Of a DNA stretch of 64,000 nt, positions 1 through 64,000 are shown piece after piece (positions within the stretch are counted from its first letter, which is position 1; the number at the start of each line of letters is the position of its first letter). The stretch comes from Candidatus Sumerlaeia bacterium. Its GTDB lineage: Bacteria > Sumerlaeota > Sumerlaeia > SLMS01 > JAHLLQ01. Location of the stretch: contig JANQSL010000065.1 of assembly GCA_028284075.1 (NCBI GenBank), forward strand, positions 1 to 64,000, in the 5' to 3' direction. The position numbers and the translations under genes were made by a program. The notes beneath the pieces were generated by a model. It was not told where the DNA came from, searched no databases, and was given only the letters and a program-made list of their open reading frames with translations.

Positions 1-3
1 GCA

Positions 4-2271
4 GTGGACCGCCCAGCGGTTGCTGGTACCTTTAATAGCTGGAGCAGGGTTGATTTGCCGTTGGAGGGGCCTGATTCAACCGGGTCTTACAAGGTGACAG
101 CCCGACTTTCTGCCGGCGAATACGAATACAAGTTTGTCGATGGTGTCGACGGCTGGCATACAGACCCCCTGAACGTGCCTTCCGAGGGTTTGGGTGGAAA
201 TTCAGATCTGCGCCTCGGTTTTTATGCGCTCATTGATGGGGTGAACGCATCTGTTGGAGATGGTGAAATCGAGACTCGCGGCTTCGCCCACATTCCGAAT
301 CAGTATCTTTATTTCGACCAGGTTGACGAGAAGGAAGTGATTCTGAGAGCCCGTGTTCTTCGGGACGATGTGGAGAGTGTTCATCTTCTTTCCAAAAACA
401 AACCGGGATCCGCAAGGCGCATGATGACTTTTGCGGGAGGAGATGCGGTCTTCGATTACTACGAATATCACTATTGCGGTTATCCAACGGAAGCGACGGA
501 ATACTCGTTTGAACTGTCCGATGGAAACGCAACCTGGAACAGCGAATCATGGACATTATCACTCGATACCGAACGAGTCGTTCACACACCCGAATGGGCC
601 AGGCATGCAATCTGGTATCAAATCATGGTGGACCGCTTCCGCAACGGCGATTCATCCAATGATCCGCCCCATCATGCTGACAACCGTACGTCGCAAATTA
701 CACATCCATGGACCAGTTCGTGGTACGACGAGAAATCATGGGAGCGTGACGCGGAAGGGCGCACTTTCTGGAAATGGGCGATGTATGATCGGCTCTATGG
801 AGGTGATTTCCAGGGCGTCATTGACAAACTCGACTATCTGAGTAATCTTGGGATTACGGCCATCTATTTCAATCCGGTATTCCAGGCATCAAACTCTCAC
901 AAATACAACGCCCGCAACTACGTTCATGCGGACGACATGTACGGCACCCCGGGTGAACATGATCGGGTGGCTCCGCTGGAGGATTATCGGGATGCATCGA
1001 CGTGGGTCTTTAACGACTCCGACAAGAAGCTGTTGAGACTCATCGAGGAAGCTCACAAGCGTGGCCTGCGAGTGATTCTCGACGGTGTCTGGAACCATGT
1101 GGGAGACGACCATCCCGCATTCCTCGATGTAAGAGAAAGCGGCCGAAAATCGCGCTATGCGGACTGGTTTGACGTCACGAACTGGGATCCGTTCGAGTAT
1201 GCGGGGTGGGCAGGGTTCGACGGGCTTCCGGCATTCCGTAAATCAGAGACCGGACTTGCGAGTGAGGAAGTTGTCGCGCACATCAAGAGCGTAACACGCC
1301 GGTGGATGGACCCAAACGGCGATGGCGATCCCAGCGACGGAATAGACGGATGGCGTCTGGATGTCCCGGGTGAGATTCCGATGCCATTCTGGGAGGACTG
1401 GTGTGACTATGTTCGCTCCATCAATCCAGAGGCCTACATCGTCGGCGAAGTCTGGGATCCGGCGGAAGACTGGCTCGACGGCCAAACGTTCGATGCCGTG
1501 ATGAATTACCAGGTTCCGAAGATCGCGTTCCGCTGGTTTTCGAATAGCGAGAGAAAGATCACCGCGTCAGAATTTGACCGTTTGCTGGGCCGACTCCGGA
1601 TCAGATATCCGCGCAACGTGACATATGTTCTCCAGAATTTGTTCGACAGCCACGATACGGATCGCTGGGTGTCACGAATCGCCAATCCGGATATGGAGTA
1701 TGACAGCGGTAACCGGATCCAGGACGGAGCGACGGACTACGTTGATGAACGTCCTTCGACGACAGACTTCAGTCGATTGAAACTCATGGCCCTTTTCCAG
1801 GCAACGTACGTTGGTGCGCCGATGATCTGGTATGGCACCGAGGTTGGAATGTTTGGAGCGGACGACCCCATGTGCCGGATGCCAATGTGGTGGGAGGATC
1901 TGAATCCCTATGACAATCCGGACTATGTCATCATGGACAGTCTGCGTGACTACTTCCGGAACCTCTTTATGCTCCGAAACACCAACGAACTTCTACGGAC
2001 AGGTGACTTCGTTCGTGCCGTCGTCATCGACGATCAGGATGTATATGGCTACTGGCGCACCAGAGATGACTCGGCAGAGAGCATTCTTGTCCTTCTTAAC
2101 AACAACGCGGAAGCCCAGGAACTTCTCCTTTCCAGTGATGGACGCCATCGTCTTCGAGATACCGTTCGACTGTTTGGCGAGGTCGAGTTCAGGATCGAAC
2201 AGGATGGCGGTGTATTGCATTTCACTCTCCCCCCAGTGGCAGGGGGTGTATTCAGGATCGGCAGGCGGTAG
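4..2271 (+). CDS. GH13 alpha-amylase/neopullulanase-like enzyme with N-terminal CBM48/E-set domain; 5' end truncated by window
   Basis: Open frame runs to the window edge. N-terminal 'VAGTFNSWS...GEYEYKFVDGVDGWHTDP' is a glycogen-binding/E-set signature; GH13 motifs 'DGVWNHVG', 'DGWRLDVPGE', 'IVGEVWD', 'FDSHDTDR' are present. Confidence 0.93.
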   Translation: MDRPAVAGTFNSWSRVDLPLEGPDSTGSYKVTARLSAGEYEYKFVDGVDGWHTDPLNVPSEGLGGNSDLRLGFYALIDGVNASVGDGEIETRGFAHIPNQYLYFDQVDEKEVILRARVLRDDVESVHLLSKNKPGSARRMMTFAGGDAVFDYYEYHYCGYPTEATEYSFELSDGNATWNSESWTLSLDTERVVHTPEWARHAIWYQIMVDRFRNGDSSNDPPHHADNRTSQITHPWTSSWYDEKSWERDAEGRTFWKWAMYDRLYGGDFQGVIDKLDYLSNLGITAIYFNPVFQASNSHKYNARNYVHADDMYGTPGEHDRVAPLEDYRDASTWVFNDSDKKLLRLIEEAHKRGLRVILDGVWNHVGDDHPAFLDVRESGRKSRYADWFDVTNWDPFEYAGWAGFDGLPAFRKSETGLASEEVVAHIKSVTRRWMDPNGDGDPSDGIDGWRLDVPGEIPMPFWEDWCDYVRSINPEAYIVGEVWDPAEDWLDGQTFDAVMNYQVPKIAFRWFSNSERKITASEFDRLLGRLRIRYPRNVTYVLQNLFDSHDTDRWVSRIANPDMEYDSGNRIQDGATDYVDERPSTTDFSRLKLMALFQATYVGAPMIWYGTEVGMFGADDPMCRMPMWWEDLNPYDNPDYVIMDSLRDYFRNLFMLRNTNELLRTGDFVRAVVIDDQDVYGYWRTRDDSAESILVLLNNNAEAQELLLSSDGRHRLRDTVRLFGEVEFRIEQDGGVLHFTLPPVAGGVFRIGRR

Positions 2272-2274
2272 CGG

Positions 2275-3207
2275 ATGTTCAGGGAGCGCATTTCACTTCG
2301 CGAGAACCTGGCGGCGATTCCATTCATTCTGCCTTTCCTCGTGGTTTTCGCTCTGTTTATCGGTTATCCGCTGTTTTACAGTCTCTTTCTCAGCTTCCAC
2401 AAAGCCACGATTTTTTCGGATTTTTATAATGTCTTCGGAACCATGCAGTATGTTGGTTTCGGAAATTATCGCAAGATTCTGACAGAACCGGTTTTCCTCT
2501 TTTCGATACTTCTGACGCTTGTGTACGCCCTCCTGATCATAGGTCCGGGAATTGCACTCTCTCTAACGCTCGCTCTGATGCTGAATCGAAAATCACGCTC
2601 GGCAGCCTTCATGCGAAGCGGTTTTTTCCTCCCCAATGTCTTCGATATCTATGTCGTCGGTGTTATCTGGTTGATGATTTACAATCCGAGGGGAGGTATC
2701 GTATCTCCCATCCTTGGCTTCTTTGGATTCGAGAGCCTTGCTTCAAACGGCGTATTGAACAATGCATGGCTGACGCTTCCGGCAATCGCTCTCGTCATGG
2801 TGCTCAAGAACGCCGGCTTTGGAATGATCCTGTTCTTAACGAGTCTGAACAACATTTCCGAATCGATCTTCGAGGCTGCCGATGTTGACGGTGCCAGCGG
2901 CTGGCAAAAACTCGTTCATATCACAATTCCCATGCTGCGCCCCACGATTCTCTTTTTGTCCATAACGGGCCTGGTGGGCGCTCTGAATGCATTCGCCGAG
3001 ATTTATGCACTGACGGACGATACGGGTGGAACGAGCCTTGAAATCGGAGACACAACGCTTCGCAGCGCAAACGTCAGCGGGTATCATCTTTTCAAGGTTT
3101 TCAACGAGTCCATGTATGGCGAAGCGGCGGCGATCAGCTTCGTTCTGCTGGCTATCGCAATCGTTATCGCCTGGATCAACTTCCGCGTCCTGAATCCGCG
3201 AGACTAG
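2275..3207 (+). CDS. ABC sugar transporter permease, MalF-like
   Basis: Six hydrophobic segments; EAA-like loop 'EAADVDGASGWQKLVHITIPMLRP'; 310 aa without the long MalF P2 loop. Confidence 0.92.
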   Translation: MFRERISLRENLAAIPFILPFLVVFALFIGYPLFYSLFLSFHKATIFSDFYNVFGTMQYVGFGNYRKILTEPVFLFSILLTLVYALLIIGPGIALSLTLALMLNRKSRSAAFMRSGFFLPNVFDIYVVGVIWLMIYNPRGGIVSPILGFFGFESLASNGVLNNAWLTLPAIALVMVLKNAGFGMILFLTSLNNISESIFEAADVDGASGWQKLVHITIPMLRPTILFLSITGLVGALNAFAEIYALTDDTGGTSLEIGDTTLRSANVSGYHLFKVFNESMYGEAAAISFVLLAIAIVIAWINFRVLNPRD

Positions 3208-3208
3208 A

Positions 3209-4597
3209 ATGACGAATACTTCACCAGAGCGCCCCGCCTACAGAGAACAGGATCAGCTTCTGCCGATGCTGAGAATGACTGCGGTCTGGATGGTTCTGAT
3301 TCTTCTTCTGGCCTTTGTTCTCCTTCCACTGTTCTGGATGATCGTGACAGCCTTTCGAACGCGTGGCACGGCGTTCCGCCTGCAGTTTGTCCCGGAAACA
3401 GAGCTGGTATTCCCTCCTTCGGAGCAAAGCGCGTATGAGCTCCCACTCCTCGATCCCGATGGGTCCTACGTTCACCTGGAACTTGAAAATCCGCAGGCAA
3501 CGAGTGTGGCTATCGTTTCTCAATCAGGCAACGAGAGCTGGCCAATGCACCTCGTCACGAACGGCCTGTGGATCGCGACAGTTGGCCCGATCGAGAAGGA
3601 GCTCACTTACCAGTTCGAGGTAAACGGTGCCAACCTGCAGCCGGACACGACAGCGGAACCCAACCATGAAGGGTGGAGCACGACGAGCGGCCTCCCTCCT
3701 GCCGAACTGAGGCGGAATGCACGACTGATCGCTTACCGTACCGGCAGCAACATCGTGGGCCACATCAGGTCCGATCGCGACCCCTTGTTCATCCGTCTTG
3801 ATGGCACCGGAGATTTCCGCATCCCGGAATCAGGGAGCTTTGAAATTCAAAATACCGATGCAGTTGGTTTCCGCCTTGTTCACAAGCGTGGTTTTCTGGA
3901 ATCCATGGGCGATCTCTACACGTGGCGAAACTTCAGAACGATTCTCTTCAGCGAGGATTTCAATTTTGCCAGATACTTCATGAACTCACTGATCGTGGCA
4001 ACGGCCGCCGCTTTTCTGACAGTGTTGCTGACAACGATGGCGGGATTCGCTTTTGCTCAAAAACGCTTCTATTTTCGGGATCCGTTGTTTGGTCTTTTAC
4101 TGGCTTCAATGCTGGTCCCTGGAATGATTTTCATGGTTCCCCAGTTTAGCATCACCGTCCGGCTTGGCTGGTTGAACAGTTTCCATGGGATGGTTATTCC
4201 CCACCTCGCGAATGTCTTTGGACTATTCCTTCTCAAGCAATATATAGCACAGATTCCAAAAGATCTTTTCAATGCCGCGGAGATCGATGGCGCGGGAGAC
4301 TTTCGGGTGTTCACGAATATTGTCACACCGGTGTGTCTTCCCATTATGGTGACTCTCTTCCTGCTGGTGTTCGTAGGACAATGGTCTAATTTTTTATGGC
4401 AGCTGATCGTGAATACAGGCGATCAGGCGACAATGACACTGCCTGTCGGCCTCCAGCAGTTCAAGGGACAGAACGCAAACGACTGGGAGCTGATCATGGC
4501 AGGTGCATGCTTTTCGATCCTTCCAATCGCAGTGCTCTTCCTGTCATTGCAAAAATATTTTCTGAGCGGTTTGACCGCGGGAGCAGTCAAGGAATGA
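3209..4597 (+). CDS. ABC sugar transporter permease, MalG-like, with approximately 180-aa extracytoplasmic insertion
   Basis: TM1 at aa ~24-50; EAA loop 'NAAEIDGAGDFRVFTNIVTPVCLPIM'; 462 aa against about 280-300 for typical MalG; insert lies between TM1 and 'YTWRNFRTILF'. Confidence 0.9.
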   Translation: MTNTSPERPAYREQDQLLPMLRMTAVWMVLILLLAFVLLPLFWMIVTAFRTRGTAFRLQFVPETELVFPPSEQSAYELPLLDPDGSYVHLELENPQATSVAIVSQSGNESWPMHLVTNGLWIATVGPIEKELTYQFEVNGANLQPDTTAEPNHEGWSTTSGLPPAELRRNARLIAYRTGSNIVGHIRSDRDPLFIRLDGTGDFRIPESGSFEIQNTDAVGFRLVHKRGFLESMGDLYTWRNFRTILFSEDFNFARYFMNSLIVATAAAFLTVLLTTMAGFAFAQKRFYFRDPLFGLLLASMLVPGMIFMVPQFSITVRLGWLNSFHGMVIPHLANVFGLFLLKQYIAQIPKDLFNAAEIDGAGDFRVFTNIVTPVCLPIMVTLFLLVFVGQWSNFLWQLIVNTGDQATMTLPVGLQQFKGQNANDWELIMAGACFSILPIAVLFLSLQKYFLSGLTAGAVKE

Positions 4598-6012
4598 ACC
4601 GCATGCTCCGTCTCTGGCTGCTCACGTGCATCGGAGCCGTGGGCCTGCTCACCTCCTGTTCCAACTCGCCTGCTATTGGAGATGACTCCCTCGAGGTTTG
4701 GCATGCATTCACGCCAGAGGAAACCATTGTCTTTCAGGAAATCGTCAATGACTACAGGAAAGCGTATCTGGAGGAGACCGGCGAATCCCTCAACGTCACT
4801 GTCAAGTATGTCTCCTATGGAGATATGTTCACCAAGTTAAGAACAGCAGCATTGGGCAATATGACTCCGGACGTCGCCTTCGTCGACGCAATTAAGGTTA
4901 CGGACCTTGCATTCGGACAGGCTTTGACCAACCTGACAACACTAAACGGATTCAGGGAAAAATACGGTGATATTTCATCGGCTCGCGCGGAGTTTGTTTC
5001 AGCCTCGTTTGATGCGGGGCTGGTGAACAGGTTGGGGGAAGTCAATCTCTATGCCCTCCCCGTCCAAACCACGACGGTCTCTCTCTTCTGGAACCGAGAG
5101 ATGTTTCGGCTACACGCCGATTCACTACGCAACGCCGGTCTGGACCCAAATCGGGCACCTCGCGACTGGGACGAGCTGATCGCGTACGGCCGCATCCTGA
5201 CCAATGCGGAACAGGGTGTGTACGGATTCGGGATGTCCGGTTCACTCTGGTTCAATTTTCCGATCTACAATATGTATGATGTTCAGTTTGTGGAGTACGA
5301 TGAGGTCGGACGGGCCCACGCACGCTTTGACAGCCCAAACGGAAAGGCGGCGCTTGAACGGCTCCTCACTCTTGCCGACAGTGGAGTTGAGGGGGGTGCC
5401 TGGCGTCGCAGTGCACTGAGCCCCGATGCGGGTTTCATCAATCGCCGCTATGCAATGATCCTGACCGGCCCCTGGCAGGTTGAGGCATTTTCCAACGCTG
5501 GTCTTGATTTTGATATCTCGTTAATTCCTGCTCCCCCGCAAAGTGAAATTGATCGGCTTGGATTGCAGCCGAAATCTCCAAAAGACGTTGAACGCCTTGG
5601 AATTCAGGCATGGTCGTCGAGTAACGTAGGCGGTCAAAGCGGAGTCATTATGCGTTCCAGTGAAAACAAGGAAGCCGCGTTTGCGTTTATCGACTACTTC
5701 ACCAGCGAGTCTGTTCAACGGCGCTGGGCAAGCAGTCTCGGTCAAATTCCCGTACGTCGCTCCGCCTGGGTCGACCTTGATACAAGCAAGTTCCCGTTCA
5801 TGACGAAATTCATGGACCAGTTGAAAATGTCTCTTCGCATTCCACAGATACCTCTTTATGGTATCCTGGAAAGCAACATCTACAATCCGGAAATTGATCT
5901 TCTATTGCAGGGCAGGCAGCCACCCGATTCCATGCTCCAGAAAATGGACGCGCAAACACAATCCGTCATCTTTGACAAAATCAACGAAGCAATCAGCGCC
6001 GACGGGGACTAG
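4594..6012 (+). CDS. Extracellular solute-binding lipoprotein (maltodextrin-type)
   Basis: ATG at 4594 overlaps the permease stop (ATGA); lipobox 'GLLTSCS'; SBP motifs 'DVAFVDAIKVTDLA', 'YAMILTGPWQVEAF'. The ORF-track start at 4396 is inside the upstream gene. Confidence 0.92.
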   Translation: MNRMLRLWLLTCIGAVGLLTSCSNSPAIGDDSLEVWHAFTPEETIVFQEIVNDYRKAYLEETGESLNVTVKYVSYGDMFTKLRTAALGNMTPDVAFVDAIKVTDLAFGQALTNLTTLNGFREKYGDISSARAEFVSASFDAGLVNRLGEVNLYALPVQTTTVSLFWNREMFRLHADSLRNAGLDPNRAPRDWDELIAYGRILTNAEQGVYGFGMSGSLWFNFPIYNMYDVQFVEYDEVGRAHARFDSPNGKAALERLLTLADSGVEGGAWRRSALSPDAGFINRRYAMILTGPWQVEAFSNAGLDFDISLIPAPPQSEIDRLGLQPKSPKDVERLGIQAWSSSNVGGQSGVIMRSSENKEAAFAFIDYFTSESVQRRWASSLGQIPVRRSAWVDLDTSKFPFMTKFMDQLKMSLRIPQIPLYGILESNIYNPEIDLLLQGRQPPDSMLQKMDAQTQSVIFDKINEAISADGD

Positions 6013-6020
6013 GTTCCACC

Positions 6021-9000
6021 CTACCGCATCATCCAGACATCTGTGTCAAAGCCGGGTGTGGTGAGATTGCGGGCACCGGGAGTCGGTGCGTTTGCATCAA
6101 CACCACTGGTCACCTCCCAGTCGTCGGCCGTGTCAGTGTCGGAACCGTTCTGATCTCTGGCCAGCGAGTGGGGAACGGTTGCATCAGGTGCGATGAGATC
6201 TCCACTAAAGAACGTGCCTGCAGGCACTATTCGGCTAACAGTATTGCCCTGTGTGGAATTCAAGTCTGCCCAATCGACATAATCCTTCCCGACACCGTAC
6301 TCATCCACAAGTCCGATGGATGCACCACGTGACAAGTCCCAGGGGATGTTGAAGCCCGCGAAGTTGGTGTCAGGAACGGGTGCGGGTGAAACCACTCCTC
6401 CCTCATCAGAAACCAGGAGATATCCGCCCGCGCCGACAACGGTCGACTCGGAAAACACAAAATCCCGCGAGACTCCCGCCGCATCGTTCATACGTAATGC
6501 CCAACCGGAGATTTCCACTGCAGCCGACCCGGGATTGAAGAGTTCAATAACATCGATATCACCGATGAGAATTTCATTTATCAGCACTTCCGGAGTTTCC
6601 GGAAAGAAAGCAAGCTCCTCGATCGTCTGCTCCGAAGTGAATTCGTCTGACATGTTCTCGGGAAGCGTATTGGGGCTGGGAAAACCTACATCGCTGGCGG
6701 TTACGGCGGCAAAACGAAGAGCACCGGGATTCGGATCTCCAAGAGCGGAGAGAGGAACACGGATTTCGAAAGCATTGGGTCCGGCGATGGATGTGCCCGG
6801 CGAAACCGGCAGACCGCCTGTGTCTGAATCATAGCTGACTGAGAATTCCGGCCGGAACTCAAAAAGATCGAACCCTCCACCAAGCCCATCTGTCCCAAGC
6901 GAATAGCCAAAGGCAATGCCCGGTTCCGTCATGCCGACAACAAGATCGAATCCATTGTTGGCAATCATTGGATCCAGAGCGAATGCGGCACGGCTGATGT
7001 CTCCCCGAAGTCCATCGGATTCGTCGTTGAGATCAGTCGCTATATCGGTCGCTCCTTCTGTGGAACCTGCATTGATATCAATATACAGAAACGAGGCATT
7101 GTCGAAGCTATTCTCCTCAGCTCCAAACATGTCGCCCCGCAATGCAACTCCAAGAACATTGTCCCGGATACCTGCATGAAGTTCTGTGAGTGTCCCGTCC
7201 TCGCCAAAATCAGCCGGCGGACCCTCACCCGGACCGTCTGCTGCGGAAACGGCCAGAACCGGTAATGCAAGCATTTCGGATGCATCGCCATCGGGCAGAA
7301 GCTGAGCAAGTGGCTCGGGAGAGATCTGGCCTGTAATGGTCAGAATGGAGCTCGCTTCCGATACAATTCCGGTTCCGTTCGGACCGGTCGATGCGACCAC
7401 ACGGACAACGAAGTCGCCGTTCTCAGTGACAATGGCATTCGGGGGCAGTACATCAGTGAGATTGTAGCTGCCAACGACACGTGTGACTTCAAAGACTCCT
7501 GTCGTCGGGTTACTCAATGTTCCGAGAATTTCCGACCCGTCAGGTGTATCGAGAAACACACGGGCATATTCCGGATCATCGCCAAAAACGCCTGCGACAA
7601 CAATCTCAGTCGGGTTGTCTACCGTATCCCCTGGCGGCATTGGATTTGTAATGGTGATGGTCGGGCCATTCACGGATTCTGGAACAGTGGTGGAAGCGAT
7701 GGCGGTTGTGGGCGGACGAGACGTGTCCGCAAGCTCGGTTGTTGCCTCAAGGAGATGGTCACCCCGTGAATACCCCCGCCATACAAAACGGAATTCGTCC
7801 CAGTCATCTCCAAGATTCTGGTCATTCTGAACAAGAATACCAACCGGAGGGAGAAGTGCCTCATCGAATGGAACGGCAGGAACGGGATTACCTCCATCGA
7901 CGGAAAGCAGGACCGCGAAATCTCCATCACCAAAGGAAATCGCGCCCCCCGGTGTAGATTGTGTATTCACGCGTACCACAATATCGTTGGGATAGACGGA
8001 ATCAAGAATCTGTGCCGGAAACGGTTGAAAATCCGACACACCGGGATCCGGATTCGTATCCACTCCGATTTCGATTTCAGGAAAAGAAAGCTCGGCATCG
8101 ATGTTATCGAAACGTGTGACGGAAACGTTTCCGGTCTGCTCGAAGGCCACAACGGCGACCTCGTGCAGTCCGTCTGTGATATTATCGACGACGCTCCGCC
8201 ATTCAAGACGATCGTGCTGTCTCGCACTGTTGCCGCTATCGACAAGAGCCAGAACATCGATATCGGCTGGCGGTGGATCGATAATGATATGAACGCTGTT
8301 GGCCGTGGCGTCAGATCCAACAACAAACTCATAGGATCTGGAAGTAATATCGCTGTCACCGGTCCGGCCCGGAAACAGTAATTCAACCTCCGGTGGAACG
8401 CGATCGACATAAACGACCTTTCGCTGAACGTCGAAAAGTGCGGGGCCGTCATCTCTTTCCAAAAAGGCAATCGATTCGAGGTAGTGATTACCCTCAGGGA
8501 GTACCGTCGCATCAATACTGACAGAGTATGTTCCTGAACCTCCTCCGGAAGTGGAACTGGCACTTGGAAACGATTCAAAACCGGCGAAGTCGCCATCGGC
8601 TGTCACAGCCATGTCACTGTCAAGATCCAGTCCATGGTCGAGTTTCACCAAAGCATTGTCATCGATCCCACCGCCCATGGACTGTAGAGTGACTTCAATA
8701 GTATCCGCGGTTACAACATCAATCGGCACAAGGCGCCGAACGCCTTCCGGCCTGCCGTCAGCCGGGTCGGCAGGAAGAGACTGGACGGAATTCGCGATAC
8801 TGAGCTCAGTCTGTGGAACTTCAGGACCATAAATAATATAGCCCTTCCCGTGAAAATTCTCGCTGCTCGAATTTCGCGGAATGCGAATGGTGACCTGCCC
8901 GCCTCCATCCACAGTGACCGAGTTGAAGATATCGGCGTCGAGGGGATCCACGACCGGATCGGCCGCATTGCCCGTCAATTCAACAAGAACGGTTCCGGGA

Positions 9001-10448
9001 GCAAATGCGGTCTGAACCGTGCGCTCGTCGAAACCAGCGTCTCCCCGGTCATTCAACCCGACAAGGCAGGCATTTTGACGCTCATAAACATAGACATCAG
9101 CATCTTCCCACCGATTGGCATAGGCTCCCCGAACATGAGTGTCGTTGATACGCAGAAGATCGAGAATAATGGTGCTGTCGACTGCCCCGTAGCCGACCGC
9201 ATTACCAAGAGCGTCATCACGGCCGCCTTTTGGGAAATCACGGCCGTCACCGAAGACAAGTGCATTGTAGTATACAACGGGGAATCCCGGGCGTGTCAAA
9301 ATGTGGGCAAGAGCAACGCTGTTGTAACCTTGGAAAAAACCAGGACCGAATTCGTCGTGACTTCCCGCAAACATGACTCCACGTGTTCCATCATTCGCGT
9401 TCCCGTCGGAGCCATCGAAGGAAGCGTTTACAATGGAGCGCATATCTCCAAATCCGCCTGCATCAAAAACACTCCGCATTGCAAAAAAGAGCGGGAAATC
9501 CAGATTGTCGCGATTGCCGAACCCGTCCTTGCGAGTATACGCTGAGAGCTGGCCAAAATCTCCGGTGAAGGTTTCGCCGAAACTGAAAGGCGTGAATGGA
9601 TCGTTGCTGCGAGGGTTCCGTCCGGCATTGAAAAGAGCGGCGTCGTAGAAGTCGTTCCAAAAAAACGTCGGGACGTGTTTGACAGCGTCGAGGCGAAAAC
9701 CATCCACTCCTTTTGTTTCCACCATCCATTGCACATAACGCAGCAGCAATCCTGTTGCGTTCTCTTCCGTCGGATCTCCAGCCATGGGATCCATGAGGCT
9801 AAAAGGATGACGGCCAAACTCCTCGGGAAGATCCTGATCAGGATAATACTGACGGTTTTCCTCGCGAGGCGTCTCATTCGGAATCAAATTCTGAAACCCG
9901 GGAACCGGATGACGAATGAACTGATGGTTCTTGTCCTGAGCAATGTCAATGAGTCCGGCGAGACGACCGTTTAAGTCGCCTCCCTCAAATGCACCGTGAA
10001 AGTCACCATCCGCATCTTCCGGCAGAGTCGTCACAAAGCCCGGGTACCCCCCGGCATCCTCAAATCCTGGCGAACTCGAGTCTCGAAATCCATTATGGTT
10101 CAGGATTGTGTCGATATACAGAAGGACATCGGCACGATCCATCTCGGAGGACATGCGAAGGAAGTCCTGTTCCGTACCATAGAGTGTCCGATCAAAGGGA
10201 GAACCCAGGTTGAATCGATCGAACACGTCATAGCCAACGGAAAATCCGCCACTGTCGGCTTTGCCTGGAGGAGGAACCCAAAGACAATCATAGCCTGCAA
10301 CGAAGGCGTCTGGAAGACGGCGTTCAATGGTTTGCCAATCAGATTCAAACCACTGGAGAATGACATCTCCCTGAGCGCTGCCAGCAGGTATCAGCAAGGC
10401 TGCGATGGCAATGGCCTGACCCACTATCCCTGCAAACGTTTCTCTCAC
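6021..10448 (-). CDS. Secreted multidomain GH13 alpha-amylase with Ig/DOMON-like regions, lamin-tail-like domain and short C-terminal tail (DTDVWMMR)
   Basis: Signal-peptide-like N-terminus; GH13 motifs 'DTILNHNG', 'DGFRLDAVKH', 'FGETFTG', 'GSHDEFGP'; C-terminal 'EVLINEILIGDIDVIELFNPGSAAVEISGWALR' typical of lamin-tail (LTD) domains. Confidence 0.88.
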   Translation of the reverse strand: MRETFAGIVGQAIAIAALLIPAGSAQGDVILQWFESDWQTIERRLPDAFVAGYDCLWVPPPGKADSGGFSVGYDVFDRFNLGSPFDRTLYGTEQDFLRMSSEMDRADVLLYIDTILNHNGFRDSSSPGFEDAGGYPGFVTTLPEDADGDFHGAFEGGDLNGRLAGLIDIAQDKNHQFIRHPVPGFQNLIPNETPREENRQYYPDQDLPEEFGRHPFSLMDPMAGDPTEENATGLLLRYVQWMVETKGVDGFRLDAVKHVPTFFWNDFYDAALFNAGRNPRSNDPFTPFSFGETFTGDFGQLSAYTRKDGFGNRDNLDFPLFFAMRSVFDAGGFGDMRSIVNASFDGSDGNANDGTRGVMFAGSHDEFGPGFFQGYNSVALAHILTRPGFPVVYYNALVFGDGRDFPKGGRDDALGNAVGYGAVDSTIILDLLRINDTHVRGAYANRWEDADVYVYERQNACLVGLNDRGDAGFDERTVQTAFAPGTVLVELTGNAADPVVDPLDADIFNSVTVDGGGQVTIRIPRNSSSENFHGKGYIIYGPEVPQTELSIANSVQSLPADPADGRPEGVRRLVPIDVVTADTIEVTLQSMGGGIDDNALVKLDHGLDLDSDMAVTADGDFAGFESFPSASSTSGGGSGTYSVSIDATVLPEGNHYLESIAFLERDDGPALFDVQRKVVYVDRVPPEVELLFPGRTGDSDITSRSYEFVVGSDATANSVHIIIDPPPADIDVLALVDSGNSARQHDRLEWRSVVDNITDGLHEVAVVAFEQTGNVSVTRFDNIDAELSFPEIEIGVDTNPDPGVSDFQPFPAQILDSVYPNDIVVRVNTQSTPGGAISFGDGDFAVLLSVDGGNPVPAVPFDEALLPPVGILVQNDQNLGDDWDEFRFVWRGYSRGDHLLEATTELADTSRPPTTAIASTTVPESVNGPTITITNPMPPGDTVDNPTEIVVAGVFGDDPEYARVFLDTPDGSEILGTLSNPTTGVFEVTRVVGSYNLTDVLPPNAIVTENGDFVVRVVASTGPNGTGIVSEASSILTITGQISPEPLAQLLPDGDASEMLALPVLAVSAADGPGEGPPADFGEDGTLTELHAGIRDNVLGVALRGDMFGAEENSFDNASFLYIDINAGSTEGATDIATDLNDESDGLRGDISRAAFALDPMIANNGFDLVVGMTEPGIAFGYSLGTDGLGGGFDLFEFRPEFSVSYDSDTGGLPVSPGTSIAGPNAFEIRVPLSALGDPNPGALRFAAVTASDVGFPSPNTLPENMSDEFTSEQTIEELAFFPETPEVLINEILIGDIDVIELFNPGSAAVEISGWALRMNDAAGVSRDFVFSESTVVGAGGYLLVSDEGGVVSPAPVPDTNFAGFNIPWDLSRGASIGLVDEYGVGKDYVDWADLNSTQGNTVSRIVPAGTFFSGDLIAPDATVPHSLARDQNGSDTDTADDWEVTSGVDANAPTPGARNLTTPGFDTDVWMMR

Positions 10449-10475
10449 AACGAAACCTTTCCGAAAGCCTGAGAC

Positions 10476-13223
10476 TCACCGGAACATCCAGCCCTCGAAT
10501 TCAGGATTGATAAGCTCAACAGTCGGGAAATGCCAGTCATTACCGTCGTTGTTGTCCCACACTGTGGGAGGAGCACCGTTGTTGAAGACCATGTCGATCT
10601 GTACGGCACCCTGCGGAACTTCAAAAACGAACTCCCACACGTCGTCCGTCGTTTCCATCATCACGGCGGCATTCTGCGGATCGGTGATGGCGGTTGGGGT
10701 CCAGTTGTTCGTGCCATAGTGGATACGAACGTCCGAAGCGCCCTCGAGATTCCGCCCGGTCGAGTGGTATGTAATCATGACATCCTCGCCACGAACGGGG
10801 GGTGATGGTACCGTTATAACTGTTTGAGTGGGCTGCTCACCGCATTCGTTCGGAAATGGCGGTCCTGTTGCGGTAAAATGCCAGTCCGAGCCGTTGTTGC
10901 TGTCCCACGTCGCCATCCCGTCATTGAAAGCGAAGTCGATCTGGGCGGCACAGTCATCGACCGTAAAAGTATAGGTCCACAACCCGTCCCCGGCGTCAAT
11001 CATCTCGCCATCCGGTGAGAACACTGTCTCCCAATCGTTGATTCCGTAGTGTAAATAAACCTGAGAGGCTCCGGCCAGACTTCGCCCCGTGGAATCGTAG
11101 GTTACAGTTACCTGCTGCCCGCGAACCGGCGGGGCCGGATCGATAGTGACGACATCCGTTCCTCCCCCACCCCCGTTGCTTCCCGCTCCATCGCCTATCC
11201 AGACATGCTGAATAGGCGAACGAGTAACGTTACCACGCAAATCCACAGCTTCCACATAGTAGTCGATCAACACTTCACGCAAGTCCACAACTTCAACCGA
11301 ATAATGATCGCTGATGTGCAATGGGAGTTCAAAATAATCCACGTCGCCAAAATCGAACGGCTCGTCCTTTGAAAAGGGACGTCCCTCCATTGGGAGGTCG
11401 ACCCATTCTCCAACACCTGCACCACCGGTATACAGATGGTTGGCCGTATCATCCAGGCCGATGGCTCCGTCATCGTCCATGCGATACTTCAAGGTCACGC
11501 TCTCGATGTCACTGACATCGTAGACGAATGTCCAGATTGCAAAATCGCCGTTGTTAAAAACCTCGGCGTAGTTGTGGGCCGGTCCGGAATTGAAACTACC
11601 GGGGTTGTACGGATAGCGCTGCGGCAGCCAGACCGTGGGTGGCGTCATATCCATGGCGGAATTCGCAATGCCGGCAAGAAGCGGATCAACATGCTCCGCC
11701 ATCTCGTTGCAGCCCAAAGCACCCTTGTTTTCCTGATCCAGAGCTGCACCAAAGTAGACATTTCCCGAATCCAAAGCGCCCAGCAGGTAGTGCCAGCCGC
11801 GTTCCGTTGCGTTTGTTGAAGTGTCGGGAAACACGATCCTGTTAACGTTACGAGACAGACCACTGACTTGCTCCGCCGTGAGCAGCCGATTCAAAGCGGC
11901 ATGAAAAACCGCCATTTCACGGGCCTTGTTGTGCCACCCGTTAATCGGATCGAAACCGTTTTGAGTGATAAGCGGATAGTTCCACTGGTTGAACGTGGGG
12001 CTGCCAAAGTCGTTGTCAGGATTGATCCAGCCGCCGTCTTCCACGTGGAAAACACGGCTCTCCGCGGGAGGGAACTGATTGAGATAGTGCTGGATGCTTG
12101 TTGTCTCATTCCCCAACCCTGCAGCCGCGTTGGCAAGATTTGGAACATTCTCGAAGTAGTACGAAAAACCTCCTCCAAACGCGTTGTCGCCGTCATGGGC
12201 GAGAACAACAAGAGAGGGTTGAGCGGGATCGTTTGCCGCCTCCAGATCCGTCAGAAAGGATGCCCCCAAAGGGCCGAACCCGTCAGCATAGCTCATTGCC
12301 TGATCAGAGGGAACGCCAATGACCTTTGAAACCTCTCCCGTGTTCGGGTCGATATATTCAATCCACGAAGGCTGATAGGAAAGTGGATTGGCATGTCTGG
12401 GAGTACCGCGACTATCGGGAGCTGATCGGGCAATGTAGTTTCTCGCGGCGGGGTTGCGTGCGTCCGCCATATTCGGTGCGTTGCAAATGTCACCGCCAGT
12501 GCCCCGTACATATGGATAGTCGGGACAAGCTCGAGCGACCTTGTGACCGGAGACAATCGACCACTCGATGCCATTGGCTTCAAGAACGGGAATCAGCCGA
12601 ACGGAAAACGCCATTTCGGTGGGAAAGAAACCCTTCGAGATATATTGAGAGCCAAGCTCGACGCGTACCTTTTCCTGGAAAGTTTTGAGCTCCATATCCA
12701 CAATTTCCGAATCGAGAAGGGCGAGCAATCCATGGTGAAAGGAAAAATTGACGAGATCCAGTCGCGGGGCACCCGTTGAAGTCTTCCAACCGTGCCCCTG
12801 CTTGAGAGAGTCTTTCCACTCGGTCCCGCCATAGCCAATCTGACCCGCGTTGGCGAGGTCCTCGACATTCTCCATCAATGCACCGGAATACGATACGGAA
12901 GCTCCGGAGTCAGGATGATTTTCGCCAATGTTTCCAAGGGCATCACGAGTCCTTCCCTGGTAGACGGCCTTGCGATCATCTTTACCAAAGATATCGCGAA
13001 GGTTGTTTTCAGGAAACTGCGAGCCGCCGTCCTTCTCTGTAATCGATTCCCAGGCGAATTCATAGCGATCCGTTGCCGTCACTCTTGACTGATCGTTCCA
13101 ATATATGGGCTGGTGCAAATGCCAGTGCCAGGTAACCTTGGGCCGCGTGTTTTGCGCCGGTATCGCGGAGCCAATAGTCGTGCAGAGGGCTGCAAGAATC
13201 AGATCGCGGACCCTTGACTTCAT
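10476..13223 (-). CDS. Secreted GH57-like glycoside hydrolase with two C-terminal CBM25-like starch-binding modules
   Basis: Start refined to MKSRVRDLILAALCTTIGSAIPAQ (signal peptide); 'VTWHWHLHQPIYWND' GH57 N-terminal signature; tandem 'PAPPVRGQQVTVTYDSTGRSLAGASQVYLHYGINDW' and 'PSPPVRGEDVMITYHSTGRNLEGASDVRIHYGTNNW'. Confidence 0.85.
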   Translation of the reverse strand: MKSRVRDLILAALCTTIGSAIPAQNTRPKVTWHWHLHQPIYWNDQSRVTATDRYEFAWESITEKDGGSQFPENNLRDIFGKDDRKAVYQGRTRDALGNIGENHPDSGASVSYSGALMENVEDLANAGQIGYGGTEWKDSLKQGHGWKTSTGAPRLDLVNFSFHHGLLALLDSEIVDMELKTFQEKVRVELGSQYISKGFFPTEMAFSVRLIPVLEANGIEWSIVSGHKVARACPDYPYVRGTGGDICNAPNMADARNPAARNYIARSAPDSRGTPRHANPLSYQPSWIEYIDPNTGEVSKVIGVPSDQAMSYADGFGPLGASFLTDLEAANDPAQPSLVVLAHDGDNAFGGGFSYYFENVPNLANAAAGLGNETTSIQHYLNQFPPAESRVFHVEDGGWINPDNDFGSPTFNQWNYPLITQNGFDPINGWHNKAREMAVFHAALNRLLTAEQVSGLSRNVNRIVFPDTSTNATERGWHYLLGALDSGNVYFGAALDQENKGALGCNEMAEHVDPLLAGIANSAMDMTPPTVWLPQRYPYNPGSFNSGPAHNYAEVFNNGDFAIWTFVYDVSDIESVTLKYRMDDDGAIGLDDTANHLYTGGAGVGEWVDLPMEGRPFSKDEPFDFGDVDYFELPLHISDHYSVEVVDLREVLIDYYVEAVDLRGNVTRSPIQHVWIGDGAGSNGGGGGTDVVTIDPAPPVRGQQVTVTYDSTGRSLAGASQVYLHYGINDWETVFSPDGEMIDAGDGLWTYTFTVDDCAAQIDFAFNDGMATWDSNNGSDWHFTATGPPFPNECGEQPTQTVITVPSPPVRGEDVMITYHSTGRNLEGASDVRIHYGTNNWTPTAITDPQNAAVMMETTDDVWEFVFEVPQGAVQIDMVFNNGAPPTVWDNNDGNDWHFPTVELINPEFEGWMFR

Positions 13224-13248
13224 CAAAATTCTGTTCACACAGTGCTCC

Positions 13249-14844
13249 TTAACGCTTGCCGGCCAAATGCCCGCGTGCCGTCGGCACTTCCTTGCGATGA
13301 GTGCCGTTCCCATTGCTCATGGAACCATTGAAACGCTGGAAAGCAATCAGCTGATCACGCATGGTTCGCGCCCGCTGCTCATCAAGTGAGCCCTCTTCGA
13401 ATCTCCATTGCCAGTTGCCTCGCTGGGTTCCAGGGGTATTCATTCTTCCCTTCGTTCCCACTCCAAGAACATCCTGAACCGGCACAATAACCGTGTTTGC
13501 CGCGCTCGCAAAACCGGCTGTCATGATTCCCTTTTCGGGTCGTTCACCGATCTGTCCAAGGTATTGAAGAATGCGGATGTGTTCTTCGTCTGTGGCATGT
13601 TCTTCATACCACTCGCGAGTCGTGGGATTGTCATGGGTACCGGTATACACGACGGTATTCGGCTTGATCTCGACCGGAAGACTTGAGCCGCGTCGAGTGG
13701 GTGGAATCGTCTTCTTCGTCCCCCAGACAAACTGCAAAGGCTCCATTCCCGGAAAGTTATAGCGCTCACGCAGCTCCTCGACCGCCTTTGTAATAACACC
13801 GAGATCCTCTGCGATAACAGGCAAAGGACCGAATTCACTCCGGAGTGTGTCGAACAACTCCTCACCTGGAGCCATAATCCACTTGCCGTGACGGGCGGTC
13901 TTCTCACCCCACTTCACACTCCAGTAATTGCGGAATCCGATGAAGTGATCGAGTCTTACGATATCGAACGTGTCCAGCAGTGTGCGGAAGCGATCAATCC
14001 ACCAGGCAAAGCCTTCCTCGCGCATTTTGTCCCAGCGGTAGAGCGGATTTCCCCAAAGCTGTCCGTCTTCCGAGAAGTAATCAGGAGGAACTCCCGCCAC
14101 ATGGGTCGGCATTCCCGTGCAATCCAGCTGAAACAACTCCTGATTTGCCCAGGTATCCGCGCTGTCGAGCGCCACGTAGATAGGCAGGTCACCAACGATC
14201 CGGATTCCCCGTTGATGGGCAGCCTCCCGCACGCAACCCCACTGTGATGCAAAAAGATACTGAACAAAAACATGGAAACGGATTTCAGAAGCATACTGCC
14301 GCCGTGCCCTGCGCAACGCGGCTCCATCCCTTGCCCTGAACTCCATCGGCCACTCGAGCCAGCAGCGCCCGCCGTTGGCATCCTTCAATGCCATAAACAA
14401 CGCATAGTCCTTCAGCCACGGTTGCACGGTCTTGCGGCGCTGAAATGCCGCCATTCTTTTGCGCATGGAGGAAAAACCGCCATCCTCAAAGCGCCCGTAT
14501 GCCTTGCGAAGCAAATTCAGCTTCCATGGAATGACATGCCCATAATCGACCTGATCGCTCTTGAAGCCAACACCTTCAAGGTCGCTCTCTTCAACAAGAC
14601 CTTCCTTCAAGAGCAACTCGGGGCTGATGAGATAGGGGTTGCCTGCAAAAGCTGAGAAACACTGGTATGGTGAATCGCCGTAGCCGGTGGGACCGAGGGG
14701 CAAAACCTGCCAGAGAAAAAAACCCGCGTCTCTTGCCCAATCAAGAAAGCGAATCGCCTGAGGACCCAGGTCCCCTATGCCGAAAGGACCGGGCAGGGAA
14801 GTCGGGTGTAGCAGAATTCCGGCTGTGCGCTGATCGAGAACCAT
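13249..14844 (-). CDS. malQ: 4-alpha-glucanotransferase (GH77)
   Basis: 'RTAGILLHPTSLPGPFGIGDLG', 'QVLPLGPTGYGDSPYQCFSAFAGNPYLI', 'VRLDHFIGFRNYW', 'VIAEDLGVIT', 'YTGTHDNPTT'. Start refined to M at 14844. Confidence 0.96.
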   Translation of the reverse strand: MVLDQRTAGILLHPTSLPGPFGIGDLGPQAIRFLDWARDAGFFLWQVLPLGPTGYGDSPYQCFSAFAGNPYLISPELLLKEGLVEESDLEGVGFKSDQVDYGHVIPWKLNLLRKAYGRFEDGGFSSMRKRMAAFQRRKTVQPWLKDYALFMALKDANGGRCWLEWPMEFRARDGAALRRARRQYASEIRFHVFVQYLFASQWGCVREAAHQRGIRIVGDLPIYVALDSADTWANQELFQLDCTGMPTHVAGVPPDYFSEDGQLWGNPLYRWDKMREEGFAWWIDRFRTLLDTFDIVRLDHFIGFRNYWSVKWGEKTARHGKWIMAPGEELFDTLRSEFGPLPVIAEDLGVITKAVEELRERYNFPGMEPLQFVWGTKKTIPPTRRGSSLPVEIKPNTVVYTGTHDNPTTREWYEEHATDEEHIRILQYLGQIGERPEKGIMTAGFASAANTVIVPVQDVLGVGTKGRMNTPGTQRGNWQWRFEEGSLDEQRARTMRDQLIAFQRFNGSMSNGNGTHRKEVPTARGHLAGKR

Positions 14845-14999
14845 AGGAGAGAACTCCAAAAGCCTAACCCCGCGACAATGGGTCCTCTTTGCTCCCACGG
14901 CAACGCCGAATTGGAGCGTTGAGAAGCAGGGTTTATCAAATTTTTATCAAACGAAAAAAGCTTATAAAACACACACTTGCGTGCAGACTTCAGAGGCCC

Positions 15000-16238
15000 C
15001 TATCCAAATACTCGATCACGGTGCTCCTGATTATAGCGCAGCCGCTGCTCTGAGGTGAAACTGCGAAAATCCGGGGAACCATCCGCCTTCCTTGGATAGT
15101 CCTCACCTTCCGCCGGCACGTCACCTCCCGTTCTGTTCGCAAGCTTGACGGAAACGGATTCCCGAATGGAAAGTCCGCCGCCGCCATCTCCCCCGTAACT
15201 GACGGCAACATTTGTAAGCTTTATGTCCTCTTCGAGCGGACGATAGGGTGTGATGCCCAATTGTTGCAAAACACCGTGGTAAGCACGAACAGCCTCTTCC
15301 GCCGTGATTTCGTCGTCCGCAATCCGGCGAAGCATTTCAACAAAGGCAAGTTGATGCTCCGAGTTGTTGATTTTACGGCCGAACAAGGCAGCCCTGGCGC
15401 CATACTTCTTTGCCTCCGAGAGAAGTTTAAAAGCATCATAGGTCGTTCCGGAGGCACCACCAAGAATGCCAGGCACCAGATTCGGATCATAGCCCGCAAG
15501 CTCCTCCATAAACTTCGGACCATGGTAAACGATTTTCAGAAAAAGCGGTCGTCCTGCCCGGGGAACTCCTGCGAGGAGTCTGCCAATCTGGTCATTGATG
15601 AAATGACCCAGTTTGCCGGATTCAACCCGGTCCGGCAGATTGGGGTCAAAAACCTCAAGGAAGTGGCGAAATCCTTTCGACTCCGCCTCGATACGAAAAC
15701 GGCGATACTCCTCGAGAGTGGCACGATCAAGAGCCGTGTCATTGTTGAAGGTACAGGAATACAGGCCCAGATTTGCTCCAAGCGTTCTTTCCTTCGGTTC
15801 ACATGTTACCTTGCCGCACTGAATCTGGTCGATTGTCGCCGAACGAAATGGAAGGGATGGATCGGAAGTGTAGTGACCACCGCGAATCACATGAATATCC
15901 GTGGTGTCATTTGCACGCGCGGCAGGAGTCATTGAACTGTTTTCGAACAGACGCTCATCGATGGCCAGAACCTCGCTGTTACTGGCAGACATCAGCATGA
16001 TATCCACAAGGCCCTGACGCACGACGGAGCGAATCAGTTCACGATACTCGGAAAGAGTCCGGAAGTTTCCCTCCTGACCATAGTACTCCGGAGACTGACC
16101 CGGCGAGGCCATACCGAACGCCATGTCAGCGTCCTTCGCATCGGCGAGAATGAAATCTTTCGACGTGGCTCGCCCCTCACGGATACGGGCAATCTTGACA
16201 TCCAGACTTTTTTCCATGGGTTCCAACTCCCTGTTCAC
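15000..16238 (-). CDS. Putative sugar-phosphate aldolase-like TIM-barrel protein
   Basis: 'RPLFLKIVYHGPKFMEELAGYDPNLVPGILGGASGTTYDAFKLLSEAKKYGARAALFGRKIN' resembles class-I aldolase (DeoC/LacD-like) barrels; adjacent DeoR regulator. A start at 16217 is also possible. Confidence 0.55.
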   Translation of the reverse strand: MNRELEPMEKSLDVKIARIREGRATSKDFILADAKDADMAFGMASPGQSPEYYGQEGNFRTLSEYRELIRSVVRQGLVDIMLMSASNSEVLAIDERLFENSSMTPAARANDTTDIHVIRGGHYTSDPSLPFRSATIDQIQCGKVTCEPKERTLGANLGLYSCTFNNDTALDRATLEEYRRFRIEAESKGFRHFLEVFDPNLPDRVESGKLGHFINDQIGRLLAGVPRAGRPLFLKIVYHGPKFMEELAGYDPNLVPGILGGASGTTYDAFKLLSEAKKYGARAALFGRKINNSEHQLAFVEMLRRIADDEITAEEAVRAYHGVLQQLGITPYRPLEEDIKLTNVAVSYGGDGGGGLSIRESVSVKLANRTGGDVPAEGEDYPRKADGSPDFRSFTSEQRLRYNQEHRDRVFG

Positions 16239-17003
16239 TCAAACGTGTGCGAGCTCTACTTTCAGCCCGTGGCCTTCCAGCGCCGACACTGCACTTGTCT
16301 CAAGTTTTGCGTCTGAAATCAGAGTGTCAAATTCCTCAAGGTGGGCGAAAAAAGAGAGCGACGTTCCACCGTACTTGCTATGATCCGCGAGAAGAAAACG
16401 CTCCCTGGCATTCTTCATCATCACGGTTTTAAGGCTCGCGTGGAATTCATTGGAATCCGTCGCGCCCCGCTCGTCATGAAATGCCGTACAAGAGCTAAAC
16501 GCCTTTGTGACATGATATGTTCCCAGAACATGCTCCGCAGATGGACCAACAAACGATCTTGTGCCGCGATCGAGAGTTCCTCCAATCGCAATCACACGAA
16601 CGTTTTCTTTCGATATGAGCTCAAGAAGAACCTGAAAAGAATAGGAGAGCACAACGTACTCCTCGTCGGGAAGCAATCGCGCTATGTTCAGTGACGTCGT
16701 ACTCGCATCGAGAAAAATGATATCACCTTTTTCCACATGTCGAAGAGCATGACGTGCAATTGCCTCTTTTTCTTGCGGGTTCATCACTTCGCGCTGTGCG
16801 AAGGATTTGTCCCAGGGGGTGGGATTGATCGGCAGAGCTCCACCGTGACGGCGCAGGATGCGGTTGCTTTTCTCAAGTTTTTCAAGGTCCCGCCGAATCG
16901 TCTCGTCAGTAACGTTCAGCAGCTCAGCAAGGTCGCGGACGCGGGCGCTGCCGTCACGCTCGACGTACTCAATAATTCGACGATGTCGTTCTTCAGCCAG
17001 CAT
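16239..17003 (-). CDS. DeoR/GlpR-family transcriptional regulator
   Basis: 'MLAEERHRRIIEYVERDGSARVRDLAELLNVTDETIRRDLEKLEKSNRILRRHGGA' classic DeoR HTH; sugar-phosphate sensor domain follows. Start refined from 17105. Confidence 0.95.
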   Translation of the reverse strand: MLAEERHRRIIEYVERDGSARVRDLAELLNVTDETIRRDLEKLEKSNRILRRHGGALPINPTPWDKSFAQREVMNPQEKEAIARHALRHVEKGDIIFLDASTTSLNIARLLPDEEYVVLSYSFQVLLELISKENVRVIAIGGTLDRGTRSFVGPSAEHVLGTYHVTKAFSSCTAFHDERGATDSNEFHASLKTVMMKNARERFLLADHSKYGGTSLSFFAHLEEFDTLISDAKLETSAVSALEGHGLKVELAHV

Positions 17004-17322
17004 CCACACAATCCACAAATTCCAACATTGACGGACCGATTCGAGCTGATCTCCCGCCTGGAAGTCAAGTGGCCAAGCCGATTCTTTGCTTCGACATGGC
17101 ATCAATCCATTCAGCAGCTCATTCCTTTCTGATTTTAAATGACTGAAAACAAATAACTTATAATCACTTCTGCATACTCGCTACATACCAGGACATTCTT
17201 GGACGACATCAATCTTTCAAAATGTGGCATCATGCGGATATTCAGCTTGTGCCACGCGCCACAATGACGCCGTGTGCGGCGTGAATCGTACTGTTTTTCC
17301 GACTTCATCCAAGGGGACTGAA

Positions 17323-18504
17323 TTGAAGGTTCTGGGTGCCAACATCGGCTCAACCTCCCTTAAGTATCGACTGTTCGATTTCGCCACAGGCAAAGCGAAG
17401 GCGCTTGCTGCGGGCGCATATGAAAGGGTTTCAGACTACTCCAGCGCTATCGAGGATGCGCTAGAGTCGCTTCGATCCAAAGGCGCACTCGCTCGGCACG
17501 AATCACCGGATGCCGTTGGTTTCAAAACGATCATTGCGAGAGACGTTACAGGGTGCGTTGAGCTGACCGATTCGATTCTCAACGCAATGGAATCGATGTC
17601 AGGTGTCGCACCGGCTCATAATCCGGCGTACATTCGTGCTGTCCGACAATTCCGGAGTGTCATGCCGGGCACTTTCATGGTGGGACTTTTTGAAACAGCA
17701 TATTATCAGTGGATGCCAGAAACAGCAAAGCGGTTCGCCGTGCCTCAGGAATGGCACCGCCTGGGTGTTCGTCGCTGGGGGTTTCATGGAGCGAGTCACA
17801 AGTACGTTGCTGAACGATCAGCGGAACTCGCAGGCCGATGTGATGTGGCGGAACGAGTCCGGCGGTTGTATGTGGACGGCCCCGGAGCAGACCCCGCCGA
17901 ACCACTCAGGCTTGTATCCTGTCACTTGGGTGGCAGCGCATCCGTCACAGGGGCGCGAAGTGGAATTGCCATTGGAAACAGTCTGGGAATGAGTCCACAG
18001 TCCGGCCTTCCTCACAATAATCGTGTAGGCGATCTTGATTCCATGGCAATTCCCTATATGATGCGGACTCAGGGCATGACACTGGATCAGGTTGAACGAA
18101 TTCTCGCGACCGAATCAGGGCTCAAGGGGCTTTCCGGCGGCGCGAACGACGTTCGCGATCTCCGTGTCGAATCGAAAGATGGAAACAGCGACGCGCAATT
18201 GGCACTGAATTTCCTGGTCTCCGAAACGCGGCGCTACATCGGAAGCTATACTCTCGAACTGAACGGCCTTGATGTGTTGGTTTTTGCGGGAGGAATAGGA
18301 GAAAATGATCCGGACGTCCGGCGGAAAGTGTGCCGAAACCTCGATTACATTGGCTTGAAACTGGATGAAGAACTCAACGAATCCGCCAGGGGTGATATGG
18401 AAATCAGTGCGTCTGATTCAAGAGTTAAGGTTTTTGTGATTCAAACAAATGAGGAACTGGTAGTCGCTCGCGAGGTCAAACGCTGGCTGGAATGTAACAG
18501 GTGA
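17323..18504 (+). CDS. Acetate/propionate kinase family paralogue (divergent)
   Basis: TTG start preceded by AAGGGG; 'LGANIGSTSLKYRLFD', 'WGFHGASHKYV', 'NNRVGDLDSMAIPYMMR', 'FAGGIGEND', 'NEELVVARE' match AckA motifs, but several catalytic or pocket positions differ. Confidence 0.85.
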   Translation: MKVLGANIGSTSLKYRLFDFATGKAKALAAGAYERVSDYSSAIEDALESLRSKGALARHESPDAVGFKTIIARDVTGCVELTDSILNAMESMSGVAPAHNPAYIRAVRQFRSVMPGTFMVGLFETAYYQWMPETAKRFAVPQEWHRLGVRRWGFHGASHKYVAERSAELAGRCDVAERVRRLYVDGPGADPAEPLRLVSCHLGGSASVTGARSGIAIGNSLGMSPQSGLPHNNRVGDLDSMAIPYMMRTQGMTLDQVERILATESGLKGLSGGANDVRDLRVESKDGNSDAQLALNFLVSETRRYIGSYTLELNGLDVLVFAGGIGENDPDVRRKVCRNLDYIGLKLDEELNESARGDMEISASDSRVKVFVIQTNEELVVAREVKRWLECNR

Positions 18505-18563
18505 AGATGACTGGAACAGAGGACCTCTGACTGCCTGGTGGTGTGTGTGAGTCCGGACTCAGA

Positions 18564-20555
18564 TCAAAGGTAGGGCAGAAAAGCGCGATGCAGCTCCGGT
18601 GGAAGATCGATGATATTGTAGTCTTTTGAGGAGACGAACAGGATAACCTGTTTGCCCTTGCCCAACATCGTTCGCGCCCCGTTGTAGATCTGATGCTCCA
18701 GCGTAACAAACTTGCGATTGAATCCGCCGACCCGCAGACGAACTTCAATTTCCTCAAACTCATGCGATTCCTGTAGAAATTTGTGCTCGATCGATCGAGT
18801 CAGGATATACCATGAAGTTGTCTTAAGGTCGAAAGAGGGAATCGCGTGTCGAAAAAAAAGCTCACGGGTTTTGCCGACCCAAAGGATGTATTGGCCAAAG
18901 TAGACATTTCCAACGGAATTAGTGTCCTGGTAAGTCGGCGTTAATTTGTGAACGAACCACTTGCCCTCGATCCAGCTGGAAGCCCCCCCGGACACTGCTG
19001 ACACCTGAGGTGACAGATCGGTTTCGCTTTCAAGGAGTTCTTCGCGGCCTTCACTGCTTTCCTTTACAAGCGCGGTATCAGATGAGTGGCCCGCTGCTTC
19101 TTCGGCTTTTCCCTCTGACATGCCGCGAATCGACGATACAGCACCTGCAATGTCACGTTCCGCAAGCCGCTCGACGATCCCTGCCTTCTTGACTTCCTCA
19201 ACAGCCTTTCGCGTCGCGATACAGACCGATGCATGAGCAACCGGAATAATGGCGCCAAGCATCATCAAAAGAGGCAACTCCTGGAAATAGCCGATTCCGA
19301 ACACACCCAGGGAGAAAGCCGCGAGCGAGACCAATGTTGTTTGCGTAAAGGCTGTAAAGCGGGGTTCGAAGAAGGAGCGGAAGAGATAGACAAGAGCGTA
19401 TCCCACCGAAAATGACCCATAAAAGGCCATGAAGTACTCAAGTTCCAGACCCATGGGTATGGCCAGCAGACCCACAATGGCAGCCAGGGTGAACGGTGGA
19501 ATTGGCGATTCGAGAAAACTCTTTGGAACCAGCGTGACAAGCACGGAGTCCGACTTCTTCAGAGCATCGGTTTGGAACCACTTCAGAGCCACATAACCGC
19601 TGTCGAGTGTCGAGATAATGCAGAGACAAAGGAAAATGACGTACATCACACGAAAAAGAAGCGGCGTTTCGAGTCCGCTCAAAAAGAGGAATCGGACAAC
19701 AAAATCCTTAACGTGGAACAGACCGTCTGACGACTGTTGCAGTAGAGATGCCGCGACTCCGAGATCGCGAGCTTCGCTCCACAGGGAAAGAGCCAGGGTC
19801 CCGTGAAACAGGAGCACCAGGAAAAAAAACGTGCCACCGAACAGATACGCCCCACGAACGTTTGTCTTCTCGCGTTTGATCTGGATGGCGCGCTGCCACT
19901 GTTGTATGTCAAGCCATGGTCCAAGAAGAAAACCGACTATGATAGGAATAAAATAGCCGCTGAAACTCCATGACAGAGCGCTCTCCGCCCCGTGGAAAGG
20001 CTTCGGAATTCGATTCGATGCGTGAAAGTATGATCCGCCGCCCCAACCGATCAGCAGCACGGACGCGATAATGACGACAGCCATGGCGAAGTGTGACCAC
20101 TTGAGCTGACCAATCCTGAACTGCTCGCCAAGAAGAAGCCCTGCGCCCAAAACAATGAGTGCGACCATGTAACGATCAACGCCCAGAGGGATGAAAACGT
20201 ACTTGAAGAGGGCAAAAAACGTGAGAGAGATGGCAACGACCTGATAGAGCAGAAAAATCCAGCGGAGGCTCCCCACGGTGCGGAGGAAGTGCTTTTCGAA
20301 TTCCAGGCCGGATTCGAAACGCCCAGCGATGGACTGCGCCATCCAGCCAAACCCGGCCAATCCGATAGCGTTGGGAATCGCAAAGGCCAGCAAACCTCCG
20401 AGGCCAAACTGAATGGCCATCTGGACGGAGAAAAAGAGGCCCAGGCCCCACGTCCACGAGAGAGCGATGGAAAAGCCCCATAGCGGGACATTAAGCTTTC
20501 GCAAGTTCAGCAATGGTAGTCTCCTGCGTGCGCAGCAGGCAATCGCCGCAAGCAA
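18564..20555 (-). CDS. Polytopic membrane (transporter-like) protein fused to C-terminal hot-dog acyl-CoA thioesterase domain
   Basis: About 12 hydrophobic segments in aa 1-430; C-terminal 'YQDTNSVGNVYFGQYILWVGKTRELFF...GFNRKFVTLEHQIYNGARTMLGKGKQ' is a 4HBT/enediyne-TE-like hot-dog domain. Confidence 0.75.
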   Translation of the reverse strand: MLAAIACCARRRLPLLNLRKLNVPLWGFSIALSWTWGLGLFFSVQMAIQFGLGGLLAFAIPNAIGLAGFGWMAQSIAGRFESGLEFEKHFLRTVGSLRWIFLLYQVVAISLTFFALFKYVFIPLGVDRYMVALIVLGAGLLLGEQFRIGQLKWSHFAMAVVIIASVLLIGWGGGSYFHASNRIPKPFHGAESALSWSFSGYFIPIIVGFLLGPWLDIQQWQRAIQIKREKTNVRGAYLFGGTFFFLVLLFHGTLALSLWSEARDLGVAASLLQQSSDGLFHVKDFVVRFLFLSGLETPLLFRVMYVIFLCLCIISTLDSGYVALKWFQTDALKKSDSVLVTLVPKSFLESPIPPFTLAAIVGLLAIPMGLELEYFMAFYGSFSVGYALVYLFRSFFEPRFTAFTQTTLVSLAAFSLGVFGIGYFQELPLLMMLGAIIPVAHASVCIATRKAVEEVKKAGIVERLAERDIAGAVSSIRGMSEGKAEEAAGHSSDTALVKESSEGREELLESETDLSPQVSAVSGGASSWIEGKWFVHKLTPTYQDTNSVGNVYFGQYILWVGKTRELFFRHAIPSFDLKTTSWYILTRSIEHKFLQESHEFEEIEVRLRVGGFNRKFVTLEHQIYNGARTMLGKGKQVILFVSSKDYNIIDLPPELHRAFLPYL

Positions 20556-20685
20556 CCAAGAGGCTCAAGACGAAATCGCATTCGGCTGCTGAAACGTGTG
20601 TCTCAGGCCGAGTCGCCTCAATTCAACGGTTTTCCTGATTCTTTCGGCGGACAACTCCAGTTGCCCGCCAGAAAGACTGAAGTTT

Positions 20686-21894
20686 TCAGACCGCTGGTGC
20701 GCCTTCACCCACGAGGGCGCTCGTTTCCCGGGCAATCATCAGTTCTTCCCGGGTCGGGATGACGAGGATCCGGAGAGGTGACGAACCTGTCGCAATATCT
20801 CCTTCACCGTCATGTGTCCGATTTTCCGATTCGTCGAGGACCAGGCCAAGGTGGTCGAGACCGGCCGCGATGCGGTGACGCATCCGGGCACCCCGCTCCC
20901 CCACTCCGCCGGTAAAGATGATCGCCTGCGGCTTCTCAAGAACCGCCAGATAGGCGCCAATGTACTTGCGAACTCGGCGAGCGTACACCTCGAGTGAAAG
21001 AGCGGCTCGGTCATGGCCTCCGTCGGTGGCCTCCTCCAATTCACGAACGTCGTTCGTCAGACCGGACAGCCCTTTAAGCCCGCTCTGCTTGTTGAGCGCC
21101 TTGTCGAGATCCTTGATCGAAAGGTCCCTGCGACCGGCAATGTGAAAAATGATCGCAGGATCAATGTCACCGCAGCGCGTTCCCATGACAAGGCCCTCCA
21201 AAGGTGTAAGCCCCATGGAGGTGTCGACGGACTTCCCGTTTTGAATTGCCGCGCAGGAACAGCCGTTACCGAGGTGCAGTGTGATACCGGTAAACTCGTC
21301 CGTTTCGATACCGAGAAGCTCGGCAGCCCTCATCGCCACGTAGCGATGCGATGTTCCATGGAAACCGTAACGGCGAACACCATCCTCCTGGTACCATTCC
21401 CAGGGCAGCGCATAGGACCATGCTTCACGTGGCATCGTTTGATGAAATGCCGTATCGAAAACCGCGACGTGGGGAATATCGGGGAATGCCTTCATCGCGG
21501 CACGAATACCAACAAGGTTCGGTGGATTGTGCAGAGGCGCGAGGACGGAGCAGTCCTCGATCACTTTTTCAACACCGGCGTCGATGATGGCGGACGAGAA
21601 AAACTTCTCTCCACCATGCACAACCCTGTGACCAACAGCGGTAATCTCGGAGGCCTCGGCCACTCCCCCTTTCGCGGGATCCATCACAACATCATGAATG
21701 GCATCCATGGCCTGCAGGTGATCCGGTGCCTCAATAGCGCGCGAATCCTCTCCGGTATTCCATGAATGGGTGAGCGTGGGGGATGACTCCCCGATGCGCT
21801 CAACGGAACCCTTGACGATTGGCGCCTCAGTTTCCGTTTCGAACATCCTGTACTTGATGGATGAACTTCCACAGTTAAGAACCAGAACTTTCAT
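20686..21894 (-). CDS. ackA: Acetate kinase
   Basis: 'VLVLNCGSSSIKYRMF', 'VGHRVVHGG', 'VFDTAFHQTMP', 'YGFHGTSHRYV', 'GTRCGDIDP', 'TREELMIARE'. Confidence 0.97.
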   Translation of the reverse strand: MKVLVLNCGSSSIKYRMFETETEAPIVKGSVERIGESSPTLTHSWNTGEDSRAIEAPDHLQAMDAIHDVVMDPAKGGVAEASEITAVGHRVVHGGEKFFSSAIIDAGVEKVIEDCSVLAPLHNPPNLVGIRAAMKAFPDIPHVAVFDTAFHQTMPREAWSYALPWEWYQEDGVRRYGFHGTSHRYVAMRAAELLGIETDEFTGITLHLGNGCSCAAIQNGKSVDTSMGLTPLEGLVMGTRCGDIDPAIIFHIAGRRDLSIKDLDKALNKQSGLKGLSGLTNDVRELEEATDGGHDRAALSLEVYARRVRKYIGAYLAVLEKPQAIIFTGGVGERGARMRHRIAAGLDHLGLVLDESENRTHDGEGDIATGSSPLRILVIPTREELMIARETSALVGEGAPAV

Positions 21895-21923
21895 GAATCA
21901 TCTCCAAAGGGGGGAGTTGGAGT

Positions 21924-22871
21924 CTACTCGCATTGCAATGCCGCAATGGCGGAAACCGCGACGATGTCGTCAACGGACGCGCCTCTCGACAAATCGTTAA
22001 CGGGCCTGGAAAAGCCCTGCATGACAGGCCCGATAGCTGCTGCCTTCGCCAGACGCTGGACCAGCTTGTAACCCATGTTTCCTGCATTGAGATCCGGAAA
22101 CACAAGGACGTTGGCCTGCCCCGCCAGAGGCGACTCAGGACATTTCTTCCTGGCAACGCTCTCCACAATGGCAGCATCCACCTGCAAGTCTCCGTCGATT
22201 GCGAGATCCGGCGCCATGGCGCGGGCCAGTTCCGTCGCCTTTCGAACTTTGTCGACGTGCTCGTGAGATGCGCTGCCATGAGTTGAAAAAGACAACATTG
22301 CCACCTTTGGCTCCACGTCCAGCAGCTTCCGTGCGTTGCGTGCCGTAATGACAGCGATCTCTGCCAGTTCCTGAGCGTTCGGATCCACAACAACAGCACA
22401 ATCCGCAAACACAAGGACACGATCAGGATCTCCGGGAACCACCATCACGAAATAGCTGGATGCCTGACTGACACCTTTGGCGTAACCAACTCCAAGTCCC
22501 GCGGCGGAAATAACCTGCGCAGTTGGATTGGCAACACCCGCCACCATACCGTCGGCATCGCCGGCACTCACCATCATGGCGCCGAACATGAGCGGTTTCT
22601 TCACCAGACGTTTCGCGATGCCCTCCTTCACGCCCCGCTGCTGTGCATACAGGGCGGCATAGGCGGCCGCTCTCTCATCCGAAGCAGGTGAGACAACTTC
22701 CACACCGGCGGGAGCTGATATCGCCGGATCTCCCACCAAAATCGGTATTGCTATTCCCTCGTCAGCGAGTCTCGCCGCCGCCTCCACCATGCGCTGATCG
22801 TCCGCTTCCGGCAAAACGATTCGGCGAGGCTTGGCTTTTGCACGCTCGATGAACTGTTCATTCAGACTCAT
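21924..22871 (-). CDS. pta: Phosphate acetyltransferase
   Basis: 'PRRIVLPEADDQRMVEAA', 'VAGVANPTAQVISAAGLGVG', 'VAMLSFSTHGSASHEHVDKV', 'VFPDLNAGNMGYKLVQRLA'; adjacent to ackA. Confidence 0.96.
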   Translation of the reverse strand: MSLNEQFIERAKAKPRRIVLPEADDQRMVEAAARLADEGIAIPILVGDPAISAPAGVEVVSPASDERAAAYAALYAQQRGVKEGIAKRLVKKPLMFGAMMVSAGDADGMVAGVANPTAQVISAAGLGVGYAKGVSQASSYFVMVVPGDPDRVLVFADCAVVVDPNAQELAEIAVITARNARKLLDVEPKVAMLSFSTHGSASHEHVDKVRKATELARAMAPDLAIDGDLQVDAAIVESVARKKCPESPLAGQANVLVFPDLNAGNMGYKLVQRLAKAAAIGPVMQGFSRPVNDLSRGASVDDIVAVSAIAALQCE

Positions 22872-22904
22872 GATCCTCGATAGCCTCCGAAAATAAGCTG
22901 TGCC

Positions 22905-23339
22905 CTAGTAGCTGAGCTCGCCAATCCAGTATGACTTGATCCACGTTGCGAAGTCATCCCATCGGTCCGTAATGCCAGCAGACTCGTGAGTCCACTGAAC
23001 AACGCTCTTCTCCTCCCCCTTCGAACCGAGATCGAAGCAAAAGTAACCACCGTCTCCCGCCGCAAAAGGAAGCAGTGTGCGTGGCACCCCGCATTCATTC
23101 CAGGCGGACTCCACCGCCTCGACGATATTGATCGGCCCGTGGGCCGTCACAACAAGTGGCTCAATATCGCCTGCATTAATGTTGGAGTGCTCCAATTCAA
23201 AAACACGAAAGGAGGGAGGGAATGTTACTCCCAGGCGCGACTCCGCCTGCGCAATCTGCTGTTCTGTGGGAAGCGGCAGAGGCCGGGGCACCGGTTTTTC
23301 CAAAGTGTGCAACTCTTCAAAGACTCTTTGCGCATCCAT
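22905..23339 (-). CDS. SMI1/KNR4 family protein
   Basis: 'QQIAQAESRLGVTFPPSFRVFELEHSN...LLPFAAGDGGYFCFDL' SMI1/KNR4 pattern; start refined to MDAQRVFEEL. Confidence 0.8.
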   Translation of the reverse strand: MDAQRVFEELHTLEKPVPRPLPLPTEQQIAQAESRLGVTFPPSFRVFELEHSNINAGDIEPLVVTAHGPINIVEAVESAWNECGVPRTLLPFAAGDGGYFCFDLGSKGEEKSVVQWTHESAGITDRWDDFATWIKSYWIGELSY

Positions 23340-23405
23340 GGGGTGGCTCCTCACCGGACGGGATAAAAGGGCCACCGCTTTCTTTCCACGGCGGCCCGTG
23401 GCTCA

Positions 23406-23648
23406 CTAGGAAAGATAGCCGGAAATGAATTCAACCGCATCGCCGACAGTTTGAACCTTCAGTGCCTTGTCTTCCTCCATCTCGATGTCGAACTCTTCCT
23501 CAAAACCGGCCACGAGTTCAACTGACTGGATCGACTCGGCTCCAAGGTCGTTCGTGAAGGAGTGCTCCTCCTTGATGTTCGCCTCGGGAACATTGAGCAC
23601 TTCGGACACCACCTTCGTCACACGAGTGACAACTTCATTGCGATCCAT
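23406..23648 (-). CDS. Acyl carrier protein
   Basis: 80 aa; 'FTNDLGAESIQSVELVAGFEEEFDIEMEEDKALKVQTVGDAVEFI' with ESI in place of the usual DSL around the phosphopantetheine serine. Confidence 0.93.
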   Translation of the reverse strand: MDRNEVVTRVTKVVSEVLNVPEANIKEEHSFTNDLGAESIQSVELVAGFEEEFDIEMEEDKALKVQTVGDAVEFISGYLS

Positions 23649-23681
23649 GGGGCTCTTCCTTTCCGGGGATTGGTCGTCGGA

Positions 23682-24431
23682 TCATTTCTTGAGGAGAGAT
23701 GCCGCCGCTTCGTCCACGACGAAAGTACATGCGGGGTGGTCCTGAAGCAGGCTGGCCGGACAATCGGGCGAGAACGCCCCGTTAACGGCATCGGCAACCG
23801 CCTGAGCTTTCTTTTCACCCGTCGCAAGCAACACGATGCTGCGGGCTTCCCGAATAGTGCCAATACCGGTTGAAAGCGCACAGCGCGGAACGTCTGACGC
23901 CTTCTTGAAGAAGCGGCCGTCACTGTTTGCGTCGATCGTCGACTGAGTCAGGCTGACAAGACGGGTACGGCTGTCCACACTGCTGCCAGGTTCATTGAAC
24001 GCGATGTGCCCGTTTCCGCCAATACCGAGCAACCACAGATCGACTCCGCCGGAAGCAAGAATCTTTGTTTCAAAGGCCTGACATTCCAGCATCGGATTCG
24101 TGGCGGCGCCGTTCAGCACGTTCGTGTTCCATGGACGAACATCGACCTTCTCAAAAAGCCGCGTGTTCATAAAGTAACGATAGCTCTGATCGTGATCGCC
24201 GTCGAGACCCCAATATTCGTCAAGATTGAACGTTGTAATCCCCGCAAAGCTGACCTCTTTTGCTTTGTGCATCTTTGCGAGTTCAGCGTAAGTGCCTTCC
24301 GGTGTGGAACCGGTGGCGAGTCCAAGAACCATTCTTGGATTCGCCTTGATGGCCTTCGCGATCATCTGTGCAGCCTGCTCGGCGACTTCCTTTGCTTCCT
24401 TACAGACTTTAACTTTTACAGCCCCAGCCAT
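23682..24431 (-). CDS. nagB: Glucosamine-6-phosphate deaminase
   Basis: 'MVLGLATGSTPEGTYAEL', 'FNLDEYWGL', 'LGIGGNGHIAFNEPGS', 'ARSIVLLATGEKKAQAV'. Confidence 0.95.
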   Translation of the reverse strand: MAGAVKVKVCKEAKEVAEQAAQMIAKAIKANPRMVLGLATGSTPEGTYAELAKMHKAKEVSFAGITTFNLDEYWGLDGDHDQSYRYFMNTRLFEKVDVRPWNTNVLNGAATNPMLECQAFETKILASGGVDLWLLGIGGNGHIAFNEPGSSVDSRTRLVSLTQSTIDANSDGRFFKKASDVPRCALSTGIGTIREARSIVLLATGEKKAQAVADAVNGAFSPDCPASLLQDHPACTFVVDEAAASLLKK

Positions 24432-24649
24432 AAAGAGCCTCCTGGTGGTGGGAAAAATTGGTTTCCTTTTACGGCTTTTGACAGAAGTTGGCCTGGAAAC
24501 GCTTTACTGTCAACCATGGTCTCAAGGGTGTGTAAAGGCAAAAACACCAACCACTATCTGATTTATCCAGAACAAGTAATATCAATGATCTAAGAGGTAT
24601 GCGAGAAAAATTACCCTCGACGAGCCAACTCAGCCCCGATATGAGGAAT

Positions 24650-24667
24650 CAATTCCAACTGGAATTG
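24650..24667. repeat. 8-bp inverted repeat caattcca-ac-tggaattg in the nagB/DUF4954 divergent intergenic region
   Basis: Direct reading; a flanking outer pair cagccc (24631-24636) / gggctg (24667-24672) adds potential stem. Confidence 0.5.
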
Positions 24668-24724
24668 GGCTGAAATTCTTTCATCATTTTTTAACAAAAG
24701 GGCCACGCCCCTATGGAGGTTATC

Positions 24725-26614
24725 ATGGCGAATCAGCGCGAACTCACATCTGACGAGGTCGTCGCACTTGAGAAGGCCGGCTGCTCCGCCAGCGACTGGT
24801 CCGGGGTCCGGGTGAGCGACGAATTCAATGTATCGGCGATTCGAAACGTCCGATTTCTCGGCAAGGTTTCCGTTTCCGGCTCTTCACAGATCGACAACGC
24901 CACGATCGAAGACTGTGACATCGGAAGAGACGTTACGATTCGCAATATCGACGGGCGAATTTCCAGCTACACCATTGAGGACGGAGCAACGATCATTGGC
25001 GTGGGCTCGTTGGTTACAAACGCGGGAGCGACGTTCGGCAATGGTGTTGAAGTCGAAGCGGTAAATGAGGGCGGAGGCCGTATTGTTCGCCTCTATGACG
25101 GCCTTTCCAGCCAGACTGCTTATCTGCAGGCCATGTATCGCTATCGCGGCAAATTGCAAAAGCAACTGGATGCCATGATCGACGCTCACATCAAGAGCAT
25201 CAAGTCAGACAGGGGGACCATTGGACAAAACGCCCGTATTGAAAACGTCCCGCAAATCGAGGATGTGCGCGTCGGCCCTTATGCAAGGATTCTGGGAGCG
25301 GCAAGGCTCGAAAACGGTACCGTCCTGAGCGAGAAGACGGCTCCCGCATTTGTCGGTTCGAATGTCGTCGCCGACGCCTTTATTGTCGCGGAAGGTGCAA
25401 AGGTCGATTCCGGTGCCATCATCGACAAGACTTTCGTGGGACAGGCCGTCAAACTCGGCAAAACGTTTTCATCGGAAAACTCTCTGTTCTTCTGCAATTG
25501 CGAAGGATTCCACAGCGAAGCAGTGGCCATCTTCGCCGGTCCGTACACCGTAACACATCATCGCAGCACATTGTTGATTGCCGGTGCATACTCTTTCTAT
25601 AATGCCGGAAGCGCGACGAACGCCAGTAACCACATGTACAAACTCGGCCCCGTCCATCAGGGGCGACTTGAGCGTGGAAGCAAAACGGCATCCGGCTCCT
25701 ACATGCTGTGGCCCTGCGTGGTCGGCCCCTTCACTGTCGTCATGGGAAAGAACATGGCCAACTTTGACACAAGTGACTTTCCCTTTTCCTATATCTCGGC
25801 CGAGTCGGATGGCAGCATGCTGACTCCCGGTATGAATATGTTCACCGTCGGAACAACCCGCGACGGGGAGAAATGGCCCGCCCGCGACAGGCGGAAAGCG
25901 ACGGAGAAGCGCGACCTGGTTCGTTTCGAGGTTTTCAGCCCCTACACCGTCGGCCGCATGCTGAAAGGCGAAAAGACTTTGACTGAACTCGCCGCCTCCA
26001 CGGAGAAATCCGTGAAGGTGGTTCGCCACAATGGCATTACCATCAAACGACTGCTTCTTCGGACCGGTGCAAAAAACTACGCGGGAGGTATTGACCGATA
26101 CCTGTTTGGTGAAATTCTGAAGCATGCCGACACCGACTCACTCGCTGCGGCTTCACAAGGAAAGGTATGTCGCGAATGGGTGGACGTTGGCGGACTGCTC
26201 ATCAGCAAAGACCGGCTGGCTGAGATTCTGAAGGACGTGGAGCAGGGCAAACTTGGCACGGCGGCAGATCTTCAGAGAGCACTCGTGCAAGCCTCTGACG
26301 CCTACGAAGCGGATGCGTGGGCATGGATACGGGACGTTTATGAAGAAAGACACGGCAAGAGCGTCGACGATCTGACGAAGGAGGATATCGACGCCATTCG
26401 TGCCGCTCACAACAAGATGACGGGCACGTTCATGAAGAAGCTTCTTGCCGATGCGGAAAAGGAGTTCGATGAGGGAACCCAGCTTGGTTTCGGCCTCGAT
26501 GGCAATGGGACCGGAGCGGACCGCGTCGCTGATTTCGAGGATGTCCGTGGAACGTTCGAGGGGAATTCGTTTGTCAAAGGGCTGAAGAAACAACTGGAGG
26601 AAGTGGGAAGCTGA
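24725..26614 (+). CDS. DUF4954-like protein with left-handed beta-helix (hexapeptide-repeat) region
   Basis: Starts MANQRELTSDEVVALEKAGC; hexapeptide-like repeats 'ATIEDCDIGRDVTIRNIDGRISSYTIEDGATIIGVG...VGPYARILGAARLENGTVL'; resembles DUF4954 proteins. Confidence 0.75.
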   Translation: MANQRELTSDEVVALEKAGCSASDWSGVRVSDEFNVSAIRNVRFLGKVSVSGSSQIDNATIEDCDIGRDVTIRNIDGRISSYTIEDGATIIGVGSLVTNAGATFGNGVEVEAVNEGGGRIVRLYDGLSSQTAYLQAMYRYRGKLQKQLDAMIDAHIKSIKSDRGTIGQNARIENVPQIEDVRVGPYARILGAARLENGTVLSEKTAPAFVGSNVVADAFIVAEGAKVDSGAIIDKTFVGQAVKLGKTFSSENSLFFCNCEGFHSEAVAIFAGPYTVTHHRSTLLIAGAYSFYNAGSATNASNHMYKLGPVHQGRLERGSKTASGSYMLWPCVVGPFTVVMGKNMANFDTSDFPFSYISAESDGSMLTPGMNMFTVGTTRDGEKWPARDRRKATEKRDLVRFEVFSPYTVGRMLKGEKTLTELAASTEKSVKVVRHNGITIKRLLLRTGAKNYAGGIDRYLFGEILKHADTDSLAAASQGKVCREWVDVGGLLISKDRLAEILKDVEQGKLGTAADLQRALVQASDAYEADAWAWIRDVYEERHGKSVDDLTKEDIDAIRAAHNKMTGTFMKKLLADAEKEFDEGTQLGFGLDGNGTGADRVADFEDVRGTFEGNSFVKGLKKQLEEVGS

Positions 26615-26643
26615 GACGGTCTACATCATCAACAAATTCTTCG

Positions 26644-26674
26644 GTGCGGGCTCTGTCTGGAGCCCGCACTTTTT
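26644..26674 (+). terminator. Rho-independent terminator after the DUF4954-like gene
   Basis: Perfect 10-bp stem gtgcgggctc/gagcccgcac, loop tgtctg, followed by TTTTT. Confidence 0.9.
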
Positions 26675-26770
26675 GTACCCATCGCCTCGCAAACCCCATG
26701 GGTTTCGCCTTGCCGCAGAGTACCATCTCCCTTCGTCATAGCGCACCGCCAGGAACCCAGGCAAGCTCCC

Positions 26771-28261
26771 ATGACGACTCAAGCCTCCGAAAACCTTCAC
26801 TCCCGGCCTCTTGGAACACCTCTTCCCGATCGGGAGCACGCCTGCTCGGTTTCCATGCCCGCCTGGCAGGATGTGATCGATTATGAGGAAGGTCGGCCAG
26901 AAACGCTGCACCAGTTAAGAGCGGGATATCCGCGATTCCTCATCCCGCCCCGGGTCCGCGAGCTGTTCGACGCATGCGCTCGGCGGTTTGCCGCGGAAGG
27001 AGAGCAAACCTTCGTCTTTCCGTCCGAAGCCTCGGCAATGCGCTGTCTGGAGTTTCTCAAGCGCGAGAAAGGCTGTAAGGCTGTTATCGACAACGCTGGT
27101 TATGAAGGCCTCCAGGCGGTGACATTTCCATCTGACTGTTTTGCAACAGTGAAGAAATACTGGCAACACTCAGGAGAAATTGTTTCCTCCCGCCTCGCAC
27201 AGTCGGCGCTTGCCGGACGGAGAGTCGCGGATGACAGAGAAGCACGCAGCAACCTGGTGGAACGAATAGCCGCCTTTACCAAAGCGCCGGCGAAGAACAT
27301 CCTCCTCTACCCCAGCGGGATGGCGGCTATCTTCCATATCCATCGCCTCTTGTGCCGCCTCCACCCGGGCAAAGCGACCGCACAGTTCGGATTTGCTTAT
27401 CTGGACACCGTGAAAATCCAGGAATGGTTCGGCACGGGCCTTCACTCGTTTCCTCATTGCAGGGAGACTGACTACGTTGAGCTGGAGAAACTGGCGAAAA
27501 CCGGTTCGCTGGGAGGGGTCTTTACCGAGCTTCCAACCAATCCGCTTCTCGACTGTGTCGACATCCGGCGGCTTCACGATATCACGTCGAAAAACGGAAT
27601 TCCACTCGTTGTGGACGACACGATCGCCACGTTTCTCAACGCCGATCCACTGCCGTTCTGCGACTACCAGGTCACAAGTCTCACCAAGTCTTTTTCAGGG
27701 GCGGGAGATGTCATGTCCGGAAGTCTCGTGATTTCTCCTCACTCTGAGATTGCCAAAAAACACCGGAGCACACTGATTGACTTGCAGGATGTCGACCTTT
27801 GGCCGGAGGATGCCATTGCGCTTGATGAAAACTCGCGCGGTTTCGTCGAACGGCAGGCTGTCATGAACGGGAACGCCGAGCGTCTCGCGGAATTTCTAAG
27901 CCAACATCCCGCCGTGGAAAGAGTGTACTATCCAAGGTACCGCTCACCGGAGAAATTCGAAACCGTACGACGTGACAACGGTGGATGGGGAGCTCTGATG
28001 TCAGTGCTCCTGAAGGAGCCCTCGCGCACCGCCAGAGTTTTCTACGACACACTCGATGTCCCGAAGGGACCAAGTCTTGGTACGGATTTTACTCTTGTCT
28101 GTCCGTACACGATGATCGCCCACTACCATGAACTGGAGTGGGCGGAGAATCAGGGCGTGTCACGATGGCTTGTCAGAGTGAGCGTGGGAACAGAGCCCTA
28201 CGACACGCTTCAGTCAAGATTTGCCACGGCACTCGAGGCGGCGCTAGTTCGCCAAAACTGA
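26771..28261 (+). CDS. Cys/Met-metabolism PLP enzyme, fungal-type cystathionine gamma-synthase-like
   Basis: N-terminal 'SRPLGTPLPDREHACSVSMPAWQDVIDYEEG...LRAGYPRFLIPPRVREL' resembles eukaryotic Str2/Met-7-type enzymes; PLP core 'LLYPSGMAAIF', 'VVDDTIATFLNADPLPFCDYQVTSLTKSFSGAGDVMSGS'. Confidence 0.8.
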   Translation: MTTQASENLHSRPLGTPLPDREHACSVSMPAWQDVIDYEEGRPETLHQLRAGYPRFLIPPRVRELFDACARRFAAEGEQTFVFPSEASAMRCLEFLKREKGCKAVIDNAGYEGLQAVTFPSDCFATVKKYWQHSGEIVSSRLAQSALAGRRVADDREARSNLVERIAAFTKAPAKNILLYPSGMAAIFHIHRLLCRLHPGKATAQFGFAYLDTVKIQEWFGTGLHSFPHCRETDYVELEKLAKTGSLGGVFTELPTNPLLDCVDIRRLHDITSKNGIPLVVDDTIATFLNADPLPFCDYQVTSLTKSFSGAGDVMSGSLVISPHSEIAKKHRSTLIDLQDVDLWPEDAIALDENSRGFVERQAVMNGNAERLAEFLSQHPAVERVYYPRYRSPEKFETVRRDNGGWGALMSVLLKEPSRTARVFYDTLDVPKGPSLGTDFTLVCPYTMIAHYHELEWAENQGVSRWLVRVSVGTEPYDTLQSRFATALEAALVRQN

Positions 28262-29380
28262 CCACAACACACCGGCGGCAATCGCCGAGCCGATCACACC
28301 TGAAACATTCGGTCCCATGGCGTGCATGAGCAGGAAGTTACTCTTGTCGTATTCCTGGCCAACCTGATGAACAACACGAGCAGAGTCCGGAACGGCTGAG
28401 ACACCGGCCGCACCAATCAACGGATTCAACCGGTTTTCCCCTTTCAGGAACAGGTTCATGAATTTGGCAAAGAGCAACCCTGAAGCTGTCGCAATCATGA
28501 AGGAAAACGCACCGAGGGCGAAAATCTTGATGGATTCACCCTTGAGAAAACTCTGCGCCTCGGTGCTGACTCCGACACTGAAACCCAGGAGAATCGTCAC
28601 GGTGTCAATGAGAGCGGTGCGTGCCGTATTGGCAAGACGCTCCGTCACACCCGACTCCTTCAGCAGATTTCCGAAGAAAAGCATGCCAAGCAGGTTGAGA
28701 GCGCCCGGAACGATAAACGCCGCTGCGATGAAGCCGATAATCGGAAAAAGAATCTTCTCCCGTTTCGTCACCTGACGAGGCGGCTTCATGCGGATGAGCC
28801 TCTCCTCTTTCGTGGTCAGTAACCGCATGATGGGCGGCTGAATGACCGGAACGAGAGCCATATAAGAGTAAGCGGACACCGCAATGGCTCCAAGCAGTTC
28901 CGGCGCAAGTTTGGATGACAGGAAGATCGCGGTGGGGCCGTCGGCGCCGCCAATGATACCGATGGCTCCCGATTGTCCGGGACTGAAGCCGAGAAAAAGA
29001 GCTCCCAGCAATGTGAGGAAAATACCCGCCTGTGCCGCCGCCCCCAGAAACAACAGCTTCGGATTCGACAAAAGCGCGGAAAAATCCGTCATGGCTCCGA
29101 TACCGAGAAAGACCAGTGGCGGGAACCATCCATAGCGAACGCCGTGGTAAAGAATGTTGAGAACGGAGTGTTCCTCCCGGTAACCAATTCCCATTCCTTC
29201 AGTGAAAGGAATGTTACCCACCAGCATGCCAAAACCAATAGGTACAAGAAGAAGAGGTTCGTAGTCTTTTGTAACGGCAAGATAGATGAAAACACAACCG
29301 ATCACAATCATGATCAGATTGGTGACATGGAAATTTCCAAAACCGCTGTTGGCAGCAAAAGTCTGAATGAATTCCAGCAC
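28244..29380 (-). CDS. Na+-translocating decarboxylase beta subunit (OadB/MmdB family)
   Basis: 'IGGADGPTAIFLSSKLAPELLGAIAVSAYSYMALVPVIQPPIMR', 'GAAGVSAVPDSARVV', 'MHAMGPNVSGVIGSAIAAGV'. GTG start at 29380 preceded by GAGGAG. Confidence 0.96.
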   Translation of the reverse strand: MLEFIQTFAANSGFGNFHVTNLIMIVIGCVFIYLAVTKDYEPLLLVPIGFGMLVGNIPFTEGMGIGYREEHSVLNILYHGVRYGWFPPLVFLGIGAMTDFSALLSNPKLLFLGAAAQAGIFLTLLGALFLGFSPGQSGAIGIIGGADGPTAIFLSSKLAPELLGAIAVSAYSYMALVPVIQPPIMRLLTTKEERLIRMKPPRQVTKREKILFPIIGFIAAAFIVPGALNLLGMLFFGNLLKESGVTERLANTARTALIDTVTILLGFSVGVSTEAQSFLKGESIKIFALGAFSFMIATASGLLFAKFMNLFLKGENRLNPLIGAAGVSAVPDSARVVHQVGQEYDKSNFLLMHAMGPNVSGVIGSAIAAGVLWSVLAN

Positions 29381-29411
29381 GGAATGACTCCTCAAGTCCG
29401 GAAGACGTTGG

Positions 29412-29831
29412 CTATTCGATATCGAGAAGTGCGTCGCCCTCGAGCACCGATTGTTCCGCCGCAACGTGGAGCTTTGCCACCTTGCCGCTTCGCGACGCAT
29501 ACACTTCGTTTTCCATCTTCATCGCTTCAAGAATCAAAACGATCTGCCCGTCCTTCACTTCATCGCCTTCCCTGACGGCAACGGACTTGATAACTCCTGG
29601 AAGGGGTGAGCGAACGGAACCGAGGGATCCCTGCGGCTTCATGCGCGCAGGTTGAGGACCCGCGCCCGTCACGGCTTTTGGACGTTCAATATGAACGGTT
29701 GGAGCCTTCGCGCGTTCAACCTCAACGGTGTACGTCACACCGTTGACAGTGACATCAGCGTCGCTCCCTTCCATTCGATCAATCGAGACGTCGTACCTGT
29801 TTCCTGCAATCGTGAACTTAAACTTCTTCAT
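29412..29831 (-). CDS. Biotin carboxyl carrier subunit
   Basis: 'VREGDEVKDGQIVLILEAMKMENEVYASRSGKVAKL' biotinyl-lysine motif EAMKME; start refined to MKKFKFTIAG. Confidence 0.95.
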   Translation of the reverse strand: MKKFKFTIAGNRYDVSIDRMEGSDADVTVNGVTYTVEVERAKAPTVHIERPKAVTGAGPQPARMKPQGSLGSVRSPLPGVIKSVAVREGDEVKDGQIVLILEAMKMENEVYASRSGKVAKLHVAAEQSVLEGDALLDIE

Positions 29832-29836
29832 ACGGG

Positions 29837-30271
29837 TCAGCCTTTCCTCGTTGGGAAGGTCCATTTGTCGATCATCATGTGTGTTTTTCCTGAATTCCAC
29901 CAGCCACTGTATGGGCGTGTGACCTTGCGAATCGTCACGGCTCCCGGGGGCGCTTCTTCGAAGGTGCGAAGATCCAGGTACAATGCCAGGGCGATGGCAT
30001 GAACGACTTCGGCGGTCACTTCCGGGACGGGCGGATCACCCGCTTCTCTCTCCGACCTTGCTCTGACGGTTCTTCCGGACGTAAATCGCGCAAGGAACTT
30101 CAGCGCAGTGAAAATGGTAATCAAACCGAGGAAAACCGCAAGCATACCAACAAGCGCCACCTGACTCCCGAAGGAGATGATCTCAGCCGCGGTCCGTTCA
30201 CCGGTTCCATCCTGAGCGAAAGAAATGCAGGGAGCTGCAAGAATACAAACGATGCAAAATCGGGTCTTCAT
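29837..30271 (-). CDS. Decarboxylase gamma/delta subunit, OadG-like single-TM protein
   Basis: N-terminal signal plus TM '[21 protein letters not shown]'; located between carboxyltransferase and BCCP genes. Confidence 0.85.
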
Positions 30272-31812
30272 AGCGGAATACTCGCATGCTTCTTGGGAGG
30301 ATTGCTGTCGCGTTTGGTGCTGAGCATCTCAAGTGCTCGAATCAGACGGAAACGGGTCTTGTCAGGCTCAATGATGTCATCGATGTAGCCATGCTCCGCC
30401 GCGCGATACGGATTCATGAAATTGTCTTCGTACTCGCTGGTGAGCTCGGCAAGTTTTGCCTCGGGATTTTCCGCTCCGGAAATTTCCTTGTGATTGAGAA
30501 CTTCAACCGCACCCTTGGCTCCCATCACAGCGATTTCAGCCTGCGGCCACGCATAGTTGATGTCACCTCGCAGGTGCTTGGAACTCATGACGCAATAGGC
30601 GCCGCCATACGCTTTCCGTGTAATGACTGTCAGCTTCGGGACGGTTGCTTCAGCATATGCGAACAGAAGTTTCGCGCCGTGGATGATAATTCCACCATGC
30701 TCCTGCGACGTTCCCGGCAGAAATCCAGGCACATCCTCGAACGTGATGATCGGGATGTTGAAGCAGTCGCAGAACCGTACAAACCGGGCGGCTTTCCGCG
30801 ATGCGTTGATATCCAGAACGCCGGCAAGATACTTGGGCTGATTCGCCACGATTCCAACAGAGCGGCCGTTCAAACGGGCAAAGGCTGTGATGATGTTCTG
30901 TGCGTATCTGGGCTGAATCTCCAACAGGCGATGGTCATCCATCACCAACCCGATCAGCGTTCTCATGTCATACGGCTTGTTGGGGTCGTCCGGAACGATT
31001 TCGTTCAGTTCCGAATCCGCACGATTTATCGGGTCGGAGCATTCCAGGATCGGAGCCTCGCCGAGGTTGTTCTGAGGCAGGTAACTGAGGAGCACTTTGA
31101 TCAGATCTATGGCCTCCTCTTCCGTGTCCGCGCTGAAGTGCGCGCAGCCGCTCTTGCTCGCATGCACGGTTGCTCCGCCGAGGTCATCAACTCCAACGTC
31201 TTCTCCGGTCACGGCCTTGACCACCTTGGGGCCCGTAATGAACATATAGGCACCTTGCGACATGATGGTGAAGTCAGTAATGGCGGGTGAATAGACTGCC
31301 CCGCCTGCACAGGGACCCAGAATTGCGGAAATCTGGGGAACCACGCCGGACGCAAGAACGTTACGGAGAAAGATATCCGCATAGCCTGCAAGTGACAGTA
31401 CACCTTCCTGAATACGCGCACCGCCGGAATCGTTCAGACCGATGACGGGAGCACCGACTTTCATTGCCGCGTCCATCACCTTGCAGATTTTCTTTGCAAA
31501 TGTCTCTGAAAGGGACCCGCCGAAAACCGTAAAGTCCTGGGAAAAAACAAACACCTGACGGCTGTCGATCGTTCCGTAGCCACAAACCACGCCGTCGGCG
31601 GCGAATCGCTGCTTCTCCATTCCGAAATCCGCGCAGCGATGCTTCACGAAGATGTCAAACTCCTCGAAGCTCCCCTCGTCGAGCAGCATATCGATTCGCT
31701 CACGGGCTGTGTAGCGCCCCTTCTTGTGCTGCGAATCGATCCTTTTCTGGCCGCCGCCGAGTTGAGCCTGCTCGCGCTCCGCACGCAGTTTCAGAATCCG
31801 GTCCTCAATCAT
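30268..31812 (-). CDS. mmdA: Acyl-CoA carboxyltransferase / methylmalonyl-CoA decarboxylase alpha subunit
   Basis: '[41 protein letters not shown]', '[26 protein letters not shown]', '[21 protein letters not shown]'. Start refined to [13 protein letters not shown]. Substrate inferred from context. Confidence 0.9.
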
Positions 31813-32133
31813 GGTCGTCTCCGGGTTGTTGAAACACCCGCTGATTTGCCATCCGTCCGCGAGTGCGAGCGCGACGTAGCGAATCACTCAAGCAGAGTGC
31901 AATAGAAAACAGAGTTTATTTATCCGCATTATCTCAATAAATGTTTTTTCTTGCTTTCCGCCTGTTTCCGGTCCGCTGGCATGTAAACTCTCACCTCCTT
32001 CCGAGGGAGTGATTGACAACGGGCACGATACGCTCAATTGTATCGGTCCGGTTTCGGACTCTCTGCCCGCGGGGCGGGGCGGCGAATCCTGGTCGGATCG
32101 CCACAATTCCGTCGAATTACAGGAGTAGTTGAT

Positions 32134-33639
32134 ATGGCTGTCGAAGCAGTGGAACCGAAAGCCGAAGTCAGATCATTTCTAAACGGCACACCGAAAAAGA
32201 TACTCATTGGCGGCCAGTGGGTCGAAGCACTCGAAGGCGGAACCTTCGAGGTCCTCAATCCAGCGGACGAATCCGTGCTTGCCTCCGTTCAGCAGGGCGG
32301 GGCCGCGGACATCGAGCGTGCAGTCAAGGCGGCCCGGCGATCTTTCGAGGAAGGCGCGTATCGTCGAATGAGCGTTCATGAGCGCTCGAAACTTTTGTTT
32401 AAACTCTCGGACCTGATTGAGACCCACCTTGATGAACTGGCACAGTTGGAATCACTCGACAACGGCAAACCTTACTCTGTTGCAAAAGCCGCCGACCTGC
32501 CGCTTGTCGTTGAGCATTTCAGGTACTATGCCGGCTGGGCGGATAAAATCACCGGCGAGACTATTCCGGTCGCTCCGCCCTACGACCCGAACGGCCGCTA
32601 CTTGAACTATACCCTGCATGAACCTGTCGGTGTTGTTGGTCAGATTATTCCGTGGAACTTCCCGCTCCTCATGGCTGCATGGAAACTTGGAGCCGCCCTG
32701 GCAACTGGCAACAGCCTGATTCTCAAGCCGGCTGAGCAAACTCCGCTGAGCGCGTTGCGGCTTGGCGAGTTGATTTGCGAAGCGGGCTTCCCCGACGGCG
32801 TTGTCAATATCGTGACAGGGTTCGGAGACGCCGGAGCTGCACTCGCAAGCCATCCCGATGTGGACAAGGTTGCATTTACAGGAAGCACCGAGGTCGGCAA
32901 GAAGATCGTTGGAGCTTCCGCCGGGAACCTGAAACGTGTGACTCTGGAACTCGGTGGAAAGTCTCCCAACGTGATTTTCGCAGACGCCGACATTGAAGCG
33001 GCTTCCGCTGCGGCCGCCTCAGCAATCTTTTTCAATCACGGTCAGTGCTGTTGCGCCGGTTCCCGTATGTTCATCGAAGAAAAAGTCTACGATGAGGTGG
33101 TTGACCGCGTTGCAGACATCGCAAAGGACATCAAGGTTGGTCCAGGCATGGCTCCCGACACCAACATGGGACCTCTTGTTTCAGAGGAACAGCTCGAACG
33201 GGTGCTTGGCTACATTCAATCAGGCATCGACGAAGGAGCGGAACCCATTGCCGGCGGTGAAACACAAAAGGCCGGGAAAGGCTACTTCTGCAAGCCGACC
33301 GTCTTCAAAAAGACCCACAACAAAATGACAATGGTCCGGGAGGAAATTTTCGGCCCCGTTGTAGCCGCACTTCCCTTTTCGGAAGTCGGTGAAATGGAAC
33401 ACCATGCAAACGACACACACTACGGTCTCGCTGCCGGAGTGTTCACTTCAGACGTGGGAAAGGCACATCGCACAGCGGAGGCGCTGAGAGCCGGAACGGT
33501 TTGGGTTAACTGTTACAACATGTTCGACGCGGCCTCTCCGTTTGGCGGCTACAAGCAGTCCGGCTACGGACGGGAAATGGGCAAGTACGCCCTCGACAAC
33601 TACACCCAGGTGAAGAGCGTCTGGATGAAAATCGGGTAG
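32134..33639 (+). CDS. NAD(P)-dependent aldehyde dehydrogenase
   Basis: 'IIPWNFPLLMAAWKLGAALATGN', 'FTGSTEVGKKI', 'ELGGKSPNVIFADAD', 'NHGQCCCAGSR', 'EEIFGPVV'; RBS AGGAG upstream of ATG at 32134. Confidence 0.96.
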   Translation: MAVEAVEPKAEVRSFLNGTPKKILIGGQWVEALEGGTFEVLNPADESVLASVQQGGAADIERAVKAARRSFEEGAYRRMSVHERSKLLFKLSDLIETHLDELAQLESLDNGKPYSVAKAADLPLVVEHFRYYAGWADKITGETIPVAPPYDPNGRYLNYTLHEPVGVVGQIIPWNFPLLMAAWKLGAALATGNSLILKPAEQTPLSALRLGELICEAGFPDGVVNIVTGFGDAGAALASHPDVDKVAFTGSTEVGKKIVGASAGNLKRVTLELGGKSPNVIFADADIEAASAAAASAIFFNHGQCCCAGSRMFIEEKVYDEVVDRVADIAKDIKVGPGMAPDTNMGPLVSEEQLERVLGYIQSGIDEGAEPIAGGETQKAGKGYFCKPTVFKKTHNKMTMVREEIFGPVVAALPFSEVGEMEHHANDTHYGLAAGVFTSDVGKAHRTAEALRAGTVWVNCYNMFDAASPFGGYKQSGYGREMGKYALDNYTQVKSVWMKIG

Positions 33640-33665
33640 CTCAGCGCTAAAGACGACTCCTCAAG

Positions 33666-33694
33666 GGGCTCCGGCGGTCTTCACTCCGGAGCCC
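33666..33694 (+). terminator. Possible terminator hairpin
   Basis: 9-bp stem gggctccgg/ccggagccc with 11-nt loop; weak downstream T-run. Confidence 0.5.
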
Positions 33695-33833
33695 TTCGTG
33701 TTCCAGTATCGACACCTCACCAAAATTTATTGGACACTAGTTATCCAATTTGTCTTGATCCCGGCCATTCTTCTCACTTACACACCCGGCGAACGCGGCG
33801 GCGGCCCGTTCAATCTCTCACGGATCACTGTTC

Positions 33834-36023
33834 ATGATGAACCATCCCCCTGATAACGGCGCGGGCGCGACCCAGGCCGAACCTGAACTGCGCTTGAGAG
33901 ACGACTTCGCGCCCAGCGATCTGCAAGCCTGGCGCCAATTGGTGGAGAAAGACTTGAAAGGCGCCGACTATGGAAAAAAACTCGTCTGGCGAACACACGA
34001 AGGGTTTTCCATTCAGCCGATTTATACAGTCGCTGATCGAACGGATTCAATGCCCCGGGAAGCGCCTCCGGGAGCTGCCCCCTACCGAAGAGGAACCACG
34101 CCACCCACACGCGGAGCGGAACCCTGGCAGGTTCGTCAGGACTGCCTGCTCGCATCGCCGGAAGAACTCAATGGCGCTCTGCGAGACGGTCTGGCACGCG
34201 GACAGAATGCCATTGGAATTCGGCTCGACAATGCCGCCCGCCAGGGCATCGACGGCGATGATCCCCGAGCGGCGGGGCTGGCAGGCCGTGGCGGCTGTAC
34301 GATCAGCTCGATCAACGGACTGAGAGTCGCCCTCGCCGAAATCGATCTCTCTCGGGTACCCATCACGATTCGTACCGGCACGTCGGCCCTTCCGGTCCTC
34401 GGCATGCTGGTGGCGCTCGCTCGGGAGCAGGACATTGACCCGGGACTCCTGACCGGTGCGGTCGAAGGAGACCCGATTCGCGAGTTGATCAAAAACGGTT
34501 TTATGCGGGGATCGCCGGATCTTCGATATGCAGAGCTGTTTGCAATGGCACACTGGTGCCGGAATTACGCTCCGGGGATTCGCCCCGTTATGGTAAACAG
34601 CCACCCGGTTCATGCAGCCGGTGCCTCGGCGGTGCAGGAAGCCGCTTATGTGCTCGCTTCCGGGGCGGAATACATGCGCGCGTTGATGGCTGTCGGTTTG
34701 AGTGCAAATGAGGCGGCTCTTGCGATATCGGTGAGCGTTTCCGTTTCCACCAACCTTTTCATGGAAATCGGCAAGCTTCGCGCGACCCGTGTGATGTGGA
34801 CCAGAATGATGCGGGCGCTTGGTGTAACAGACGGTTTCGCGGAACGGATGTTCTGCCATGTTCGCACCAGTACCTGGACGAAAACGTCCGACGACCCATA
34901 CAACAACATCATCCGGACTTCGATCGAGGGTTTTGCCGCCGCTGTTGGTGGATGTGATTCGATGTATCTCGCTCCCTTCGACGAAACCATCGGACGCGCC
35001 GACCCCTTCAGCTCACGCATCGCCCGCAACCAGCAACTTGTTCTGCAACTCGAGGCGCATCTCGGGCGAGTCGCGGATCCTGCAGGAGGAAGCTACTATG
35101 TCGAGCACCTGACGGATTCCATCATTGCCGAGTCATGGAAGCTCTTTACAAGCCTTGAATCAAACGGCGGATTGCTCGATTCTCTTTCCGCCGGTACGTT
35201 TCAGTCTGAAGTAAAGGCTGTAAGCGATCGAAAGCACGACCTGATCGCCCGTAGACGCATGTCGATTGTGGGTGTCAGCAACTACGCCGATCCGCAGGAA
35301 AAACCGGTCATACGCACTCACATCGCTCGCGAGGAGTTCCTCGCGGAGCGCCGCAAGAAACTTTCCCGCTTGAAAGCGGTCCGTAGTCAGAGCGCCGTGC
35401 ATCGCGCCCTGGTCGGTCTGACTTCCACCATCGCAAAACCGGAAGAACTGATGCCGGCGGTTATTGCCGCCGCGGAGCAGGGAGCGACTCTGGGGGAGAT
35501 CACGACTGCTCTCATGGCAGGCGATACAGGGACGCCAATTCGCGTCGCGGAACTTCGTCCACGCCGTGCATCCCTGCCGTTTGAAGTCCTCCGCGGTTTC
35601 AGCCGGCGCTGGGCCGAGGAAAAAGGAACGACGCCAAAGGTCGCACTGCTTCCGATCGGCCCGATCACAATGCGCCGTGCCCGTGCGGATTTCTGTTTCG
35701 GATTCCTCGCGGCCGCGGGTTTTGAAATTGTCGACTTCGGGGGACTCACATCATCGGAAGAGGCGATTGAAAAGGCCACCGGTATCGATGCGTTTCTCTC
35801 TGTCCTTTGCAGCGACGACGCCTCCTATCCCGAACTTGTCAAAAAGATCGCACCCGCCCTCAAGCAGAGGAAGCCCGAGTCTCTTGTCTATGTCGCAGGC
35901 TACCCTGCCGACATTGTTGATCGGCTTCGTGAGCAGGGGGCAGATGGCTTTATTCACATCAAGGCAAATGCACTGGAAGAACTTAGCTCCCTCCAGAACC
36001 ATCTTGCATCCCACTTTGATTAA
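33834..36023 (+). CDS. mutA: Methylmalonyl-CoA mutase small subunit
   Basis: 'LRLRDDFAPSDLQAWRQLVEKDLKGADYGKKLVWRTHEGFSIQPIYT' plus mutase barrel; C-terminal cobalamin-like domain lacks DxHxxG, typical of the small subunit. Confidence 0.93.
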   Translation: MMNHPPDNGAGATQAEPELRLRDDFAPSDLQAWRQLVEKDLKGADYGKKLVWRTHEGFSIQPIYTVADRTDSMPREAPPGAAPYRRGTTPPTRGAEPWQVRQDCLLASPEELNGALRDGLARGQNAIGIRLDNAARQGIDGDDPRAAGLAGRGGCTISSINGLRVALAEIDLSRVPITIRTGTSALPVLGMLVALAREQDIDPGLLTGAVEGDPIRELIKNGFMRGSPDLRYAELFAMAHWCRNYAPGIRPVMVNSHPVHAAGASAVQEAAYVLASGAEYMRALMAVGLSANEAALAISVSVSVSTNLFMEIGKLRATRVMWTRMMRALGVTDGFAERMFCHVRTSTWTKTSDDPYNNIIRTSIEGFAAAVGGCDSMYLAPFDETIGRADPFSSRIARNQQLVLQLEAHLGRVADPAGGSYYVEHLTDSIIAESWKLFTSLESNGGLLDSLSAGTFQSEVKAVSDRKHDLIARRRMSIVGVSNYADPQEKPVIRTHIAREEFLAERRKKLSRLKAVRSQSAVHRALVGLTSTIAKPEELMPAVIAAAEQGATLGEITTALMAGDTGTPIRVAELRPRRASLPFEVLRGFSRRWAEEKGTTPKVALLPIGPITMRRARADFCFGFLAAAGFEIVDFGGLTSSEEAIEKATGIDAFLSVLCSDDASYPELVKKIAPALKQRKPESLVYVAGYPADIVDRLREQGADGFIHIKANALEELSSLQNHLASHFD

Positions 36024-36035
36024 AGGCGCTTCGCA

Positions 36036-38186
36036 ATGACTGCCACATTTGTTACAACGCCCTGGAGCGAAACCGTGTTCGGAGATGAGCCACCCGCCCC
36101 TCCTGACAACATACCACCAGTCTGGGAAACTCCGGAAGGCATCGCGGTCAAGCCACTGTATGATTCGCATGACCTTGAGTCCATGGAACACCTCGACTAT
36201 CTGTCGGGAATGGCACCCTATCTTCGCGGACCGTATACAACGATGTATGCCATGAGGCCGTGGACGATTCGGCAATATGCGGGTTTCTCCACGGCAGAGG
36301 AATCAAACGCCTTTTATCGCCGCAATCTGGCAATGGGCCAGCGCGGTCTGTCAGTGGCATTCGACCTCCCCACACATCGCGGATATGACAGCGATCACCC
36401 TCGAGTCCCTGGTGATGTGGGAAAAGCGGGTGTCGCAATCGATTCAGTCGAAGACATGAAGATCCTCTTTAACGGTATTCCGCTGGACAAGATATCGGTT
36501 TCCATGACGATGAATGGTGCGGTGATCCCTGTCCTCGCCATGTACATTGTCGCCGCGGAAGAGCAGGGCGTGAAACCGGAGCAACTGACAGGAACCATTC
36601 AGAACGATATTCTGAAAGAGTTCATGGTTCGCAACACGTTCATCTATCCTCCGTCCCCTTCGATGCGCATTATTTCCGACATCTTCGCGTATACGTCAGC
36701 GAAGATGCCTCGATTCAACTCGATTTCGATTTCCGGCTATCATATGCAGGAAGCGGGCGCGACGGCTGACCTTGAGGTTGGTTATACGCTTGCGGACGGC
36801 GTGGAGTACATTCGCGCCGGCCTTAAGGCTGGTCTTGATATTGACAGTTTCGTTCCACGCTTCTCGTTCTTCTGGGCCATCGGAATGAACTATTTCATGG
36901 AAGTGGCAAAGATGCGTGCGGCGCGGGTTCTCTGGGCAAGACTGGTCAAGCCCTTCGGACCGAAGAATCCCAAGTCCATGGCCCTTCGAACTCACTCGCA
37001 GACAAGCGGCTGGTCCCTGACGGAACAGGACCCTTACAACAACATTACACGAACGGCGGTAGAGGCACTTGCCGCATCTCTTGGACACACGCAGTCTCTG
37101 CACACCAATTCACTGGATGAGGCTGTCGCTCTTCCCACCGCCTTCTCCGCCCGCATCGCCCGTAACACGCAGCTGATTCTGCAGGAGGAAACGAATATTT
37201 GCAAAGTTGTCGACCCCTGGGCCGGTTCTTACTATGTCGAATCCCTGACAAAGGGACTGATGGAAAAAGCATGGGGGGTCATTCAGGAGATTGAAGAACT
37301 TGGTGGAATGGCCAAAGCCATCGAGACCGGTATTCCCAAAATGCGTATCGAAGAGGCAGCGGCACGCAAGCAGGCTCGTATCGACAGTGGCCGGGAAATC
37401 ATTGTCGGCCTCAACCGCTATCGGCTTGCAAAGGAAGATCCGCTGGACATTCTCGATATCGATAATCGAGCGGTACTTGAATCCCAGGTTCATCGACTGC
37501 AGGAGATTCGCGAAAACCGGGACAACGCAGCCGTCGAATCAGCACTCGATGCGATCACAAACGCCGCAGGGGACACGGGTAACCTCCTGGACGCCGCCGT
37601 CAAAGCCGCGCGGCTTCGTGCGACCGTTGGCGAGATCTCTGATGCGATGGAGAAGGTGTTCGGCCGCTACCGGCCTCAAATTCACCAGATCACGGGCGTG
37701 TATCGCAGCGAGGCGCGGGAAATGACAAAGATGGAAGAAAGCATCAAGCTCGCAAACAACTTCCTGGAGAAAGAGGGCCGGCGCCCCCGTATTCTGGTCG
37801 CGAAGCTGGGACAGGACGGCCATGACCGCGGCGCAAAAGTTATTGCAACGGCGTTTGCGGACATTGGCTTCGACGTCGATATCGGGCCGCTTTTTTCAAC
37901 CCCACAGGAGGTTGCCCGTCAAGCCGTGGAAAACGACGTCCATGTGGTAGGAGTTTCATCGCTCGCTGCCGGTCACAAGACACTGGTACCGGAGCTCGTC
38001 AATGAATTGAAGAAGCTGGACCGTGGCGATATCCTCGTTATTACCGGCGGAGTCATCCCTGCGCAGGATTATGACTTTCTCTATGAATCGGGGTGTGTGG
38101 GTGTTTTCGGGCCTGGGACGGTCATTCCCGAGGCGGCCGCGGGAATCCTCAAGCTCCTTCTGGAACAAAGTGGACAAACGGCATGA
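36036..38186 (+). CDS. mutB: Methylmalonyl-CoA mutase large subunit
   Basis: '[60 protein letters not shown]' and '[33 protein letters not shown]'. Confidence 0.98.
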
Positions 38187-38200
38187 GGATGATTCCCTGA

Positions 38201-39289
38201 ATGTCTGATGACGCCCCCCTTGAATCCGCATTGCGTGAGGTCCCTGGAATTCAAGCCAACAGGGAACGAAGCATCCGTTTGCCTTTGCGCCGCAAAGAGA
38301 CCTCTGTCGGTGAGTTGATTGAAGGCGTTCTTGCCTCCAATCGTGCAATGCTTGGCCGGGCATTTACTCTTGTCGAGAGCATGAATCCGGAGCATCGACA
38401 GTTCGCCGATCAACTTCTTGAAGGCCTTCTTCCCTACACGGGAAACTCAATCCGGGTCGGCATCAGTGGAGTTCCCGGTGCCGGCAAAAGCACCTTTATC
38501 GAGGCTCTTGGAACATGGCTTGTGGAAAAAGGACATCGGGTTGCGGTTCTGGCCATTGATCCCACGAGCGAGCTTTCCGGCGGCAGCATTCTGGGCGACA
38601 AGACGCGAATGGAAATCCTCGCTTCCAGCGAGTCCGCCATCGTTCGTCCGTCTCCCAACGGAATGGTCCCCGGAGGTGTGGCAAGAGCCACCCGTGAATC
38701 CATTCTGGTGACGGAGGCGGCGGGCTTTGATGTCGTACTGGTTGAAACCGTTGGCGTTGGTCAGGCTGAAACCGATGTGGCATGGATGACGGATTTCTTT
38801 TTGCTTCTGACTGTAACGGGCACGGGCGACGATCTGCAGGGGATCAAGCGGGGAGTCCTGGAACTGGCCGATTGCGTCGCTATAAACAAAGCCGACGGCG
38901 ATAATGTGAAAAAGGCGGAGGTTGCGAAGTCCCAACTTGTTGCAGCTCTCAGGCTATTGCGGTCACAGACGGAAACCACCGATGTGCCGGTGCTCACCTG
39001 CTCTGCCGTCACAAAAGCGAACATTGATGCGGTGTGGCAAACAATCGAATCCCGCGTGCGCACATTGCGAGCCAACGGATCCATCGAGCAGCGTCGGCGC
39101 GGACAGGCCGTTCGGTGGATGGAGCAGGCGATTGTCCAGATGCTCGAGAGTGAGTTCCGGAAAGACTCGGACACAGCGAGAGAACATGAGCGTCTTCGAG
39201 GACTTGTTCATGATCGAAAGATCCTGCCATTCAGCGCGGCCCGCGAACTTGTTCGCGGCTTCCTTAACCGAAAACGCGAAACACCATGA
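38201..39289 (+). CDS. meaB: Methylmalonyl-CoA mutase-associated GTPase
   Basis: 'RVGISGVPGAGKSTFIEALG', 'LAIDPTSELSGGSILGDKTRMEIL', 'VETVGVGQAETDV'. Confidence 0.97.
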   Translation: MSDDAPLESALREVPGIQANRERSIRLPLRRKETSVGELIEGVLASNRAMLGRAFTLVESMNPEHRQFADQLLEGLLPYTGNSIRVGISGVPGAGKSTFIEALGTWLVEKGHRVAVLAIDPTSELSGGSILGDKTRMEILASSESAIVRPSPNGMVPGGVARATRESILVTEAAGFDVVLVETVGVGQAETDVAWMTDFFLLLTVTGTGDDLQGIKRGVLELADCVAINKADGDNVKKAEVAKSQLVAALRLLRSQTETTDVPVLTCSAVTKANIDAVWQTIESRVRTLRANGSIEQRRRGQAVRWMEQAIVQMLESEFRKDSDTAREHERLRGLVHDRKILPFSAARELVRGFLNRKRETP

Positions 39290-39309
39290 AATCCACCAGG
39301 GAGATTTCC

Positions 39310-39723
39310 ATGAGCACGGCAAAGGCACTCAATCACATTGGAATCGCGGTGAAGTCCATCGAGGATCACCGTTCATTCTACGAAACCGTTCTTGGCGCTG
39401 AATTCGAGGGAACCGAGGAGGTTCCCGATCAAAAAGTCCGTGTGGGCTTTTTCAAAATCGGAGATGTGCGGCTTGAGCTTCTTGAGCCGACAACAGAGGA
39501 GAGCACCGTCGCGAAATTTATCGAAAAACGAGGCGAGGGAATGCATCACGTGGCCTACACCGTGGAGGAACTGCCCTCACGCATCGCGGAACTAAAGGAG
39601 AAGGGGCTTCGCATGATTGATGAAACGCCCCGAAAGGGCGCTCATGGCATGGACATCGCCTTTGTTCATCCGAAGAGCAGCAACGGTGTTCTGACGGAAT
39701 TGTGTGAACCCGCGAACCACTAA
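39310..39723 (+). CDS. Methylmalonyl-CoA epimerase
   Basis: 'LNHIGIAVKSIEDHRSFYETVLG...VRLELLEPTTEESTVAKFIEKRGEGMHHVAYTVEEL...AFVHPKSSNGVLTELCE'. Start refined to MSTAKALNH. Confidence 0.96.
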   Translation: MSTAKALNHIGIAVKSIEDHRSFYETVLGAEFEGTEEVPDQKVRVGFFKIGDVRLELLEPTTEESTVAKFIEKRGEGMHHVAYTVEELPSRIAELKEKGLRMIDETPRKGAHGMDIAFVHPKSSNGVLTELCEPANH

Positions 39724-39753
39724 GTGATAACAACCCGGAAGGATCAGGAATTC

Positions 39754-41268
39754 ATGTCACCGAAGTACGCATTCCCCACTCTTGCCGCCGAGGAAGCGGC
39801 CGCACTGATTAATAATGGAGCCATGGTGGGCTTCAGTGGTTTCACCCCCGCCGGAGCGGCAAAAGCGGTTCCCCGTGCCATTGCCGAAAAGGCCCGAAAG
39901 CAGCACGATGCCGGCGAGCCCTACCAGATTCGCATTATAACGGGAGCGTCCACAGGAGTGCTGGATGAGGAACTCGCCCAGGCGGATGCCGTCAAATGGC
40001 GCGCACCCTATCAATCCAGCAGAACCCTCGGCAAACTCATTAACACAGGCAAATGCCAGTTCGTTGACATGCATCTCTCTCATGTGGCCCAGGTCCTCTA
40101 CGAGGGTTTCCTTGGAACCATGGACTACGCGGTTATCGAGGCAACCGATGTCATGCCGGACGGCAGAGTGTTCCTGACGAGTTCTGTCGGCGCCGCACCC
40201 ACCTATCTGCAGCAGGCGGAAAAGGTTATCATTGAAATCAACCGCTACCACTCACCAAGGGTGAGCGAGCTCGCGGACATTCGATTGATGCCGCCCCCGC
40301 CTCACAGGAGTCCTATCCCGATTTACCACCCTCTCGAGCGTATTGGCTGGCCCTATGCGGTTGTCGACCCCAAGAAAATTGTTGGAATTGTGGAAACCAA
40401 CGAGCCCGACGGGGTAGGCTCCTTCGCACCACCCAACGAAGCTTGTGTCAAAATTGCGGACAACGTCGTTCAGTTTCTGCTGGAGGAACTCAGGGCGGGG
40501 CGTATTCCGCCGGAATTCCTGCCTCTCCAGAGCGGTGTGGGTAACATTGCCAATGCCGTGATGAAAGGTCTCGGTGACAACCCTGACATACCGCCCTTTC
40601 ACATGTACACGGAAGTGTTCCAGGACGCTCTCATGCCGCTCATGCAACAGGGCAAACTTCTGGGCGCATCAACCTGTAGTCTGACGCTTTCCCCGCCGGC
40701 GCTGGAATCACTCTACGCAAACATCGATGAGTACGTCGACCGCCTCGTTCTGCGACCGCAGGAACTCAGTAACAATCCCGGCGTTATCCGTCGTCTGGGA
40801 GTCATTGCAATGAATACCGCCCTCGAAGTCGACATCTACGGCCACGCCAACAGCACCCATGTCTCAGGCACGACCATGATGAACGGCATCGGCGGCAGCG
40901 GTGACTTCACTCGGAACGCCTACCTGTCCATCTTCATGTGTCCTTCCATCGCAAAAGACGGTAAAATTTCCACCGTGGTTCCCTTCTGTTCCCACGTCGA
41001 TCACAACGAGCACAGCATTCAGGTTATCGTGACCGATCAGGGCCTCGCGGATCTCCGCGGACTCTCACCTGATGAACGAGCCTGTGCTATCATAGATAAC
41101 TGCGCTCACCCCGCTTATCGTCCCTGGTTGCATGACTACCTCGCCTCCTGCGGTCCCGGCCATATCCGCCACAATCTCGCGCGCGCCTTCGAACTGCATC
41201 AGAACCTCAAGGAGCACGGAGCCATGCTCCCGGAAGCCGCCGCGGAACTTGCCGCATCAAAGAACTGA
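39754..41268 (+). CDS. Acetyl-CoA hydrolase/transferase family; probable propionyl-CoA:succinate (or acetate) CoA-transferase
   Basis: 'GAMVGFSGFTPAGAAKAVPRAIA', 'LPLQSGVGNIANAVMKGL', 'YTEVFQDALMPLM', 'HVSGTTMMNGIGGSGDFTRNAYLSIF'. Start refined to MSPKYAFPTL. Confidence 0.93.
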   Translation: MSPKYAFPTLAAEEAAALINNGAMVGFSGFTPAGAAKAVPRAIAEKARKQHDAGEPYQIRIITGASTGVLDEELAQADAVKWRAPYQSSRTLGKLINTGKCQFVDMHLSHVAQVLYEGFLGTMDYAVIEATDVMPDGRVFLTSSVGAAPTYLQQAEKVIIEINRYHSPRVSELADIRLMPPPPHRSPIPIYHPLERIGWPYAVVDPKKIVGIVETNEPDGVGSFAPPNEACVKIADNVVQFLLEELRAGRIPPEFLPLQSGVGNIANAVMKGLGDNPDIPPFHMYTEVFQDALMPLMQQGKLLGASTCSLTLSPPALESLYANIDEYVDRLVLRPQELSNNPGVIRRLGVIAMNTALEVDIYGHANSTHVSGTTMMNGIGGSGDFTRNAYLSIFMCPSIAKDGKISTVVPFCSHVDHNEHSIQVIVTDQGLADLRGLSPDERACAIIDNCAHPAYRPWLHDYLASCGPGHIRHNLARAFELHQNLKEHGAMLPEAAAELAASKN

Positions 41269-41275
41269 CAGATCT

Positions 41276-41306
41276 CCGGTCGGCAGGAACACACCTTGCC
41301 GACCGG
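41276..41306 (+). terminator. Candidate terminator after CoA-transferase gene
   Basis: Perfect 10-bp stem ccggtcggca/tgccgaccgg; a T6 run follows about 12 nt downstream. Confidence 0.6.
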
Positions 41307-41375
41307 TGACAAGTCGCCTTTTTTCCTTTCCTCTTGACCAACAGCGCCTGTCCAACACTCCTGAAGAACCATTGA

Positions 41376-41451
41376 GCGGGTGTAACTCAGCTGGTAGAGT
41401 GTCAGCTTCCCAAGCTGAATGTCGCGGGTTCGAGCCCCGTCACCCGCTCCA
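41376..41451 (+). tRNA. tRNA-Gly (anticodon CCC), CCA encoded
   Basis: Cloverleaf by hand: acceptor gcgggtg/cacccgc, D stem actc/gagt, anticodon arm tcagc-ttcccaa-gctga, T arm gcggg-ttcgagc-cccgt, discriminator t plus CCA. Confidence 0.93.
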
Positions 41452-41492
41452 TTCACCTCTGCACTTGTATCGAGGCAGCCAGAAGCGCGAAC

Positions 41493-43766
41493 TCACCGGA
41501 CATGTTTGCCGGATTCCTCTTTGGAGAGATAAAGTGTCCTCGTCGGGAAGGCGAATTCCACCCCGACACGGTTCGCCAGGTTGATAATTTCGCCGATAAT
41601 GAAATGCTTTCGATCAATGTAAACACCATATGTCTGAGCCCAGACGAAAATACGGCATTCAATATCGATAGAGGAACTGCCGAAGCCCTTCAGGCCAATG
41701 AAATGTTCGTTGTCCATATCCTCGATGCTGGTGGTCAACTCCTTCAACTCGTCGACAAACTCGTCCAGCTTCTCCCTCGGGGTCTGGTAAAGAAGACCAA
41801 GTTCCAGCAGAATAAGACGCTTCCGTCGCTTTCCAAGGTTCACCACCACGCTGTCTGAAAGGCGCGAGTTGGGGATAGTGACAAGAGAATCATCCAGGCG
41901 GCGAAGCTTGGACAGACGGAGGCATACTTCCTCGACAACTGCCAGCTGACCTTCCACTTCGATCAAGTCTCCCTTTTTGAAGGGACGATCTGCCACGAGG
42001 TGGGCGGCACCGATGAAGTTGGCCACCGTATCCCGGGAAGCAATGGCCAGCGCAAGTCCACCCACACCCAGTCCGGCAATCACCCCTTCGTAGGGAAGCC
42101 CCAGCAAATCAGCACTGACAAGGATCGATGCCAGGATAATCCCCGTCTTCGCCAGTCCGGTAGTCAGCGATGTAACGATTTCGTCCACAGTGCTGCTGGT
42201 TTGTTCTGCCTTCCTGTAGAAATGACGACCAATGTCACCAGTCACACGGTAAGCGATCGTCATCAGACCGATAGCCACCAGCAGTTGAACGGGAATTGTG
42301 GTCATTGAGAGAAACCACGGAGGAAGACCCACATCATTCGTGGCCCAAAGAATATACAGAGAACCCACGAGAATACGAAACGATGGCATATAGCGTGTTT
42401 TGATCTGGTCGCGCAAGACTTGATCCAGCCGGGTCAGGGCCAGCAGTGTTGTGAAGAACCATCCCATGAAGTAGCTGACAAGAAATGCAACAACCAGCGT
42501 GAAAAGGAGGACCAGCCATTGCCATATTTCCAGTTGGAAAAAAGGACTGAGGAGTCCGGGGAAATACTGGAGGAAAAAATTACGGAGATGGAAGAAACCA
42601 CTCAGGGCTTCCTGAAAACCCCATTCGGGAACCGGCATGCTCAGCATACTCCGGTAGATCTGCGGGAGCGCCGCCAACGTCTCCGGCGTAAACTGCCAGA
42701 CGGTTGTCCCATCCTCGCCGCGTACCGCTCCGATGGCAATATTCCCCTCAGCATGCCGGAAATGGACATAGGGCGTTAGTTGGTGGGGGTTGTTGGGAAT
42801 CTCTTCATAGATCATGTAACCGGTTTTATCCAGGATATGTCTCAGGTAGTCGGCGTTCAGGTTCGCCTGGGTGGTGCGGATCCGGGGAGGAATCTGTGAG
42901 AGATTCATCGTCGCCAGAGCTCTCGCTCTTCCTCCCTGCTTCCAGGTCTTTGTACCTTGCAGGAAGGCACGCATTGCTCCACGCGGGCTGTTTCGTCGAG
43001 AAAGGAAGTATTCCTCCATACTGGTGCTGCCGGATGCCTCCAGAGCCTCACTGATTAAGACATCCGTGGTCGCATCCTTCGGAATAAGGATGACCCAGTT
43101 ACCTTCCTCTAATTGCACAAATTCGACGTCATGGAACCAATCTGTCCCAGCAACATAAGCCCGGTACGAAGCGCGACCGGATTCTCCCTCATCGGGAATT
43201 CGGCTGATGCGGACCGTGCTCATGCGAAGCAGAGTGAAATACCTGGCAAGACTCTCGCGACTTTCTCGCACGCTCTGTTCTGCATCCTCAAATGCTACGT
43301 AGCGATCAATCAGGAGAATGGCGGAAACATCTCCACGTTCTGCGGCGGTGCCCAGAATCAACAGCGTCCTTAACGCTTCCCGCGGCGTATCCTCCTCCGA
43401 AAGGGTCGGGTAGTCGGGGAGCAATTCATCGACCCGTTTTCCGTTCCAGTATTCGCCATTGCCGAAATTGCCGGTGAACGAATCCCCTTTGGCAGACAAG
43501 GTATAAACAAAACCTCCTCGCGCTCCCTTTTCCTCCCAGGTCCCTCGTAGCATCCCTCCCTCGACCACGCCAGTGATGGCGCCGTCTCCTGGCTCATAGA
43601 AACCAGTCACCTGGTTTCCTTCCTGGGTGAGAAGCATGGCGGCTTCGCCGCCGCGCCAGAAGGAGTGCCAGTTCCCTTCCCATGGCTTCTCCTGATCCTG
43701 AGCAAAGAGAATTGCCGGCAGTGCAAAGAGCAGGAGATGAAGGGGAAGATGATGGATGCGGGCCAT
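41493..43766 (-). CDS. MscS-family mechanosensitive ion channel with large N-terminal extracytoplasmic region
   Basis: Signal peptide; C-terminal 'GVIAGLGVGGLALAIASRDTVANFIGAAHLVADRPFKKGDLIEVEGQLAVVEEVCLRLSKLRRLDDSLVTIPNSRLSDSVVVN'. Confidence 0.94.
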   Translation of the reverse strand: MARIHHLPLHLLLFALPAILFAQDQEKPWEGNWHSFWRGGEAAMLLTQEGNQVTGFYEPGDGAITGVVEGGMLRGTWEEKGARGGFVYTLSAKGDSFTGNFGNGEYWNGKRVDELLPDYPTLSEEDTPREALRTLLILGTAAERGDVSAILLIDRYVAFEDAEQSVRESRESLARYFTLLRMSTVRISRIPDEGESGRASYRAYVAGTDWFHDVEFVQLEEGNWVILIPKDATTDVLISEALEASGSTSMEEYFLSRRNSPRGAMRAFLQGTKTWKQGGRARALATMNLSQIPPRIRTTQANLNADYLRHILDKTGYMIYEEIPNNPHQLTPYVHFRHAEGNIAIGAVRGEDGTTVWQFTPETLAALPQIYRSMLSMPVPEWGFQEALSGFFHLRNFFLQYFPGLLSPFFQLEIWQWLVLLFTLVVAFLVSYFMGWFFTTLLALTRLDQVLRDQIKTRYMPSFRILVGSLYILWATNDVGLPPWFLSMTTIPVQLLVAIGLMTIAYRVTGDIGRHFYRKAEQTSSTVDEIVTSLTTGLAKTGIILASILVSADLLGLPYEGVIAGLGVGGLALAIASRDTVANFIGAAHLVADRPFKKGDLIEVEGQLAVVEEVCLRLSKLRRLDDSLVTIPNSRLSDSVVVNLGKRRKRLILLELGLLYQTPREKLDEFVDELKELTTSIEDMDNEHFIGLKGFGSSSIDIECRIFVWAQTYGVYIDRKHFIIGEIINLANRVGVEFAFPTRTLYLSKEESGKHVR

Positions 43767-43955
43767 GAGAGGAGGGCTCCTTACGTCGGATCAGGTTCAT
43801 CGTTCAGTTTGGCGCCTGGTTCCAGGATTTCTTCGGAAGCAATATCCCAACAAATGTGCGACACTGGAAAAAGACTCCTCACTGCCGCCAGACAGAGTTG
43901 ACGGACGATTTTCTCAAGGATAATGGTCTGTTTTTCATCACTTTTTGCACCGTAT

Positions 43956-44031
43956 CCGGCTCTGGTTCAGTTGGTGGAACGTCAGCATTCCAGACTCAAT
44001 GTCGCGGGTCTGGACCTCGTCACCCGTTTCA
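43956..44031 (+). pseudogene. Decayed tRNA (related to the tRNA-Gly at 41376)
   Basis: Ungapped alignment along the whole tRNA: D arm gttcagttggtggaac, 'gtcagcattccagactcaatgtcgcgggtctggacctcgtcacccgtttca'. Acceptor and anticodon stems no longer pair. Confidence 0.7.
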
Positions 44032-44560
44032 CAAACACAAAAAAGTCGCGCTCAAAGGAGAAAGCCATTCACGACCAGTATCAAAAGCCTGACCGTCATG
44101 TCTTTCAACTTACTCCGCCAGCTTCCGCACTTACAATCCGGAGTACTGTGATCCGTTTTCCAGCCCCATCACGGAAGAAAAAACACAAATACTGTAACCT
44201 CTTCCATTGGATATCGCACAACCATTAACGGGTATGGTGTAGAGAGCAGAAACCAATACAATATTCCACATAATACTCTGTCTGTTCCAGAACCAAAACA
44301 TGACACTCCTATCGAAACATTCGACAATCCCCACACTTCCCGCACAGTTGTTGTGTCTTACCTGACGCTGCTTCATTGTTCATGTTAATTTATCTTAAGA
44401 ACATATCCTTTCTTCACTTTTAGGCGCACAATCAGTATCATCCATATTGTAAAATTAAAAACCATACGTGTAGCTTTAATGCGATGAGTTCCACTTGCCC
44501 GTGAAACTCGCTCGCTCTATCGAGACCGCGTTGTACACTTCACAAACAGAGGACGGAGTC

Positions 44561-45349
44561 ATGAAGAAACTTGCACTCTTAACACTTGCACTTGGCGTTT
44601 CATCACTCGCCAGTGCACAACTCACCCTTCCGTTTACGGAGGACTTCGAATCCGGCAGCCCGAACGCTGCATGGGACACTAACACGCAAAGCAATTTCAA
44701 TAACGGTTGGGAACGCACCGGCAATTCAACTCTCTCCGCAGTCTCCAGTGACGTGGACTGGCGAGGCACCACTATCAACCCGCCTCCGAGCGGTGGCAGC
44801 TTCTTCGGCAAACTTGAGTTCGGAGCCACCGGCTTCGAAACAGTCTGGCGCATGCTCGGTGATGGCACAAATACGGACTACCAGGTCAGCGTCGATATAT
44901 ACGTTCCACTCATCAATGACGCCGACCAACCCGATGACTTCCTGTACCATGGCGTATATGCTTACCCGGTTGCACCCAGTGTGACCGGTGTTCGTGTCCA
45001 CAGTCATTTGAACGAGGCGGGTGGCAGTGTTCCCGCCCCTCGCTTCAGAGTCGAATCCACTGCTTTCAACCCTACACCTGCGGAGGGCTGGACAACCTGG
45101 GTTTTGAAGTTTGATCACACCAATCAAACAACCGAACTGGACGTGACGGGTGCTGTCAGCTTCAGCACCGGAGCACTCTCCACTCCCGATCTTCCCACAA
45201 CCGGCTCGGGTGTTGGTATCGGCATGTTCGTTGATGGCGACACGGTCGCCGCCGCCAACGGTATCAACGGGCCTCGTGATCTCTATTTCGACAACTTCGT
45301 CGTGACACCTCTGGGCAGCACGGATGTTGATGACTGGATGGTCTACTGA
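44561..45349 (+). CDS. Secreted protein of unknown function (262 aa) with C-terminal tail TDVDDWMVY
   Basis: ATG at 44561 with upstream purine-rich RBS; signal peptide MKKLALLTLALGVSSLASAQ; beta-rich concanavalin-like composition. Confidence 0.8.
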   Translation: MKKLALLTLALGVSSLASAQLTLPFTEDFESGSPNAAWDTNTQSNFNNGWERTGNSTLSAVSSDVDWRGTTINPPPSGGSFFGKLEFGATGFETVWRMLGDGTNTDYQVSVDIYVPLINDADQPDDFLYHGVYAYPVAPSVTGVRVHSHLNEAGGSVPAPRFRVESTAFNPTPAEGWTTWVLKFDHTNQTTELDVTGAVSFSTGALSTPDLPTTGSGVGIGMFVDGDTVAAANGINGPRDLYFDNFVVTPLGSTDVDDWMVY

Positions 45350-45381
45350 GAATCGTCAGATAGTTATAATAGAGAGAACAG

Positions 45382-45408
45382 GAGCTGTTGCGAGAACCGC
45401 AACAGCTC
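45382..45408 (+). terminator. Rho-independent terminator
   Basis: Perfect 11-bp stem gagctgttgcg/cgcaacagctc, loop agaac, followed by ttcgttttt. Confidence 0.85.
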
Positions 45409-45504
45409 TTCGTTTTTCACTCGATTCTTCCCAACGTTGACACCGTCACCCGAGGGCATCACCTCTCCAAAGCGGTTGGATGACAAGACAACATGGAGAT
45501 TGGT

Positions 45505-45579
45505 CAGACCGCGTTTTCCAGAATACCATCACAACTTCCCGGATCAAGTGCGAGAGTTCAAACCCTGCCATTCGCTCCA
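45505..45579 (+). pseudogene. Possible second decayed tRNA-Gly-like relic (3' two-thirds)
   Basis: 'ttcccgg' anticodon-loop-like, 'ttcaaac' T-loop-like and 'cattcgctcca' 3' end align in register with tRNA-Gly (ttcccaa / ttcgagc / cacccgctcca); the 5' third is not recognisable. Confidence 0.35.
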
Positions 45580-45601
45580 CTGAATTTCTTCAGATCACTT
45601 T

Positions 45602-46918
45602 TCAATCGACGAGGAAAGCGTCAAGATCCACGTTCAGAGTGCACGAACCGGTTTCGTTGTTGTTGGTATAGGTACCCGAAGCGCTGCCAAGAATGGCAGG
45701 AGTTCCATTGCAGCTGAAATTATTGAACGTGATGGAATAACCGGTGACGGACGAATCCGTTTCGATGCCATAGCTTGTATTGTCAGTGACCGTGTTGTCA
45801 AAAACCACAAGATTGGGCGCCTCAACATCCACAAGAATTCCCCGGTTGCAGTCGAGGATCGTGTTTCCTGTCACACTGATGTTCTCAAGGGGATCCCCCA
45901 CCACGTTGAAGAGGTCGATGCGTATGCCATAGTTCGTGCAATGCCGAATATCGTTGTCTTCCACAAAAACGTCGTCTGTTCCCTCAATAATTTCAATTCC
46001 ATCGAGACAGTTTCGAACGGTATTATTGTGAATCCAGTTATTGGGTCCCGATTTGTCGTGAGTGGAACCCGTATTGCCAACTCCAATGGCCGATCGGTCT
46101 CCGTCAGTAATCGTGTTGAAGCGAATCTCGTTGGAGTACTCGTCTTCCCCATGAAGATCGATGGCATCTTCCGTGTTCTGATCAAGGTTATTGAGCTCAA
46201 CCAGGTTGTGGTGTGTTGAAAACTGCAAGAGGATGCCATGACGGATCACGGGTCCGATGGTGCAACCAGTCACCCAGTTGTTGTCGGACCCTGACTGCTG
46301 TATGGTTACTCCATAGCCCTCTCCTCCGCTGAGCGCTGTTGCGTTACGAATCGTGCAATCCTCAATTTTTATATGCCGACCGGTCCGAACAATGATGCCT
46401 CGTTCGCGAAACGTGTCGATTGTCACATCGTGAATGTGTATCCGCTCGGTGAGAGGGCCGGAGTTTAGTCCGATCTCCATAACGAAGCGGGGAGCTTCGG
46501 AACCATCGCTGTCAAAGGTCAGATTCGAAATCGTGATGTCACTGCTGCCTGCGGGAACCATCAGGGATTCTTCGCCGGTAACCGAGAAGCCCGCCCGGAT
46601 GATTGCTCCGGACTCCGACTGCCCCCGGATCGAAACACCCGAAACGGGATCTATTCTGGTGCCGATGTGATAAACGCCATCGGGAAAATAAACCTCATCT
46701 CCCGAGCTGGCCGCCGCAATGGCGGCATTGATGGCAACAGCATCGTCATCACTGTCGTTGCCAGGTGTGGCGTTATAGGGTGCGGCGGTAACATCAATTG
46801 TCGACCCCGTCACGCCCGCAGGCAGCTGGAATGTCATACTGAGCCCCGCATCCGGCGGTGTTCCACCTGATGCCGCAAGAGGAAGGGCTAACAGAAAGCA
46901 GAGGGGGCGCATATACAT
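45602..46918 (-). CDS. Secreted right-handed parallel beta-helix protein
   Basis: Signal peptide MYMRPLCFLLALPLAASG; NosD/pectate-lyase-like repeats 'IEDCTIRNATAL', 'VTGCTIGPVIRHGILLQFSTHHNLVELNNLDQNTEDAIDLHGEDEYSNEIRFNTI', 'VTGNTILDCNRGILVD'. Confidence 0.9.
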   Translation of the reverse strand: MYMRPLCFLLALPLAASGGTPPDAGLSMTFQLPAGVTGSTIDVTAAPYNATPGNDSDDDAVAINAAIAAASSGDEVYFPDGVYHIGTRIDPVSGVSIRGQSESGAIIRAGFSVTGEESLMVPAGSSDITISNLTFDSDGSEAPRFVMEIGLNSGPLTERIHIHDVTIDTFRERGIIVRTGRHIKIEDCTIRNATALSGGEGYGVTIQQSGSDNNWVTGCTIGPVIRHGILLQFSTHHNLVELNNLDQNTEDAIDLHGEDEYSNEIRFNTITDGDRSAIGVGNTGSTHDKSGPNNWIHNNTVRNCLDGIEIIEGTDDVFVEDNDIRHCTNYGIRIDLFNVVGDPLENISVTGNTILDCNRGILVDVEAPNLVVFDNTVTDNTSYGIETDSSVTGYSITFNNFSCNGTPAILGSASGTYTNNNETGSCTLNVDLDAFLVD

Positions 46919-46924
46919 GGCAGA

Positions 46925-46938
46925 CTAACTCGAGTTAG
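46925..46938. promoter_or_regulatory. 14-bp perfect palindrome CTAACTCGAGTTAG just upstream of the beta-helix gene start
   Basis: Sequence is its own reverse complement; begins 7 bp upstream of the start codon. Confidence 0.4.
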
Positions 46939-46989
46939 ATTGATAATTGCGATATATTTCTCTTCCGTTCTCTCAAGGCAAGCGAATCT

Positions 46990-48516
46990 TTATCGCGATG
47001 GGACGGAAAGTTCGAACGGGGAGGCCGGCAAACCCGCACTGTTGCGAAGCGTCGTTTCAGGCCATGGCGCCCATGCATAGCGAACTGTCTGCGGCCGTGT
47101 GGATGCACTTAATGGAATGATTACCGTGCCACCATCGATCCTGCCCGTTACACTTTCACGGCGGCCATCTTCATGAACGAGAATGAATGCCGGCCCGGGG
47201 CTCTCTGCAGCCCTTAGACCTTCTCCCACATACCGAAATGCGATTTGCAGTTCATTCTCGTCCCACCACCGAACCTTTTCAGGCAAGGGACCGCTGTCGA
47301 CAAGGTTCTCTCCATAAACACGCGACAGAGCCAGCAATGCGAATCGGCGCGCAACTTCACGTTTGTCAGGCGGATGAATATCGTTGAAGGTGCCGGTATC
47401 GATGGACACAACCATCCCACTGTTGATCAACTTTTTTTCCAGCTGCCGTTGCACGTCTCGCATCTTCGGCCAGGACGAATTGTTGTAACCGGGCAGTTGC
47501 ACATAAAAGAAGGGCAAGTCCGGTCGGTCCCAACGGTCACGCCAGGATCCAATCATCGTTTCGAACAAGGGAGTGTACAGGTCAGGCGCCTGTGCATTGG
47601 ACTCACCCTGGTACCACAAAATACCGCGAATGGCGAAGGGCATCAGCGGCTCCATCATTTTCTCGTACAAATAACCGGGGCGAAACGGATGCTCAGGCAG
47701 AGGCGGAGGTTCTTCATTTCTTTGTTGAGCCGTCTCCGCCGCCTCGAGCCACGCGGAGAGATTCGAACGAGCGCGCTTTTCCACCGAGCTATTGGGGCTT
47801 CTCAGGTCTTTCCACATCTCAACGATCATACCGAGCTGAGGATGATCTGCCATGGTTTCACGAGGAGTCCATGCCTGCGCTGGTGACGCTCCAACGCCGT
47901 TTGAGATCAACCCAACGGGTACATCGAGATCCCGCTGCAAACGTTGAGCAAAAAAAAAGGCGACGGCACTGAACTCACGGATGGTTTCAGAGTTACAGGG
48001 AACCCACCCGATGGCCTGAGCATATTCATCCTCCGCCATGCGCCGAAGCTGCTCGCTCGTATACGAATCACGGCTCGACACCTTGTAGTCCATCATGAAC
48101 AGTCGGATATTAGGGAAGCTTGCGCGAGCGGCGATGCCATGACCCTCGACGTGTTCACGGATTTTGAAGCGCATGTTGGACTGCCCGGAACAGAGCCATA
48201 CTTCACCGATCAACACATCGTCGAGTACCACCTCGGCTTCGTCACTGCTGACCGTCATCGTGTGCGGACCACCGGCTTCGAATGACGGGAGTATCATGCT
48301 CCACTCACCGTCTGAACCCGCGGTTACTGATGATGAAACGCCTGCGAATTCAACCCGCACCTCCACGTCAGGCGCGGCTTTTCCCCACACGGGAATCTCC
48401 ATATCCCGCTGAAGCACCATATGATCGGTGAAGACAATCGGCATCTCCAGAGTGTCGGCCGCCACGGTGGTAAAGAGCAAAACCGGAAGAACTGACAGAA
48501 GTTTCATCGTCGTCAT
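46990..48516 (-). CDS. Sialate O-acetylesterase-like (SASA/SGNH) carbohydrate esterase
   Basis: 'FTDHMVLQRDMEIPVWGKAAP', 'VWLCSGQSNMRFKI', 'GVGASPAQAWTPRE', 'GILWYQGESNAQAPDLYTPLFETMIGSWRDRW'; signal peptide from the start at 48516. Confidence 0.93.
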   Translation of the reverse strand: MTTMKLLSVLPVLLFTTVAADTLEMPIVFTDHMVLQRDMEIPVWGKAAPDVEVRVEFAGVSSSVTAGSDGEWSMILPSFEAGGPHTMTVSSDEAEVVLDDVLIGEVWLCSGQSNMRFKIREHVEGHGIAARASFPNIRLFMMDYKVSSRDSYTSEQLRRMAEDEYAQAIGWVPCNSETIREFSAVAFFFAQRLQRDLDVPVGLISNGVGASPAQAWTPRETMADHPQLGMIVEMWKDLRSPNSSVEKRARSNLSAWLEAAETAQQRNEEPPPLPEHPFRPGYLYEKMMEPLMPFAIRGILWYQGESNAQAPDLYTPLFETMIGSWRDRWDRPDLPFFYVQLPGYNNSSWPKMRDVQRQLEKKLINSGMVVSIDTGTFNDIHPPDKREVARRFALLALSRVYGENLVDSGPLPEKVRWWDENELQIAFRYVGEGLRAAESPGPAFILVHEDGRRESVTGRIDGGTVIIPLSASTRPQTVRYAWAPWPETTLRNSAGLPASPFELSVPSR

Positions 48517-48541
48517 ATATTCTCCTTCAGTGAATGAACTA

Positions 48542-50827
48542 TCAATGGAGTATCCAGCCGGACGACGGCTCACCAAGTTGTTGAAACGGACTGAAAAGCT
48601 GAATCTCCGTTATACTGTTCCACTGATTGACTGAATTTCCATGTCCCACAAGTTGTACGAATCTTGCCGGACCTCCAACAAAGTAGTTTGGCTCCGGATC
48701 AAGCGATACGCCGCCGCTTTCCGCTGTCAGCGCAGTTCTCCACACGGACCCGTCATTGGAAAGCCTCACCGTGTAGCGGCTGGAACGCTGATCCCCCTGA
48801 TACCAGGCAAGGTCGATGCGATTGACGGGCACAATTCCTCCCAAATCCAGGGTAATGGCCTCGCCGTCTCCTTCGGCCGACCACCGCGTGTCGGGGTCAT
48901 CATCAAGTACGTTATCGGCGACGTTCGGCTCCTGCGCGCTCGTTGCAGTCACGCCACTCACGACATGCTGCGCCTGCGGAAGATGACCAACAAAGAAAAC
49001 ATGCGATGGAACTGGAAAAGAAAGTCCACCGACGGCCTTAAGCATACCCGTGAGCTCATAGGTCCCGAAGGGTACGCCATTCCAGATATAAGAAAACGGT
49101 ACGTTGCCTGTTGTTCCGACTTCACCATTCTGGTTACTGAAAACAACGGATTCGAGAGCGCCCTCAACAGAAGATGAAAGCTCCAGTTCGATTGGAATAT
49201 CCGAACCGGGCTCGAAGACGCCGTTGCGGACGGGAGACTGAAACCGGCCGGACAATCCTCCTCGAATCACGTCCCACTGAGCCTTTGCCTCCGGAATCCA
49301 TTCCGGCTCGCTGCCAAGGCGTAAAGACAGCTGAGCCTCAAAGAGCGACTCTGGAACGACGGGCGTTCCATAAGACTCCAGAAGACCAAGATGATCCTCA
49401 TTGAAAGTTGTTCCGTTCCCGTGAAATCCGATAATGATGGGATTCAGATAGCGGTCTCGGGAGTTGGGATTGCTTCGCCAGAAATCGTAGTTGGAAACGG
49501 GCGTATTCGTATTGTTGAAATTCCACAGCGTAAAATCGCGAAGATGGTTAGGCATGCCAACCAACGGACCACCACTGCGGCCATATCGCAGCCCCCCGGT
49601 GACACAGTCCATAAGCGTGGCATGGGGCGTTCCTGAATGCGAATCCCAGGACGAATCGTTGTTATACTCGTATCGCCAGTAAACCGTCGATGCGCTTTGA
49701 TATCCCATTCCGGGGCCATGCCAGTGAGAGGCCAGGTCACAGCTGAGGCCAACCAGAACGCCGGTCCCACGACGAGTGTGAATGGAATGGTGTCCTGGAT
49801 TTCCCTCCAGAATCGTATGCAGGATGGTAAAATCAGAACAACTGTCCATGTAGATGCCGTAGTTCCAATCGGTAAACCGGCAACGTCTAATCCATCCATT
49901 CACGACACGGTCGAGCCTCAGTGCACTCCAGCCTCCATCGTCGAGAGCGCTGCGGTGATGCACAAAATCACCTTTCCAGTTTCCAACAAACGCGATATCC
50001 TCGAATCCGACTTCCTCGATAAATGCATATTCTCGAATTTGCCAGTCGAGACTTGAGTCGATTTCAACGTGAATCGGTTCGAAAAACGTGACTGTATTTC
50101 CGTCGACTGATTCGACCTTGTGTCGTTCGCGAACCTGAATGCCGTCATTAAAGAGACGCTCCCAGGAGGCGTCGGCAGTGTAGGGCGTCAGAAAGGACGG
50201 CGTTGCATTCGGATCGGAGAGATAAAGCGTGACCCAATCATCCGGCTCAATGGATATCGCGCTTTCAACCGTTACCGATCGTGTCTCGCGTTGTGAATCA
50301 TCCGTAATCGTGGTAATCGACGGCTCTGACGTATTGAGAGGAAGGACTCGCAGAACAAACGGTGTGGATGACAAACTGTCGGGGTTGGATGGCTCGAAAT
50401 TCTTTTCCATAAAAAGCTCGGTTCCACCAGGAAACATTCCACTGCCGCGAAAAACAATGTTTCCGTTGCGAATCAGAATGGTGGATCCCACATCAGACAA
50501 TGTGTTAAGATGGAATCGGCCGGGTGGAAAAAAAACAACTCCTGAGCCATTCGATTCAGCGGCATCGATGGCGGCCTCAATGGCGATGCGGTCTGACAAA
50601 CCATCGTTGGCAACTGCACCGTAGTCCGTCACGTCAAACACTGTATGCCCGACATCGGGAATCGACACTTCACTTTTTCGATACCCGGCATGGGAGAAAT
50701 CCGAGAGAAGTGGCTCCGTGCCACCGGCTCGCGCCTCAACGAAATCCTCCCACGCAGGAGTTTGCGCAATCACTCCATTTGCCAGGAGCAGTGCTGACAT
50801 ACAGGTCACCCAACGCAAACTCAGCAT
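48542..50827 (-). CDS. Secreted pectate-lyase-3/beta-helix protein (DUF4955-like region) with F5/8-type (discoidin) C-terminal domain
   Basis: Signal peptide MLSLRWVTCMSALLLANGVIAQ; 'DYGAVANDGLSDRIAIEAAIDAAESNGSGVVFFPPGRFHL'; C-terminal 'NVADNVLDDDPDTRWSAEGDGEAITLDLGGIVPVNRIDLAWYQGDQRSSRYTVRLSNDG'. Confidence 0.88.
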   Translation of the reverse strand: MLSLRWVTCMSALLLANGVIAQTPAWEDFVEARAGGTEPLLSDFSHAGYRKSEVSIPDVGHTVFDVTDYGAVANDGLSDRIAIEAAIDAAESNGSGVVFFPPGRFHLNTLSDVGSTILIRNGNIVFRGSGMFPGGTELFMEKNFEPSNPDSLSSTPFVLRVLPLNTSEPSITTITDDSQRETRSVTVESAISIEPDDWVTLYLSDPNATPSFLTPYTADASWERLFNDGIQVRERHKVESVDGNTVTFFEPIHVEIDSSLDWQIREYAFIEEVGFEDIAFVGNWKGDFVHHRSALDDGGWSALRLDRVVNGWIRRCRFTDWNYGIYMDSCSDFTILHTILEGNPGHHSIHTRRGTGVLVGLSCDLASHWHGPGMGYQSASTVYWRYEYNNDSSWDSHSGTPHATLMDCVTGGLRYGRSGGPLVGMPNHLRDFTLWNFNNTNTPVSNYDFWRSNPNSRDRYLNPIIIGFHGNGTTFNEDHLGLLESYGTPVVPESLFEAQLSLRLGSEPEWIPEAKAQWDVIRGGLSGRFQSPVRNGVFEPGSDIPIELELSSSVEGALESVVFSNQNGEVGTTGNVPFSYIWNGVPFGTYELTGMLKAVGGLSFPVPSHVFFVGHLPQAQHVVSGVTATSAQEPNVADNVLDDDPDTRWSAEGDGEAITLDLGGIVPVNRIDLAWYQGDQRSSRYTVRLSNDGSVWRTALTAESGGVSLDPEPNYFVGGPARFVQLVGHGNSVNQWNSITEIQLFSPFQQLGEPSSGWILH

Positions 50828-50831
50828 TCTC

Positions 50832-51731
50832 CTACCTCCTCTTCCATGGTGGTCTGTCCGGAAGCCCCCCGAGAAATTCGGAAACAAGGGTGTCTTCGTA
50901 TGCCCCTCTGTATGTTCCTTTCCTGAATCGTGGAAGCACTTCCTGGTGAAACAGTTCCCAGCAGTCGTCCTCGGCGTCCGGACAAATCGGATAAAAAGCG
51001 AGACCATTGATGCGGGCCGCCTTCAAATCGCCAGGTGCATCACCGATCATCAGGATTTTGTCTCCCTCATAGTGCGGCTTTGCTGTCACGGCCAGAATCT
51101 CGTCCTTCTTTCCCATTTCCTGGCCCGCGATCATCCTGACATGTGAGGCAATGTTGTGCTCCGCCCATTCACGTTCAAGAGCCTCGCAGGGAGTGGCACT
51201 CACAACCACAATGTCGGCAAACTCACCTGCAGAATCAAGCGACGGCCGAAGGTTGGGAAAAGGTGGCACACCAGTCACGATATCCGCAACAAACGCATTC
51301 ACTGCAAGGCTCCAGTCCATGACACGTTGCAGTTCGATGCGAGCGGATTCACTTGCAGCACCCTTGATCGCTTTCTCGAGCGAGGGGTTGCCGGGCTTCG
51401 GCTCGCTCCCGATCCATGCACGAAAGTGGGGAAGATCCGGAATCCTCGCACCGCGCTTTGCGACCTCGGGCCGCTCAGCGAGCAACTCAAGGGATTTGAT
51501 AATGGCGGGAAATCGGTTCATCCCGCGCCATTGAGAGTAAAGGTTCACAAACTCCCACGATTGACGAGCGTACTTGGCAACGGGTTGAAGTCCAAAGTAC
51601 TTAATGAAATTTGGCGCAAAGCACTCCTTGTGCTTGATCTCCATACTGTCAAAAGCACAGCCGTCGGAATCGATTCCAATATAGAATTCCTGCTTGGCAT
51701 TAAAGGATTCCAGCGCTGGATGTACAGACAT
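50832..51731 (-). CDS. HAD-superfamily hydrolase
   Basis: 'FYIGIDSDGCAFDSM' motif I; 'VVVSATPCEALE' motif II; 'ILMIGDAPGDLKAA' motif IV. Confidence 0.85.
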   Translation of the reverse strand: MSVHPALESFNAKQEFYIGIDSDGCAFDSMEIKHKECFAPNFIKYFGLQPVAKYARQSWEFVNLYSQWRGMNRFPAIIKSLELLAERPEVAKRGARIPDLPHFRAWIGSEPKPGNPSLEKAIKGAASESARIELQRVMDWSLAVNAFVADIVTGVPPFPNLRPSLDSAGEFADIVVVSATPCEALEREWAEHNIASHVRMIAGQEMGKKDEILAVTAKPHYEGDKILMIGDAPGDLKAARINGLAFYPICPDAEDDCWELFHQEVLPRFRKGTYRGAYEDTLVSEFLGGLPDRPPWKRR

Positions 51732-51753
51732 TCAAAAAGACTCCCGTCAAAAA

Positions 51754-52401
51754 TCAAACCTGGTGGCGGGTGTGCTGCACAATGGCAACAGCTTCCCGGG
51801 CAAGCGCTTCGATTGTCCTCCAGTCCTTTGCCTCAACGAGAGACGGAGCAACCATCCAGCTTCCTCCCACAGCCGTGACTGCCGGTTCCTCAAGATATCG
51901 TGCAAGGTTCTCCGCAGTAATGCCGCCCGTCGGAATGAACTGAAGCCCGCGGTGACGATAGGGTGCGTACATTGCCTTGAGCATCCCAACCCCTCCGAGT
52001 GGCTCCGCCGGAAAGAACTTCAGAGTTGTGCAATCAGCCTGAAGAGCGGCTTCGACATCGCTGGGTGTGGCAACACCGGGAAGAAACGGAAGCCCGACTT
52101 CCTTTGCTCTTTCAATAATGACGGAATTCAAACCAGGAGCCACCGCGAAACTGGCCCCCGCTTCCTTCGCGGTTTGAACGTCCTTCGGTGTTGTAACGGT
52201 TCCGGCGCCGACAAGGAACTCCGGAAATTCTGAGGCTGCCAGCTCCAGTGCATCCTTTGCGGCATCCGTACGGAGTGTGATTTCGGCACAGGGAAGTTCA
52301 GCCCGCAGCAACGCCTCACAGAGCGGGACGACATCATGGGAGCGACCAATGGCCACGACGGGAATGATACGGATCGCCGCGAGGCGTTCATCGACATTCA
52401 T
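51754..52401 (-). CDS. eda: KHG/KDPG (2-keto-3-deoxy-6-phosphogluconate) aldolase
   Basis: 'CAEITLRTDAAKDAL', 'VGAGTVTTPKDVQTAKEAGASFAVAPGLN', 'PFLPGVATPSDVEAAL', 'LKFFPAE', 'FIPTGGITAENLARYL'. Confidence 0.94.
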   Translation of the reverse strand: MNVDERLAAIRIIPVVAIGRSHDVVPLCEALLRAELPCAEITLRTDAAKDALELAASEFPEFLVGAGTVTTPKDVQTAKEAGASFAVAPGLNSVIIERAKEVGLPFLPGVATPSDVEAALQADCTTLKFFPAEPLGGVGMLKAMYAPYRHRGLQFIPTGGITAENLARYLEEPAVTAVGGSWMVAPSLVEAKDWRTIEALAREAVAIVQHTRHQV

Positions 52402-52404
52402 GAA

Positions 52405-53496
52405 CTAACGAACCACACGGGCAGAACCGCCTTTGACAAGGTTCTGCACTTCCGGGAATGTCGCCATTGACGTGTCTCCTGGTGTTGTCATGGCAAGGGC
52501 TCCGTGGGCCGCGCCATATTCCACGGCTTCGGCAGGCGATTTACCACTCAGAAAACCATAAAGAAGACCGGAAGCAAAGCTGTCGCCGCCCCCGACTCGA
52601 TCGAAAACCTCCAATTCAGGACGCTTTGTAGCCTCGTGGAATTCGCCATTGGCATACAGAATCGCCCCCCAGTCATTGCGAGTAGCGGTAATGGCTCCAC
52701 GAAGAGTCGTGGCGACAGCCTGGAAGTGCGGATAGTCCTTAACGACGCGTTGAATCATCTTCTTGAACTTTACAGGATCCAGCTTTGTGAGGTTTTCATC
52801 AATACCCTCGATTTCAAAGCCGAGGCACGCGCTGAAATCTTCCTCATTTCCGATCATGATATCCACAAAGGGAGCAATCGTGCGATTGATTTCCTGCGCT
52901 TTCTCCTGCCCGCCACGAGCTTTCCAGAGTGAGGGTCGGTAATTCAAGTCATAGGAGACAAGAGTACCCGCCTCTCGTGCGGCCTGCATTGCCTCCATGG
53001 CCACATCGGGAGCGGATTCCGACAACGCACAGAAAATCCCGCCACAGTGCAACACACGAACCCCTTCGTCCTGGAAGATGCGACGAAAGTCGATGTCTCC
53101 GGGTTTCAGACGCGAGCAGGCGGAATGAGCACGATCCGAGCACCCCCGCGCACCCCGTACACCAAATCCACGTTCAGTGAAGTTGAGAGGGTTGCGCGCA
53201 TCATGCCCGACACCATCGAAGGGCAGCCAGTAGATATGCGACAGGTCCACTCCTCCTCGCAGCATCAGGTCTTCCAGCAATCGGCCCACCTCGTTGTCCA
53301 CAAGCGCTGTAACAACCGCGGTTCTCATTTCAAAACAGCGCCGCAGTCCTCGCGCAACATTATACTCTCCCCCACCTTCCCAGACGTCAAAGTTCCGTGC
53401 CGTCCTGACACGATGATCCCCTGGGTCGAGGCGCAGCATGACTTCGCCAAGAGAAACCAGATCCCATTTACATTCAGATGCCGGACGCAGTTTCAT
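52405..53496 (-). CDS. kdgK: PfkB-family sugar kinase, probable 2-keto-3-deoxygluconate kinase
   Basis: 'LVSLGEVMLRLDPGDHR', 'EGGGEYNVARGLRRCF', 'DRVGGGDSFASGLLYGF'; adjacent to eda. Confidence 0.88.
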   Translation of the reverse strand: MKLRPASECKWDLVSLGEVMLRLDPGDHRVRTARNFDVWEGGGEYNVARGLRRCFEMRTAVVTALVDNEVGRLLEDLMLRGGVDLSHIYWLPFDGVGHDARNPLNFTERGFGVRGARGCSDRAHSACSRLKPGDIDFRRIFQDEGVRVLHCGGIFCALSESAPDVAMEAMQAAREAGTLVSYDLNYRPSLWKARGGQEKAQEINRTIAPFVDIMIGNEEDFSACLGFEIEGIDENLTKLDPVKFKKMIQRVVKDYPHFQAVATTLRGAITATRNDWGAILYANGEFHEATKRPELEVFDRVGGGDSFASGLLYGFLSGKSPAEAVEYGAAHGALAMTTPGDTSMATFPEVQNLVKGGSARVVR

Positions 53497-53511
53497 GCGG
53501 AATTCCTCCAC

Positions 53512-54309
53512 TTAAAGACGGTGTAGATTGAAACCGCCGCTGATGTCGATCGCGGTTCCTGTTGAATAGTCAAAATCTCCTCGCCCGACAGCAGACACGG
53601 CGTGTGCTATATCTTCGGGCTGTCCCCAGCGGCGCTGGGGAAAAATTCCTTCAGCAATCAGCTTGTCGTATTTCTCTTTCACACCAGCCGTCATGTCCGT
53701 GGCAATCACTCCCGGCCGAAGTTCAATCACCGGAATGTCGTGTTCGCCCAGCCGGTCGGCAAACAACGCGGCCGCCATGGCAAGCCCTGCCTTGGAAATA
53801 CAATAGTCTCCTCTGTTGACCGAGGCCGTGAAAACGGAAATGGAAGTCACAAAAGCGATTCGCGGCTTTGCTACCAATCCTTCCTTCTTCCATTCAATCA
53901 TTCGCTTCGAGACCAGTTGTGTCAGGAAATAGGGTCCCTTGAGGTTGATTCCAACCACGTGATCAAAACTCTCTTCATCAGCGTCCAGAATATCGGCCCT
54001 GACTTTCGGAGCGACACCGGCGTTGTTGACAAGAAAGTCGATCCGTCCGCACTCCGCTTCAATCTCGCCAACGAGGCGCCCACGATCATCTGGCGAGGAC
54101 ACGTCAGCCCGAACAACGTCTGCTGACCCGCCGGACTCGACAATCCGGTCAAGAACTTCGTAGGCACCCTTGTCTCTGATTTCAGGGTTCGCAGATCGAC
54201 TGTTGATGATGACGTGGTACCCATCATTCGCAAGTTGGATCGCAATGGCGCGACCGATTCCGGCTCCGGAACCGGTAACAAGGGCGACGGGTTTGCTGCT
54301 GAAGGTCAT
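53512..54309 (-). CDS. Short-chain dehydrogenase/reductase (3-ketoacyl-ACP reductase-like)
   Basis: '[16 protein letters not shown]', '[10 protein letters not shown]', '[12 protein letters not shown]', '[11 protein letters not shown]'. Confidence 0.93.
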
Positions 54310-54325
54310 TCGTTCGTTCCCCAAT

Positions 54326-55156
54326 TCACGTATGGTTCAGGTACGCATCCTTGATTCTTTCCACCCACTCTTGCTGATCCATTCCCCAGTACTCGGTGGA
54401 AAAAACCTCCACTTCGATATCCCCCCTGAATCCCGCGTCCTCAGCCCATCCTCGCAGGCGCCTTACGTCAATGCAACCGTCCCCCATCAAGCCACGATCA
54501 TTGAGAATGTCGCGAACGGGAAACCTCCAGTCACAAACATGAAAAGAAAAAAGCTTTCCGGCATCTCCACAACGACGGATTTCCGCCTCCAGCGAAGGAT
54601 CCCACCATAGATGATAAACATCCAGTGTCACACCAACGTGGGAATGATCCAATTCAAGAGCGATATCATTTGCCTGACCCAACGTATTCACAGCGGACCG
54701 TGTGTCAGCATACATGGGATGAAGGGGTTCGATACCAAGACGCACTCCAGCCGTTTTGGCCTCGTCGGCAATGGCCGCAATTCCCTCGGTGATCTGCCTG
54801 CGGCTTTCCGAAAGCGATAGTGACGGTTCAGCGCCACAGACGAGCACAATGAGAGGAGCGCCGATCTCAACCGCCTCCTCGATGGCGCGGCGATTATCGT
54901 CAAGGGCCGCCTGTCGTTTTGCATCGGTATCAGCAGGAAAAAAACCGCCTCGGCAGAGACTTGTTACACGCAGACCCGACTCACGAAGCATCCGACCGCT
55001 TTCAACGGCGCCTTGAGGCTCAAGCGCCTGGCGCCAGACAGTGATTGCCGGAACTTCCGAATCCCTGTAGTTGTCGATGCATTCTTTCAAAGACCAGGGC
55101 CTGGTCGTGATCGTATGGATGCAGAGACGCGAGAAATCAGTTAAGGGCGGAGTCAT
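54326..55156 (-). CDS. Sugar phosphate isomerase/epimerase (xylose-isomerase-like TIM barrel)
   Basis: '[56 protein letters not shown]'. Confidence 0.9.
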
Positions 55157-55163
55157 TGTGCTC

Positions 55164-56312
55164 TCACTTCAATTCCGGAACATCAAGCCACGCACGCTTG
55201 TTCCACGATTCTATTCCAAGCTCGGCAAGTTGTACTCCCTTCGCGGCCTCGCGTAGAGTCCAGCGATAGGGCTCTCCCAGAACAACGTGCCGGAGGAACA
55301 GTTCCCACTGCACTTTAAAGGCATTATCGCAAGACTCTATATCGGGAACGGACATCCACCCATTGCGATAATCGTTTGGATCGTCAATATCCGGATTCCA
55401 GACCGCTCTCGGTGTTGACACAGAGGATTGAACCTTTGCTTTCCGAAGACCGCACACCGCGGATCCACGAGTTCCGTCGACGTGCATTTCAAACAACTCA
55501 TCACGATTCACGCGAGTACACCATGAGGAATTGAACTGACAGACGATTCCCTTTTCCGTTACAAACGTGGCATAAGCCGCATCGTCTGAATCGGCATAAT
55601 ACTCCCTGCCAGCCTCATCCCATCGGCGTGGAACATGAGTGGCACCCAGACATGAGATCGATGTGATGTTCCCGAAGAGGTTGTCGACAACATAACGCCA
55701 GTGGCAGAGCATGTCGACGATGATACCTCCTCCGTCCGCCTTGCGGTAGTTCCATGACGGACGCTGAAGAGACTCATACTGCCCCTCAAACACCCAATAA
55801 CCGAATTCTCCACGGACTGAAAGGATCTCGCCAAAGAAACCCTTGTCGATAAGATGTTGCAGCTTTCTTAACCCCGGCAACCAGAGTTTGTCCTGAACGG
55901 CTCCGTTGCAGACGCCGGCATTTTCTGCCAGCCGCGCAATTTCCATCGCCTGCTCAGATGATTCCGCGGTCGGTTTCTCACAATAGATGTGTTTCCCCGC
56001 GGCGACAGCCTTCTTCACAGCTTCAGCACGACGTTGCGTCGTCTGGGCATCGAAATAGATACTGTACTTTGGATCGGCGAGCAAGGCATCGCAGTCCGTC
56101 GACCATGGTAAACCTCCGGCCTCCTCCGCGATGGTTTTCAGCTTGTTTTCGTTTCGTCCCACCAGAACCGGGTCGGGCATTATAATTTCGTCGTCGCTGA
56201 CACGAACCCCTCCCTTGCGAATGATTGCCGCGACCGACCGCATGAGGTGCTGGTTCTTCCCCATGCGCCCGGTAACGCCGTTCATAATGATACCAACACG
56301 ATGCTCTTTCAT
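55164..56312 (-). CDS. Gfo/Idh/MocA-family oxidoreductase
   Basis: 'GIIMNGVTGRMG', 'AVAAGKHIYCEKPTAESSEQAMEIARLAENAGVCNGAVQDKLWLPGLRKL'. Confidence 0.92.
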   Translation of the reverse strand: MKEHRVGIIMNGVTGRMGKNQHLMRSVAAIIRKGGVRVSDDEIIMPDPVLVGRNENKLKTIAEEAGGLPWSTDCDALLADPKYSIYFDAQTTQRRAEAVKKAVAAGKHIYCEKPTAESSEQAMEIARLAENAGVCNGAVQDKLWLPGLRKLQHLIDKGFFGEILSVRGEFGYWVFEGQYESLQRPSWNYRKADGGGIIVDMLCHWRYVVDNLFGNITSISCLGATHVPRRWDEAGREYYADSDDAAYATFVTEKGIVCQFNSSWCTRVNRDELFEMHVDGTRGSAVCGLRKAKVQSSVSTPRAVWNPDIDDPNDYRNGWMSVPDIESCDNAFKVQWELFLRHVVLGEPYRWTLREAAKGVQLAELGIESWNKRAWLDVPELK

Positions 56313-56321
56313 GACTGATCC

Positions 56322-57671
56322 TTACCCGAAGAAAGTGAGATAGGGTTGTTTTTGAATGATCCTCTGCAGATAAACAGCCAGCTCCACGGCATGATAGTCA
56401 CCCCACATCGAAGACTCGCCAAACGGCACTTTTTTGCCTCGCGGGATATAGTCCCAGCCATTGGGACGATGATACACTGAGTGAAGAATCAAGCCGTGGT
56501 GTTTTGGGTTCGTCGAAAGATACGGTTCGCTGAAGAGCGTGCGTGCCACGCTTAATCCGGCCTGCCAATAGCGCTTTCCCCTGGCACTCCTGGCTCCAAG
56601 ATAGTGTCCAAGTCGAAGCAGGCCCTGAGCTGTAATGGCCGCCGCGGAGCTGTCGACGGGTTCATACGGATTGTCAGGTCGCGAGTCTTTTCGAAGATGA
56701 TCGGGCATCTTCGCCAGACCCGGCGCACCGGTATCCCAGTACGGGATTCCGTCGCGAGCCGTGTTATCGACGTAGAAATCGCAGGTCGCCGTTGCGGTGC
56801 GAAGGAGATCTTTCTTCAGATCTGAGTAATCCACGAGAGAGTGCGCCTTGAGAAACTCAAGCTGTTCCGCCGCCCCGGTCACGACCCACGAATGCCCCCG
56901 TGTCCACGTGCTAAACGGAGAATAACCCTGCTGAGTGCTCGGGCAGCGATACTGCCCGTCGGTCATGTTGAAAAGACCCTCATGAACAACACGGCCGGGA
57001 ACGTCATAGATATCCCGTGTCTTGCCGAAGTAGACGTTGTATCGTATCGTGTTGTGAATATGCTGAGAAGCACGATCCAGAAGTGAAATGGGCCGGTCGC
57101 CCTCCCCCATCAGCACATGCCCCAGCTTGTGCGCAAGAACCAGGGCACGGCAGGAGCGAATCGTGTCAGAGAAGAGCGAGTGAGGGCCGTTGAATGAATG
57201 AATGTAGCCTGTTCCGTCGTGAATCCTCGACCAGCGCGATGCCTGCACCGCTCCGGAGACCTTGAGCGCCATCTCATAATATTTGAGCAGATCCTCGCCG
57301 TCACCGGATTTGCCCTCCAATGCCAACCGACGAAGATTGCCGTAAGTTGAGACATTGTTAAACCCGTGATCGTGCACGCCAATGTGGCTGACATGAGGCG
57401 CCATATAGCGGTCGACATTGCGTTTTCCGGCTTCCAGCAGCGACCTGTCATCCGTTGCGTCGTACAGCAGAATTTGAATTCCGTACTGAAAACCCTGGGT
57501 CCATTCCGTCCAGCCCCGTGTCGTATACTGACCCTTGCGAGTGAAAACCGGCGAACCCTTGGATGAATCCCAATCCTTCTCGAGTTTCTTAGTTTTTTCA
57601 GCAGCCAGTTCAAGAAAGCGTGTTACCGCTTTTTCGAGATTCTTTGGCTGAAGCTTGTTATCGATGAGCAT
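56322..57671 (-). CDS. Unsaturated uronyl hydrolase (GH88/GH105-like)
   Basis: 'STWTRGHSWVVTGAAEQLEFLKAH', 'DSSAAAITAQGLLRLGHYLG', 'VPFGESSMWGDYHAVELAVYL'. Start refined to MLIDNKLQPKN. Confidence 0.85.
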   Translation of the reverse strand: MLIDNKLQPKNLEKAVTRFLELAAEKTKKLEKDWDSSKGSPVFTRKGQYTTRGWTEWTQGFQYGIQILLYDATDDRSLLEAGKRNVDRYMAPHVSHIGVHDHGFNNVSTYGNLRRLALEGKSGDGEDLLKYYEMALKVSGAVQASRWSRIHDGTGYIHSFNGPHSLFSDTIRSCRALVLAHKLGHVLMGEGDRPISLLDRASQHIHNTIRYNVYFGKTRDIYDVPGRVVHEGLFNMTDGQYRCPSTQQGYSPFSTWTRGHSWVVTGAAEQLEFLKAHSLVDYSDLKKDLLRTATATCDFYVDNTARDGIPYWDTGAPGLAKMPDHLRKDSRPDNPYEPVDSSAAAITAQGLLRLGHYLGARSARGKRYWQAGLSVARTLFSEPYLSTNPKHHGLILHSVYHRPNGWDYIPRGKKVPFGESSMWGDYHAVELAVYLQRIIQKQPYLTFFG

Positions 57672-57767
57672 TGGCACCGTCCGCGGCTTGAGTATGAGAG
57701 AGGGTTGCACATTGCCTTGCGCCGGTCCTGGTCATTTTCGACTCTTGAATTAGCGGATTGGGCAATC

Positions 57768-58619
57768 ATGGCTGGCAATTCCCGAGACAGAAGCCGGAGA
57801 CCTGTTCGCGTGGCCATCCCTTCCTGGGGAGTCCGCGCCGCTGAGAGCTTTCATGCCCGCGGATTCCGAATGGTGGAGGAAAGCCATGATTTTCACGAGC
57901 TCTACTACGTTCTCAGAGGCGCACTAAAGTACCATGATCGTGATCGCCATGATCCTGTGTATCTCTCTGAAGGGTGTTTTCATCCCGTCCCGGGAGGCTC
58001 CATTCACCGATTGGAGGATCAGGCGGATGCCACCCTGATCATTCTGGCACTGGGAAGTTCATTTGTCGACGCCGACCCGGTACGGTCTCCACTCTGGCGC
58101 AGGCTCGTCGATCGTCACTCCCCCGCCGTTCGTCCTGACGATTTCATTCGCCGGCGCATCGAACACAGCCTGCGCACAATCCTTGCGGAACAGGCCGCCG
58201 AAAGATTCGGCTTTCAGGCCGTTGTCACGAGTGAAGCCACAAGCGTTCTCATTGCCCTCGCCCGACTTCCGGAAGAATGTGGTGAATCCAACTCTCACAC
58301 ACGAGTCGCTGCGGTTATTCGTGATCTCGAGGCGAGCTTCTATGAGGATTGGACCGTCGATGAAGCTGCTCGCCGTGCACATCTCTCAAGACGGAGATTT
58401 TGCACGATCTTTCGTGAGCTGACGGGCATGAGCCTTGTCGACTATCGAAATGAACTCCGCCTCGATCACGCTGCGACACTTATGCGAGAGCGCGGCCACA
58501 CCATTGCGGGGGCTGCATTTTCAAGCGGTTTTCAAGACCTGACGCACTTTTACCGGTTGTTCAGACGACGCTATTCGATGCCTCCCGGCGAATGGATCAA
58601 AGCCCCTCAGGATCTCTGA
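57768..58619 (+). CDS. AraC-family transcriptional regulator
   Basis: N-terminal cupin 'FHELYYVLRGALKYH', C-terminal HTH 'WTVDEAARRAHLSRRRFCTIFRELTGMSLVDYRNELRLDHAATLM...GFQDLTHFYRLFRRRYSMPPGEW'. Start refined to MAGNSRDRS. Confidence 0.95.
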   Translation: MAGNSRDRSRRPVRVAIPSWGVRAAESFHARGFRMVEESHDFHELYYVLRGALKYHDRDRHDPVYLSEGCFHPVPGGSIHRLEDQADATLIILALGSSFVDADPVRSPLWRRLVDRHSPAVRPDDFIRRRIEHSLRTILAEQAAERFGFQAVVTSEATSVLIALARLPEECGESNSHTRVAAVIRDLEASFYEDWTVDEAARRAHLSRRRFCTIFRELTGMSLVDYRNELRLDHAATLMRERGHTIAGAAFSSGFQDLTHFYRLFRRRYSMPPGEWIKAPQDL

Positions 58620-59419
58620 TAATACTCTCCGAACACCCGGCACAAATAGTCCATGTCCTCAATGGTCAACCGATCCACAGAGTCGTGATCGGCATATTCG
58701 GCGAAGTGCAAAACGATCCCTTTGTATCCGCGTTCATGGAGGACACGCGCCACCTCCGACCATGAGGTGAGCCCGTGCTTTCCGGAAGTCCAGTAGCGAT
58801 CCCATTTAACCTCCACCGCCTCCGGCCCTGTCACACGCCGCCACAAGGCGTTTTTCATGTTCACCATGCAGAGGTGTTTCCATAAAATGTCGATCGCGAA
58901 ATCAGGTCGCTCGCCGGCGAGAGAACAATGTGCCGGATCCCAGACAGCCCCGACCTGCTCCGGAGGCAGGTCTTCAATCAGACGGAGGATACCGGCTGCA
59001 CTTGAAACAAAAGGGCCCGCGTGTTGTTGCACGCCAAGAGTCACGCGAGAGCCCTTGAGGACGGGAACCAGTGATGCGTAGAGGGTACGATACCGGCTCT
59101 CAGCCTCGAGATAGGTCTCGCCTGTTTCGATTTTCGGCATTGTCCGGAGAATCCCAACACCCGCTTCGCCACACGACTCGATAAGTTCCGGCGTCGGATC
59201 AGTCGCGATACTAAAGATCCGCAGTCCATGATCACCCATAACCTTAACGGCACCCGGCAGATCGCGACGGATGTTATCCGGCTCGACCTGGAAACCCGGG
59301 CGAACCGGAAGCTCAATACCATCCATCCCCATGGACTTCACACGCGCCGCCAAATCTGAAAGGGACAGGGATTTCCAGGGCTTTGTGAAGACGGAAACTT
59401 TCAGATCTTCAAAGGTCAC
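58607..59419 (-). CDS. Sugar phosphate isomerase/epimerase
   Basis: 'GMDGIELPVRPGFQVEPDNI', 'VTLGVQQHAGPFVSSAAGILRLIEDLPPEQVGAVWDPAHCSLAGERPDFAIDIL'. Confidence 0.9.
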   Translation of the reverse strand: MTFEDLKVSVFTKPWKSLSLSDLAARVKSMGMDGIELPVRPGFQVEPDNIRRDLPGAVKVMGDHGLRIFSIATDPTPELIESCGEAGVGILRTMPKIETGETYLEAESRYRTLYASLVPVLKGSRVTLGVQQHAGPFVSSAAGILRLIEDLPPEQVGAVWDPAHCSLAGERPDFAIDILWKHLCMVNMKNALWRRVTGPEAVEVKWDRYWTSGKHGLTSWSEVARVLHERGYKGIVLHFAEYADHDSVDRLTIEDMDYLCRVFGEYYQRS

Positions 59420-61686
59420 TGTCTTACCCCCGCGGCAGCGGCGGGCGTACCGTCATCCGAAAGAACGAGTTCCAGAATCTTGCCTTCTTTCAAACGAGCG
59501 GCAAACGAAGTCGGTTCGGGAAAGCTGATTGCTGCGCCGACACCGAGATCGAGAAAAGTCGCGTCTCTTGCAGCACACCGGTAAACACCGGATCCGTCAT
59601 CACGAATCCAGACAAAACGTGCATCAGACCGTATTTGTTCACCCCTCCAGGGACCTCTCCCGTTGGAGATTGCAATCGTGTCAGTAATATCGTTTTCCAG
59701 CGCAATGTAAACAAGATGTCCATCTCCGATTGTTCGGTGATCGAAGATCGGCCTTTCGCGATCCGTCGAAAGAGGAATGTGAATTTGAAGGAAGCAATCC
59801 CGGGCGGTTGTCGCGGTGGCCGAAACAAAGGGATACTCAGCATAATCACCCTTGATGTAGGTTACTTCCCCCGAATCCTCCGTCATGACGACATCTTCTC
59901 CAATGAACAGCGAATCGAGCCTTGCTGCATCCCCATACACATCCTTTTCATAAGCCCAGAGACAACGATTGTCCTCACGCTCCAGCGATGCACGACCGCC
60001 ATGAAAGAGAATCTCCACATCGCCTGGCTCTTCAGAGACAAGATAATCAGCAACAACAAAATACTCTTCCGCAGGAAACGCAATAGCGCGCTTCAAGTGA
60101 GCGGAGTCAGTGTAGGGAGCTGATTTCTCCTCGTAGTCAAAGAACTCTGAGTCGATACGGCAGAGTGACGGTGGCGTCACACTCTCAGCCGGATCGCGAG
60201 GTGGAAGGTTATTGAACAGCACGATGTTATGTGCCCGGGGAGTGAGATACCATTCCTTTCGAATGCTTTCTCCATAGCTCTTTCGCGAATAACCGGCATC
60301 GCTCGCCATCATTTGATTTTCAGCCTCAAAGATAAAGCTGAGATGGTCAAAGTGCGCGTGGTTATCACACTCGGCGACACCCTGAAACAGGAGGAACCGA
60401 CTGTGTCGAGATCCGGCCGCCCAGTCCGCCCGAAACGCTGTTTGTCCCGTGGGGAGAAAGACAGTCGGCGAACCTTCCGGCATTGTCGCAGGCACCGTCG
60501 GATCGTAACAGATGTAGTCCAGGAGTTCGAAGGCGTAGTCCCAACTCGCCCCTGTGTAATTGAACCCCGTGGTCTCCCGTGCATTGTCAAAAGGGGAAAA
60601 ATCCGTGTTCAGAAAGTTCCACTGAAGAATTTCGCCCAGAGGTGCTCGTGAATGCAGCCGCGTTGGACGATCCCGATAAGCGGATGCGACAAGAAAGGAC
60701 GGGTAAGGTCGAATGTACGAATCTTCAATGCCTGGCATCCATCCTCGTCCGTTTCGGATGAAAACGGGCCATTCAAAAGCCGGTTGGAAATCGTCGAAAG
60801 CATCAACACCGGCAACATTTCGGTAGTGGTAGAGAAACGGGAAAAAATTGATGAAAGAAAAAATATAGTAATGTGAACCCTCGCGCGAAATTCCATCTTC
60901 GCTGTAGTAGAACCTGGTGTTGCGATTTGAGGCCTCAATACACTTTTCAAGCCACTGCTTCGCCTCAGGATGCTCGGCCATTACCAATGCCATGCTGCCA
61001 AGACCCCATGCCGGTTTTGACAGATGATTGTGAGGGTTGGGTGCAAGGCGGTCCAGATTCTCGAAAAGATACTGACATTCCTTCGCAAACCGGCTTCGAA
61101 TCTCCTTGTCCTGTTCGGCTGTCAACTCCGCATGAAGCCAGTCGTATGCGGCTCCATAGTTCTGCAGCCAGGTCCCGCGGTAGATTTCATCGACCGGTGT
61201 GCTTTTGACCTTTGGATCAATTTCATAGATTGGACCGTCATAAGCCCTTAGCATACAATCGATTGCCCGGCCTTTGTAGAAGGCCTTCCTTTCCGCGCTG
61301 TCCTCCATCAAAAACATGAAAGCATTTGTTGCTGCTATCAGCGACAAGTCACCGTAATACTGATGCACCGTCTTCTTGTCGTCCTCAACAGAAGGCGTCT
61401 CTGGAATATCCATGCTCAAGTGCTTCACAGACTGAAGCGCAGCCCAGAATCGACCTGCGTGCTCATCCGTATCACGTTTCGCCTTTATGATCGGTATCTC
61501 ACTCTGCACAAACCACAGAGAAGGATGAATTTCCTTCGCGGGAAGAACAACCGGATCGGTAATCTCGAATCCGTTGTAGGATTCGTGATCCATTTTTTGA
61601 CCAGGCGCCACGGAAGAAAGCGAAAGGAGCATGACACATGCTGCGAATGGAGCTGATCCAAGTATCGATCTCACAAACGGCTTCAT
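59416..61686 (-). CDS. Heparinase II/III-family (alginate-lyase-like) polysaccharide lyase, secreted
   Basis: Signal peptide MKPFVRSILGSAPFAACVMLLSLSSVAPG; 'EDGISREGSHYYIFSFINFFPF', 'FQGVAECDNHAHFDHLSFIFEAENQMMASDAGYSRKSYG'. Confidence 0.87.
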   Translation of the reverse strand: MKPFVRSILGSAPFAACVMLLSLSSVAPGQKMDHESYNGFEITDPVVLPAKEIHPSLWFVQSEIPIIKAKRDTDEHAGRFWAALQSVKHLSMDIPETPSVEDDKKTVHQYYGDLSLIAATNAFMFLMEDSAERKAFYKGRAIDCMLRAYDGPIYEIDPKVKSTPVDEIYRGTWLQNYGAAYDWLHAELTAEQDKEIRSRFAKECQYLFENLDRLAPNPHNHLSKPAWGLGSMALVMAEHPEAKQWLEKCIEASNRNTRFYYSEDGISREGSHYYIFSFINFFPFLYHYRNVAGVDAFDDFQPAFEWPVFIRNGRGWMPGIEDSYIRPYPSFLVASAYRDRPTRLHSRAPLGEILQWNFLNTDFSPFDNARETTGFNYTGASWDYAFELLDYICYDPTVPATMPEGSPTVFLPTGQTAFRADWAAGSRHSRFLLFQGVAECDNHAHFDHLSFIFEAENQMMASDAGYSRKSYGESIRKEWYLTPRAHNIVLFNNLPPRDPAESVTPPSLCRIDSEFFDYEEKSAPYTDSAHLKRAIAFPAEEYFVVADYLVSEEPGDVEILFHGGRASLEREDNRCLWAYEKDVYGDAARLDSLFIGEDVVMTEDSGEVTYIKGDYAEYPFVSATATTARDCFLQIHIPLSTDRERPIFDHRTIGDGHLVYIALENDITDTIAISNGRGPWRGEQIRSDARFVWIRDDGSGVYRCAARDATFLDLGVGAAISFPEPTSFAARLKEGKILELVLSDDGTPAAAAGVRQ

Positions 61687-63485
61687 GACGAGCCTCCCTG
61701 AGGAGATTGGTTTCGCCCTTTGCGGGCGCGAAAATCGAGAGCGGTTCCGACTCCACCCATAAAGAGTGCGCAAAAAAGGAAAGCGAGCCTTCCGCCCACG
61801 GGATTCGGGACAATAACACCCAGAAACAGAATAAACACACCGTATATCTGACAAAGTCTTCCGAGAGTCATTCCCTGCTTGTGATCGCTGTGATCACCAT
61901 GCTCGGAAGCATAGTCCACAGGTGTATTCATGCGCTCGAAAAACTGGTCCACACGTTCCCTGTAGGCGGGAGAGGAGAACTTGTGGAACAGGCAGCACCC
62001 CAGGTACCAAAGAGTACATATCAAAACGTTTCCGAAAACGCTCAGAATATAGACTGCATCCTTTGAACGGCTTCCCGCCAGGTCTGAGGGAAATCCAAAC
62101 CATTCCGGCTTCACCACAGGCGACAATTCAAGCGCACCCAATGCAAGGCCGCTGATCAGAACGGAGAGCACAAAACCGACGACGACCGTGGTCCAGGCTG
62201 CCCATGATGGTGCCTTCCTCGTAATGAGTCCGAGAATAAGAGGCATCGTGTAGGGAATTGTGATCAGTGAACCAAACAGAATCATGATGTTGAACAGATC
62301 GAGATCCTTGAGAGAGTTCAGAAAAAGAGCGGCTGCGATGATAATGCATCCGAAGATCGTCGATACCACTTTGCCAACAATGAGGAGGCTCTTGTCGTCA
62401 GCGTTTTTTGCAAAAAACGGTTTGTAGAAATTCTTTACGAAAATGCCTGCATTGCGATTCAGCCCGCTGTCCATCGAAGACATGGTGGCGGCAAATATCC
62501 CGCAAACCAGGAGGCCAAGCATTCCCATCGGAAGGGTCTCAATACCCATAAAGATAAAGGCTGCCTCAGATGGGTTCTTCTCAGCCAGATTTGGAAACAC
62601 AGAGCCAAGGTCAGGCTGGATGACTCGAGCGGCCATTGGCGCCAGGAACCAAATGCACGACCCAATCATCATCAGTCCACAAGCGAGCAGAGCCGCCTTC
62701 CGTGCATTCGAGTCATCCTTGGCACAAAGATAACGATAGGATTCCAGAAGGCTGTTGGTTTTGATGATTTGCGCAAACAACGCGGCGATAATCCAAAACA
62801 GAATAACCCCGGAATGCTCATTTGCCAGAACATTGATATGCGTGTCGGGAACTTTATCCATCAGACCACCGAGACCACCCACGTCCGGGTGATTCACTGC
62901 CAGAAATGTCACGACAAGTGTAATCACAAAGATAATCATTGCCTGAACGAAATCGCTGGCGACGACCGCCCATGAGCCACCGGTTACCGACATGAAAACA
63001 ACCACAAGACCCGTAACCAACATCGTCGCTCGCAGATCAAAACCAAACACCGCCGCCATGAAGATCGCCAGACCATTGAGCCATATGCCGGCATAAACGA
63101 CGCTGATCGGCATCTGCAGCCAGGTGAACACCTGCTCATTGGCGGCCCCATAACGATCCCGAACAGCCTCCATGACCGTCACGACCCGCAGCCGGCGGAA
63201 GCGATGACTAAACCACAGGTAGTTTAGAAAATAGCCCAGCGCATTGCCGATGAAAATTGCCGCAACCAGGATCCCGTCATTGTAAGCCTTGCTGGCCGCG
63301 CCGGTGAACGTCCACGCACTGAACTGCGTCATGAACGCGGAGGCGCCGACCATCCACCAGACCATGCTCCCGCCACCGCGAAAATAGTCGCTCGCATCTT
63401 TGTTAAAAGAGCGAAAGACAAACCCCATGCCAAACATGAAGGCAAAGTAGAACGCAACAACACCGTAGTCCCAAAATGACAGCAT
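61683..63485 (-). CDS. Sodium:solute symporter (SSS family)
   Basis: About 14 hydrophobic segments; 'GGGSMVWWMVGASAFMTQFSAWTFTGAASKAYNDG', 'GIFAATMSSMDSGLNRNAGIFVKNFYKPF'. Confidence 0.95.
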   Translation of the reverse strand: MLSFWDYGVVAFYFAFMFGMGFVFRSFNKDASDYFRGGGSMVWWMVGASAFMTQFSAWTFTGAASKAYNDGILVAAIFIGNALGYFLNYLWFSHRFRRLRVVTVMEAVRDRYGAANEQVFTWLQMPISVVYAGIWLNGLAIFMAAVFGFDLRATMLVTGLVVVFMSVTGGSWAVVASDFVQAMIIFVITLVVTFLAVNHPDVGGLGGLMDKVPDTHINVLANEHSGVILFWIIAALFAQIIKTNSLLESYRYLCAKDDSNARKAALLACGLMMIGSCIWFLAPMAARVIQPDLGSVFPNLAEKNPSEAAFIFMGIETLPMGMLGLLVCGIFAATMSSMDSGLNRNAGIFVKNFYKPFFAKNADDKSLLIVGKVVSTIFGCIIIAAALFLNSLKDLDLFNIMILFGSLITIPYTMPLILGLITRKAPSWAAWTTVVVGFVLSVLISGLALGALELSPVVKPEWFGFPSDLAGSRSKDAVYILSVFGNVLICTLWYLGCCLFHKFSSPAYRERVDQFFERMNTPVDYASEHGDHSDHKQGMTLGRLCQIYGVFILFLGVIVPNPVGGRLAFLFCALFMGGVGTALDFRARKGRNQSPQGGSS

Positions 63486-63508
63486 AGGTTTTTGCCATTC
63501 GCTTTCAG

Positions 63509-64000
63509 TCAGTCAGTGAGTCGCACAGCAAGCGGAGCGGAAGGAAATGTCGCTCCATCAAGTTCCGCCCGCTCTCTCTTTGTATTATCAACCCATGCAG
63601 GCACAATACCAAGCCTCTGGGCAAGCTGTGCTTCGTACAGCGATTCCGGTTCCACCGGCACGCCATTGGATTCGATGTATTGCAGCGATTCCTCCACAAA
63701 CTCAACCGGCTTTCCGTGAAACCCCACAACGATCGGACGAACAAACCGTGTTTTGGCTCCGGGCTTCCAGAAATCGTACTCGTCAAACAACGTACTCCCT
63801 GTGTAAAAGTTCCAAAGCGTAAAGTGCCGTAAGTGATGGGGAAGTCCGGCCCAGGGTCCTCCATTCCCATAGAGAATACCTCCGTCCACTCGATCCAGGA
63901 GAGTGGCATAGGGCTGACCCGAATGGGAATCGATACGCTGATCCGGCAGCATCCCGAATCGCCAGTATACGGTTCCAACTGCCTGGTAGCCAAGGCTTGG
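63509..64000 (-). CDS. Paralogue of the 48542-50827 beta-helix protein (C-terminal part; 5' portion beyond window)
   Basis: Frame stays open to the window end; 'GYQAVGTVYWRFG...DSHSGQPYATLLDRVDGGILYGNGGPWAGLPHHLRHFTLWNFY...YDFWKP...VRPIVVGFHGKPVEFVEESLQYIESNGVPVEPESLYEAQLAQRLG' aligns with the 821-aa ORF. Confidence 0.88.
   Translation of the reverse strand, partial: PSLGYQAVGTVYWRFGMLPDQRIDSHSGQPYATLLDRVDGGILYGNGGPWAGLPHHLRHFTLWNFYTGSTLFDEYDFWKPGAKTRFVRPIVVGFHGKPVEFVEESLQYIESNGVPVEPESLYEAQLAQRLGIVPAWVDNTKRERAELDGATFPSAPLAVRLTD

Follow-up and report, generated by a model that had tools for sequence, protein, structure and literature searches.

A CBM48-fold insert in the periplasmic P1 loop of a MalG-like sugar permease from a Candidatus Sumerlaeia bacterium

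The MalG-like permease described here carries, in its periplasmic loop P1, an insert composed of a CBM48 domain and a second β-domain, a likeness that lies beyond chance. The protein is encoded in a 64,000-nucleotide stretch of Candidatus Sumerlaeia bacterium DNA (contig JANQSL010000065.1), hereafter called the window, whose relevant features are collected in Table 1. Long MalG loops as such are already known from the Thermotogales. It is the CBM48 identity of one kind of them that appears to be new, since a search of open papers (subscription papers and InterPro architecture lists lay outside it) returned neither a CBM48 assignment for long MalG loops nor a CBM48 or starch-binding domain in an ABC permease.

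Table 1. The malG gene of the window, its domains and the genes that accompany it
Feature	Position in the window	Strand	Evidence
Gene for a GH13 amylase that has CBM48 and CBM34 at its N terminus; truncated on the 5' side by the contig edge	1..2271	+	
Gene for a MalF-like permease (310 aa) that lacks the P2 domain of enteric MalF	2275..3207	+	
malG-like permease gene, CUT1-type importer subunit with periplasmic insert, 462 aa	3209..4597	+	ORF; NCBIfam MalG/UgpE-like matches on aa 249-462
Insert in periplasmic loop P1 of MalG, aa 67-236, between TM1 and YTWRNF	3407..3916	+	Hydropathy
Domain 1 (aa 85-161) of the insert, with a CBM48 fold; most canonical ligand residues have been lost	3461..3691	+	
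Domain 2 (aa 171-229) of the insert, a β-domain that is probably another, diverged copy of CBM48/E-set	3719..3895	+	AF2 strands, hhalign
EAA-type coupling loop of MalG (NAAEIDGAGDFRVFTNIVTPV), intact	4271..4333	+	
Solute-binding lipoprotein gene (SBP_bac_1; lipobox LLTSC)	4594..6012	+	Pfam E 5.7e-31

The open reading frame, Pfam and the hydropathy profile agree with the original prediction of a 462-residue MalG enlarged directly after TM1 and ahead of YTWRNF, and the peptide quoted in its support is present. The limits it gave for the insert, 3371-3910, were right to within about 36 nt of the non-permease stretch. TM1 covers approximately residues 16-51, the next hydrophobic segment beginning only at residue 256, while the Pfam permease domain BPD_transp_1 is confined to residues 277-451 (E 3.1e-14). 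The insert measures about 170 amino acids and is followed by a conserved YTxxNF motif; the same TM1-TM2 loop is 21-36 amino acids long in short-loop relatives. The EAA coupling motif, AAEIDGA, is found at residues 356-362, and the intact state of this loop indicates an ATPase-coupled permease. One TOBE_2 ATPase candidate, encoded elsewhere in the genome at C10:36921, may be its partner. The permease core is 92% identical to that of the nearest relative, with the EAA loop conserved, whereas the identity of the insert is far lower (60%). Foldseek matches of the permease are 8ja7_B, 3rlf_G and 2r6g_G. The window-type insert is absent from the MalG paralogues examined in the same genome. Another MalG-type permease of this genome (L024, C10:31593-32645) has a P1 loop extension of about 90 amino acids, unrelated in sequence.

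The malF, malG and solute-binding protein (SBP) genes are contiguous, the start of the last overlapping the malG stop codon (ATGA), and the order malF-malG-SBP is shared by almost every relative whose flanking DNA is long enough to show it. In several Sumerlaeota, a GH13 gene lies upstream of this trio. The relatives' copies of the GH13 amylase start with a signal-peptide-like segment, so that the operon enzyme is probably exported. Two other gene products encoded on the minus strand of the window may be mentioned here. A GH57 amylase (10476-13313) carries CBM53/CBM25 starch-binding modules at its C terminus and adjoins a GH77 4-α-glucanotransferase, and a 1475-aa protein (6021-10448) combines an N-terminal α-amylase domain with a C-terminal lamin-tail domain (LTD, E 1.9e-9), an unusual pairing.

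Taken alone, the window insert gives weak profile matches (GlgB_N at E 0.002, below the cut-off, and TreZ, also weak), and a phmmer search of the PDB with it finds no CBM48. The identity is settled by the profile matches of its homologues. Indeed, 12 of 20 homologous MalG inserts match Pfam CBM_48 and 11 of the 20 match AMPK1_CBM, which also gives the best score (E 1.2e-13). A profile built from 20 MalG inserts retrieves from the PDB the CBM48s of AMPK β, pullulanase 5ot1, a CE1 esterase and GlgB, with E values down to 5e-7. The AlphaFold2 model of the window insert, computed as a single chain, has two β-rich parts (pLDDT 89.8, pTM 0.81) and an E-set β-sandwich fold. Its best Foldseek matches are mostly CBM48-bearing chains, many of them at probability 1.00, and no MalF occurs among the top 50. 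Superposition on the AMPK β1 CBM (4yef) gives a TM score of 0.72 by target length and 2.7 Å over 79 columns. CBM48-CE1 esterases and GH13 enzymes (6rzn, 7b5v, 5ot1) are among the best structural and profile matches; in those proteins the CBM48 is an enzyme module, whereas in MalG it is inserted in a permease loop. The CBM48/E-set features originally read from the letters of the insert are thus borne out by Pfam on the homologues, by the insert profile and by the predicted fold. So is the parallel drawn with the amylase of the same operon, which has a CBM48 too: hhalign relates the CBM48 part of the MalG insert to the operon GH13 CBM48s with a probability of 97.9. The window insert is a CBM48 by fold and descent rather than a demonstrated binding module.

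A single extra domain had been expected. A β/E-set domain is there, but the insert holds two β-domains, not one. By hhalign, domain 2 resembles the CBM48 part of MalG (probability 86.8) and not the CBM34 region of the amylase (probability 0.4), which suggests a second, divergent CBM48/E-set copy; it is probably CBM48-derived. A recent origin of the insert in the amylase's CBM48-CBM34 pair was rejected: for each insert the closest sequences are those of other MalG inserts, and the amylase has a second domain unlike domain 2 of the insert.

In AMPK β1, the sugar is contacted by W100, K126, W133 and N150 (PMC2642990, PMC4032982). The window MalG has Q in place of K126 and L in place of W133 and shows no FNxW motif, and a W aligns at the first site (W100) only via an SW pair in a gapped region. 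The W/K/W set is intact in the MalG of four relatives, L018 (a member of the window's own family), L047, L049 and L054, and the contact residues are partly kept in L038, L039, L042 and L043. All six operon GH13 CBM48s, including that of the amylase in the window operon, have W/K/W intact. Thus, the MalG domain has the fold of the AMPK β glycogen-binding domain and, in the four relatives, the same ligand residues; it differs in sitting inside a membrane permease and, in the window copy, in having lost those residues for the most part. In the 11-row clade that contains the window (support 100/97), no member with a readable CBM48 retains the W/K/W set, while L018, just outside this clade, does. 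The most economical reading would be a single loss of the sugar-contact residues, the fold being maintained afterwards. In families f1 and f2, the reading frame and both insert domains are retained after the loss of the site.

Among 40 Sumerlaeota genomes, the long MalG is complete in 12 and truncated by a contig end in a thirteenth, giving 12-13 in all; in family f6 the loop is of the short form, and matches are partial in three genomes. The long form also has a patchy distribution in other phyla. It is present in Planctomycetota, Uabimicrobium amorphum included, with matches in seven of 294 sampled genomes (one of the seven is shortened), in one of 297 sampled Acidobacteriota genomes, which is the genome used as centre, and also in Lindowbacteria, in Muiribacteriota and on a contig labelled as Dependentiae. 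Relatives have either a short loop, a loop with domain 2 only or, in the case of Cloacimonadota, a loop in which a helix-hairpin-helix domain takes this position. Since some relatives (L050-L053 and L055) have a short loop, of 25-36 amino acids where measured, the insert is dispensable for this importer type. A Planctomycetota MalG (L046:2314-3420) has a loop with domain 2 and without the CBM48 domain, the domain-2 profile matching at E 4e-12; for domain 2 alone in L036 and L037, the profile support is weak by comparison (E 0.26 and 0.0057). No loop class is given for L035, which a contig end truncates.

Other inserts occupy the TM1-TM2 loop of MalG homologues from Cloacimonadota and UBP17 (L058:8001-9263, L059:7932-9266, L060:8369-9838 and L070:3666-4979). 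In L059, L060 and L070 the insert matches HHH_3, a ComEA-type helix-hairpin-helix (E 1.5e-9 to 2e-14). This fold is usually linked to DNA binding; here it lies inside a sugar permease. In Muiribacterium halophilum (L064:6465-9152), both malF and the CBM48-bearing malG are interrupted, each of them by a single in-frame stop codon (TAA near 6930 and TAG at 7926), which could reflect decaying genes, an assembly error or read-through.

In a permease-core tree, the long-form MalG proteins all belong to one group, inside which the insert types are scattered; the insert-type labels require 9 changes, versus 22.7 in shuffles. The tree is equally compatible with an old gain followed by several losses and with repeated gain or transfer.

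We propose that MalG is a subunit of a type I (CUT1) ABC importer for α-glucan oligosaccharides, whose P1 would present two tandem E-set domains on the outer face of the permease, beside the expected docking place of the SBP. This placement follows the E. coli system, where, according to the title of Daus et al. 2007 (cited in PMC3150292), MalE interacts with MalF P2 and MalG P1. Ancestrally, the domain would have held near the importer the α-glucan chains freed by the exported GH13 amylase. In the window's clade, where the sugar-contact residues are lost while the fold is kept, docking or gating of the tethered solute-binding lipoprotein is the most likely role. That a glucan-binding domain at MalG P1 later became mainly a docking or gating module in this clade is a reading to which we give an even chance. 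In the window species the insert is probably a docking or structural piece, while that of some relatives may still hold glucan. The original suggestion that the insert may bind glucan itself is thus tenable for those relatives in which W/K/W is intact and doubtful for the window species, in which these residues are mostly gone. A broader scheme is offered tentatively, as it is possible but rather doubtful: MalG P1 would be an evolutionary docking slot for substrate-handling domains, and, where the CBM48 residues are intact, the permease would grip the α-glucan beside the SBP, feeding a relay from exported amylase to SBP to permease, with polymer recognition built into the transmembrane subunit.

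Could the insert of the window species still be an active glucan-binding module, with a rearranged site that raises the local substrate concentration at the importer? The predicted CBM48 fold and the α-glucan operon setting with amylases are consistent with this, some aromatic residues are left (SW, GLW, GW), and other sugar-contact surfaces, beyond the reach of sequence comparison, may exist. However, the substitutions at the K126 and W133 equivalents, the absence of FNxW and the poorly anchored first-site W make it unlikely, as does the retention of W/K/W in the CBM48 of the operon's own GH13, unlike in the MalG insert. It is also quite improbable that the insert has decayed into a functionless remnant, tolerated because its loop faces the periplasm. 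Its low identity relative to the permease core and its shortening or absence in some relatives would agree with decay, but a confident globular fold is still predicted, and frame and domains have outlasted the site in both f1 and f2.

The docking or gating role must also be distinguished from the initial idea that the SBP-contacting P2 domain of MalF had moved to MalG. Although both are periplasmic, β-rich and expected near the SBP, and the window MalF does lack P2 as stated, such a move is highly improbable: loop and subunit differ, the matches are to CBM48 and not P2 (no MalF chain among the best 60 of 68 profile matches or the top 50 fold matches of the insert), Thermotogales combine MalF P2 with a long MalG region, and MalF proteins lacking P2 are described from other clades (PMC2246101). 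A MalF of this kind is the ordinary state in CUT1 importers. Separate enlargement of the two loops, MalF P2 and MalG P1, is favoured over a move.

Compared with E. coli MalFGK2 and CUT1 importers (MalG, UgpE, SugB), the window importer has the permease core, the EAA loop, the MalF partner and the SBP_bac_1 protein in common. It differs in a P1 larger by about 170 amino acids with CBM48-type domains, in a MalF without P2, and in an SBP gene that lies downstream and encodes a probable lipoprotein. By its published description, Thermotogales MalG1/MalG2 resembles the window MalG in that TM1 and TM2 are separated by a large hydrophilic region, to which no function was assigned. This region is longer, however (about 500 versus about 170 amino acids), had no similarity recognised in 2008 and exists alongside a MalF with P2 (PMC2246101).

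The natural series of loops, with an intact site, a lost site, domain 2 only, no insert or another domain, makes the role of the insert directly testable. The binding protein is usually held responsible for substrate selection in ABC sugar importers. A CBM fold in the permease, at the loop that touches the SBP in E. coli, would add a second layer of recognition or docking to the transporter. The assignment supplies a domain identity for one type of long MalG P1 loop; loops of this length were pointed out in Thermotogales in 2008 without a known function.
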